From: Saccharopolyspora sp. NFXS83
Lineage (GTDB): Bacteria > Actinomycetota > Actinomycetes > Mycobacteriales > Pseudonocardiaceae
Direction: 5' to 3'
Assembly (NCBI RefSeq): GCF_026241095.1
Contig: NZ_JAPFGB010000013.1
Span: 1-39,489 of the forward strand
DNA: 39,489 nt
Shown: piece after piece, positions 1 to 39,489 of the stretch
Layout of the letters: each line of letters opens with the position of its first letter
How positions within the stretch are numbered: position 1 is the stretch's first letter
Translations under genes and position numbers: made by a program
The notes under the pieces: generated by a model
The model's input: only the letters and a program-made list of their open reading frames with translations
Told to the model about the DNA's origin: nothing
The model's database searches: none

Positions 1-218
1 CTGCCACAACGACTTCCTTCCTCGGTCTGCACGAGCAGACCAGACTCGGAAGCCTCCGGACAAACGGGGGAAGCTCATCGACGTCCGGCGCTGGCCTGAT
101 GGCAGCCGGTAATCCTTCGATCGCAGTATGTGTGGGAGTTCGCTGGATCGCGGTTCGCCGTGTGAGACACGGCAAGGTGAGTGCACTGGCTGGCGGTGAC
201 GTGGCTAGGGTGGCGTCC
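1..218. other. No gene recognised
   Basis: No reading frame here looks like a conserved protein. The stretch precedes the first membrane protein gene and may carry its promoter, but I see no convincing -35/-10 pair. Confidence 0.4.
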
Positions 219-704
219 GTGAAGGAGTTCATCGCCTGGAAACGCCGCCGAACCGCGCTCGTCGCGCTTCCGGTGGCGCTGCTGGGGTTTCTCCTGTTGC
301 AGATCGTCTTGTTGCCCGCCCACGGCACGCCGGCGCATGACGCTGTGATGTCCGGGCCTGCTGCTCCGGCTAGTGTTGCGTCCCATGTAGAGCAGCGGCA
401 GGCAACGGCTCCAGATCATGGTGGTGCCGGTCACGCGCACGCCGGCGACGGTCACGGTCCTCACCAGGGGGAGCCGGTGTGCCACGCTGTGCCCAGCTAT
501 GCCGACGTCGTTCCGAGTCGCTTCTGGGATGACGAGTTCACGAAGCTTGGTCTAAGCGTTCTGGTCGTTTTGGTGGCTGGAGTGCTGGCGGATTCGCTTG
601 TCTTGCCGCGGTCGCCGTCGTGTCACCGCGGATGGTGCTCACGCCCGCTTTGGCGACCTGCTGGGGTGGACCTTCTGACACGCGTGTGTATCGCCCGAAC
701 TTGA
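219..704 (+). CDS. Small His-rich membrane protein, DUF6153-like
   Basis: A 161-residue protein with a basic N-terminus (KRRR), one hydrophobic segment at about residues 11-29, a His/Ala/Gly-rich loop (HAHAGDGHGPHQGEP) and a second hydrophobic segment at about 110-128. It ends in LLTRVCIART, which resembles the LAELCVLRL ending of the DUF6153 gene at 4532-4969. The His-rich loop lies between the membrane segments, an arrangement seen in actinobacterial proteins that sit beside copper-associated DUF305 genes. Metal binding is therefore plausible but not shown. GTG codons at 201, 210 and 219 are all in frame; 219 is preferred because it has a GGGTGG stretch about six bases upstream and is followed directly by KEFIAWKRRR. 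It is transcribed in the same direction as the SbnA-like gene, with a 248-base gap that may hold a promoter. Confidence 0.6.
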   Translation: MKEFIAWKRRRTALVALPVALLGFLLLQIVLLPAHGTPAHDAVMSGPAAPASVASHVEQRQATAPDHGGAGHAHAGDGHGPHQGEPVCHAVPSYADVVPSRFWDDEFTKLGLSVLVVLVAGVLADSLVLPRSPSCHRGWCSRPLWRPAGVDLLTRVCIART

Positions 705-952
705 TTTCACTCGCAGCGTCGCGCGCCTCGTAGGCGTATCCCAAAATTCTGCCACTTCCGTGGCGAGGGCATGTCGCCTTGTGGGATTGCGTTTTTCGCT
801 GGGCGGACCGCAGTGCTGCTCGAATCCTCTCGTTATGTTCGGTTTTGAATCGCACTGATGTCTCGCGGCGCTGACCGCTTGCTTGTCTCTTGGCAACGTG
901 TCTTTCAGCGAGTGCGGCTGCGCATGGACGCGCCGTATTCAGGAGGTTCCCA

Positions 953-1933
953 GTGATCCATGATTCGGTAATCAGTTGTGTCGGATCGACCCCGATGGTC
1001 CGTCTCGACCGTTGTTTCCCAGACCCCGACGTAGAGGTGATCGCCAAACTGGAAATGCTCAACCCCGGCGGCAGCATGAAGGATCGACCCGCCCGGTTCA
1101 TCGTCGAGCAGGGCCTGAGAGAAGGTGCCCTGCGCCCAGGAATGCGCCTGGTAGAGAGCACCTCCGGCAATCTCGGAATCGCGTTGGCGATGGCGGCCGG
1201 CCTGCATGGGTTGGCATTTACCGCCGTGGTCGACCCCAAAACGTCACAGGCCAATCTGCGCTTGCTGGAGCTGTTCGGGGCCGACGTGGAGATGGTGACC
1301 GAACCCGACGAGGCAGGTGGGTACCTGCACACCCGAGTCCGTCGCGCACGGGAACTGGTCGATGCCGCCTCAAACGCGGTGTTGGTGAACCAGTACGCCA
1401 ATGAGCTCAACTGGCGCTCCTACCACGACACCGCCGGGCAGGAAATCCTCGATGCCATCGACGGCACGGTCGACTACCTGGTGGCGGCGGTGTCCACGAC
1501 GGGGTCCATCCAGGGCATCGCGCGTCGGCTGCGGCAGGAACATCCGAAACTCAACGTGGTGGCGGTGGATGCCGTGGGGTCGGTCATCTTCGGCGCTCAG
1601 GCCGGGCCACGCCAGCTGCCTGGTTTCGGTGCCAGTCGTGTGCCCGAGATCCTCAATGCTGAGGAGATCGACGAGGTGGTGCACGTCGGTGACGCGGAGT
1701 CGGCAGCCGGGTGCCGGCACCTTCTGTCGACGGAGAAGATCTTCGCAGGAGGGTCGTCAGGTGCGGTCGTCGCCGGGATCGAGCACCTGGCGTCACGGCT
1801 CAACCATCCGGCGCGGGTGGTCACGGTGTTGCCCGATCGAGGTGAGCGCTACCTCGATCTCGTCTATGACGATGCGTGGGTCGCCAGCCTCCGTGATCCG
1901 TGGCAGGAAACGGAAACGGCGGTCAGCACGTGA
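953..1933 (+). CDS. SbnA-like PLP-dependent amino acid synthase
   Basis: A 326-residue fold-type II PLP enzyme of the cysteine synthase superfamily. NPGGSMKDR near residue 40 carries the PLP lysine, ESTSGNLGIAL is the substrate loop, and GGSSGA lies near the C-terminus. The ESTSGNLG loop, the PDEAGGYLHTR segment and the LPDRGERYLD ending match SbnA (staphyloferrin B) and related 2,3-diaminopropionate enzymes better than CysK. SbnA joins O-phospho-L-serine and L-glutamate to N-(2-amino-2-carboxyethyl)-L-glutamate. The GTG at 953 was chosen because a perfect AGGAGG (941-946) lies six bases upstream. Its stop overlaps the start of the MFS-DUF1015 gene, so the two are translationally coupled. The usual partner SbnB, which releases diaminopropionate, is not in the window, so the product is uncertain. 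Confidence 0.88.
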   Translation: MIHDSVISCVGSTPMVRLDRCFPDPDVEVIAKLEMLNPGGSMKDRPARFIVEQGLREGALRPGMRLVESTSGNLGIALAMAAGLHGLAFTAVVDPKTSQANLRLLELFGADVEMVTEPDEAGGYLHTRVRRARELVDAASNAVLVNQYANELNWRSYHDTAGQEILDAIDGTVDYLVAAVSTTGSIQGIARRLRQEHPKLNVVAVDAVGSVIFGAQAGPRQLPGFGASRVPEILNAEEIDEVVHVGDAESAAGCRHLLSTEKIFAGGSSGAVVAGIEHLASRLNHPARVVTVLPDRGERYLDLVYDDAWVASLRDPWQETETAVST

Positions 1934-4473
1934 CCGGCACACTCCAGACCCGCCCACGAGAGCAGGTTCCCAGGCAACGAGCCTTGAACGTCCACCGCAG
2001 GAACTTGATGTTGCTGTGGGCGGGACAGTTCGTGAACACCGCCGGGTTGATGATGCTGGTGCCGATCATGCCCTTCTACCTGAAGGACATGGGCATCCGG
2101 GGAGTCGCGGAAACGCAGACGTGGGCTGGGGTGGCCATCGCCGCCCCGGCCTTGGCCCTGACTGTGGCGACCCCGTTGTGGGGTCGACTCGGTGATCGGG
2201 TCGGCCGCAAGTGGATGGTCGTGCGAGCTCTGCTGGGACTGGCCTCGGCGATGGTGGTCATGGCCTTGGCGTTCAGCCCAGTGGTGTTGGTCGCGGGCCG
2301 CTTGCTGCAGGGCGCCCTTGGTGGGGTTGTCGAGGCCGCCGCGGCGTTCGCGGGATCAGCCGGTTCGGATAAGAAGCGTGGCTCGTCGCTGGGCAAATCG
2401 TTCAGCGCGACCGCCGCCGGGGCCTTGGTCGGACCGATCGCCGGTGGCTTGTTCGTCGGTGCTGGCGGCTTGCGGCAGCTCATGTTCGTGATAGCCGTCG
2501 CTGCGGTTGTGCTTGCCGTGGGCTGTGCCGTCGGCCTAGGGGAACCGGAGCGAGCACGGCCCAGCGGACGTGAACGGTCGCGGAAGAACCGGCGTGGCGT
2601 GTTGAGCGTTCCCGGCGCCGTGCCGCTGGCGTTGGCTGCCGTTGGCGTCTACTTCGGTGTCTACGGGCTGATTCCTGTTTTCGCCGAACACGTCAGCGGG
2701 ATCGTCACCGCGCCGAACTCCGCGAGCCTGTGGGTGGGTGTGCTCCATTCGGTGATGTGGGGCGCCACGCTGCTCGGGTCGTTCTGGTGGGGTAAGCGCA
2801 ACGATGTCACCGGCCGCCCCGTCCGTGCCTTTGCCCTGGCGGCGGGCGGTTGCGCTGTCAGCATCGCGGCGGTGGTGCTTCCGCTGGGACCGCTGGCAGT
2901 GATCCCGCTACGTCTGGTGCAGGGGTTCTGCTTCGCCGCGCTCGCTCAATCGCTGTTCCTGCACTTCAGCCATCATGCACCGGAGGAACGGAAGAGTTCG
3001 CTGGTCAGCACGGCCAACAGCTTCCTGCTGATCGGGCAATCCGCCGGACCCTTGTTGGCGGGGCCGTTGGTGCTAACGATGCCCGTCAGTGGTGCTGTGC
3101 TCGTGATGGCCGCCGCCTCCGGCCTGGCCTGCGTGCTTGCGCTCGGTCCTGCCCGCGCGGAGAAACACGCCGCTGCAGGCAGTGTTGGTCACGATCGCGA
3201 GACTGGGGAGGAGACGACTCAGCTTCCCGCTGTTGAACCCGCGATCGTGGATGCCCCGAGCAAAACCACGCAGGGGCCCAACTCGATCTGTCCTGGCGTC
3301 AACGTGCGTCCATTCGGCGCATGGATGCTCGCGCCCGAGCGCTTGCATCGCCTCGCCGACCGGCGCGCCACACCGTGGGACCGGACCGACGGCAGGCCGG
3401 ATGCCCGGCGAGCCGTGCATGTCGTGGACGAGTGGAAGCGGAACGGCGTAGTCGTCCGTCAGCCCCAGGAGGCCCTGTACGCCTATGAGCAAACCGGGCC
3501 GCTGGGATGGCAACGCGGCTTGATATCGGCCGTGCACCTCGACAGCCGATTGCTGCCGCACGAGGACGTGAGCCCCGTTCGAGCGGAGGACATGGCCGAG
3601 TTCATGCGAGCCAGCGGCATGAATTTCCCGCCGATTCTGCTCGGGTACTCCGGTGATGGGCGAACGACCGAACACCTCGACACCGCGACTCGACACGCGC
3701 CGGTTGCCCAATTGTTCACCACAGACGGGCAGGAACACCGCGTTTGGCGTGTCCAGAGCAGTGCGGCGCATGCCGCGATCACCGACGAGCTCCGGACACG
3801 GCCGGCGTTCATCGCCGACGGCCATCATCGGTACACCGCGGCGCGGCAGTTCCGTAGGCAGCTCTACGCCGCCGGATATGGTCGCGGCCCATGGGACTAC
3901 CTGCCGGGCGTTCTCGTCGACACCCAGTACAGCCCCCTGCAGATGGGACCTCTGCACCGCGAACTGCCCTACGTGAATCCCCGCCACATCCTTGCAGCGG
4001 CGGCGAGGTGCTTCCGGATCACGGCGCTGAGAGGCCCGCTGGAGGAGTGGATCGATGTGCTCCGGGCACACGCTCGTCGAGGGCCTGCTTTCATTATCGC
4101 CACACGGCAGGAAACATTTCTGCTCACTGATCCGCATCCGGGATTCCTGAACGACGCTGTGGGCCGGTTGCCGGATCCTGTTCGAACCATGCATCTCACC
4201 GTGCTTGATTCCTTGATCAACAAGGTGTGGGCGGTACCTGAGCAGGACATCCGTTACGAGCCCAGCGCCACCTGCGCGGTGCGCCGGGTGCACGAGCACG
4301 GCGGACTCGCCATCCTCGTCATGCCCCCGACCCAACGAAGCCTGCAGGCCGCAGCGGCAGCGGGCAGCCGCCTGCCCTACAAGGCAACGACTTTTGGGCC
4401 GAAGCCCCATCCGTCTTTGGTGCTGCGCACCCTCGGCACCTTCCCGGGTGAAGTGAGCTGTCGTGCAGCTTGA
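1930..4473 (+). CDS. MFS transporter fused to DUF1015 domain
   Basis: A single uninterrupted 847-residue frame with two parts. Residues about 20-420 are a major facilitator superfamily permease with about 12 hydrophobic segments and the loop motif GRLGDRVGRK; the drug/metabolite exporter type is most likely. After an acidic linker (RETGEETTQ), residues about 455-840 form a DUF1015 (COG4198) domain starting NVRPFGAWML and containing ADGHHRYTAA near residue 630. DUF1015 proteins carry the DGHHR signature shared with the ParB/sulfiredoxin-fold free serine kinases (SerK, SbnI), and DUF1015 genes sit beside serine biosynthesis genes in Bacteroidetes. Serine kinase activity is therefore a reasoned guess. 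The GTG start at 1930 overlaps the SbnA-like stop (GTGA). I know of no common MFS-DUF1015 fusion, and no frameshift is visible at the junction. Confidence 0.85.
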   Translation: MTGTLQTRPREQVPRQRALNVHRRNLMLLWAGQFVNTAGLMMLVPIMPFYLKDMGIRGVAETQTWAGVAIAAPALALTVATPLWGRLGDRVGRKWMVVRALLGLASAMVVMALAFSPVVLVAGRLLQGALGGVVEAAAAFAGSAGSDKKRGSSLGKSFSATAAGALVGPIAGGLFVGAGGLRQLMFVIAVAAVVLAVGCAVGLGEPERARPSGRERSRKNRRGVLSVPGAVPLALAAVGVYFGVYGLIPVFAEHVSGIVTAPNSASLWVGVLHSVMWGATLLGSFWWGKRNDVTGRPVRAFALAAGGCAVSIAAVVLPLGPLAVIPLRLVQGFCFAALAQSLFLHFSHHAPEERKSSLVSTANSFLLIGQSAGPLLAGPLVLTMPVSGAVLVMAAASGLACVLALGPARAEKHAAAGSVGHDRETGEETTQLPAVEPAIVDAPSKTTQGPNSICPGVNVRPFGAWMLAPERLHRLADRRATPWDRTDGRPDARRAVHVVDEWKRNGVVVRQPQEALYAYEQTGPLGWQRGLISAVHLDSRLLPHEDVSPVRAEDMAEFMRASGMNFPPILLGYSGDGRTTEHLDTATRHAPVAQLFTTDGQEHRVWRVQSSAAHAAITDELRTRPAFIADGHHRYTAARQFRRQLYAAGYGRGPWDYLPGVLVDTQYSPLQMGPLHRELPYVNPRHILAAAARCFRITALRGPLEEWIDVLRAHARRGPAFIIATRQETFLLTDPHPGFLNDAVGRLPDPVRTMHLTVLDSLINKVWAVPEQDIRYEPSATCAVRRVHEHGGLAILVMPPTQRSLQAAAAAGSRLPYKATTFGPKPHPSLVLRTLGTFPGEVSCRAA

Positions 4474-4531
4474 GGAGACGGCAACCTCGCGCAGCGCTTG
4501 TCGAACACCACGAAGGTGCGAGCGCTTTAGG

Positions 4532-4969
4532 ATGGAGGTCGTGCGAACCCGGTCAGTGTCCGGCCCGTGGTGGCTGTTGCTGTTGCTCGCCTTCGGTGTG
4601 GTGGCCATGCACCACGCGCCGATCGCGCATGCCGACGGGACGCCATCGCACGGTACGCCGCCTGCGGTCAGCACCGAGCACCGATCCGCGGGGCCGGGCC
4701 AGCCCATGTCAGCCAGTGTCGGTGGCGATACGGCCACCCATGTCCCTGTCGTCTCCGCTGGCGACAAGTCGGGTATGGAACACGGCTTGCTGCACCTGTG
4801 CCTAGCGGTCCTGGCAGGAGCCGCCGCTGTCGCCATCGCGTCGCTGGCACTGCGGACCCTGCCCGCGACTGCTTCGCTTCGAGCATCGACCCCGACGAGC
4901 ATCGGACGCGCCCGACCTCCACCGCCGGTTCCTCGAAGACTTGCCGAGCTGTGCGTCCTTCGACTGTGA
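4532..4969 (+). CDS. DUF6153 family membrane protein
   Basis: A 145-residue protein. It has one hydrophobic segment (WWLLLLLAFGVVAM) near the N-terminus, a Thr/Ser/His-rich loop with MHHAP and GMEHG, a second segment around HLCLAVLAGAAAV, and a Pro-rich tail ending LAELCVLRL. This layout is typical of DUF6153, a small actinobacterial family often found directly upstream of DUF305 genes, as here (91-base gap). His and Met in the loops suggest a role in copper handling, but no function is established. The start is uncertain: ATG 4532 is listed, GTG 4541 is equally reasonable, and GTG 4463 would overlap the preceding gene. It is the second His-rich two-segment protein in this region, the first being at 219-704. 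Confidence 0.75.
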   Translation: MEVVRTRSVSGPWWLLLLLAFGVVAMHHAPIAHADGTPSHGTPPAVSTEHRSAGPGQPMSASVGGDTATHVPVVSAGDKSGMEHGLLHLCLAVLAGAAAVAIASLALRTLPATASLRASTPTSIGRARPPPPVPRRLAELCVLRL

Positions 4970-5060
4970 GCATCCGCCTCCCGTAACGATCACGGGGACT
5001 GTTGCGGGCACGTGCTCAGGTTGAAATCGCATTGAATACGCATGACGAAGGAACCTCAGA

Positions 5061-5696
5061 ATGAAGATTATTCGCGTAGCGGGCGTTTCGATCACAGCGG
5101 CAGTCGCGGCTGTCCTGCTCGCCGGGTGTACCGGCTCCGATCAAGCCATGCCCGGCATGGATCACGGCACTCCGCCGAGTGCCTCGCAGCCGCCTGCCGA
5201 AGCCGGCCAGCACAACGATGCCGACATGGCCTTCGCGCAAGGCATGATTCCCCACCACACTCAAGCGATCAAGATGTCGCAACTGGCACCGGAGCGGGCG
5301 CAGTCCGAGCAGGTGAAGAACCTCGCTCGCCAGATCGAAGCCGCCCAAGGCCCGGAGATCGACACGCTGACCGGGTGGCTAAAGGGTTGGGGAGCCCCGG
5401 CACCGCAGAGCGGCATGTCCGGCATGGACCACGGTGACATGCCAGGCATGGAACATGGCGGCATGCAGGGCATGATGGCCCCGGAGGACATGCAGACGCT
5501 CCAAGAAGCCAAGGGCGCCGAGTTCGACCGCATGTTCCTAGAGATGATGATCAAGCACCATGAGGGCGCGGTGGGCATGGCCCGGACCGAGCTGGCTCAA
5601 GGTCAGTTCTCCGAAGCCAAGCAAATGGCCGAGCAGATTATCAGCAGTCAGCAGGCCGAGATCAAGACCATGCAGGACCTGCTGAAGCAAGGCTGA
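5061..5696 (+). CDS. DUF305 domain lipoprotein
   Basis: A 211-residue secreted lipoprotein. The signal peptide (residues 1-22) ends in the lipobox LAGC, so it should be anchored to the outer face of the membrane. The mature part has GMDHG-type Met/His repeats (QAMPGMDHG, SGMDHGDMPGMEHGGMQG) and two DUF305 half-domains with the family signatures FAQGMIPHHTQAI and FLEMMIKHHEGAV. DUF305 is a ferritin-like helical domain, and copper-induced members are known in actinobacteria, so binding of copper or a similar metal is likely. The ATG has AAGGAA about nine bases upstream. A hairpin terminator follows eight bases after the stop, so this gene ends its transcription unit. It pairs with the DUF6153 gene just upstream. 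Confidence 0.88.
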   Translation: MKIIRVAGVSITAAVAAVLLAGCTGSDQAMPGMDHGTPPSASQPPAEAGQHNDADMAFAQGMIPHHTQAIKMSQLAPERAQSEQVKNLARQIEAAQGPEIDTLTGWLKGWGAPAPQSGMSGMDHGDMPGMEHGGMQGMMAPEDMQTLQEAKGAEFDRMFLEMMIKHHEGAVGMARTELAQGQFSEAKQMAEQIISSQQAEIKTMQDLLKQG

Positions 5697-5703
5697 CACG
5701 GTC

Positions 5704-5741
5704 GACGGTGCCGCTCGTCCGTATCAGCGGGCGGCACCGTC
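5704..5741 (+). terminator. Hairpin terminator after DUF305 gene
   Basis: A perfect 11-bp inverted repeat (GACGGTGCCGC at 5704-5714, complement at 5731-5741) with a 16-base loop starts seven bases after the DUF305 stop. No T-run follows, which is common for actinobacterial terminators. Confidence 0.6.
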
Positions 5742-6110
5742 ACGCCTACCGGATCACCACGCCGGGCGCGGTCGTGGTCGTCTCCGGCGACACCCGCGTC
5801 TACGACGAGGTCCAAAGACCTCGCGCGCGGCGCCGACGTGCTGGTGCACGAAGCCTGCCGCGCCACCTCGCTGGCGCCGTACGTCGAGGGCTCCGCTTTC
5901 GAGACGATCTTCAGTTACCACGCCGACACCGTCGCCCTCGGCGCGCTGGCCGAGAAGGCCGGAGTGGGGCAGCTGGTGCTCAACCACCTCATCCCCGCGC
6001 CGGAGAGCGACGAGGACCGCGCCGCCCACGAGCAGGAGGTGCGCGACGGCGGCTGGACCGGCCCGGTCCTCGTCGGCTCCGACCTCGATTCAGTCGTGCT
6101 CGGCGGCTGA
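5720..6110 (+). pseudogene. Remnant of metallo-beta-lactamase-fold hydrolase
   Basis: Only the C-terminal half of an MBL-fold hydrolase (RNase Z/arylsulfatase-like group) is present. The first frame reads YRITTPGAVVVVSGDTRVYDEV, then shifts near 5812 to a second frame reading LARGADVLVHEACRATS through FSYHADTVALGALAEKAGVG and LVLNHLIPAPE. Removing one base from gtccaaag would restore a single frame. The N-terminal metal-binding HxHxDH region is absent, and the fragment begins inside the terminator hairpin of the preceding gene, so it has no start of its own. The SGDT, HEA and NH(L)IP motifs of the family are still readable, so the decay is probably recent. A sequencing error could explain the frameshift but not the missing front half. 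Confidence 0.7.
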
Positions 6111-6160
6111 CGGCCTAGACCAGGGGAAACTTTGCCTGCCCACGAAACCGGAATCCTCCT

Positions 6161-6210
6161 GGACGACGGTGATGAACCGCCTGGAGCACCGAGAACCCTC
6201 ACCGTCGTCC
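6161..6210. terminator. Inverted repeat, possible bidirectional terminator
   Basis: A perfect 12-bp inverted repeat (GGACGACGGTGA at 6161-6172 and its complement at 6199-6210) with a 26-base loop. It lies between the MBL remnant and the convergent lipoprotein gene and could stop transcription from either side. Confidence 0.45.
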
Positions 6211-6452
6211 TCTTCGGTCCGTCCCGGAGCCCCGGATCCGTGTTGTGAGCCGTCGACCGCTGCGCGATCCCTTGGAGCGCAGAACGTCGCGGTACTGCCG
6301 AATCAGTTGGGCCGCAAGGGATCGCGTAGCAGTGCCTGGTGAAATCCGGCCTGGCCGGGTACGCGCCGGCCGGGCTGTGGTCGTTCGGCGAACCGCACTG
6401 GAACGAGCAGGGGGACGCGTGAACCCGCGCGATCCGGACGGGCTGTCCGCAA
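6211..6452. other. Intergenic, no gene recognised
   Basis: This is the downstream flank of the minus-strand lipoprotein gene. The open frames here are antisense shadows with no family resemblance. Confidence 0.4.
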
Positions 6453-7703
6453 TCAGCTGGTGGGGCGGTTGTCCTGCGGGCGTTGCAGAGTTTGGAACTG
6501 GTCGATCCAGGCGTAGCCGCGGCCGGGTAGCCCGTCGGGTCCCGGCTGGACGGTCTTGGAGGCGAAGACGCTGTTGAACAGCCACGGCGTCTTGTCCGCG
6601 TTGAAGCCCTGCACCATCGGGTCGTCCTGCGCGATGCCGTAGGAAGCGAAGGCGAGCCTGCCCGTGTCCCGCAACAGCTGGACTTGATCGCGCAGGAAGT
6701 GCTTGTGCTGTTCGTACCACGGGCTCATCGAGCACAAGTCGTTCCACTGCCGCTGCGGCACCGGGGTGTCGATCGCCGCGCGCACCGCCTTCCACACCGG
6801 AGTTCCAGCCGGGAAGCCGTACCGCCGGGCGTACTCGGCCGGTACCGGCTTGCGGAGCTGCTTCTTCCACAACAGCACCAAGGAGAATTCGGTGACCAGG
6901 ATTCGCTGGTCGCCGCGCAGCTTCGGCAGCACGTAGTCGAGGTAGGCGTTGGTGCCCTCCGGCGCGTCCACATGGGGGTGGATGTCGACGCCCTCGATCT
7001 CCGGGGTGCGCCGGGCGAAGTCGAGCCAGCGGGCGGTGGCGTTCGTCTGCTCGTCAGGCCGGTCGAGGTGGTTCAGCGCGCCCAGGAACAGGTGGGTGCG
7101 GCAGCCCTCGGGGAAGTGGCGCCGCCGGTAGTCGATGACGTGCCGCGTCAGAATCTCGTAGTACTCGTTGAGCCGCTCCGTTCGGTCGGATCGACGAGTC
7201 TCCAGGAACGGTTCGTTGCCGACGCAGAGCAGCTCCACCCGGTCCATGACCGCTGGCAGGACCTTGTCGAGCCGGGCGAGGTCGGCGTTCATCGCCGGGC
7301 TGCCGGGGCGCGGGAGTGGGCGATCGCTGTTCTGGAACTTCAGTGACAGGGCGGTGCCGTAGCCCCGGTCCGCCGCCTCCAGGAGCAGGCGCAGCTCGGG
7401 CTGCTGAGCGGGGTCGCCCTGGTCGGTCTTGTGCATCGTGACGAAGCCGCGCAGCCAGCTGCTGTTCATCGCTTCCAGCTCGGGGAAGGTCACTGTGTCC
7501 GTTGCACCATTGAAGTTCGCCCCCAGCACCCCGTCCGGGATCCCCGTTGGACCCGGTTTAACCGGTTCGCCCGCCTTTCGCGGCGCTGGCGACGAATTGA
7601 CTGGGGAGCGTTCAGCTTCACAGCCTGCCAAGCCGATGCTAGCCGATGCCAGCAATGCTGCCAGCTGCCGCCGCGACAACGTCAACTGCCCGTACTGTTG
7701 CAT
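6453..7703 (-). CDS. Secreted lipoprotein with clan GH-A-like TIM barrel
   Basis: A 416-residue protein. The N-terminus has SRRQL followed by a hydrophobic stretch and the lipobox LAGC (Cys about residue 28), so it is probably exported, perhaps by the Tat pathway, and lipid-anchored. The mature part looks like a (beta/alpha)8 glycoside hydrolase of clan GH-A: LLCVGNEPFLE supplies the Asn-Glu acid/base pair and RILVTEFSL supplies the nucleophile-type Glu. VDIHPHVDAPEG between them is typical of the barrel's active-site loops. Substrate and exact GH family cannot be assigned by eye. The ATG at 7703 is preceded by GAAGGTGATC, a good ribosome binding site; the longer open frame upstream is not needed. 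The gene stands alone, convergent to the MBL remnant. Confidence 0.75.
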   Translation of the reverse strand: MQQYGQLTLSRRQLAALLASASIGLAGCEAERSPVNSSPAPRKAGEPVKPGPTGIPDGVLGANFNGATDTVTFPELEAMNSSWLRGFVTMHKTDQGDPAQQPELRLLLEAADRGYGTALSLKFQNSDRPLPRPGSPAMNADLARLDKVLPAVMDRVELLCVGNEPFLETRRSDRTERLNEYYEILTRHVIDYRRRHFPEGCRTHLFLGALNHLDRPDEQTNATARWLDFARRTPEIEGVDIHPHVDAPEGTNAYLDYVLPKLRGDQRILVTEFSLVLLWKKQLRKPVPAEYARRYGFPAGTPVWKAVRAAIDTPVPQRQWNDLCSMSPWYEQHKHFLRDQVQLLRDTGRLAFASYGIAQDDPMVQGFNADKTPWLFNSVFASKTVQPGPDGLPGRGYAWIDQFQTLQRPQDNRPTS

Positions 7704-8642
7704 GATCACCTTCACTGTGGCGGTTCGGATACCGCCGGGGAGTGTGCCTTTGGCACTGTTCGACTTGTTTCGACGGGTGACCCGACGCGTTGCAGCCGTC
7801 GTCCGCTGGACGCGCCGAAGGGCGTGGTGGTTGTCCGGTCGGCGATGGGGAACTCGCGGCAACCCGCGCCCTGGACTCTTGGGTGCGCGGAGAAAGTGCA
7901 CGGCCTCGGCGATTTCTTCGGCGTAACCGTGCAACCTCAGACCGGCCAATTCGTTTAAATTGTCGTGGACGCTCCGGGGGGAGCTCGTTTCTGAAAAAAA
8001 TCGGTGCTTGAAAAATTCCGAGTGCGACCACCTTGGACGTAAGCACGCGCGTATCGACGCTTGCGCGTTTGTCGTCGTTGGCCTCGCTCATTAGGGTCGC
8101 AGTGATGACGCCCGTGTCGATGTTGGCTCGTCAGCGGTCCAGTGCTCGACTTGGGCGGTCCACGCCGAAAGATCGAGCTCGACGCCTTGCGGATTGGTCG
8201 GTTACGCCTACACCAGTGATACCTGGCGCGGCCAGAGTCTGAGCGGGACACCGAGACCGAAAAGGTGATCAGACGACACCTTTGGGTCCACGCTGGGAAA
8301 CATGCCGCCTTCCTGCTGGTCGGATGGCTAAGTCCGGCGTCTGCGAAGGCCTGAGAGCTCGCCTGACCTTGGCTATAGCGCTCGTCGGTGGGCAGGAATA
8401 ACGGAGGTGAGCACAGCGCTTCCTGGAAGCCGCTCCGAAGCTGTCCGGAAGGGCACCTTGCATGCGCGGGGCTCGTGGTGCTCGCCGTTGTGGGATGCTG
8501 CGTTGGTGCTGCGCATCGGCTGGTCTTTTCAGGTGAGGTTTCCGATGCGCTGAGCAAGATCTTTCTGCGAACCCTTAACTGTGGGCCGGACGCTCGCCGG
8601 TGACCTGGAAGTTCCTGGTCACGCACACCGCTGGGCCACTGA
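7704..8642. other. 939-bp stretch without a recognisable gene
   Basis: Short open frames occur on both strands, but none resembles a known family or has a convincing start. An A-rich patch near 7994-8016 is unusual for this genome and may belong to the promoter of the minus-strand lipoprotein gene. The frames running antisense into 8690 are reverse reads of the tRNA-like sequence and are artefacts. Confidence 0.5.
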
Positions 8643-8694
8643 TGCCTTACAAGCAAGGGGTCGCTGGTTCGAACCCAGCTGCGCCCACCGTAGG
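8643..8694 (+). repeat. tRNA 3'-half remnant, candidate att repeat (left copy)
   Basis: TGCCTTACAAGCA (8643-8655) matches an anticodon arm with a UAC (Val) loop whose 5' stem is incomplete. It continues into a variable region, a perfect T-arm (GCTGG-TTCGAAC-CCAGC, 8663-8679) and a 3' acceptor strand TGCGCCCACC. No D-arm or 5' acceptor strand lies upstream, so this is only the 3' part of a tRNA gene, as left at the end of an element integrated at a tRNA. Positions 8653-8694 recur as a direct repeat at 16395-16436 with three C-to-T differences in 42 bases. Confidence 0.75.
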
Positions 8695-8959
8695 GGAAAC
8701 CCGCTGATTTGGTGCAAATGACCAGTTCGGCGGGCTTTTCTCGCTCATCGAGGCGACAGCAACCGATTTCCCCGCCGTCGTCACTGCTGGACATCTTGCG
8801 GTTCCCTCCGGGAACCGTCCTTCATCGAGGCCAGTGCCAACACCAGGCCAGCTGGCAGTCCGTAGTGGTTCTGTTCGGGAGCCTCCTGCGTCGAGGCCGG
8901 TATCCCCTGCCGTGGCGGGCCGACAGTGTGCAAGAGCTGACGAGGTCAGCGCCGGCCAG

Positions 8960-9333
8960 CCGGTGCTCGAGGCGATCGCGATGACGGTCAGCGCCAGCCG
9001 CTCCACCAGAAGCGCGTCGAGCGGGTGGGGCTGCCGTCGCGTTCGATCCACACCAGCCCGTTGAGACCGTCGCCGGCGAGCCGCTCGGCCACCCGCGGCT
9101 CGCCGCCCGCCGCGGAGATCCGTCCACCGCCGGGACCGCAGCGCAGGTCCACCGGCGCACCGCCGTCGCGGACCAGGCTGATCCCGACGATGCACTCCCC
9201 GAGCACGGCGGCTGCGCGCACCGCCGCGGGAACATCGGCGCGGTGCCGGATCAGGGCGTCGAAGTAGTCGATCACGGACCGAGCTCGCCGCTCCCGCGTC
9301 GAGTTCGGCGAGCCGGTACGTGAGACCTTGCAC
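8960..9333 (-). pseudogene. Remnant of PucR/CdaR-type regulator
   Basis: Pieces of a PucR-like transcriptional regulator are spread over two frames. The first reads QGLTYRLAELDAGAASSV, a one-base shift near 9275 moves to VIDYFDALIRHRADVPAAVRAAAVLGE through GLNGLVWIERDG, and a second shift near 9020 returns to PLDALLVERLALTVIAIAS. Joined, these give the N-terminal module of actinobacterial PucR-family proteins, which use a PLDALVLERLA-type segment after the sensory domain. The C-terminal helix-turn-helix is missing: after IAS the sequence is no longer recognisable and soon reaches the tRNA repeat at 8694. Two shifts plus truncation make a true pseudogene more likely than sequencing error. It is nine bases downstream of the esterase on the same strand. 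Confidence 0.6.
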
Positions 9334-9342
9334 GCGGTGACG

Positions 9343-10332
9343 CTACGAGGAGCGTTGTTCCACCTGCAAGCCCCTTGCCAGCGCAACGATGACCTCCGCG
9401 GCGCCCCGCACGCTCACCGCCGCGGTGGACAGCAGCGAGGAACCGTGGAACGTGCCGGGGAACGAGTGCAGCTCCACGCTGACGCCCGCCTGCAGCAACG
9501 CCGTCGCATAAGCGATGCCCTCGTCCCGCAGCGGGTCCAGCTCCATGGTCGAGAGGTAGGTCGGGGGCAGGCCGCGCAGGTCCTGCGCCCGCGCCGGGGC
9601 GGCGTACGGGGAGACCTCGGCGTCCGATTCCGCCGCCGTGCCGTTCCTGCCCAGGTAGTACTGCCACGACAGGACAGCGTTCGGTCGGTTCCACATCGGG
9701 GTGTCCACGAACTCGACCATCGACCGGGTCTCCAGCCGGTCGTCCAGCTCCGGGATTTCCAAGAGCTGGAAGGCGACCGGGACCTCGCCCCGGTCGCGCG
9801 CCAGCAGCGTCGTCCCCGCGGCCAGCCCGCCACCCGCGCTCTGCCCGCCGACGGCGATCCGTTCCGGGTCGACGCCGAGCTCGGCTGCGTTGGCGTGCAG
9901 GTACCGCAGCGCGGCGTAGCAGTCCTGCAGCGGACCCGGGTAGGGGGTTTCCGGCGCGAGCCGGTAGTCGACGCTGGCGACCGCGATGCCCAGCCGTTGC
10001 ACCAGGTCGATGCAAAGCGGGTCCTCGACCTTGGCCTGGCCGATGGCGAACCCGCCGCCGTGGAGCCACAGCAAGGTCGGCAGGGCGTCCCGTTCCGCTG
10101 CGTCCGGCGGCGTGAAGAAGCGGATCGAGACGTCCGGCGCACCCTCCGGGCCGGGGGCCGCCAGCTCGCGCCACGTGATCCCCTCGTACGAGACCGCGGC
10201 GAGCATCGCCTCGGTCATGGTGGTGAAGCGTTCCCGAGCCGTGGTCAGGTCGGCGAAGTCCAGCTTCGGCAGCATCGCCGCCGCGGCGGCGAGCTCGGGG
10301 TCCATTGTGGGAAACGTGGTCATGACGGGCAT
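9343..10332 (-). CDS. HSL-family alpha/beta hydrolase (esterase/lipase)
   Basis: A 329-residue alpha/beta hydrolase of the hormone-sensitive-lipase group (alpha/beta-hydrolase_3). The oxyanion motif HGGGFAIG, the nucleophile elbow GGQSAGGG, the catalytic Asp in STMELDPLRDEG and the catalytic His in FPGTFHGS are all present and correctly spaced, so the enzyme should be active on short acyl esters. There is no signal peptide, so it is probably cytoplasmic. Start candidates are ATG 10332 and ATG 10323; neither has a strong ribosome binding site. It lies inside the tRNA-repeat-flanked segment, divergent from the fatty acid operon more than 1 kb away. A link to that operon, such as releasing or trimming an acyl product, is possible but unsupported. 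Confidence 0.88.
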   Translation of the reverse strand: MPVMTTFPTMDPELAAAAAMLPKLDFADLTTARERFTTMTEAMLAAVSYEGITWRELAAPGPEGAPDVSIRFFTPPDAAERDALPTLLWLHGGGFAIGQAKVEDPLCIDLVQRLGIAVASVDYRLAPETPYPGPLQDCYAALRYLHANAAELGVDPERIAVGGQSAGGGLAAGTTLLARDRGEVPVAFQLLEIPELDDRLETRSMVEFVDTPMWNRPNAVLSWQYYLGRNGTAAESDAEVSPYAAPARAQDLRGLPPTYLSTMELDPLRDEGIAYATALLQAGVSVELHSFPGTFHGSSLLSTAAVSVRGAAEVIVALARGLQVEQRSS

Positions 10333-11372
10333 GCTGCCCGGCGACCATGGTGCGGGTCACCCGCCATCCGTCTGTTCTTCCGCGTAGGACGACCGACGAG
10401 CGTCGGTTCGGTGCCCGCGTCGGTGGTGCGGGCCGGGAGGGGGTGCGGCCCCGGACCGGCCGAGCGGCGGGGGCTCGGACAACCGGCGGCACGTCCTGCC
10501 GTGCGTACCGCACGCAGGTCTGTGCGCGTTCTCGCTGAAGTCGCGCACGCTCTCTACGTGGAATGGGTGGAGATCGCAGCCGAGGGACAAGGCCGGAGAG
10601 CATTGCGATGATGCCCGCCCGTGTATCAGCTCGGCGAGATGACGAGGAAGGAACGTGCACTTCCGCTCGGAGTGCCAACAACCATCAGGCATTCCGCGAG
10701 GTGGCCTCGGCGCGGGCAACGCGGATGGAAAAGGCCTGATCGCCCGCGAGTGTGCGGTGAACTCCTCATGAAATCGTCAAGTCCAGGATTGTGCGTCAGT
10801 GCCCTGCGTGCGGGCCAGCGGTGGCGGTTTCCTGGGATATCAATTCGGGTGTTATTTCCGAGTTGTTTACGGAGATGCGTCGAGGTGTCCACGCGGTGCA
10901 TCCCCTGGTGAAAATGTGGCCGAGAATTTGGTTCGGGTATCTGAGATATACGGAAAGTCACGTGACGTCAGTCACGCGAGCGGAGCTCTTGTTGTCCGAT
11001 GTGGACATCGGGTACGGTGCTGATGTTGTGAAAATAAAGTGACTGAAAGTGACGAAACCGGTGTCGTCGGAGCGGGCTCGAGCCGCGGCGACTTCACCGA
11101 GAAGTTCGCTGCGGTTGCCGTGTTTCATGCCTTGGCAATGCAGGACACTGGTGTCGAAATCGGCGGACCGCGTAGCGAACGTCGCCAACTGATGTCGTAT
11201 GGGTGCAGCTGTCGAGCCCGATGAACGTGTGACGACGGCTTTGTGTTCGGCCTGCGCGCACTTCCTGGCGAGGTTTGCAATATCGTCAGTTATTCCGTTG
11301 GTCGCGCGATGTTTCTTTTCCTGTTGACCGTCTCGGTGAAGAAGCTACCGGTGGAGTGATGGAGTTAACAAG
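10333..11372. other. 1-kb divergent intergenic region
   Basis: No convincing gene. The part from about 10820 to 11045 is less GC-rich than its surroundings and carries two palindromic sites, listed separately. A 61-codon frame at 11039-11224 (GTG start, no ribosome binding site) and its antisense counterpart match nothing I recognise. The length suggests an unusually long control region or the remains of a lost gene. Confidence 0.5.
10957..11011. promoter_or_regulatory. Palindrome pair, possible operators
   Basis: GTCACGTGAC (10957-10966) is a perfect palindrome and runs into GTGACGTCAGTCAC (10962-10975). CCGATGT-GG-ACATCGG (10996-11011) is a second perfect palindrome and lies between TTGTCC (10992-10997) and TACGGT (11013-11018), which could be poor -35 and -10 boxes 15 bases apart. 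Both sites are about 360-410 bases before the KAS III start. Confidence 0.35.
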
Positions 11373-12395
11373 ATGGCAGCGAGTGCTGTAATTGCGGGGT
11401 TGGGGGCATGGCTGCCGCCGTCGGTGGTGACCAACGGTGACCTGTGCTCGCGACTGGACACCACTGAGGAGTGGATAGAGAGTCGCACCGGGATCCGGGA
11501 ACGCCGCGAGGTCTCCGGCGGGGCGGCCACAGTGGATCTCGCGGTCAAAGCCGGCGAACGAGCGTTGAAGTCGGCCGGCCTGCGATCCGTTGATGCGGTC
11601 GTCATCGCCACTACCTCGCCTGATCGGACCTGTCCGGCGGGCGCGCCGGAGGTGGCGTCGAGACTGGGCGTGGGTGCGGTCGCCGCCTTCGACCTGACTT
11701 CCGCCTGCAGCGGGTTCGTGTACGGGCTTGCCACCTGCGCGGGGCTCATTGCCGCCGACGTCGCCGAGACGGTGCTCTTCATCGGTGCGGAAGCGTTCTC
11801 CACGTTCGTCAACCCGGAGGACCGGGCGACGGCGCCGATCTTCGGTGATGGCGCTGGTGCGGTGGTGTTGCGCCGCGGGAGTCCCGACGAACCGGGCGCG
11901 ATCGGGCCGTTCGATCTGGGCAGCGATGGCGAGAATGCCGACCTGCTCGCGGTCGCGGCCGGTGGTTCCCGGCAGCGCGCGTCGACCAGGCTCGGCAACG
12001 ACGACGTGCCAACAGAGGACTGGTACCTGTCGATGGCCGGGCGGGCCATCTTCCAACACGCGCTGGCGCGAATGACGGCGTCGGCGAACACCGTGCTGGA
12101 CCGGGCGGGCTGGGCGGTGGCGGATGTGGATCGTTTCGTGGGGCACCAGGCGAACATTCGAATTCTCACGTCGGTCGCGCAGCGCCTGGGTATTGCGCAG
12201 GACCGGGTCCCGGCCAACATCGACCGGGTCGGGAACACGCTGGCCGCTTCCATCCCTCTCGTTCTCGCGGAATCCTGCGCCAATGGCGACCTGAGGCCGG
12301 GTGACCGCGTGTTGATGACCGCGTTCGGAGCGGGGCTTTCATGGGGCTCGACAGTGCTCGTGTGGCCAGACGTCGTGACTACGAGTCCATTCTGA
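11373..12395 (+). CDS. Beta-ketoacyl-ACP synthase III (FabH-type)
   Basis: A 340-residue KAS III. The catalytic triad is intact: Cys112 in DLTSACSGF, His258 in VGHQANIRIL and Asn288 in RVGNTLAAS. It condenses a CoA starter with malonyl-ACP to begin fatty acid synthesis. Since it sits in an operon with its own ACP, KAS II and acyl-CoA oxidase rather than with fabD and other housekeeping genes, it probably makes a dedicated short or medium acyl chain. The same KAS III/ACP/KAS II trio occurs in CDA (fabH4, fabF3) and prodiginine (redP, redQ, redR) clusters. The ATG at 11373 follows GATGGAG by about ten bases. A 1-kb gap upstream makes it the first gene of the operon; the ACP follows after 28 bases. 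Confidence 0.92.
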   Translation: MAASAVIAGLGAWLPPSVVTNGDLCSRLDTTEEWIESRTGIRERREVSGGAATVDLAVKAGERALKSAGLRSVDAVVIATTSPDRTCPAGAPEVASRLGVGAVAAFDLTSACSGFVYGLATCAGLIAADVAETVLFIGAEAFSTFVNPEDRATAPIFGDGAGAVVLRRGSPDEPGAIGPFDLGSDGENADLLAVAAGGSRQRASTRLGNDDVPTEDWYLSMAGRAIFQHALARMTASANTVLDRAGWAVADVDRFVGHQANIRILTSVAQRLGIAQDRVPANIDRVGNTLAASIPLVLAESCANGDLRPGDRVLMTAFGAGLSWGSTVLVWPDVVTTSPF

Positions 12396-12423
12396 TTTTA
12401 TCTGATTCGATGAAAAAGAGGCT

Positions 12424-12666
12424 ATGGTGGAAAAACTGATCAGCCGTGTCGGGGAACTCTTGACCAGCCGGTTTGAAGTTGCCCCCGATGACGTGAGCCC
12501 TGACGCGTCGTTCGACGACCTGGGCTTGGACTCCTTGGCGCAGGTGGAACTCGGAGAAATCCTCGAGCAGAATTTCGGCATCGAGGTGTCCGATGAAGAA
12601 ATGGAGAAATTAGCGACACTGGCCGATCTGGCCGAGTTGCTGAAGCAAAAAGGCGTGGCCGCCTGA
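12424..12666 (+). CDS. Acyl carrier protein
   Basis: An 80-residue acidic ACP. The phosphopantetheine site is Ser37 in DDLGLDSLAQVELG, and predicted helices I-IV are all present (through EEMEKLATLADLAELL). It would carry the growing acyl chain between the KAS III before it and the KAS II after it, and could present the finished chain to the acyl-CoA oxidase. The ATG has AAAGAGG about five bases upstream. The stop overlaps the next start by one base (TGATG), so it is translationally coupled to KAS II. It must be activated by a phosphopantetheinyl transferase encoded elsewhere. Confidence 0.93.
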   Translation: MVEKLISRVGELLTSRFEVAPDDVSPDASFDDLGLDSLAQVELGEILEQNFGIEVSDEEMEKLATLADLAELLKQKGVAA

Positions 12667-13889
12667 TGCCTGGGTTCGCCGCGGCGGTCACCGGGCTGGG
12701 GTTGATCACGCCCGCTGGCACCGGGATCGAAGCGAACTGGGATCGCGTCACGTCCGGGCGGCCGACGGCGGCCGTCGATCCGGAGCTGGACGGCCTCCCG
12801 GTCAACTTCGCGTGCCGAGTGCCTGACTTCGATCCCGCCGCGAGCCTGGGCGAGCAGAAGACCTGGCAACTCGATCGGCATCAGCAGTTCGCCCTGGTAG
12901 CGGCCCGCGAGGCCATCCGAGATGCAGGACTCTCCCCGGAGAGCTGGGACGGCTCGCGCGTCGCCGTCGTTCTCGGGTCCGGCGCAGGCGGCAGCTCGAC
13001 GATGGAAAACCAGCAGACCCGGCTCCTCGAACGGGGTGCGGCGAAAGTCTCTGCCCTGACCCTCCCGATGGGGCTCGTCAACATGGCCGCTGGCCGGTTG
13101 GCGATCGAGTTCGGTGCCCGCGGGCCGAACCTGACGGTCTGCACGGCGTGTGCCTCCGGCGCGAGCGCAATCGGCACGGCTCGCGACCTCCTCCGCTCCG
13201 GTGCGGCCGACATCGTGATCGCCGGTGGCACCGAGGCGGTGGTGACTCCGCTGTTCGTCGCCGCCTTCAACCGGATGCGGGCCCTGTCGAGGAACAATTC
13301 CGATCCTGGGGCGGCATCCCGCCCGTTCGACGAGGCACGCGACGGTTTCGTCATCGCCGAAGGTGCCGCCGTGCTCGTCCTGGAGAACGAACGCCATGCC
13401 CAGGCCAGGAAGGCACGGGTGCGGGGCCACGTCGTCGGTTACGGAGCGTCCGCCGACGGGCATCACATCACCGCGCCGGATGCGGACGGTGCAGGGGCCG
13501 AGCAGGCGCTGCGAACCGCGATGAAAGATGCCGACCTCACCGCGGAGGAGGTGCAGCACGTGAACGCTCACGGTACTTCAACGCCTCTCAACGACGTGGC
13601 CGAAGCAGCGACCATTCGGCGGGTCATCGGTGACCATGCCGCCGTGAGCTCGACCAAGGGCGTGACCGGACATGCGCTCGGTGCCGCCGGCGCGATCGAA
13701 GCCGCCTACAGCATCCTCGCGCTCCAGCACGCGTGTATTCCCCCTACTGCCAATTTGGAGAATCCGGATCCACGGGTAGACCTCGACCTCGTCGCAGGGG
13801 CGGCGCGGGCGGGTGAAATCCGCGTGGCGCTCAGCAATTCATTCGGATTCGGCGGGCAGAACGCGGTTCTGGCGTTCGCCTGCGTCTGA
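12666..13889 (+). CDS. Beta-ketoacyl-ACP synthase II (FabF-type)
   Basis: A 407-residue KAS II of normal length with all catalytic residues: Cys162 (TACASGA), His302 (NAHGTST), Lys331 (STKG) and His336 (TGHALGAAG). It elongates acyl-ACP with malonyl-ACP. The intact Cys distinguishes it from a chain length factor, so it acts alone rather than as half of a type II polyketide heterodimer. No ketoreductase, dehydratase or enoyl reductase lies in the operon; those steps would be borrowed from housekeeping fatty acid synthesis, as in the prodiginine and CDA systems. The start overlaps the ACP stop, and the acyl-CoA oxidase follows 19 bases after the stop. Confidence 0.92.
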   Translation: MPGFAAAVTGLGLITPAGTGIEANWDRVTSGRPTAAVDPELDGLPVNFACRVPDFDPAASLGEQKTWQLDRHQQFALVAAREAIRDAGLSPESWDGSRVAVVLGSGAGGSSTMENQQTRLLERGAAKVSALTLPMGLVNMAAGRLAIEFGARGPNLTVCTACASGASAIGTARDLLRSGAADIVIAGGTEAVVTPLFVAAFNRMRALSRNNSDPGAASRPFDEARDGFVIAEGAAVLVLENERHAQARKARVRGHVVGYGASADGHHITAPDADGAGAEQALRTAMKDADLTAEEVQHVNAHGTSTPLNDVAEAATIRRVIGDHAAVSSTKGVTGHALGAAGAIEAAYSILALQHACIPPTANLENPDPRVDLDLVAGAARAGEIRVALSNSFGFGGQNAVLAFACV

Positions 13890-13908
13890 GAGAACGGTGA
13901 GGATCCCC

Positions 13909-15771
13909 ATGACACGCTCCGTGGAACGCCTGGAGCAGGCCGAAAACCACAGTACGGACGCCCATGACGAGCTCGTCGCGCTCATCTTCGATGGCAAGTT
14001 CGCGAGCCTGCACGAGGACCTGCGCACCGAGCTGGAGCGCCCGCTGTTCGATTCGCGGCCGGGACTGTCGGCCCTGGACGCGGGGCGGCTGTCCTACGAG
14101 CGGGCTCGCTGGCTGCACGACCGTACGGGCCGTGACGGTGAGCTGGTGCGCGACCCCGAGCGGATGTTCGCGATCAGCGAGTGGTCGTGCCTGGCGGATA
14201 CCACCACTCTTCCGGTGCTGAATATCCACTACAACCTGTGCATGGGGACCATTCTCGCGCACAGTGCGGAACGAGACGACCTCGACGATTACCTCGAAGA
14301 GCTCAGCAGCATGTCCTCGGTTGGCCTGCTGATCGCCACCGAACTCGGCTATGGAAACAACATTGCAGCGTTGGAGACCGTGGCGGTCTACGATCACGCG
14401 AATGGCGAGTTCGTGCTGAACACCCCGAACGCTCGGGCGCAGAAGTTCATGCCGAACACCGGAATCACCGACATCCCCAAGCTGGCGGTGGTGCTGGCGC
14501 GGCTCGATGTTTCCGGGGTCGACCGTGGCGTTTTCCCGTTCATCGTGCGCATCTCCGACCGGGACGGCCTGCGTCCGGGCGTTCACGTCGAGCGACTTCC
14601 GGAGAAGCCCGGATTCGCGTTGGACAACGGTGTGACCCGGTTCGAGAACGTCCGCATTCCGCGCAGGAATCTGCTGACCGGGAACATGGGTGAACTCACC
14701 CCCGAGGGAGAGTTCCGCAGCATCGTGAAGAACAAGCGCAGGCAGGTGCTGCGCGTCCTGGACAGGGTGACCCCGGGGCGGATCTGTTTGAGCGGTGCGC
14801 TGGTCTCAGCTGGGCGGGCCAGCACTTACATCGCGATCCGGTACTCGTGGCAACGTCTGACGGCCGGGCCCGGAAACGGCGAGATGCCGATCATCGCGTT
14901 CCGCAGTCAGCAGACAGCGCTGTTCACCGCGCTGGCCCGTGTTTACGCGATGACTTTCCTGCTCAATCACGTGAAACGGGAGTACCTCGGTTGTGACGAG
15001 GGGAACCGGACCGAGGTCAACCAGTTGATCTCGATCGCGAAGGTGGTGTCGAGCTGGGAGATGTCCGAGGTCCTCCACGTCTGCCGGGAGCGGTGCGGTG
15101 CACAGGGCATGTTCTCGATCAATCGAATCGCGGACTACATTCCGATGGCGCAAGGCGTGGTCACTGCCGAGGGGGACAACCTGCCACTGCTCGCCACGGT
15201 GGCCAGCCAGTTGATGACCGCACGACACGGTAGGCCGGTTCCCCAGCCGCCGGCGCCCGCTGACCTCGACGACTGCGATTTTCATCGTGACCTGCTGCGG
15301 TATCGCGAGGAAAGCCTGCGCTGGGAAGCGCAACAGGAGATGTCCGCACAGGCCCAAGAGGGGCAGAGCCTGCACGCCCGCTGGAACGACAACATGAGCA
15401 CTGCCATGTCGATGGCTCGGACCCGCGGTGCGAGACTGGCCTTGGAGCGGCTTTCGGTGGTGGCGGGCGGTGCCGGGATCGCGGAAAGCCGTGCTGCGCT
15501 GGAACTGCTGTCGAAGATCTACGGTCTCGGCGAAATCGACCGGGACAGCGGCTGGTACCTCGCGCGGGGAGCTGTGCGCCCCGACCAGGTGGAGCGACTG
15601 CCTCGCGAGATCGACTCGCTGTGCGAACAGCTCCTGCCGTACTCGGCGATGCTCGTGGACGCGTTCGAACTCACTCCCGAACTCCTGCGCGCGCCCATTG
15701 CGGCTGATGACTACGTTTCCGCGGTCGATCTGGCGGTCGGACACGGGCTCACCACGGCTGAGGTCGGCTGA
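13909..15771 (+). CDS. Acyl-CoA oxidase-type flavoenzyme, HxcO-like
   Basis: A 620-residue FAD enzyme of the acyl-CoA oxidase family. Recognisable parts are LATELGYGNNIAALET (flavin-site region), NVRIPRRNLL in the beta domain, and VTAEGDNLPLLATVASQL in the C-terminal helical domain. Such enzymes introduce a 2,3 double bond into an acyl thioester and pass electrons to oxygen. Placed after KAS III, ACP and KAS II it recalls HxcO of the CDA cluster, which oxidises and epoxidises hexanoyl-ACP; a 2,3-enoyl or 2,3-epoxyacyl product is therefore the leading hypothesis. The companion monooxygenase HcmO is absent. ATG 13909 has GTGAGGA about six bases upstream. It is the last gene before a strong terminator. 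Confidence 0.87.
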   Translation: MTRSVERLEQAENHSTDAHDELVALIFDGKFASLHEDLRTELERPLFDSRPGLSALDAGRLSYERARWLHDRTGRDGELVRDPERMFAISEWSCLADTTTLPVLNIHYNLCMGTILAHSAERDDLDDYLEELSSMSSVGLLIATELGYGNNIAALETVAVYDHANGEFVLNTPNARAQKFMPNTGITDIPKLAVVLARLDVSGVDRGVFPFIVRISDRDGLRPGVHVERLPEKPGFALDNGVTRFENVRIPRRNLLTGNMGELTPEGEFRSIVKNKRRQVLRVLDRVTPGRICLSGALVSAGRASTYIAIRYSWQRLTAGPGNGEMPIIAFRSQQTALFTALARVYAMTFLLNHVKREYLGCDEGNRTEVNQLISIAKVVSSWEMSEVLHVCRERCGAQGMFSINRIADYIPMAQGVVTAEGDNLPLLATVASQLMTARHGRPVPQPPAPADLDDCDFHRDLLRYREESLRWEAQQEMSAQAQEGQSLHARWNDNMSTAMSMARTRGARLALERLSVVAGGAGIAESRAALELLSKIYGLGEIDRDSGWYLARGAVRPDQVERLPREIDSLCEQLLPYSAMLVDAFELTPELLRAPIAADDYVSAVDLAVGHGLTTAEVG

Positions 15772-15882
15772 CCGCTGCTGCGGACCTCTCCGAGGAGGAA
15801 CTTTCCCGGCGGTGCAGCGGTTGCTGACGCGCGTCGACGGCGGTGTCTCGTCCAGCTGGGAGAAGTTCAGAGCAGCCCTGCT

Positions 15883-15935
15883 GCAGAGCCGAACGCACCG
15901 TGTGCCGCGATCGCACGCGGTGCGTTCGGCTCTGC
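15883..15935 (+). terminator. Strong hairpin terminator of the fatty acid operon
   Basis: A 23-bp stem (one G-T wobble) with a 7-base loop: GCAGAGCCGAACGCACC opens it and its exact complement closes it. It starts 112 bases after the acyl-CoA oxidase stop. No T-run follows. Confidence 0.8.
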
Positions 15936-16394
15936 CCGGCCTCACAGCCGTCCCGGGGCGACGTCCGTCTCCCGGGCCACCGTCGATGCGGCGGGTGAGC
16001 GGGTGTGAGTTGATCCGCCCGCTTCTCCGTGGTCGAGGTGAGCGCCAGGGCGTCGATCACTGGTCACGTCCAGTGAGATCGCACGTGTTCACCGCGGCAG
16101 GGTGATCGATGGTGCGGCGGCCGTGGTGAGGCGTACTTCTCCCCAGTCGCCTCCGAGCCGCCAGGTGTTGCCTGCTCGTTCGAGAAAGTCGATGTTGCCC
16201 AGGTCGTCTTCCCCCGCTGCGTCGGCGATCGGGCTAGGTCGCATTGATTTTCGTTGGGCCGGCCAGCACCGTGCGGCGTCCGGCTGATCGAGGTGATCCG
16301 CCATCCCTCGGCGTCGGCCGGGGCAGCGCGCTCGACCGTCCCGGACGGTGGCTTGCCTCACGCCGCGATCGGTGTTGAGTGTGCCGTTGCGGCT
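15936..16394. other. Intergenic between terminator and tRNA-like repeat
   Basis: No gene recognised. Frames on both strands are short, lack ribosome binding sites and resemble nothing known. The minus-strand frames that cross 16395-16436 are reverse reads of the tRNA-like sequence. Confidence 0.45.
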
Positions 16395-16436
16395 GCAAGG
16401 GGTCGTTGGTTCGAATCCAGCTGCGCCTACCGTAGG
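16395..16436 (+). repeat. tRNA 3'-end remnant, candidate att repeat (right copy)
   Basis: This 42-base sequence matches 8653-8694 at 39 positions; all three differences are T here for C there. It contains a T-arm (GTTGG-TTCGAAT-CCAGC) and an acceptor-like TGCGCCTACC. Upstream no D-arm or full anticodon arm can be drawn, so it is also a fragment. The two copies are in the same orientation and 7.74 kb apart. Confidence 0.7.
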
Positions 16437-16563
16437 TATTCTGACGAGCAAGGATGCTTCTTTCTGCCGGTGGTCGGGGCGACGGGCTAGCTGGCGGTTT
16501 GGGGCACGAGCGGAGCAAGCAAGAGGTCGTACGGACGGCTCATGCTGTGCTTGCCATAGTGCT

Positions 16564-16878
16564 GTGACAAGCATTTACGGCATTCTGCTTGGCGGGTCGT
16601 CTCGATCTCGCGAGCTGCTCGGTGACACGACGACTGTGTTTCTTGTGCACCGATGGGAGGTGGATGAAAGGGATGAGGCGGGCTATCCGACGGGAGCGCA
16701 TGGTGAGCCGGTCATTGGCTGCGTGCTCGCGGAGCGACCGGACGCCACCGACGTCGTCGCACTGCTGAAGCTGGCCACGAGCCAAGAGCAACTGGAGCGC
16801 TGGACACAGACTCCAATCGGCGCGAACTTGACGGGTACGGCTTTCGCCGCAACCAAGCGCTACAACGACGACGAATGA
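16564..16878 (+). CDS. Hypothetical protein, unrecognised
   Basis: A predicted 104-residue soluble protein beginning VTSIYGILLGGSSRSRELLGD and ending FAATKRYNDDE. It has no signal peptide, membrane segment or motif I recognise. The central VFLVHRWEVDERDEAG and the helix-prone VVALLKLATSQEQLERW look like real protein rather than a shadow frame. The start is uncertain: GTG 16564 is chosen because the protein-like sequence begins there, but it has no clear ribosome binding site, and the open frame continues upstream to 16348 across the tRNA-like repeat. It sits 128 bases beyond the right repeat, just outside the putative island, and no gene is near on either side. Confidence 0.5.
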   Translation: MTSIYGILLGGSSRSRELLGDTTTVFLVHRWEVDERDEAGYPTGAHGEPVIGCVLAERPDATDVVALLKLATSQEQLERWTQTPIGANLTGTAFAATKRYNDDE

Positions 16879-17696
16879 CTCGATGACCGAGGCGGTGTCC
16901 CAGATCGTCCTGGTTCACCACCTCGAGCTGTGGGCGTAGTAGCAGGCTGCCGGGTCGACCGCCGGTTCTTGGTGGTCGACCCGGCAGCTCCTCGTGGACG
17001 TGGGCGGCCGAGCGGTCCCATGCTTCGGCACACGTGGTTGTGACATGCAGCATCGATGCGGCGCATCTTCGAACCGTCGATCAACGCGATCCGCCACCGG
17101 CTCGACTCCCCGATCCCGTGCGCCGCAGGGATTGCACTCATGAGGATCCGAAGCCGAGCGAATGCGCCGCACCGGTGATATCGCGGGTGATTCCGGGAAT
17201 CACCGCGGACTGGGGGCTGAACACCACCGCGCCCGAGTTTTCGCTAGGCCGCGCCTGCGCTGCCGATCGGGCCGGGCGGCAACGACGGCGGCGCCACCGA
17301 CGCTTCGGGCCACGGTCCCGCCTGGAGCCGGGGACCACGGCGTTGTTCGACGGCGCACCGTGTGTCCAGCGGTCCACGCCGAACGGCGCAGCCACGGTAG
17401 TGGTGCGCAGCGCATTCTACCGGGGTAGCAGAGGTTCACCCCTGAATTGTCCAAAGGCACCCGCCGGCCGGGGACTGCAGCGGCAGAACGCCATCCTCGT
17501 CGAAGAAGGAAGAGCGCAACCCTTTCGGGCACGCCACTGGAACTCCCGCGCAAGGTCGCCTCCCGGAGGTGTCCTGCTCGATAGCACGTGCTTACAGTTC
17601 GCCAATGTGAGTAGTTTTCGTGAGATCCCCGTCGTTACCGACTCGGGCGTCACTTGGCTGTCCTGATCCGCTTTGTCGGAGGTTAGTGCGATTCGT
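16879..17696. other. 0.8-kb region without a recognisable gene
   Basis: Open frames on both strands are short and overlapping, with no family resemblance. The notable feature is a 19-bp perfect palindrome, GGTGATTCC-G-GGAATCACC, at 17186-17204. The last ~100 bases are less GC-rich and probably hold the promoter of the oxidoreductase operon. Confidence 0.45.
17186..17204. promoter_or_regulatory. 19-bp palindrome
   Basis: GGTGATTCC and GGAATCACC are exact complements around one G. It could be an operator or a short hairpin. It lies 493 bases before the oxidoreductase start, so its target is unclear. Confidence 0.3.
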
Positions 17697-19610
17697 ATGC
17701 GTGCGTTAATTCTTTGCGACGTCCCGGTGGAATATGGCTGTTCGCTGATCGGCGGCGATGTTTGGTGCCGCCCCGACTTGGCGCTAATGGGGGCGGAAAC
17801 CGGGGACGTCGTGGCTGCGGCGGCTCTGGGCTCGGCGATCGCCGAGCTGCGGCCGCACGTGGTCGTCACCGCCGCGACGCTGCCGAACGCCGTTCTCGCG
17901 CGATGGCGCACGGTGATGGGGACTGAAGCGACGGTGTGCGTGCGCGTCGTGGACGATGCGGATGAGGTGAACGCCGCCGGAGCGGACGCGGCGGGAGGGG
18001 TCGCGGTGCGCATCGTCACCGCTGGAGCGGACGCCGCGTTCCGCGCGCTGGCCGTCGCCGAGCGGTACTTACTGGCCCGGCGCACCGCGGCCCCGCCGGT
18101 CGAGGACAGCTGGTCGGGGTTGGCGGCACGCATTCCGCACCGGCGGCCGGGCGACGGGGCCGATCAGAGCGTCCTGCTGATCGGCGCCGGAGTGGTCAAC
18201 CTGGTGACCGCGTCGCTCTTGGTCCGGCACGGGTACCGGGTCACGGTGCTGGAACGGTCGCCGGACCCGCGCAAGAATGCCGAGTGGCCGGCATACGGTT
18301 GCAGCCGTGGCGGCCACAACGCCCGCATGTTCACTCTGACCGAGGCCGACGACTACCACGACAAGGTTCCCGTCCCACCGGATCAGGCGAACACTCTGTT
18401 CGACCGCCCGCCGTCTGAGCTGGGGTGGAACATCCTCGCCGACACCGGGCCCGCCGAGCGGGCGTGGATCCAGGAGTTCCGGCGGGTTCCGCCGTGGTTG
18501 GCGCGGGCCTACAACACCGACATCTTCGACCTCAACCGTCGCAGCGGGATGCTGTGGGCTGACTGGATGGCGGCCGATCCGGCGTCCTTCGACGACGTGT
18601 ACCTGCGGCACGACATCCTGCGGCTCTACGAGGATGCCGACCACTTCGCCGCAGGGATCGGCAGACAACGCGACGCGGGGGCGTTGCTGGACAGCTATGC
18701 CCCGGACCGGGTACGCGCCGAGTTCCCCGCGCTGGCGGAGGCCGCGCCGGACGCCTACGCGGGCGGCGTGCTCGTGCGCGGGTTCACGCTGAACGTGCAC
18801 GATCTCATCGCCCGGTTGCTCGACGAGTTGGAAGACGCCGGAGCGCGGCTGTCGTTCGACGAGGAGGCCGAGACCGCGCTGCGCGACCGGGCCGGCCGGG
18901 TGGCCGGAGTGCTCACCGCCCGCGGGAACTTTCACCGCGCCGACCACTACGTCGTCTCCCCGGGCGTGCACGGCGAGAACATGCTGGCCAACACCGAGTC
19001 CGCCGGACAGATCCACGGCGTCCTCGGCTGCTGGCTGACCGTACCGAATCGTCGGCCGTTGCTGGAACATTCGCTCAAGGTCGCTCGTCGCGGGCACGTC
19101 GCCGAGGACGCCAACGTCACCGTCGCCCGCGATGAGCACGGCGCTGAGATGCTGGTATTCGGCTCCGGTTACGGATACACCGGCGCGGACCCGGCGAACA
19201 TCGACCGGGCCGAGCTGTCCGCGATCCACGCCGCGATCGCCGACACGGCACGACGGCTGTTCCCCCGTGCCTACGCCGCAGCCGAAATCACCCCCGGCGA
19301 TCCGGACGCGCGGTTCTGCGTGCGCCCGTGGACCGCATCGAACCTGGGCTTGTTCGAAACGCTGCCCGCCACGAACGGGGCGTTCGTCGTCGCGGGCGGG
19401 CACAACACCGGCGGGTTCGCGCAGGCCCCGGTCGTCGCCGAGGCCGTGCTGAACGCCCTGGCCGGGCGTCCGCACCCGATGCACACGCTGTACCACCCGC
19501 GCCGAGCCCGCGACGTCCTCGGTGACCTTCCGGCCGCGGCACCCGTTCCGGCCGAGACCCTCCCGCCGAGGGCGGTTCCTGCGGTGGAGCAGCCGCACCC
19601 GGTTACCTGA
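17697..19610 (+). CDS. FAD-dependent oxidoreductase (DAO family) with extra N-terminal domain
   Basis: A 637-residue two-part protein. Residues about 1-155 form a Val/Ala-rich alpha/beta domain (MRALILCDVPVEYG) that I do not recognise. From about residue 160 a D-amino-acid-oxidase-type flavoprotein begins: LLIGAGVVNLVTASLL is the dinucleotide-binding beta-alpha-beta motif followed by VTVLERS, and VRPWTASNLGLFETLP with FVVAGGHNTGGFAQAP is the C-terminal FAD-contact region. Such enzymes oxidise primary or secondary amines, often of amino acids, giving imines and hydrogen peroxide. GGAGG at 17678-17682 is 14 bases from ATG 17697, which is long; an ATT at 17691 would be better spaced but is a rare start. 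It begins an operon with a short frame, an EamA exporter and a glutamine amidotransferase. Confidence 0.8.
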   Translation: MRALILCDVPVEYGCSLIGGDVWCRPDLALMGAETGDVVAAAALGSAIAELRPHVVVTAATLPNAVLARWRTVMGTEATVCVRVVDDADEVNAAGADAAGGVAVRIVTAGADAAFRALAVAERYLLARRTAAPPVEDSWSGLAARIPHRRPGDGADQSVLLIGAGVVNLVTASLLVRHGYRVTVLERSPDPRKNAEWPAYGCSRGGHNARMFTLTEADDYHDKVPVPPDQANTLFDRPPSELGWNILADTGPAERAWIQEFRRVPPWLARAYNTDIFDLNRRSGMLWADWMAADPASFDDVYLRHDILRLYEDADHFAAGIGRQRDAGALLDSYAPDRVRAEFPALAEAAPDAYAGGVLVRGFTLNVHDLIARLLDELEDAGARLSFDEEAETALRDRAGRVAGVLTARGNFHRADHYVVSPGVHGENMLANTESAGQIHGVLGCWLTVPNRRPLLEHSLKVARRGHVAEDANVTVARDEHGAEMLVFGSGYGYTGADPANIDRAELSAIHAAIADTARRLFPRAYAAAEITPGDPDARFCVRPWTASNLGLFETLPATNGAFVVAGGHNTGGFAQAPVVAEAVLNALAGRPHPMHTLYHPRRARDVLGDLPAAAPVPAETLPPRAVPAVEQPHPVT

Positions 19611-19756
19611 ACGCAATGCTCGTTCCATGTTGAGCAGGGAATTCAAGCCTTCGGGCACGCGGATGGCGTCATCCGCGACGGCGGCACCGTCCTCTTCGCT
19701 CCCGATGGCCGCTTCGCCTCTCGCGCGGCCGACTGGGAGCGCATCGGCGCGACGGT

Positions 19757-20047
19757 GTGCGCACCGGCCCGAGGCTGGATTTCGGCGCGGTACTGGACAA
19801 CGTCGTCCGGCGACCGTTGCCGACGACGACGACGAGCCCCTGTATTCGCGGTCGGGTGCACCACGGCGTGCTGCGCACCGTCGAGTTCGCGCCGCGGCGG
19901 TACTCCGGCAGGCACCCGGTGTCGCTGCGGGCGGTGGTACGGCCCGCCGACGACTCTTTCCGCCCCGAGTTGAACCGGCGCCGTGCCTACGCGGAGGTCG
20001 GAAGAGTCGGTATGACAGGAAAATCCGCCCGGAGGAAGAGATCATGA
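19757..20047 (+). CDS. Short or frameshifted protein, unrecognised
   Basis: A 96-residue frame (GTG start) reading RTGPRLDFGAVLDNVVRRPLP and later VLRTVEFAPRRYSGRHPVSL and FRPELNRRRAYAEVGR. Its stop overlaps the EamA start (ATGA), the usual sign of translational coupling and the best evidence that the frame is real. Just upstream another frame (about 19630-19790) reads FGHADGVIRDGGTVLFAPDGRFASRAADWERIGATV, which is also protein-like. A one-base shift near 19755 would join the two into a protein of about 140 residues. Either this is a short gene whose front is intergenic, or a longer gene with a frameshift. I cannot assign a family. Frame and start remain uncertain. Confidence 0.4.
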   Translation: MRTGPRLDFGAVLDNVVRRPLPTTTTSPCIRGRVHHGVLRTVEFAPRRYSGRHPVSLRAVVRPADDSFRPELNRRRAYAEVGRVGMTGKSARRKRS

Positions 20048-21030
20048 CTTTGTTGCGCCAGGACGCCGCTGTCCGCACCGGACGGTCGACGGAGACCGGG
20101 CAGACGCGTGCGCCCTGGTGGGGCTACGGGCTGGCGCTGCTGGCGGTGTTGATCTGGGCCGGGAACTTCGTCGCCGCCCGAGGGTTGCGCGATGAGATCT
20201 CCCCGGTCGCCCTGTCGTTCTGGCGCTGGGCGATCGCCACCGCGGTCCTGGTGCCCTTCGTCGCCCGCGCACCCCTGGCCCAGTGGCGGCTGTGCCGCGC
20301 CAATGTCAGGTACTTGTGCCTGACCGGGTTCCTCGGGGTCACCGCGTTCAACACTCTGGTCTACATCGCGGGCCGCACCACGTCGGCGACCAACCTGGCG
20401 CTGCTGGCGGTGGCCGCGCCGGTGTTCATCGTGCTGCTCGCGCGCGTGGTGGACAACACGCCGATCACCAGTCCGCAGCTGGTCGGCATGGTCATCGCGC
20501 TGGGCGGGGTAGGAGCGCTGATCACCGGAGGGTCGCTGACCGGTCTGCGGTTGCACTCCGGTGACCTGTGGATGCTGCTGGGCACGTTGACCTTCGCCGG
20601 TTACTCGGTGCTGGTGCGCCGCAAGCCACCTGAGCTGTGGAATTCGGTGTTCCTGGCGAGTGTCTTCGGCGTCGGCACGCTGTTCCTGCTGCCGCTGTAT
20701 CTCGGGGACTTGTTATTGCTGGACGGCCGGATGCCCCTGGACGGCCAGATGTTGTGGTCGCTGCTGTACGTCGGGGTGCTGTCCTCGGCGGTCGCCTTTG
20801 CGGCGTGGAACCGGTCGATCGGAGTCATCGGCGCCTCGCGCGCAGGGTTCATCTACTACCTCACACCGGTCGCCACCGCGCTGGCGGCGTGGCTGGTGCT
20901 GGGAGAGCGAGCCGGGTGGGTGCAGGGCGCGGCGATGCTGCTGATCGTCTGCGGCGTTGTCGTCAGCAACCACGCTCCGACCACCGGCCGTACGACGACC
21001 AGGGGTCCGGCGACGGGCCCCTGGAAGTAG
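20044..21030 (+). CDS. EamA/DMT family transporter
   Basis: A 328-residue membrane protein with ten hydrophobic segments arranged as two EamA repeats. The first begins LALLAVLIWAGNFVAARGL, and the second contains LWMLLGTLTFAGYSVLVRR. Near the end, GFIYYLTPVATALAAWLVLGE is the family's typical ninth-tenth segment signature. Members of the drug/metabolite transporter superfamily mostly export amino acids and small metabolites. The ATG at 20044 has CGGAGGAAGAG upstream, a strong ribosome binding site, and overlaps the stop of the short frame before it. The glutamine amidotransferase begins nine bases after its stop, so all three are probably co-transcribed. Its likely job is to export the product made by the oxidoreductase and amidotransferase. 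Confidence 0.88.
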   Translation: MTLLRQDAAVRTGRSTETGQTRAPWWGYGLALLAVLIWAGNFVAARGLRDEISPVALSFWRWAIATAVLVPFVARAPLAQWRLCRANVRYLCLTGFLGVTAFNTLVYIAGRTTSATNLALLAVAAPVFIVLLARVVDNTPITSPQLVGMVIALGGVGALITGGSLTGLRLHSGDLWMLLGTLTFAGYSVLVRRKPPELWNSVFLASVFGVGTLFLLPLYLGDLLLLDGRMPLDGQMLWSLLYVGVLSSAVAFAAWNRSIGVIGASRAGFIYYLTPVATALAAWLVLGERAGWVQGAAMLLIVCGVVVSNHAPTTGRTTTRGPATGPWK

Positions 21031-21038
21031 GAGCGAAC

Positions 21039-21995
21039 GTGTGCGGACTGTTCGGAAGTGCCGGGACCGTCCCCGGAGGGGCTGATCCGGGGACGATCTC
21101 CGCCTTGACGTGGGCACTGGGGTTGGCGTCCCGAGAACGCGGCGTCCACGGCGCCGGTGTGGCGTGCTTGTTCCCCGCGACTGACGGCGGCCCCGGGCCC
21201 CGCGAGGTGGAACCGGCCGCCGTTGCCGACCTGCGCACGTCGCGGCTGCGGATCGTCAAGACCCCGGGAGCGTTCGACATGATGTCCTCCGCCGCTCCGT
21301 GGGGCAGCAGCGTCGAGGACGACGACAGCCCGCCGACCCCACCGGAGGACCTGGCCGCCGACCTGAACCGCGCGGCGGTCGTGCTCGGCCACACCCGGTT
21401 CCGCACTCAGGGGGCGACCGACGCGCTGGAGCACACCAGCCCGCTGCTGGTCGACTCCGTCGTCGGCACCCACAACGGCGACGTCGACGTGGACACGCTC
21501 CCCGCTCCGCCGCCGCGCACGCGGCCGAAGTTCGATACCGAACTCCTGCTCGCCGCGCTGTCCGATGTGGGCGACGATCGCGCGGCGATCTGCGACCTGC
21601 TCACCGGCATGGTCGGCCGTACCGCGCTCGTCTGGGTCGACCTTCGTGATCCGATCCGCCTCCACCTCGCCCGAGCCGCGCTCAGCCCGCTGGCCGTGGC
21701 CCGTGACCAGTTCGGCCGGCTGCACTGGGCGTCCAATCCGGGGTGGTTGCGTACCCGCTTGCCCGCGGCCGGATTGCGCCCCTCGGGGTTGCGAATGCTG
21801 CGGGAAGGGACGGTCGAGACCTACGACCTGCGCGGTGGCGTCCCGGAAGCGGCCTGGCGGGCCGATTTCGTTCCCACCGCCCGGGAAAGCGACCTGCGCA
21901 AACGCCACTCCGTCGCGTTGCTGGGCTACACCGACCGAGACCGCGCCGCCGATGACGCGTTGCTGCGGCGTCGTGTGCTGTCCTCGTCCGTGTGA
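21039..21995 (+). CDS. Class II glutamine amidotransferase
   Basis: A 318-residue Ntn-type glutamine amidotransferase. It begins V-C-G-L-F-G, so removing the start residue exposes the Cys2 nucleophile. GHTRFRTQG and THNGDVD are the family's glutamine-binding and oxyanion motifs, as in GlmS, PurF and EgtC. After about residue 200 there is no recognisable synthase domain, so it would hydrolyse glutamine and pass ammonia to a partner, or cleave a gamma-glutamyl amide as EgtC does. Unlike EgtC (which begins MCRHLGYLG) it has the GlmS-type MCGLFG start. GTG 21039 has AGGAG five bases upstream. It is the last gene of the oxidoreductase/EamA operon, and no obvious acceptor enzyme other than the flavoprotein is present. 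Confidence 0.82.
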   Translation: MCGLFGSAGTVPGGADPGTISALTWALGLASRERGVHGAGVACLFPATDGGPGPREVEPAAVADLRTSRLRIVKTPGAFDMMSSAAPWGSSVEDDDSPPTPPEDLAADLNRAAVVLGHTRFRTQGATDALEHTSPLLVDSVVGTHNGDVDVDTLPAPPPRTRPKFDTELLLAALSDVGDDRAAICDLLTGMVGRTALVWVDLRDPIRLHLARAALSPLAVARDQFGRLHWASNPGWLRTRLPAAGLRPSGLRMLREGTVETYDLRGGVPEAAWRADFVPTARESDLRKRHSVALLGYTDRDRAADDALLRRRVLSSSV

Positions 21996-22293
21996 CCAGT
22001 TCGCGACATGATCTGCGGGCATCGAGGTCGAAACCACGGCACGAGGATGCGAGGACCTCCTCGACCTCGGTGGCGAATCGTTCCCGTGGCAGAGAACGGT
22101 TTCCAGGCGCGGCAGGACCGTGTCGGCTGCGGTGTGGGTGTGAGGATTCCGGCCCCTGGCACAGGGTGCTGTGCCGTCCGCTGACATTACTGACTGAAGA
22201 TATGTCGCCCATTGTGCGTCGACGGGCGGGATGTCGCGTCGGCGCAACGTTACGAAGATTCTCGATTCCTCCCGGACTGAAAGGCTGCCTGCC
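21996..22293. other. Intergenic, no gene recognised
   Basis: A 298-base gap between the amidotransferase and the acetyltransferase. The stretch 22185-22215 is less GC-rich and may contain the promoter of the acetyltransferase. Confidence 0.4.
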
Positions 22294-22926
22294 GTGAGTG
22301 ACATCTCCGATCAGACCGCATCGCTTCCCGAGAAGCCGTGCATAGTGACCGAGCGGCTCGTTCTGCGCCCGTGGGAGCCCGCCGACTTCGACGCGGTACG
22401 GGCGTGGCACGCCGACCCCGTGGTCATGCGGCACCTCGGCGGAGTCCTCGACTCTGCCTGCAGCGACGCGACGGTGCGCCGCTGGACGGCGGAACTGGAG
22501 TCGAAGGGATTCGGCATGCTCGCGGTCTGCCTGGCTGACACCGCGCGGCCCATCGGCACCGTGGGACTCGGTCTGCCGGCTTTCGACAGCCACTTCACCC
22601 CGTGCATCGAGATCGGCTGGCGCCTTGATCGGGGCGCCTGGGGGCGCGGCTACGCGACGGAGGCCGCACGCGCGGTCCTGCGGGACGGGTTCGACCGGCT
22701 CGGGCTGGCGGAGATCGTGGCCTTCACCACCAGGCAGAACACCGGGAGCGAACGGGTGATGAGCCGCCTGGGCATGCGGTACGACCCCAGCGGGGACTTC
22801 GTGCGCCGGTTCGGTCCCAACGGGCCGGAGATCCCGTCCGTGCTCTGGCGCATCCGCGCCGGCGACCTGGGTGAGGACGGTGCGCGGCAACAGAACGGTG
22901 ACCCGGGAGAAGGCGGAGGCGTGTGA
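22294..22926 (+). CDS. GNAT family N-acetyltransferase (RimJ/RimL type)
   Basis: A 210-residue acetyltransferase. IVTERLVLRPWEPADFDAV is the N-terminal signature of the RimJ/RimL (Acetyltransf_3) group, EIGWRLDRGAWGRGYATEAA contains the acetyl-CoA pyrophosphate loop (GRGYA), and NTGSERVMSRLGMRY is the C-terminal motif. It transfers acetyl to an amine on a protein N-terminus or a small molecule. The last ~15 residues (QQNGDPGEGGGV) are Gly-rich and probably disordered. GTG 22294 has GAAAGG about ten bases upstream. It stands alone and is convergent with the response regulator on the minus strand. Its substrate cannot be predicted. Confidence 0.87.
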   Translation: MSDISDQTASLPEKPCIVTERLVLRPWEPADFDAVRAWHADPVVMRHLGGVLDSACSDATVRRWTAELESKGFGMLAVCLADTARPIGTVGLGLPAFDSHFTPCIEIGWRLDRGAWGRGYATEAARAVLRDGFDRLGLAEIVAFTTRQNTGSERVMSRLGMRYDPSGDFVRRFGPNGPEIPSVLWRIRAGDLGEDGARQQNGDPGEGGGV

Positions 22927-23083
22927 TCAGGTTTTCACCCGGGGGCGGACACCTTCGAGTTGTGCCGTGGGTAAAGATGTCCCGATGACCTGTCCGCCGC
23001 CTCGCCGTAGCAGGATCAAGCGTGGGGCGCTGATCGCGAAAGAGGCGGTGTTCGAGCGGCCGGCGTGTCACGGCGAGGAATAT

Positions 23084-23701
23084 TCATAGCCAGCCGCGTT
23101 CGCGCGCGAGGCGGGCGGCGTCGTGCCGAGTTCGGGTATTGGTCTTCTGCATCGCGTTGGAGAGGTAGTTGCGCACGGTGCCGGGGGCGAGGTGGAGTCT
23201 GCTCGCGATGTTCTTCACCGAATAGCCTTCGCGGGTTTCGAGCAGGGTGTCGAGTTCGCGGTCGGTGAGGGGGCAATCATCGACGACGGAGGCCTCGAGG
23301 ACTTCGTAGGCGATCCAACGTCGCCCCGCGTGCAATTCGTGGACGACCTCGACGATCTCTTCGGGATCGGCGCTCTTGCTCATGAACCCTTGCACGCCGA
23401 GTTTCAACGCCCGTCGCAGCACCCCTGGCCGGGCGTGTCGGGTGAGCATGAGAACGGCCTGCTCCGGGCGCTCTTCGGTGATCGCGGCGACCGCTTCGAG
23501 GCCGCTCATGCCGGGCATCTCAAGGTCGATGACGAGCACGTCGGGACGGTGCCGCAGGGTCGTGTCGACCGCATCGGCACCGCTCCCGGCCTGCGCGACG
23601 ACCACGATGGTGCCGTCGAGGGGTAGTAGCGATGCCATCGCGGTGCGCAGGAGTTTCTCGTCGTCGGCGAGGACGACCCGTATTGGGTCATCGCTGGTCA
23701 T
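23084..23701 (-). CDS. NarL/LuxR-family response regulator (DesR-like)
   Basis: A 205-residue response regulator. The receiver has the acidic pair in VVLADDEKLL, the phosphoacceptor Asp in VLVIDLEMPGMSG and the Lys in GFMSKSA, so it should be phosphorylated normally. The C-terminal LuxR helix-turn-helix reads LTDRELDTLLETREGYSVKNIA then LHLAPGTVRNYLSNAM. The ATG at 23701 lies inside the end of the kinase gene (14-base overlap), so the two are translationally coupled and form one system. In the DesKR-like group such regulators respond to membrane state or lipid-targeting antibiotics; the signal here is unknown. GTGAC-N5-GTCAC sites upstream of the operon may be its binding sites. Confidence 0.9.
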   Translation of the reverse strand: MTSDDPIRVVLADDEKLLRTAMASLLPLDGTIVVVAQAGSGADAVDTTLRHRPDVLVIDLEMPGMSGLEAVAAITEERPEQAVLMLTRHARPGVLRRALKLGVQGFMSKSADPEEIVEVVHELHAGRRWIAYEVLEASVVDDCPLTDRELDTLLETREGYSVKNIASRLHLAPGTVRNYLSNAMQKTNTRTRHDAARLARERGWL

Positions 23702-24785
23702 ACTGGCCCCGATCGTGGTCGGTAGACGCATCGGCGTGCTGTGGGGTGAGGTCCGCGGTGAGTGCGAATACTTCCGGCGTTCGCGTGATTCGCAAGGTGC
23801 CTCCCGCCGACTCCAATCGGCCGCGTAGCCGAGCGAGTCCGCGCAGGTCCGAATCCGGCTCGGCGGTCACTCCGTCGTTGGCGATCTCCACCCGGGTCTT
23901 CGACGCGGTGATGGAGACGGTTTCCGGTTGGGCATGGCGAAGGAGGTTCGTCGTGGCCTCGCGCAACACTTGCGCCAGGAGCGGGTGCGCTAGTGACCGG
24001 CCCCCCGCGTTGTGGTGCACCTCGACGGCGATCCCCGCCGCCTCGCAGATGCGTTTGGCGTTCTCGAGTTCGGTGGCCAAGTTCAGTTCGTGCCGCGCGT
24101 AGGCGAGTTCCCTCGTCCCAGCGATGGCGTCGTCGACGAGACGCCGGATCTCGACGAGTTCGACATCGGCGCGGTCGAGGTCGGTGCGGACCAGCGTCTG
24201 CGCGTGAGCGGTCTTCAATTTGATCACGTGCAGCGAGTGGCCCTGGATGTCGTGCAGATCGCCCGCGAACCGCACCCGCTCGCGCGCGATGGCCAGTTCC
24301 GCTTCCGTCTCCTGCGCGCGTTCGAGGCGGCGCGCGATGAGCCACGCCTGCTCGCTCGTGATGATGACGCCGACGATGAAGAGCGTGCCGATGACGGGCA
24401 GACCGAGGTAGGCACCGGCGAGCGGCCACGTCGGTGCGTGCGTGACCAAGGACGTGGAGCCCAAGACCGCGACGCCGGAGGCGAAGGCCCCGATGAAGAG
24501 CAGCCGCCGACTCCGCAACCTGGCCAGTAGTAGCGCGCCCACCAGTGAGAACGGCACGAAGTTGATCGGGCTGCTGGTGGTGAGGGCGCCGACGAGCCAG
24601 TTCGCGCCGGTGAACATGAGAGCGAAGACGGCGCGGCGCGGATAGCCGTCCAGGCTCCACTCCTTGAGCACGCCGAGAGTGAGCAGCAGCCCTACCGCGA
24701 CGATCAGCGCTTCCCACCAAGAGGTCGCCGTGAGCACGACTCCGACGACGCACAGCGGCGCGATCGCCGAGACCGCGGTGAGCAT
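23688..24785 (-). CDS. Sensor histidine kinase (DesK-like, HisKA_3)
   Basis: A kinase of 365 residues (379 if TTG 24827 is used). The N-terminal part has four to six hydrophobic segments with almost no external domain, typical of DesK-like sensors that read the membrane itself. RFAGDLHDIQGHSLHVIKL is the HisKA_3 dimerisation motif with the phosphorylated His. LREATTNLLRHAQP is the N-box of the ATPase domain, and the G-boxes (IANDGVTAEP, LRGLARLRGRLESAGGTL) are somewhat degenerate. ATG 24785 is chosen because GGAG lies five bases upstream; TTG 24827 has none. It overlaps the regulator gene and follows a small membrane protein gene, so the three form an operon. Autophosphorylation should be possible. 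Confidence 0.88.
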   Translation of the reverse strand: MLTAVSAIAPLCVVGVVLTATSWWEALIVAVGLLLTLGVLKEWSLDGYPRRAVFALMFTGANWLVGALTTSSPINFVPFSLVGALLLARLRSRRLLFIGAFASGVAVLGSTSLVTHAPTWPLAGAYLGLPVIGTLFIVGVIITSEQAWLIARRLERAQETEAELAIARERVRFAGDLHDIQGHSLHVIKLKTAHAQTLVRTDLDRADVELVEIRRLVDDAIAGTRELAYARHELNLATELENAKRICEAAGIAVEVHHNAGGRSLAHPLLAQVLREATTNLLRHAQPETVSITASKTRVEIANDGVTAEPDSDLRGLARLRGRLESAGGTLRITRTPEVFALTADLTPQHADASTDHDRGQYDQR

Positions 24786-24844
24786 CGCGCTCCGTCGTAC
24801 GTGCCCGACGGCGCGTGGGCCGTCCAAGCCGTGGTCGTCGATGA

Positions 24845-25087
24845 TCAGTCTCGACCCCTTCCGCTCTGCGCCTTCATGGCCTTGCCGACCGGGGCCTTGG
24901 CGAGCAGCGCCACGACGAGCACACCCAGCGCCACGTACTGCAGCGGTTGGTGTTGCAGGAAGAAGGCGGTGATCCCCTCGGGCAGGATGGTGAAAAGCCC
25001 GGTGTCGAAGTGAAGTCCGAAGTAGGCGAGGACCACGGTCACGGCGACGATGGTCACTAGGTTGAGGATGACGTCCAGCGTTTTCAT
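24845..25087 (-). CDS. Small two-segment membrane protein
   Basis: An 80-residue protein with a hydrophobic segment at about residues 6-24 (LNLVTIVAVTVVLAYFGL), a short loop (HFDTGLFTILPEG), a second segment at about 40-65 and a basic C-terminal tail (KAPVGKAMKAQSGRGRD). No family is recognised. As first gene of the operon with the DesK-like kinase and its regulator, it may be an accessory sensor, an inhibitor of the kinase or a target whose level the system controls. ATG 25087 is preferred over ATG 25117, since the extra ten residues are polar and neither start has a strong ribosome binding site (GGGGA lies 13 bases before 25087). Confidence 0.65.
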   Translation of the reverse strand: MKTLDVILNLVTIVAVTVVLAYFGLHFDTGLFTILPEGITAFFLQHQPLQYVALGVLVVALLAKAPVGKAMKAQSGRGRD

Positions 25088-25124
25088 GGTTTTCGACGAT
25101 TCCCCAAGCGCCCGCATCGAAATA

Positions 25125-25162
25125 GTGACATCACGTCACATGTGGAAGTGATCCCTCGTCAC
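25125..25162 (-). promoter_or_regulatory. Tandem GTGAC-N5-GTCAC sites before the kinase operon
   Basis: GTGAC-ATCAC-GTCAC (25125-25139) is a perfect interrupted palindrome, and GTGAT-CCCTC-GTCAC (25148-25162) differs at one base. Their starts are 23 bases apart, about two helical turns, placing both on one face of the DNA. They lie 38-75 bases before the membrane protein start. Confidence 0.55.
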
Positions 25163-25654
25163 TGTGCCGTTCACGCGCACTCTACTGCGATGAAGCGCAG
25201 GGTCGAATTGCCACCATGTCGATGAAGGGTCCTGGAGCAGCTGATGGTCGAGCGTCGTGGCGGCCTGCCCGGCCGACCTGTCCAGTGTGCTCGAAGCCCG
25301 CTGATCCTGGCACCGTCGCTTGGTCGACCGAGGCCGGATCGACGCCGGTGCGGCACGCAGGATCCACATCGAACCGGCAGGGGCGGCCGATGGGCGCGAC
25401 CGGCCGTCACGGCGTGCTCGATCGCCCTGCGAGGGGTATCCATCACACCTGGTCAGGAAGGGTCTGTTCCTTGATCCTCCCTAGTTGTGGCGTCCGTCAC
25501 GGCACACCTGAGGTTGAGTGTGACGTTGCGTCATGGGTTCTTCTTCGTTCAGGCCGATCCGGTCAGGTGCCCGACGGCGTCCTTCCGCGCACCGCCGGGC
25601 GTCTTGCCGGGCCGTCCTGGACTGATTCGATCACGTCGACGAGGAGGAATCACG
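25163..25654. other. Divergent intergenic region
   Basis: About 0.5 kb between the membrane protein and the OmpR-type regulator. No gene recognised; the frames covering it are shadows or upstream read-through of the regulator's frame. It includes the third GTGAC-type site. Confidence 0.45.
25520..25534 (+). promoter_or_regulatory. Third GTGAC-N5-GTCAY site
   Basis: GTGAC-GTTGC-GTCAT fits the same consensus with one mismatch. It lies 121 bases before the OmpR-type regulator at 25655, on the opposite side of the divergent region from the tandem sites. A weaker GTGGC-N4-GTCAC is at 25487-25500. Confidence 0.4.
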
Positions 25655-26413
25655 ATGCGGATGACCGCGCGAACTCCGCAGGCGGATCCGGCGGAGGGGG
25701 CCCGCCCTTCCGGAGCGCAACACCGGATCCTGGTCCTCGCGGGCGACTCCGCCGTGGCCCAGGTGATCACCGGTTCGCTGCAGCAGGCGGATTTCCTCCC
25801 GGTCGTCGTCATGGACGCTGCGACGGGGTTGGAGCTCGCGAGGCGGCTGATGCCGGACCTGGTCGTGCTCGATCTGAGGCGCCGGGGAGGCGACGGCATC
25901 CGATTCTGCCGGGAACTGCGCATCCGCAGCCGAGTTCCCGTGATCATGTTGACCTCGTGGGAACAGGAAGAGGACCGGCTTCGCGGGTTCGCCGCCGGTG
26001 TGGACGATTACCTGACCACACCGTTCAGTCCGCGCGACCTGGTGTTGCGGGTCCGGGCCGTGCTCCGGCGCACGACCGTTCCGTCGTCCTCCACGGCGCT
26101 GAGCGCCGGTGATCTCGTGGTGGACCCGCCGGCGCGGACGGTCACCAAGAGCGGGCGGGAGCTGAGCCTGCGGAACATGGAGTTCGAGCTGCTGCTGTTC
26201 CTGCTGGCCAATCCTGGACGGGTCGTCCGGCGGGAGGAGTTGATGCGGGAGGTCTGGGGACAGGACTTCGGCGATGCGTCCACCGTGACCGTCCACGTGC
26301 GGAGGCTTCGGGAGAAGATCGAGGACGAACCGTCGCGGCCCGAGCTCCTGGTCACCGTGTGGGGTGTCGGCTACCGGTTCGACCTTCCTGGGGACCCGGC
26401 TGGGCCGCGGTGA
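25655..26413 (+). CDS. OmpR-family regulator with degenerate receiver
   Basis: A 252-residue protein with a receiver at about residues 23-140 and an OmpR winged helix at about 150-245 (VTVHVRRLREKIE, VWGVGYRFD). The receiver is eroded. The acidic pair is reduced to AGDS, and the switch Lys is Thr in YLTTPF (normally YLTKPF). The acceptor Asp survives in VLDLRRRGGDG, but the usual Leu-Pro after it is gone. Phosphorylation is therefore doubtful, and it may be controlled by a ligand, by dimerisation or simply by its amount. It is a close paralogue of the intact regulator at 33021-33767; the winged helices are nearly the same. No kinase gene adjoins it. ATG 25655 has GAGGAGG seven bases upstream. 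Confidence 0.88.
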   Translation: MRMTARTPQADPAEGARPSGAQHRILVLAGDSAVAQVITGSLQQADFLPVVVMDAATGLELARRLMPDLVVLDLRRRGGDGIRFCRELRIRSRVPVIMLTSWEQEEDRLRGFAAGVDDYLTTPFSPRDLVLRVRAVLRRTTVPSSSTALSAGDLVVDPPARTVTKSGRELSLRNMEFELLLFLLANPGRVVRREELMREVWGQDFGDASTVTVHVRRLREKIEDEPSRPELLVTVWGVGYRFDLPGDPAGPR

Positions 26414-26827
26414 ATCCGTTGCCGTGGTTCCGGGTCGTTCGAGGAAATCGCTTCTCTGTGATCACGTGCTGTTTCGGGCCGGGACGAGTCCGACAGGCGG
26501 GCGAACGTGCGAGTTGCGCCGTGAGAGTCCGGCTCCTCGGCGGGGACCAGCACTATCGCAATCCCGCTCGCGGCACCGTGGAAACGGTCCGCGCGTAGTC
26601 GCGACCGTTCTCGCGTGGAGTTTCCTCGGCATGTGAGTGTGCTGAAATTGGAAACTCTGATTTAAGAACGATGAAATGGATTCTGCTGTCGCTGTCGTGA
26701 TAGTGAAATGCGCGAACAGGCAAGGCGTTTTCCCGTAGGTGATCGATTCGAAGTGGTGGAACTGCGATCATCGTTCCATCTGACACACTCTGTGTGGACA
26801 GAGGAATTCAAAAGAAAGGAATATTCG
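26414..26827. other. Intergenic, promoter region of secreted protein
   Basis: No gene recognised. From about 26640 the sequence becomes AT-richer than anywhere nearby, which fits a well-expressed promoter for the small secreted protein. I cannot fix -35 and -10 boxes. Confidence 0.45.
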
Positions 26828-27178
26828 ATGAAGCAGGTAACGCGGCGTCGGATGGGGCGTGGAATGGCGCTCACCGCGGCAGTGGGAGCCGCACTCGCCA
26901 TGGCGACGGTGGGGACCGCGCAGGCCGCCACTCCGGGTGTCTTCAAGCTGTGCTCGAAGGGTTCCTACGATTCCTACGCGGCGTTCCCGGACCGCGGCGG
27001 GATGGCCACTACAGTCGTCCCCAGCGGCCAGTGCGTGGACTTTGACCTCGTCGGCGACAAGCCGGAGCCGGTCGAGATCCGCCAGTCCGGCGGCGCCGTC
27101 ATCGGCCCGGTCACCTATGACGGGCGGGCCGGCTTGAACATCGCCACCGTCGACGGGCCGAGCTTCCACCCGTTCTGA
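26828..27178 (+). CDS. Small secreted protein
   Basis: A 116-residue protein with a classical Sec signal peptide: a basic start (KQVTRRRMGRG), a hydrophobic core (MALTAAVGAALAMATVG) and the cleavage site AQA|ATPG at about residue 34. The mature ~82 residues hold two cysteines (FKLCSKGSY, SGQCVDFD), likely one disulfide, and look beta-rich. No family is recognised. GAAAGGAA lies seven bases before ATG 26828. The gene has its own AT-rich upstream region and a canonical terminator directly after it, so it is a single transcript and probably strongly expressed. Its position between two regulators with degenerate receivers makes regulation by them plausible but unproven. Confidence 0.8.
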   Translation: MKQVTRRRMGRGMALTAAVGAALAMATVGTAQAATPGVFKLCSKGSYDSYAAFPDRGGMATTVVPSGQCVDFDLVGDKPEPVEIRQSGGAVIGPVTYDGRAGLNIATVDGPSFHPF

Positions 27179-27201
27179 TCGGGCGTTGATCGACGACCGG
27201 G

Positions 27202-27245
27202 CTGTGCCGTTGCCGTGAACCACGTGGCAACGGCACAGTCGTTTT
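27202..27245 (+). terminator. Intrinsic terminator after the secreted protein
   Basis: CTGTGCCGTTGCC (27202-27214) pairs exactly with 27226-27238 across an 11-base loop, followed by TCGTTTTC. A 13-bp stem plus a T-rich tail makes this the most canonical terminator in the window. Confidence 0.85.
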
Positions 27246-27500
27246 CTCGATCCCTGCGCACCGATGTGAGAGGATTCATGCCCGCTTGTCGATCGGTTCG
27301 CCGAAGATGTCTGGCGAGGGTCTGCAGCAGGCTTCAAGTGGGGGGAATCCCGGTTTCCCGAGAATGATTTCGGATCGACCGGCATGGACTGCGGAGACTT
27401 GTGGTGGTCGCGCGTTGCCGAGGATTGCCCGTCGTGGGCAGCGTTCGGGGACGCGGCGCAACCGAACTGTTCGCATTCCACGTTCGGAGGATGATCGCGG

Positions 27501-28184
27501 ATGACTTCCCAGCCCGAATCAGCACAATCGTCGTCGGCCTGGCACGACGCGCAAGAGCCAGCGAAGCGTGTGCGGGTCGCGGCATGGGCGGCTGATCCCA
27601 TCACGCTGAACGGCTTGACCCAGGCGTTGATGGGACGCCTGGACGTGTTCGTCGCGACGGGCGAGCTGCCCTCCGACGTGGATGTTCTGGTGGTCGCCGC
27701 CGACCGGGTCACCCCGGAGATCATGGTCAACATGCGCCGGGCCGCCGCCCAGTGCTCGGCGCCGATGGTGCTGGTGACCAACGAACTCGACCGGACTCAG
27801 CTGCTGGGCGCGGTCGAGTGCCGCGTGGTCGCGGTGCTGCACCGCAGCGCGGCCACCGAGGAACGGCTGATCAGCACGATCGACGTCGTGGCCGGAGGCG
27901 GCGGGTTGCTGCCGCCGAACCTGCTCGGTGATCTGCTGCGCCAAGTGCAGAATCTCCAAGAAGAGGTGCTGACCCCGCGTGGCCTGAACTCTTCCGGGCT
28001 GACGAGCCGGGAGGTCGACGTCATTCGGCTGCTCACCGAAGGGTGCGACACCGAGGAGATCGCGACTCGGATGTGCTACTCGGAACGCACCGTGAAGAAC
28101 GTCATCTACGCCATGACGAGTCGGTTCAACCTGCGCAATCGTCCGCAGCTGGTCGCATACGCGATGCGAACGGGGATCATCTAG
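27501..28184 (+). CDS. LuxR-family regulator with degenerate receiver
   Basis: A 227-residue protein with a receiver-like N-terminal part and a C-terminal LuxR helix-turn-helix (LTSREVDVIRLLTEGCDTEEIA, SERTVKNVIYAMTSRF). In the receiver the acidic pair is AADP, the acceptor Asp position reads VDVLVVAADR, and the switch Lys region is VLHRSAAT, so none of the usual phosphorylation residues is intact. A leucine-rich stretch (LLGDLLRQVQNLQEEVL) links the domains and may help dimerisation. ATG 27501 has GGAGG about 12 bases upstream; a nearer start is not visible. It is convergent with the large LAL regulator, with a bidirectional terminator between. Related proteins are usually annotated as response regulators, but phosphorylation is unlikely here. 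Confidence 0.87.
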   Translation: MTSQPESAQSSSAWHDAQEPAKRVRVAAWAADPITLNGLTQALMGRLDVFVATGELPSDVDVLVVAADRVTPEIMVNMRRAAAQCSAPMVLVTNELDRTQLLGAVECRVVAVLHRSAATEERLISTIDVVAGGGGLLPPNLLGDLLRQVQNLQEEVLTPRGLNSSGLTSREVDVIRLLTEGCDTEEIATRMCYSERTVKNVIYAMTSRFNLRNRPQLVAYAMRTGII

Positions 28185-28224
28185 AACCACGCGAGGCGCG
28201 AACGAGCATGCGAGGGTGCCGGAT

Positions 28225-28260
28225 CCCCGCGCGGTGCGCCGAAATCGGTGCCGCGCGGGG
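28225..28260. terminator. Bidirectional terminator between convergent regulators
   Basis: CCCCGCGCGG (28225-28234) pairs exactly with CCGCGCGGGG (28251-28260) around a 16-base loop. It sits between the stop of the LuxR gene at 28184 and the stop of the minus-strand LAL gene at 28371. Confidence 0.65.
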
Positions 28261-28370
28261 AAGGACCGTTCGTCGCCGGCCACGGCTGAGGGCGCGAACC
28301 GCCCGCCGATAGCCGGGCTCCGCCGTGAACGACTTCGCCCCGCCCGAAGCCGCCGCCGCGAGCCGGATCC

Positions 28371-31106
28371 TCACGCGGGCACGGCCGTCGCGCCGCGCAG
28401 CGTCGCCGTCGCCAGCTCGGCGCGTGACCGGTATCCGGTGCGCTGGAAGAAGCGGGTCAGCCGGCCTTCCACGCTCTTCTCGCTGGTTCCCAGGACGACG
28501 GCGACCTGCTGGTTGGTCAGCCCGTCGGTGACGAGGGTCGCGAGCAACCGCTCGTTCTCGGCGAGGGTCGCGCTCCGGCCGGGAACCGCGATGGTGCGCG
28601 CGCGCATCAGCTGGCGCAGCCGCGCTCGCGGAATCAGCGCGTCGACCCCGCCGAAGGTCTGGTAAGCCTCCCGCAGCAGGCTCGGGTCCCCGAGTCCGCT
28701 TTCGGCCACGACCAAGGCGGTGCAGGCGAACTCGACCTTCCGGCGACGCGTTCGGGCGAGCTCGATGACTTCTTTCGCGGCAGCCGGATCGTGTTCGACG
28801 AGCACTCGTGCGAGCAGGTGGTTGCGTCGCGCGGAGACGGTTCCCAAGCGCTCCGCGATCCGCTCGATCCGCTCCGCGCACTTCTTCGCCTCCGCCGGGG
28901 TCCCGTGCCGCGACTCCCATGCGGCCAACCGCAGCCACAGGTCGTCGGTGCCGACGATGAGACCGTCCGAGGCCGCGCGAGCGAGCCCTCCTTCCGCGAT
29001 CGTTCGCGCGCGGTCGTGCGCGCCGAGCGTGCTTTCCAGGTCGGCGGCGGGAAGCGCCAGCAGGTGCGGCAGCATCAGGTGCTGCGAGCGAGCTTCGTCG
29101 AGCACGGCGTGCGCCCTGTTCAGCTGGCCGCGGGCAGTCAGGATCGTCGCCATCGCCCGGTACGTCGTCGTCCGCCCGGGGGTCTGGCCGTGGACCGTCG
29201 CCACGGCCATCGTGGACCGGGCCCGGTCGAGCGCCTCGTCCCAGTGCTCGGGCATCCCGGTCCCGCCGCCTTCCGCTTCGTCGCGCAACTGGAGCGCGCT
29301 CGCCAGCAGGCGCGTCACCGGCGAAGCGGTGTCGGTCCCGGCCCTTTCCGTCCGGGGCGCGAGCCCCAGCGACGACGCCACCACTCGGCTGATGGCCTGG
29401 CCGAACGCGGCCGTGCCGTGGCCGTCCGCCCGCCACCGCCCGCGTTCGGCGGTGAGCTGCTCGTGGGCGTCCCACCAGCGGTTGAGCAGGCAGAGCGCGG
29501 CGGCGCGGGTCACGCCCCGGGCCGCGTCATCACCGGGAATCGATCGCCAGCCGTTTAGGACGAACTCGTGCAGCCCGGACGCGTCGCCGTCGGCGGCCAA
29601 CCCGGCCACGTAGATGAGCTGCAGCTGCTGCACGGCATCGGCGGAGAGCTCGTCCGGGAGCGTGCTCAGCGCGAGGACGGCCGCGTCGGAGGCGGTCCCG
29701 AACCGCTGCCGCATCGCGCACGACACGGCCTGCTGGTGCAGTGCCGCGGCTCGGCGGGCGGGATCGGTGGTCCGCTTGGTCGCCGCGGACAGCCATCGCT
29801 GCGCGCGGTCACCGTTCGCGACCGACGCGCTGCGCGCCATCAAGTGCGAGGCCGCCCGTTCCGAATCCACCAGCCTGTCCGCGTCCACCAGTCGTTCGGG
29901 CAGGTAGTCGGGGTCCGCGCAGGACGCTTCGCCGTTCCAGACGGCGGTCACGGCGAGCAGCGCGGCCCTGCGCCGTTCGAACGGGCCCAGGCAGGACGAG
30001 AGCAGGGTGGCGAGCATCGGCACGCGGAATCGCCAGGAATTCGGCCGCGGGCCGGGCAGCAGCACGTCCGCTTCGGCCAGCCCGCGCAGGATCTCGACGA
30101 CCTTGTCCTCGCCGTGGCTGACGCATTCCGCGATCAGCGACGGGGCGGCTTCGCCCAGCGGATGCAGCACCGCCAGCGTTTTGAGCACGGCCCAGGTCGG
30201 CGACTTCGGCTCGCACAGGTCCGCGAACAGCGGGTGGGTGTTCGGCACGCGCGGGGGTCGGTCCCCCACCAGGTGCGTCCGGCGGTCGACCACCCGCACG
30301 CGGTCGGACGCCAGGTATCCCTCGACCGCGGCGTGCACGACGGAGGGGAGTCCTCGGCAGGAGTTCCGCAGTGCCATGGCGACGCCGGGGGCGGGGGCGG
30401 CGTTGAGGTGCTCCGCGATGATCCGCTCCACTTCGGATTCCCCCAGCGGGCGGAGCCGTTCTTCGTGCACCAGCCCGCTTTGCCGCAGCGAATCGAGGCT
30501 CGTCCGGTCATGGGTACCGGTGCGGGCGGCGCAGACCAGGGTGATCCGGGTGCCTGCCAGCGCGCCGAGGAACGACATCGCGGCCCCGACGGATTCCGGG
30601 CTGATCCGGTGAACGTCGTCCAGGAAGACCACGAGCGGCTCGTGACGCCCGGCCAGGGTCGCCGACAGCCGCCGGAACGCGGCCGAGGCGAAGTCGCCGC
30701 GAACGGGTGGCGCGCCGAGCTCGTCGGCGAGCCGGGCCGCGAGGTGCGCCGCGTCGCACTCCCTGCGCGGCATCGGGACGGTCGCCGTGGCCAGGTGCTC
30801 GTCGGTGATCCGCCGGCGCGCTTGCGCGAGAACGCTGCTGCGGCCGATCCCGGCGGGGCCGGTGAGCATGACGAGCGGGAGGTCCGGCCGGTGCGTGCAG
30901 ACGTCGACGATCCGGTCGACGACCTCGCCGCGGACGGCTGAAGGGGCACTTGCCCGGGGTTCTCGGGCAGCGTTGCCCCGCGAGGTCGTGCGCCGGGCGG
31001 GCGCATCGGGGAAGGTCGAGTTCGCCGAGTCGGCCGATCGGTGTGTGGGTCGAGGAGTGAGCACAGTCCCAGTATTGCCAGCGGTCTCGGGACCGGTCGC
31101 ATTCAC
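28371..31106 (-). CDS. LAL-type LuxR regulator with AAA ATPase domain
   Basis: A 911-residue regulator of the large ATP-binding LuxR (LAL) class. After a disordered N-terminus (about 60 residues), the NTPase domain has Walker A GPAGIGRSS and Walker B LVVFLDDVH. The long middle part is helical and TPR-like (ARGQLNRAHAVLDEARSQ). The C-terminal LuxR helix-turn-helix is LVTDGLTNQQVAVVLG then SEKSVEGRLTRFFQRTG. Such proteins are switched on by an effector that promotes assembly on ATP. It is divergent from a second LAL gene, 188 bases away, and their DNA-binding domains are clearly paralogous. The GTG start at 31106 has no ribosome binding site, so the message may be leaderless, or an internal start such as GTG 31061 may be used. 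Confidence 0.9.
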   Translation of the reverse strand: MNATGPETAGNTGTVLTPRPTHRSADSANSTFPDAPARRTTSRGNAAREPRASAPSAVRGEVVDRIVDVCTHRPDLPLVMLTGPAGIGRSSVLAQARRRITDEHLATATVPMPRRECDAAHLAARLADELGAPPVRGDFASAAFRRLSATLAGRHEPLVVFLDDVHRISPESVGAAMSFLGALAGTRITLVCAARTGTHDRTSLDSLRQSGLVHEERLRPLGESEVERIIAEHLNAAPAPGVAMALRNSCRGLPSVVHAAVEGYLASDRVRVVDRRTHLVGDRPPRVPNTHPLFADLCEPKSPTWAVLKTLAVLHPLGEAAPSLIAECVSHGEDKVVEILRGLAEADVLLPGPRPNSWRFRVPMLATLLSSCLGPFERRRAALLAVTAVWNGEASCADPDYLPERLVDADRLVDSERAASHLMARSASVANGDRAQRWLSAATKRTTDPARRAAALHQQAVSCAMRQRFGTASDAAVLALSTLPDELSADAVQQLQLIYVAGLAADGDASGLHEFVLNGWRSIPGDDAARGVTRAAALCLLNRWWDAHEQLTAERGRWRADGHGTAAFGQAISRVVASSLGLAPRTERAGTDTASPVTRLLASALQLRDEAEGGGTGMPEHWDEALDRARSTMAVATVHGQTPGRTTTYRAMATILTARGQLNRAHAVLDEARSQHLMLPHLLALPAADLESTLGAHDRARTIAEGGLARAASDGLIVGTDDLWLRLAAWESRHGTPAEAKKCAERIERIAERLGTVSARRNHLLARVLVEHDPAAAKEVIELARTRRRKVEFACTALVVAESGLGDPSLLREAYQTFGGVDALIPRARLRQLMRARTIAVPGRSATLAENERLLATLVTDGLTNQQVAVVLGTSEKSVEGRLTRFFQRTGYRSRAELATATLRGATAVPA

Positions 31107-31294
31107 GTGATGACAAGAGTCTTAAGCGATTCTTGCGCGAATATTGGCTGACTAGAACTTCTTACACCGTTCTGAAATGTGTCATTCATGAGTCTTGGGC
31201 TCCTGCTTTTCCGGTGATCTCGGCGATAACCTGCGGCCCGTCCAGCGAACGCGTCGAAGGCGGCGCGACGGTGTGGTGCGGGAGGACAGCGGTC

Positions 31295-32980
31295 ATGGTG
31301 CGTGAACAGGTGGCGATCACAGGCCGGGACGAGGCCCTGGCGGAATTGCGGACAGCGCTGTCGTCCGGTGCGGAGGCCGGCGGGCTGCTGGTCGTCCGCG
31401 GCGCGCCCGGTATCGGCAGGACCCGGTTGCTGGAGACCGCTGCCCGGCGCTGGCTGTCCCGAGGAGCGCGGGTGACCCAAGTGCGCGCGGGACGTGAGCG
31501 CTACGGGGTCGATGCGGTGGTCGACGCGCTGCGAGCGGACTTCGACCGGTCCGGTGGGCCCGAGTTGATCGACCGCATCAGCGCGTTGACGCGGCTGAAC
31601 GAGCGCGATCCGGAAGATCCGGACACGCGGTTCGCCACCGTGGTGGCCGAGTTCAACCGGGTGTTCAGCCGGATGGGTGGTGCCGAACCGACCGCGGTGC
31701 TCGTCGACGACGTCCTGGAGATCGAGGACCCCGTCCCGCTGCTGCTCGCCGCCCGCCGGCCGGGTTGCCTGGTCGTCGCTTCCCTGCGAACCGGTGCCGA
31801 ACCCGCGCCGGTCGCTCGTGAAGTGCTGGAGCTGGCGGACAAGGTGCTGGACCTGGAACCGCTGCGAGACGAGGACGTCGCGACGATCGCGGGCGGTGAG
31901 CTGGACAAGGGCGTCCGCGAGGCGCTGCGCGGGGCACTGGGGCCGCTCTACGGCAATCCGGGCGCCGTGCTGGCGACCGTGCAGGAGTTGTGGGACCGGG
32001 GGCGGATCGTCGACCACCGCTTGGCTCCGGGCACGGATATCGCTCTTCCCGCGGACCACGGCGTGGTGCTGCGCGCCCGTCGGCTCGGCTCGCTCCCACC
32101 GCGACTGCTCGTGGCGGCGGCGACTTTCGGAGCGCTCGACCTCGACGACCTACCGCTGGTGGCCGACGTCCTGGAGGAGGACGTGGCGAGTTGCGAACGC
32201 GCGGTGGACGAGCTGGTCGAGGAGGGGCTGCTGGTGGGGGCCGGAGGGAGGCTGCGCTGTGCCTGCCCGGCTCTTGCGACGGCCCTCGCTCGCCAGGAAC
32301 GGGACGTGGTGGCGAGCCTGACCTCCCCGCGGGTGACGGGCGCGCGGACGTCCGCGCAACCGCACTCCGTCGTGGACGAATCCGATCCGTCTCCGCGATC
32401 CGCCGCACGAACGCGATCCTGGTCCGTCGCCGACTCCCGGCTCATCGGCCTGGTCGGTTCGGGGCTCACCAACCGGCAGATCGGTTCGAAGCTGGGACTG
32501 ACCGAGAAGACGGTGGAGAGCCAGTTGACCCGGCTGTTCGCCAAGACGGGTTGCCGGTCCCGAGTGGAGCTGGTGGCGGTGGCGAACGCGCCGCGAACGG
32601 GTCCCGGCGCGGTCGGCAGCCGGCGTTCCCCCTCCGCCTGGGCGTTCCGGGGATCAAGTGAGAGCAAGGCCTCCGACGGTTCGGAACCTGCCCGTGCGGG
32701 ATGCTCGTGCGGTTGCGCGACGCTCGCGGTCCACGCGCACGACGCCGCGGCGCAGCGGTGGCCGGAGCTGAGCGGCGAGGAGGACCGGCGCGATGCCGAG
32801 CCGGATCTCCTGCTCGCCCCGGTGCCCTGGAATCGGAGCGGATGGCGTGGACGCCCGCGCGGTACCTCGCCGGGCGATCACGGGAAGACGACCGCCCTCG
32901 TCCCGTCGGAACCCCGCCGCGCGCAGCACCAGAACGCGGACGGCCACCGCGCCCGTCGCGTACGGATCCGCTCGACGTAG
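31295..32980 (+). CDS. LAL-type LuxR regulator with C-terminal extension
   Basis: A 561-residue regulator. The NTPase part has Walker A RGAPGIGRTR near residue 34 and a Walker B-like AVLVDDVLEI, but it is shorter than usual and lacks the long TPR region. The LuxR helix-turn-helix (LVGSGLTNRQIGSKLG, TEKTVESQLTRLFAKTG) lies at about residues 383-428 instead of at the very end. It is followed by about 130 residues of low-complexity, Arg/Pro/Ser-rich sequence with GCSCGCATL, which resembles out-of-frame translation and suggests loss of the original stop near 32590. ATG 31295 has GGGAGG nine bases upstream. It is divergent from, and paralogous to, the larger LAL gene. An OmpR-type regulator follows on the other strand. 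Confidence 0.85.
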   Translation: MVREQVAITGRDEALAELRTALSSGAEAGGLLVVRGAPGIGRTRLLETAARRWLSRGARVTQVRAGRERYGVDAVVDALRADFDRSGGPELIDRISALTRLNERDPEDPDTRFATVVAEFNRVFSRMGGAEPTAVLVDDVLEIEDPVPLLLAARRPGCLVVASLRTGAEPAPVAREVLELADKVLDLEPLRDEDVATIAGGELDKGVREALRGALGPLYGNPGAVLATVQELWDRGRIVDHRLAPGTDIALPADHGVVLRARRLGSLPPRLLVAAATFGALDLDDLPLVADVLEEDVASCERAVDELVEEGLLVGAGGRLRCACPALATALARQERDVVASLTSPRVTGARTSAQPHSVVDESDPSPRSAARTRSWSVADSRLIGLVGSGLTNRQIGSKLGLTEKTVESQLTRLFAKTGCRSRVELVAVANAPRTGPGAVGSRRSPSAWAFRGSSESKASDGSEPARAGCSCGCATLAVHAHDAAAQRWPELSGEEDRRDAEPDLLLAPVPWNRSGWRGRPRGTSPGDHGKTTALVPSEPRRAQHQNADGHRARRVRIRST

Positions 32981-33020
32981 CGCGGTGCTCCGGAGCCCAT
33001 GCGGCGACGCCCCATCGCCG

Positions 33021-33767
33021 TCAACGGAGCCGGTCCGGTGTGCGGGGAGGGTCGAAGCGGTAGCCCACGCCCCACACGGTCACCAGGATCTCCGGGCGGG
33101 ACGGATCGAGCTCGATCTTCTCCCGAAGCCGTCTGATGTGGACGGTCACGGTCGACGCGTTGCCGGAGTCGCGCCCCCACACGCTGCGCATCAGCTCATC
33201 GCGCCGGAACACCCGGCCGGGGTTGTCCAAGAGGAACACCAGGAGCGCGAACTCCATGTTGGTCAACGCCAGCCGTCGCCGTCCCCTGCTGGCGACGCGC
33301 GCGGACTGGTCCACCACCAGGTCGCCCGCGCGCCGGACGTTCCGCGACGGCGCAGGTCTGGCCCTCGTCCTGTGGAGCACCGACTGGACTCGCACCAGCA
33401 TCTCTACCGGGTCGAACGGCTTGGTCAGGTAGTCGTCCGCGCCGGCTTCCAGTCCGCGCAGTCGTTCCTCCTCCGCGTCCAATGAGGTCAACATGATCAC
33501 CGGAACTTGGCTCCGGGTTCGCAGCTCCAGGCAGAACCTCGTGCCGTCGAGGCCGGGTAGCGTCACGTCGAGCACGACGAGGTCCGGGCTCATCTCGTGC
33601 GCCAGCTCCAAGCCGAGCACGCCATCGGACGCGACCAACGCGGTGTAGCCGGCCCGGTGCAGGTGACCGGTGATCACCTGGGAGGTCGCGGGATCGTCCT
33701 CGAGAATCAGGATGCGTGGTCCTCGAACGTGTGAGTGGTCCTGCTGAGCGGTTTTCTGCTGGGTCAT
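33021..33767 (-). CDS. OmpR-family response regulator, intact receiver
   Basis: A 248-residue response regulator. The receiver has the acidic pair in ILILEDDPATS, the acceptor Asp in LVVLDVTLPGLDG, and the Lys in DDYLTKPFDP, all as in functional receivers. The OmpR winged helix follows at about residues 145-240 (ASTVTVHIRRLREKIE, VWGVGYRFD). It closely resembles the regulator at 25655-26413, whose receiver is eroded; the two are probably a local duplication. No histidine kinase gene is adjacent, so its partner is elsewhere, possibly the DesK-like kinase or a distant one. ATG 33767 is chosen at the start of MTQQKTAQQD; the AGGAG touching it is too close, but ACAGG further up is well placed. 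Confidence 0.9.
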   Translation of the reverse strand: MTQQKTAQQDHSHVRGPRILILEDDPATSQVITGHLHRAGYTALVASDGVLGLELAHEMSPDLVVLDVTLPGLDGTRFCLELRTRSQVPVIMLTSLDAEEERLRGLEAGADDYLTKPFDPVEMLVRVQSVLHRTRARPAPSRNVRRAGDLVVDQSARVASRGRRRLALTNMEFALLVFLLDNPGRVFRRDELMRSVWGRDSGNASTVTVHIRRLREKIELDPSRPEILVTVWGVGYRFDPPRTPDRLR

Positions 33768-34423
33768 CTCCTGGACCTGTTTCTCACTTTCAAGCTCCTT
33801 GCGTCCATCGGTCTGAGATGACCGACGGTGGTCGCGACGATCGGCACGTTGTCGCGATCGTGAACCGAGCGTGGCACGGATGTTCGCCGGCGAACGGAAG
33901 CCGGGTGAATTCGGGCGGACGTGATGACGTCCACGCGACGGACGACTCGCCGGTCTGGCCAATAGTCGCCACATTCCCTCGAAGGTCGCTCGTGGCCGGA
34001 TAAGGTCGCACTGAGCCGAGCCGATGGTGGAACTGTACGTCCCGGTGCGGTGCGGGCGGGTCACGTGGTGATCTGTTCTCCTCGGTTCGTCCGATATCGA
34101 ACCGCGTGCCGGTCGGGAGGCGTGTCTCGAGAGTATCCGTGCTGATCAGCGGCATGGCGAAGACGTCATCGGCCCGTGCCCGGTTGATCGTCCTGAGTGA
34201 GGACGTGATTTCTGCGCACGGCTCGACGGTGCGACGCGGCGGCGAAGAATTTCGGTCCGATGATGCCCTTCCGGGCAATTTCGATGCCTGGACGCGCGCT
34301 CTATGCCGTGACGCCTCTCAGTCGGTGGTGAATGCGGGTAAATTGACGAAGTGAGTTCGCTCGGGAACGAGTTCTCGACGCGCGCGGACGGTCCGGTGTG
34401 GCGGACGATCGAAAGAAGTGAGA
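33768..34423. other. 0.65-kb intergenic region
   Basis: No gene recognised between the OmpR-type regulator and the short frame at 34424. Frames on both strands are short and unlike known proteins. The stretch probably holds two divergent promoters. Confidence 0.4.
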
Positions 34424-34726
34424 ATGGCGAACAGGTTCCTTCCGTATTCCGACCGCTTCGTCGACGGCAGTGACTGGAAAGTCCCTGCTCTTGGGAAGGA
34501 GTACGGGCCTGGGGAAGACGTGCCGGCGCCGGTGAAAACGCGTCGTGGTGGTCTCGCCGCGAACTCGGAGAAGCTCTTCCTCAACCGCGTTTTCAGCGAA
34601 CGAGCGCACTTCCGGGTCCTCTCGAGTGGACCCTGCCTCCGGTGTACCGGGCCCGGCCGGTCACGTGCGGGGACGACGCTCGACACCCCGTCGCGGTGTT
34701 GCCCCGGTTGTCCGGGATGTTCGTGA
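34424..34726 (+). CDS. Possible small protein, unrecognised
   Basis: A 100-codon frame starting MANRFLPYSDRFVDG with GAAAGAAGTGAG just upstream. About the first 65 residues look like protein (DWKVPALGKEYGPGEDVPAP, EKLFLNRVFSERAHF). The end (RCCPGCPGCS) does not, while the neighbouring frame from 34642 reads PVTCGDDARHPVAVLPRLSG, so a frameshift near 34620 is possible. I cannot assign it to a family. Confidence 0.3.
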   Translation: MANRFLPYSDRFVDGSDWKVPALGKEYGPGEDVPAPVKTRRGGLAANSEKLFLNRVFSERAHFRVLSSGPCLRCTGPGRSRAGTTLDTPSRCCPGCPGCS

Positions 34727-34801
34727 AGCCGATGCCGCATGGCCGGTCCGCACCAGGCGAACGCCCGGATCCGCGGCCGGACATGGCGAGGACGAGGTTC
34801 G

Positions 34802-35581
34802 ATGAGGTCTTCCGTGATCACCGATGAAGTGACCGGTCCCGTCTTGGCGCGGGGAGGTCCGGCCGGGCTGCGCGTCGACGAACTGCTGGCCGTCATGGCG
34901 GAGCAGGCGGCGGCGGTGGCCGCGGTGCGGTCGAAGTGGGCCGAGTCGGTCCGCGCGGTGCCACCGGCACCCGACGATGCCGAACCGACCGAGTCGGATG
35001 TGGCGCCGCTGAACGACATGAGGCGCGACCTGTGGTTCAAGTCCGAAGGCGTTCGCGAGATGTGGTTCTCGAACTACGTCCTGTGGGTCGGCTGGTGGGT
35101 CGACACCGCGCAGCTCGCGTTGGAAGCCGCCGCCGGTGAACCGGACACCGAGCTGTGGCGGGTGGCCGCCACGAGTCCGAGCCGGACGCCACGGGGGCGC
35201 GGGAGCGACAGCGTCGATCCACTGTGGCCGGTTCGGCGAGCCCGGCTCCGGTGCTGGGGTGAGAACTGGATCAACGACTCGCTGCCCCGGCTGCTGGAGC
35301 GAGATGAGCTCGACAGGGTGCTCGCGCTCACCGGTGGTACGAGTTCCGCGCACGCCGTGCGGCTCGCCCACCGCTCCGTGCTGCGCGCCCAGTGCGCCGG
35401 TGACCTCGCCCTGGATCAGGAGGAGTCGAATTCCGCGGCGCCGTCCGAGGTGAACCGGAATTGGAACCGCTACAGCTCGCGGCACCAACTCGTGTGCGTG
35501 TACGCGCAGGCCATCGCGGACCACCTGGGGCAGTGGTGGGGCGCCGCCGAGTTCGTGGACGGCTGCGACCGGGCGCCGTGA
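34802..35581 (+). CDS. Hypothetical protein near type VII genes
   Basis: A 259-residue soluble protein without signal peptide. It is rich in Trp (LWFKSEGVREMWFSNYVLWVGWWVD, DHLGQWWGAAEF) and mostly helical. LRVDELLAVMAEQAAAVAAVRSKWAESV near the N-terminus could form a coiled coil. No family is recognised. It lies upstream of the WXG100 genes and convergent with the CAP-domain gene (34-base gap), so an accessory role in the secretion locus is possible. ATG 34802 is chosen because GACGAGG lies close upstream; GTG 34814 is an alternative start. Confidence 0.65.
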   Translation: MRSSVITDEVTGPVLARGGPAGLRVDELLAVMAEQAAAVAAVRSKWAESVRAVPPAPDDAEPTESDVAPLNDMRRDLWFKSEGVREMWFSNYVLWVGWWVDTAQLALEAAAGEPDTELWRVAATSPSRTPRGRGSDSVDPLWPVRRARLRCWGENWINDSLPRLLERDELDRVLALTGGTSSAHAVRLAHRSVLRAQCAGDLALDQEESNSAAPSEVNRNWNRYSSRHQLVCVYAQAIADHLGQWWGAAEFVDGCDRAP

Positions 35582-35615
35582 ACGTGGTGGGCCGGATTCG
35601 GCGCGCCGGCGCGGC

Positions 35616-36023
35616 TCAGTAGCCGAAGTTCTGCGTCCACCAGGGAATTCCGCCGCCGATGTGCAGTCCGACGCCGATCGCGCGGAACTCGCCGTTGAGG
35701 ATGTTCTCGCGGTGCGGGATGCTCTGCATCCAGGCGCGCACCACGCTGGCCGGCGTTTCCTGGCCGACGGCGATGTTCTCCCCGGCGGGCTCCTCGAACC
35801 CCTCGGCCAGCATCCGGTCGAACGGCGATGGACCGCGAAAACCTTGATGCGCGAAGAAATCCCGCTGTGCCATGTCGGCGCTGTGCCGTCGCGCCGAGCG
35901 GCGCAGCCGCTCGTCACCTTCAAGCCGGTTCAGTCCGCGTCTGGTGCGTTCGGCGTTGACCAGTGACACGACCTTGTCCTCGGTCCGGGCTCGCACCGCG
36001 TCCCGACCTGCTCCGAGCGCCAT
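35616..36023 (-). CDS. CAP (SCP/PR1-like) domain protein
   Basis: A 135-residue protein that is almost entirely one CAP domain: VVSLVNAERTRRGLNRLE, the His in RHSADMAQRDFFAHQGF, GENIAVG with the conserved Glu, and HRENILNGEFRAIGVGL ending in WWTQNFGY. Bacterial CAP proteins of the CwlP/YkwD group are normally secreted. This one has no signal peptide from the ATG at 36023, and the sequence further upstream (VWRP) does not provide one either. It could be cytoplasmic, or be exported by another path such as the neighbouring type VII system. GAGGAGG lies 12 bases before the ATG, which is rather far. It is divergent from the first WXG100 gene. Confidence 0.88.
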   Translation of the reverse strand: MALGAGRDAVRARTEDKVVSLVNAERTRRGLNRLEGDERLRRSARRHSADMAQRDFFAHQGFRGPSPFDRMLAEGFEEPAGENIAVGQETPASVVRAWMQSIPHRENILNGEFRAIGVGLHIGGGIPWWTQNFGY

Positions 36024-36074
36024 AGGACGCCACACCTCCTCGGCCCGTGCAGTCCGGACTCCACATCGGCGATC

Positions 36075-36100
36075 GATATCCCTTATATATCGGGAAATCC
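36075..36100. promoter_or_regulatory. AT-rich box in divergent CAP/WXG100 promoter region
   Basis: GATATCCCTTATATATCGGG is the most AT-rich short stretch in this part of the window. It lies 52-77 bases before the CAP start and about 180 bases before the first WXG100 start. TATATA-type hexamers on either strand could act as a -10 box. Confidence 0.35.
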
Positions 36101-36281
36101 GCCACCAAACGTGCTGCGGCCAGGTGGGTGTGCCCGAGTAGGCAGCAGTGCTGAGCGTTCGGGTACGGGTCGCCCGCGTCGGCTCCCAACGCGGAATTCG
36201 ACGGCGAGACTTGCGGATGCCCGCGCACGCGCGCCGATCCTCCGGTGCGGTGCGCGCCGAGCAGAGTGGGAGGAGATTCGA

Positions 36282-36605
36282 ATGGCACAGCAGGTGCAGA
36301 CCTCGACCCCCGGGATGCAGTCCGCGGGGCAGAAGTTCAGCGATACCGCCAGTGATTTCACCAGGGACATGCAGGCCGTCAACACCATGATGGCGACCTT
36401 GCAGACGAGCTGGCACGGCGACGCCTCCAGGAACTTCAACCAGGCGATGGACAACTGGGAGAAGTCCTTCAGCATCGTGATCAACAAGTTGATCGGCATG
36501 ATGGAGGTCATGGGGATCAACTCCAAGGACTACGTGGCGGCCGAGGACGAGGCGACCAGCCAGGCCGGTTCTTTCAGTTCCGCGCTCCCGTTGCCGGGAG
36601 TCTGA
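36282..36605 (+). CDS. WXG100 family protein (EsxA/EsxB type), first of pair
   Basis: A 107-residue helical-hairpin protein. The hairpin turn is SWHGDAS near residue 44, the W-x-G signature of type VII secretion substrates, flanked by two long amphipathic helices (FTRDMQAVNTMMATLQ, FNQAMDNWEKSFSIVINKL). There is no signal peptide. WXG100 proteins are exported as dimers by the EccC ATPase, often guided by a C-terminal YxxxD/E motif; DYVAAEDEA near the C-terminus could serve (Y-V-A-A-E). ATG 36282 has GGGAGGAG about six bases upstream. The second WXG100 gene starts 62 bases after its stop, so the two probably form a heterodimer, as EsxA and EsxB do. Confidence 0.9.
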   Translation: MAQQVQTSTPGMQSAGQKFSDTASDFTRDMQAVNTMMATLQTSWHGDASRNFNQAMDNWEKSFSIVINKLIGMMEVMGINSKDYVAAEDEATSQAGSFSSALPLPGV

Positions 36606-36667
36606 GCGACTTCGTCGATTTCGCAATGAAATGAATCCGCTCGTGCGCGGATTGATGAGGAGTGCAG

Positions 36668-36967
36668 ATGTCTGATTATCGTTTCAACTTCAGCGTCGCG
36701 GACGCGACTCTCTACGACATGGACGCGATCAACAACAAGGTCCGCTCGGCGCTCACCGAAATGGAGCGGTCCGTCGAGGCCAGCCTTTCGGAGTGGACCG
36801 GTGACGCGCAGAACGCCTACTGGGAAGCCAAGGCGGCGTGGAACCAGCAGGCAAACCTGATGCCGCAGTACCTGCAGTCGGGACGGCAGACCCTGCTCAA
36901 CATCTCCGACAACTACGGCACGACCGAGCAGCGCGCTCGGCAGATCTGGGACCAGACCCGGGGTTGA
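36668..36967 (+). CDS. WXG100 family protein, second of pair
   Basis: A 99-residue helical hairpin with EWTGDAQNAYWEAK at about residues 42-55: WTG is the turn. DAINNKVRSALTEMERSVEASL and LMPQYLQSGRQTLLNISDNY are the two helices. The C-terminus (YGTTEQRARQIW) has Y-G-T-T-E, matching the YxxxE secretion signal. ATG 36668 has GAGGAG about six bases upstream. It is the expected partner of the preceding WXG100 protein. A hairpin directly downstream may limit read-through, so that the pair is made in excess over the following genes. Confidence 0.9.
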   Translation: MSDYRFNFSVADATLYDMDAINNKVRSALTEMERSVEASLSEWTGDAQNAYWEAKAAWNQQANLMPQYLQSGRQTLLNISDNYGTTEQRARQIWDQTRG

Positions 36968-36993
36968 GCGATTCCGGTACCGCGCTGTGGTTC

Positions 36994-37030
36994 GGCCGTC
37001 GGGAAAGTGACCCCGGCTTTCCCGGCGGCC
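36994..37030 (+). terminator. Hairpin between WXG100 pair and downstream genes
   Basis: A 14-bp stem with one G-T wobble (36994-37007 with 37017-37030) and a 9-base loop. No T-run follows. It could act as a partial terminator or protect the 3' end of the WXG100 message. Confidence 0.55.
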
Positions 37031-37082
37031 ACCGCCGTGGCCATCGGAGCCACCTCCGGGCAATGAGATCAGGGAGTTCATC

Positions 37083-37877
37083 ATGGGTGACAAGCAGGGA
37101 ATCGACTACTGGCTGGAAAGCGACGCGTGGAAGGACACCGAGTACGCCGACTGGAACAAGATCGACGCATTCGTCGAAGAGGGGTACATGACCGAGGATG
37201 AGCGGGATCTCATCCAGGCGCGCGGCAGCGCCGCCGCGCTCGGTCACACCAGCAGTCCGGGGGAGACCGACGACAGCTGGGAGAAGTACCTCGACCTGAA
37301 GGAGGAGTACAAGGACGACCCGCGGTTCGGCGAGAACGGCAAGGCCGAGGACATCCCCAAGCCGGATGGTGAAGGGGAAGGCCCGAACGAGGACACCGAC
37401 TACGTCGACAAGCTCGACTGGGGGCTCGGTGACGACGAGACGCCCCCGGATGTGGAGGACCCGCCGAAGGTTCCGAAGTACGACAACAAGGGCAAGGAAG
37501 GCGACGAGGTCGTCGTGAGCACCGAGGCGCTCAAGGCCTTCGCCCAGAACATGTTGAAGCTGAAAGCCATGATCACCCCGGCGAAGGACTACGTCAGCGA
37601 CGTGGAAATCCTGCCGGGGGCTTTCGCCAATGCCTACCGGCTTCGTGACCGGGTCATGGGCTCCGGTGGGGACAACGGTTCCGTCGGGCTCAAGACGGCC
37701 GTTTACGACTTCCTGCACAACACCGAGAAGGGCTTCGACTACCTGGAAGAGGACTTGGCGCGGGTATTGAAGGAATATGAGGAAGCCGAAGACCTGAACA
37801 AGATCGCCGGTACTGATCTGGACGCCATCATGGCGAAGGCGTACTCCTACATCGGTGAAACGGAGTCGGGCAAGTAG
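37083..37877 (+). CDS. Acidic helical protein of the type VII locus
   Basis: A 264-residue, strongly acidic protein without signal peptide. Residues about 1-80 are helical with many Trp/Asp/Glu (YWLESDAWKDTEYADWNKID). About 80-140 is a charged Pro/Asp/Glu/Lys-rich linker (PPDVEDPPKVPKYDNKGKEG). From about 142 on, two long helices resemble an Esx/PE-type hairpin (STEALKAFAQNMLKLKAMI, GFDYLEEDLARVLKEYEEAE). YEEAE could be a YxxxE secretion signal. It may be a substrate or a substrate-specific chaperone, but no named family is recognised. ATG 37083 has AGGGAG seven bases upstream. It lies between the WXG100 pair and the proline-rich protein on the same strand. Confidence 0.8.
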   Translation: MGDKQGIDYWLESDAWKDTEYADWNKIDAFVEEGYMTEDERDLIQARGSAAALGHTSSPGETDDSWEKYLDLKEEYKDDPRFGENGKAEDIPKPDGEGEGPNEDTDYVDKLDWGLGDDETPPDVEDPPKVPKYDNKGKEGDEVVVSTEALKAFAQNMLKLKAMITPAKDYVSDVEILPGAFANAYRLRDRVMGSGGDNGSVGLKTAVYDFLHNTEKGFDYLEEDLARVLKEYEEAEDLNKIAGTDLDAIMAKAYSYIGETESGK

Positions 37878-38018
37878 GACGGCGTCGTAGCCGGCGTCAT
37901 GGTGTGGATGAGGTAGGCATCGGTCCGCGCATTCGATCAGGTGGGGTGGACTAATCCGAGATCTTCCCGGACGGGGTGATCTCGTGTCATCAGCGGTTCA
38001 GGGGCAGTAGGAGCAGGC

Positions 38019-39489
38019 GTGGGTTCGCATCAGGAAAAGTACGGCGACGACAGCAGCAACACCACGACGGATGATGATGACAAGCACTCCGTGTTCGCTG
38101 ATTCCAAGGCCACCGCTGATGGGGACGACAACTTCAACGAGTGGGACTGGAAGCGGATCAAGGCCGCGTTGACCGGTGGCGCCGCCGTGATCGGGGATCA
38201 GGACGAGCGACTGCGCGGATTGGTCGACCCGGTGACCTTGCAGCAGGCCGCCAACAACTTCGACTTCGCCCGGCAGACGATGGAGACCGTCGCCAAGAGC
38301 CTCCGCGACCAGGCACGTGCCACCGCGGGTCCGGACGGCATCTGGAAAGGGCCTGCCGCGCTGGCCTTCCTGGCGAAGATGGAGACGTTCGCCAACAACA
38401 TCGATGCGCACGCAAGGCTGCTCAGCGAAGGGGCGTTGGAGAGCGAGGCGGGCGGTTCGATCTCAGACACGCTGCGGATGAACGGCAATTACCTCGCCTG
38501 GGGCGCGCAGACCGTCGACTACTACGACCGCTACTACGCCGACCTCGCGTTGCAGCGCGGTGTCGCCCCGAAGATGGAAGACAACAAGGTCATGGTGAGC
38601 AAGGACGAGGAAGTCGTCAAAGCCATGACCGAATCCATGCGCCAGGTCATCGTCCAGGTCTCCTCCAACTACGACTGGCGCAAGGACGACGTCGTCACCC
38701 CGGACCCGGTCAAGTCTGAGACACCGTCGCCGCCGCCACCTAAGCCGCCGCCGGTGGATCCGCCACCTAAGCCGCCGCCGAACGAGCCGCCGCCTGAGCC
38801 GCCGCCGAACGAGCCGCCGCCGAACGAGCCACCGCCGAACGAGCCGCCGCCGAACGAGCCACCGCCGGTGAAACCCCCGCCTGAGACCCCAGGCGGTCCG
38901 GAGGGCACGCCGCCACCTGTGGGCGGCCCGGAGGGCACGCCGCCACCTGTGGGCGGTCCCGAGGGCACGCCGCCACCGGTGGGCACGCCGCCGCCGGTGG
39001 GCGGTCCGATGGGCACGCCGCCACCTGCGGGCGGTTCAGGGGGCACGCCGCCGCCTGTGGGCGGTCCCGGGGGCACGCCGCCGCCGGTGGGCACGCCGCC
39101 GCCGGTGGGCGGTCCGCCGCCGGTGGGCGGTCCGGGGGGCACGCCGCCGCCTGTGGGCGGTCCCGGGGGCACGCCGCCGCCGGTCGGCGCTCCGCCGCCG
39201 GTCGGCGGACCTCCTCCGGTGGGTCGTCCGCCCGGCGGTTCCCGCCCCGGTGCCAGGGAACCTGGGGGAAATCCCGCCGTTGTTCCGCCGCCGGTCGGCG
39301 ACGCACCGCCGGTAGGGGATGTCCCTCGGGTCGGCAGCCCGCCGTCGGTGGGGAGCCCGCCTCCGGTGGGTGATGCGCCGCAGGTGGGCGGCCCGCCGCC
39401 GGTGGGCGGTGCGCCTCCGGTGGGGCAGCCGCCGGTGAGTCCGCCTGGGGAGAACTGGTCGCCTGGTCAGGACCAGCCGCAGTCGCCTG
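38019..39489 (+). CDS. Proline-rich WXG-type protein of the type VII locus (partial)
   Basis: An open frame of 490 codons that runs off the window. Residues 1-30 are acidic and polar (TTTDDDDKHS). Residues about 70-210 are helical with GIWKGPAALAFLAKMETFANN, a W-x-G hairpin as in WXG100 and PPE proteins. After about residue 230 comes a long Pro/Gly region: first PPPNEPPP-type repeats, then GTPPPVGGP-type repeats. Such proteins are found in actinobacterial ESX loci as large substrates or EspI-like partners. GTG 38019 has AGGAG about six bases upstream. What lies beyond the window, perhaps a C-terminal enzyme or toxin domain, cannot be judged. Confidence 0.8.
   Translation, partial: MGSHQEKYGDDSSNTTTDDDDKHSVFADSKATADGDDNFNEWDWKRIKAALTGGAAVIGDQDERLRGLVDPVTLQQAANNFDFARQTMETVAKSLRDQARATAGPDGIWKGPAALAFLAKMETFANNIDAHARLLSEGALESEAGGSISDTLRMNGNYLAWGAQTVDYYDRYYADLALQRGVAPKMEDNKVMVSKDEEVVKAMTESMRQVIVQVSSNYDWRKDDVVTPDPVKSETPSPPPPKPPPVDPPPKPPPNEPPPEPPPNEPPPNEPPPNEPPPNEPPPVKPPPETPGGPEGTPPPVGGPEGTPPPVGGPEGTPPPVGTPPPVGGPMGTPPPAGGSGGTPPPVGGPGGTPPPVGTPPPVGGPPPVGGPGGTPPPVGGPGGTPPPVGAPPPVGGPPPVGRPPGGSRPGAREPGGNPAVVPPPVGDAPPVGDVPRVGSPPSVGSPPPVGDAPQVGGPPPVGGAPPVGQPPVSPPGENWSPGQDQPQSP
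38719..39465 (+). repeat. Low-complexity Pro/Gly codon repeats
   Basis: Tandem imperfect repeats inside the proline-rich protein. The first block (38719-38880) encodes units of NEPPP, and the second (38881-39465) units of GTPPPVGGP and PPPVGDA. Nearly identical units and repeated in-frame blocks suggest growth by slippage or recombination; assembly errors are possible here. Confidence 0.85.

What the first reader, a model, noticed from the sequence alone, without database searches (positions are those of the whole stretch)
953..4473. Self-contained SbnA-like synthase plus kinase-like domain plus exporter in two coupled genes
The SbnA-like enzyme should need O-phospho-L-serine. In Staphylococcus the free serine kinase SbnI makes this substrate for SbnA. 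Here the overlapping next gene encodes a DUF1015 domain with the same ADGHHR signature as SerK/SbnI, fused to an exporter. Substrate supply, condensation and export would then be encoded in two translationally coupled genes. SbnB is absent, so the product may be N-(2-amino-2-carboxyethyl)-glutamate itself or a new conjugate rather than diaminopropionate. I do not know of a described pathway of this form.
Basis: partly seen in the sequence, partly recalled or inferred. Interest (0 to 1): 0.78.

Follow-up and report, generated by a model that had tools for sequence, protein, structure and literature searches.

The report
Putative copper-chelator synthase and kinase-exporter
Two overlapping genes in an actinobacterium may make a small metal-binding amino acid from phosphoserine and pump it out; their relatives sit among copper-resistance genes, so this may be a very short copper-protection pathway, though no activity has been tested.

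The parts
160..211 (+). promoter-like element (GTGTGAGA... and TAGGGT at 206-211), possibly a leaderless start at 219
   Evidence: alignment of 10 upstream regions, where the element is clear in 6 rows (L041, L042, L044, L070, L074, L075) and weaker in the window; the stricter consensus occurs only at this operon in the 4 of 11 genomes where it was found, and is not found in the window's genome at up to 3 mismatches
219..704 (+). LpqS-like small His-rich protein, probably exported
   Evidence: only NCBIfam match is LpqS, 17.7 bits over nearly the whole model, below the cut-off of 35; start chosen from the promoter alignment
953..1933 (+). SbnA-type PLP synthase; K43, R128, Y148, S181 correspond to SbnA K47, R132, Y152, S185
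1930..4473 (+). MFS transporter fused to DUF1015 (SerK/SbnI-like) domain; GTGA overlap with the synthase
2014..3189 (+). MFS part
   Evidence: Pfam MFS_1; 11 hydrophobic segments by a crude scan, all within residues 26-404 counted from GTG 1930
3301..4434 (+). DUF1015 domain, free-serine-kinase fold
   Evidence: AF2 pLDDT 88.7; the nine best PDB matches are SerK, SbnI and the Pyrococcus homologue of SerK
3562..3564 (+). Glu codon aligned with SerK Glu30 (PHE motif)
3817..3831 (+). DGHHR motif
4463..4969 (+). DUF6153-like small protein
   Evidence: 26.5 bits, just under the cut-off of 27.7; its DNA is kept in the homologous copper locus L063
5061..5696 (+). DUF305 / CopM-family protein
   Evidence: DUF305 182.3 bits; CopM domain 113.8 bits, cut-off 90

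Best explanation
This is a copper-stress module that makes and exports a small chelating amino acid. Cytosolic serine is phosphorylated to O-phospho-L-serine by the DUF1015 domain on the tail of the exporter (inferred); the SbnA-type synthase eliminates phosphate and adds an amino acid amine, most likely glutamate, giving N-(2-amino-2-carboxyethyl)-L-glutamate or a close analogue (inferred from SbnA chemistry); the MFS part exports it (inferred). With no SbnB beside it and no IucA/IucC synthetase in the genome, the adduct is the end product. It contains an ethylenediamine core with flanking carboxylates, an N2O2-type Cu(II) ligand (recalled chemistry), so one enzyme would suffice to make an extracellular copper buffer working next to RicR/CsoR, CopA, CopM and multicopper oxidase. 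Shown here: gene content, synthase subfamily and selector residues, kinase fold, monophyly, copper-gene neighbourhoods of relatives. Not shown: activity, product, export, copper induction.
Against: No CsoR/RicR-type box at this operon: best 7 of 12, none at up to 1 mismatch in the window and one far off at 23222 with 2 mismatches, although 6 of 6 csoR/ricR loci examined have one. LpqS match below cut-off; the ricR-like protein of L063 is also below the RicR cut-off (156 of 175 bits). The Glu is Gln in 4 of 8 fused relatives, and 3 of these 4 genomes (G103, G163, G196) show no other copy of the clade. 7 of 16 synthase genomes lack the close DUF1015 clade, one of them (G091) with a broken remnant; 4 of 13 genomes with that clade (G101, G112, G120, G160) lack the synthase at E 1e-95. 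The free-standing copy of G013 (L061) is not beside copA. In M. tuberculosis cysK2 also responds to zinc, and cysK2 mutants are described by oxidative-stress and cell-wall phenotypes (passages). No phenotype or product was seen here.
Confidence: 0.45

Rival explanations
1. The synthase is a sulfur enzyme like mycobacterial CysK2: it joins O-phosphoserine with thiosulfate or another sulfur nucleophile under copper or oxidative stress, and the MFS exports S-sulfocysteine or a related product.
For: Similar layout to lpqS-cysK2-MFS; CysK2 is reported as an O-phosphoserine-dependent S-sulfocysteine synthase (title of a reference seen; the paper is not held), and cysK2 mutants are sensitive to oxidative stress (passage); R128 and Y148 are shared.
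Against: The synthase lies inside the SbnA clade, far from the CysK2 rows; 36-40% identity to the three mycobacterial CysK2 rows against 59-61% to two SB-type SbnA rows; the mycobacterial MFS gave no BLAST match to this MFS. S181 is Gly in the four CysK2-type rows, but also in two SbnB-associated SbnA rows (L114, L115), so that residue does not decide it.
Confidence: 0.2
2. The DUF1015 tail is not a serine kinase but a nucleotide- or serine-binding regulatory domain that gates the exporter; O-phosphoserine comes from the ordinary SerC pathway.
For: Glu-to-Gln in 4 of 8 fused relatives; 7 of 16 synthase genomes do without the domain; the ParB-like fold has non-enzymatic users (passages and section 8 of PMC12704722).
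Against: Best fold matches are the two free serine kinases, well above ParB and sulfiredoxin; Glu is kept here and in 6 of 6 free-standing copies fetched; co-occurrence with the synthase in 9 of 13 genomes.
Confidence: 0.3
3. The module feeds a split pathway: its adduct is processed by the SbnB encoded elsewhere in the genome to diaminopropionate.
For: A canonical SbnB over its cut-off exists at C7:44627-45604.
Against: That SbnB has its own adjacent SbnA (C7:45699-46592); relatives of the module lie in copper neighbourhoods; an exported adduct could not be processed in the cytosol.
Confidence: 0.1

Closest known systems
SbnA/SbnD (with SbnI) of the staphyloferrin B pathway
   Same: synthase with the same selector residues; MFS about 40% identical to transporters of SB-like clusters in the same family; in Staphylococcus a kinase of this fold supplies the substrate (passage)
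   Different: no SbnB on the contig and no IucA/IucC in the genome; kinase-type domain fused to the exporter; copper rather than iron neighbourhood in relatives
mycobacterial lpqS-cysK2-Rv0849 operon (RicR regulon)
   Same: order LpqS-type gene, synthase, MFS; in relatives of the module also a multicopper oxidase and a RicR/CsoR-type repressor nearby
   Different: synthase from another branch (36-40% identity), MFS not matched by BLAST, no DUF1015 match in the six loci examined
SerK (Thermococcus) and SbnI free serine kinases
   Same: predicted fold over 211-227 aligned residues, PHE and DGHHR motifs
   Different: 14-15% identity, extra N-terminal part, fused to a transporter; activity untested
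ethylenediamine-disuccinate (EDDS) biosynthesis of Amycolatopsis japonicum (recalled; only a search listing seen)
   Same: recalled: small aminopolycarboxylate metal ligand in the same bacterial family
   Different: recalled as zinc-regulated with more enzymes; its genes were not compared here

Membership tests
SbnA (TIGR03945) | curated model score over cut-off | tested here: met
   402 bits, cut-off 349.95
SbnA (TIGR03945) | PLP lysine and L-OPS selectors Arg132, Tyr152, Ser185 | tested here: met
   aligned with 5d84; residues named in passages of PMC12414870; column check
SbnA (TIGR03945) | forms N-(2-amino-2-carboxyethyl)-L-glutamate from OPS and Glu | not testable with these tools
   needs enzyme assay
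2,3-diaminopropionate / staphyloferrin B pathway | SbnB in the cluster and IucA/IucC synthetases | tested here: not met
   SbnB: no match on contig C5, one over cut-off on C7. IucA/IucC: 0 matches in the genome (completeness 97.5%). The contig begins at window base 1, so what lies upstream is unknown
free serine kinase (SerK/SbnI type) | SerK/SbnI fold | tested here: met
free serine kinase (SerK/SbnI type) | catalytic glutamate (SerK Glu30) | tested here: met
   PHE motif aligned, weakly scored on its own; GAG at 3562. Gln in 4 of 8 fused relatives
free serine kinase (SerK/SbnI type) | phosphorylates free serine | not testable with these tools
   needs assay
mycobacterial RicR operon lpqS-cysK2-MFS | LpqS over cut-off | tested here: not met
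   17.7 bits, cut-off 35
mycobacterial RicR operon lpqS-cysK2-MFS | synthase in the CysK2 clade | tested here: not met
   separate clade
mycobacterial RicR operon lpqS-cysK2-MFS | RicR/CsoR operator at the operon | tested here: inconclusive
   no box of the csoR-locus type at the operon; the mycobacterial RicR operator itself was not used as a query, and the sequence upstream ends at the contig end
cysteine synthase (CysK/CysM) | curated model score over cut-off | tested here: not met
   236.9 of 350.95 and 208.9 of 394.2 bits

The most novel reading that the evidence does not exclude
A minimal copper-protection pathway: one PLP enzyme turns phosphoserine (made by a kinase domain fused to the exporter) plus glutamate into an ethylenediamine-type Cu(II) ligand that is pumped out as the finished product. 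A lone SbnA-type or CysK2-type synthase plus an exporter would be a general metal-stress module that arose more than once (Pseudonocardiaceae, mycobacteria, cyanobacteria), and would give a role to the synthase-transporter part of the mycobacterial RicR regulon.
Probability: 0.35. Interest if true: 0.88.

Novelty: new variant of a known kind. Interest (0 to 1): 0.7.

Why it matters
Recalled: the usual bacterial answers to copper excess are efflux ATPases, metallothionein, oxidases and chaperones; an exported small chelator made by a single enzyme for protection would be a different strategy. It would also make a gap testable: a passage of PMC10470581 states that, besides ricR, only mmcO and mymT of the RicR regulon have been implicated in copper resistance; against this, a passage of PMC10956863 reports a copper-sensitive lpqS mutant, and PMC7924339 (passage) credits the whole region with reducing copper toxicity, but none of these passages says what the synthase and transporter make or move. 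The fusion also suggests a biochemical function for DUF1015: the library held 2 papers with that term and none with both it and 'serine kinase'; one further paper prints it as DU1015 among fusions of the ParB-like fold (section 8).

Tried and rejected
Triple fusion synthase-MFS-DUF1015: two long ORFs (L071, L074) looked like it, but their N-terminal parts are a wrong-frame reading of the synthase gene. CsoR/RicR box at the operon: sought with a palindrome taken from the csoR loci, not found. A regulon for the private promoter element: found only at this operon, in 4 of 11 genomes, 0 elsewhere. Orthology with CysK2: rejected by the tree and lack of MFS similarity. Copper neighbourhood for DUF1015 in general: 0 of 80 named DUF1015 loci had a match to the copper, synthase or MFS queries among called genes (in 7 of the 80 the gene caller did not recover DUF1015 itself, and many loci are cut by contig ends), so the link looks special to one clade. 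A PDB search with the DUF1015 sequence alone found nothing and a profile gave only weak SerK matches, so the fold comparison carries that point. Synthase of this type outside the family: of 396 sampled phylum genomes only this one matched at E up to 1e-105. Plasmid search for the fused protein: 6 records, none covering 80%. One row of alignment A3 (L007) is a wrong-frame translation and was left out of the tree. The tree tool warned of long branches among the outgroup rows. Literature searches; no title or abstract start listed describes an SbnA, serine-kinase and exporter copper module. The family is inferred as Pseudonocardiaceae because contig G139:C2 (850,061 bases) matches plasmid NZ_CP012185.1 of Pseudonocardia sp. 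EC080619-01 in length and hit positions.
Full report
WHAT IS THERE. The window is the start of contig 5 of a 6.9-Mb genome in 70 contigs. Gene 1 (GTG 953-1933, AGGAGG six bases ahead) is an SbnA-type synthase: TIGR03945 402 bits against a cut-off of 349.95, while the CysK, CysM and cystathionine beta-synthase models stay below theirs. Solved SbnA is the best PDB match at 385 bits, the next enzyme 189. SbnA Lys47, Arg132, Tyr152 and Ser185 (the last three named as selectors of O-phosphoserine in passages of PMC12414870) correspond to K43, R128, Y148 and S181. Gene 2 starts most likely at GTG 1930, overlapping the TGA as GTGA, and ends at 4473; it is MFS_1 plus DUF1015. Upstream lies a small His-rich protein whose only NCBIfam match is LpqS, below cut-off; downstream lie a DUF6153-like gene (just below cut-off) and a DUF305/CopM gene.

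THE COPPER CONTEXT. This genome has a second, free-standing DUF1015 gene 57% identical to the fused domain, convergent with copA-copZ-csoR (Pfam on L056); copA- and csoR-like genes lie beside it in 5 of 5 same-genus loci fetched (L056-L060). The copy of the sixth genome (G079) was not fetched, and the free-standing copy of G013 (L061) is not beside copA. In G013 a stretch with about 81% DNA identity to window 903-3353 and 4484-5746 lies in one 18-kb stretch with a csoR/ricR-type gene (RicR model 156 bits, cut-off 175), copZ, copA and a multicopper oxidase; there the DUF1015 part (about window 3354-4313) is missing, and genes that look like transposases by eye lie beside it. Among 23 loci of 18 genomes clustered, a multicopper oxidase was nearby in 6 genomes (one, G163, a partial frame; one, G005, by clustering only) and DUF305 in 5. 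A perfect or one-off CsoR/RicR palindrome stands at 6 of 6 csoR/ricR loci, but not at the window operon or upstream of the free-standing DUF1015 gene. The operon instead shares a private element, clear in 6 of 10 upstream regions and weaker in the window, with a TAGGGT-like -10 just ahead of the start codon, which suggests a leaderless message (inference).

FAMILY AND ORIGIN. In 200 genomes of the family, 16 have a synthase of at least 64% identity (23 places) and 13 have the close DUF1015 clade (15 places: 8 fused, 7 free-standing); 9 genomes have both (Fisher p 6e-9, not corrected for kinship). Of the 8 fused cases 3 (G112, G160, G163) have a broken frame as assembled. In a tree of 68 synthases the 22 of this type form one clade (100/99), sister to 10 SbnA of the same family: 8 with SbnB within 2.5 kb, one (L053) that I labelled by hand from neighbouring IucA/IucC genes, one (L092) unlabelled. 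The next tier of MFS after the group is about 40% identical, and 5 of 7 such loci fetched hold an SbnA of an SB-like cluster (L049, L050, L051, L053, L055; not L048 and L052); SbnB and an SbnC-like synthetase were confirmed by model in L051. The simplest history is that the first enzyme and the exporter of an SB-like cluster were taken over without SbnB and the synthetases (inference); this genome has no IucA/IucC match at all. In 4 of the 18 genomes a weakly PvdN-like PLP enzyme with a Tat-like N-terminus (by eye) lies next to the MFS (the PvdN score of 114 is far below its cut-off of 650), which hints at tailoring outside the cytosol.

PARALLELS. Six loci of family f8 (L106-L110, L113), taken to be mycobacterial, carry a synthase and an MFS in the same order; two small upstream genes were tested and match LpqS over its cut-off (109 and 132 bits). 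In M. tuberculosis mmcO, lpqS, cysK2 and Rv0849 belong to the copper-induced RicR regulon (passages of PMC10470581, PMC7924339), and lpqS to rv0850 are co-transcribed (passage of PMC10956863). That synthase is a distinct branch. Passages also report zinc induction of cysK2 and oxidative-stress phenotypes of its mutant, so copper need not be the only signal. On a Brasilonema plasmid a lone SbnA (60.8% identity) is followed by an EamA transporter in a stretch with cadA, a CusA/CzcA system, an RND system and a metal P-type ATPase. Of the 15 plasmid records with an SbnA match I opened 7: 4 have SbnB and IucA/IucC, one is a Pseudonocardia cluster with IucA/IucC, one a Streptomyces cluster without SbnB in view, and one is the Brasilonema case.

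MECHANISM. Shown: gene content, residues, fold, phylogeny, neighbourhoods. Inferred: serine phosphorylation on the cytosolic tail, beta-elimination of phosphate and addition of an amino acid amine, export of the adduct. The adduct expected from SbnA chemistry carries two amines two carbons apart and flanking carboxylates, the pattern of strong Cu(II) ligands (recalled chemistry). Export of such a ligand would buffer copper outside the cell. The main rival is a CysK2-like sulfur product; S181 does not settle it, since two SbnB-associated SbnA rows also have Gly there. The main doubt is whether the fused domain is an active kinase.

VERDICT. It is a new variant built from known parts, with a testable and possibly general function.

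Noticed in passing
L056 (G000:C22:6000-24000), 8489-9661: Free-standing DUF1015 gene convergent with copA-copZ-csoR; copA- and csoR-like genes beside it in five same-genus loci examined.
   Followed up: yes
L216 (CP030122.1 55000-103000), 25866-28002: Lone SbnA plus EamA transporter in a cyanobacterial heavy-metal resistance island.
   Followed up: partly
L064:9879-11258 and L062:14905-16218: Weakly PvdN-like PLP enzyme with a Tat-like N-terminus next to the synthase-MFS pair in 4 of 18 genomes.
   Followed up: partly
L006 (G000:C8:90915-94814): This genome also has a CysK2-type synthase, joining the mycobacterial CysK2 rows in the tree.
   Followed up: no
L063 (G013:C1:2616000-2634000), about 6900-8350: The homologous module lacks its DUF1015 part; transposase-like genes (by eye) lie beside the gap.
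   Followed up: partly
L064:5362-6087: Cyclodipeptide synthase (CDPS, 254 bits) close to a copy of the synthase-MFS pair.
   Followed up: no
window 11373-15771: A 3-oxoacyl-ACP synthase III-like ORF (by eye) and further large ORFs, not examined.
   Followed up: no
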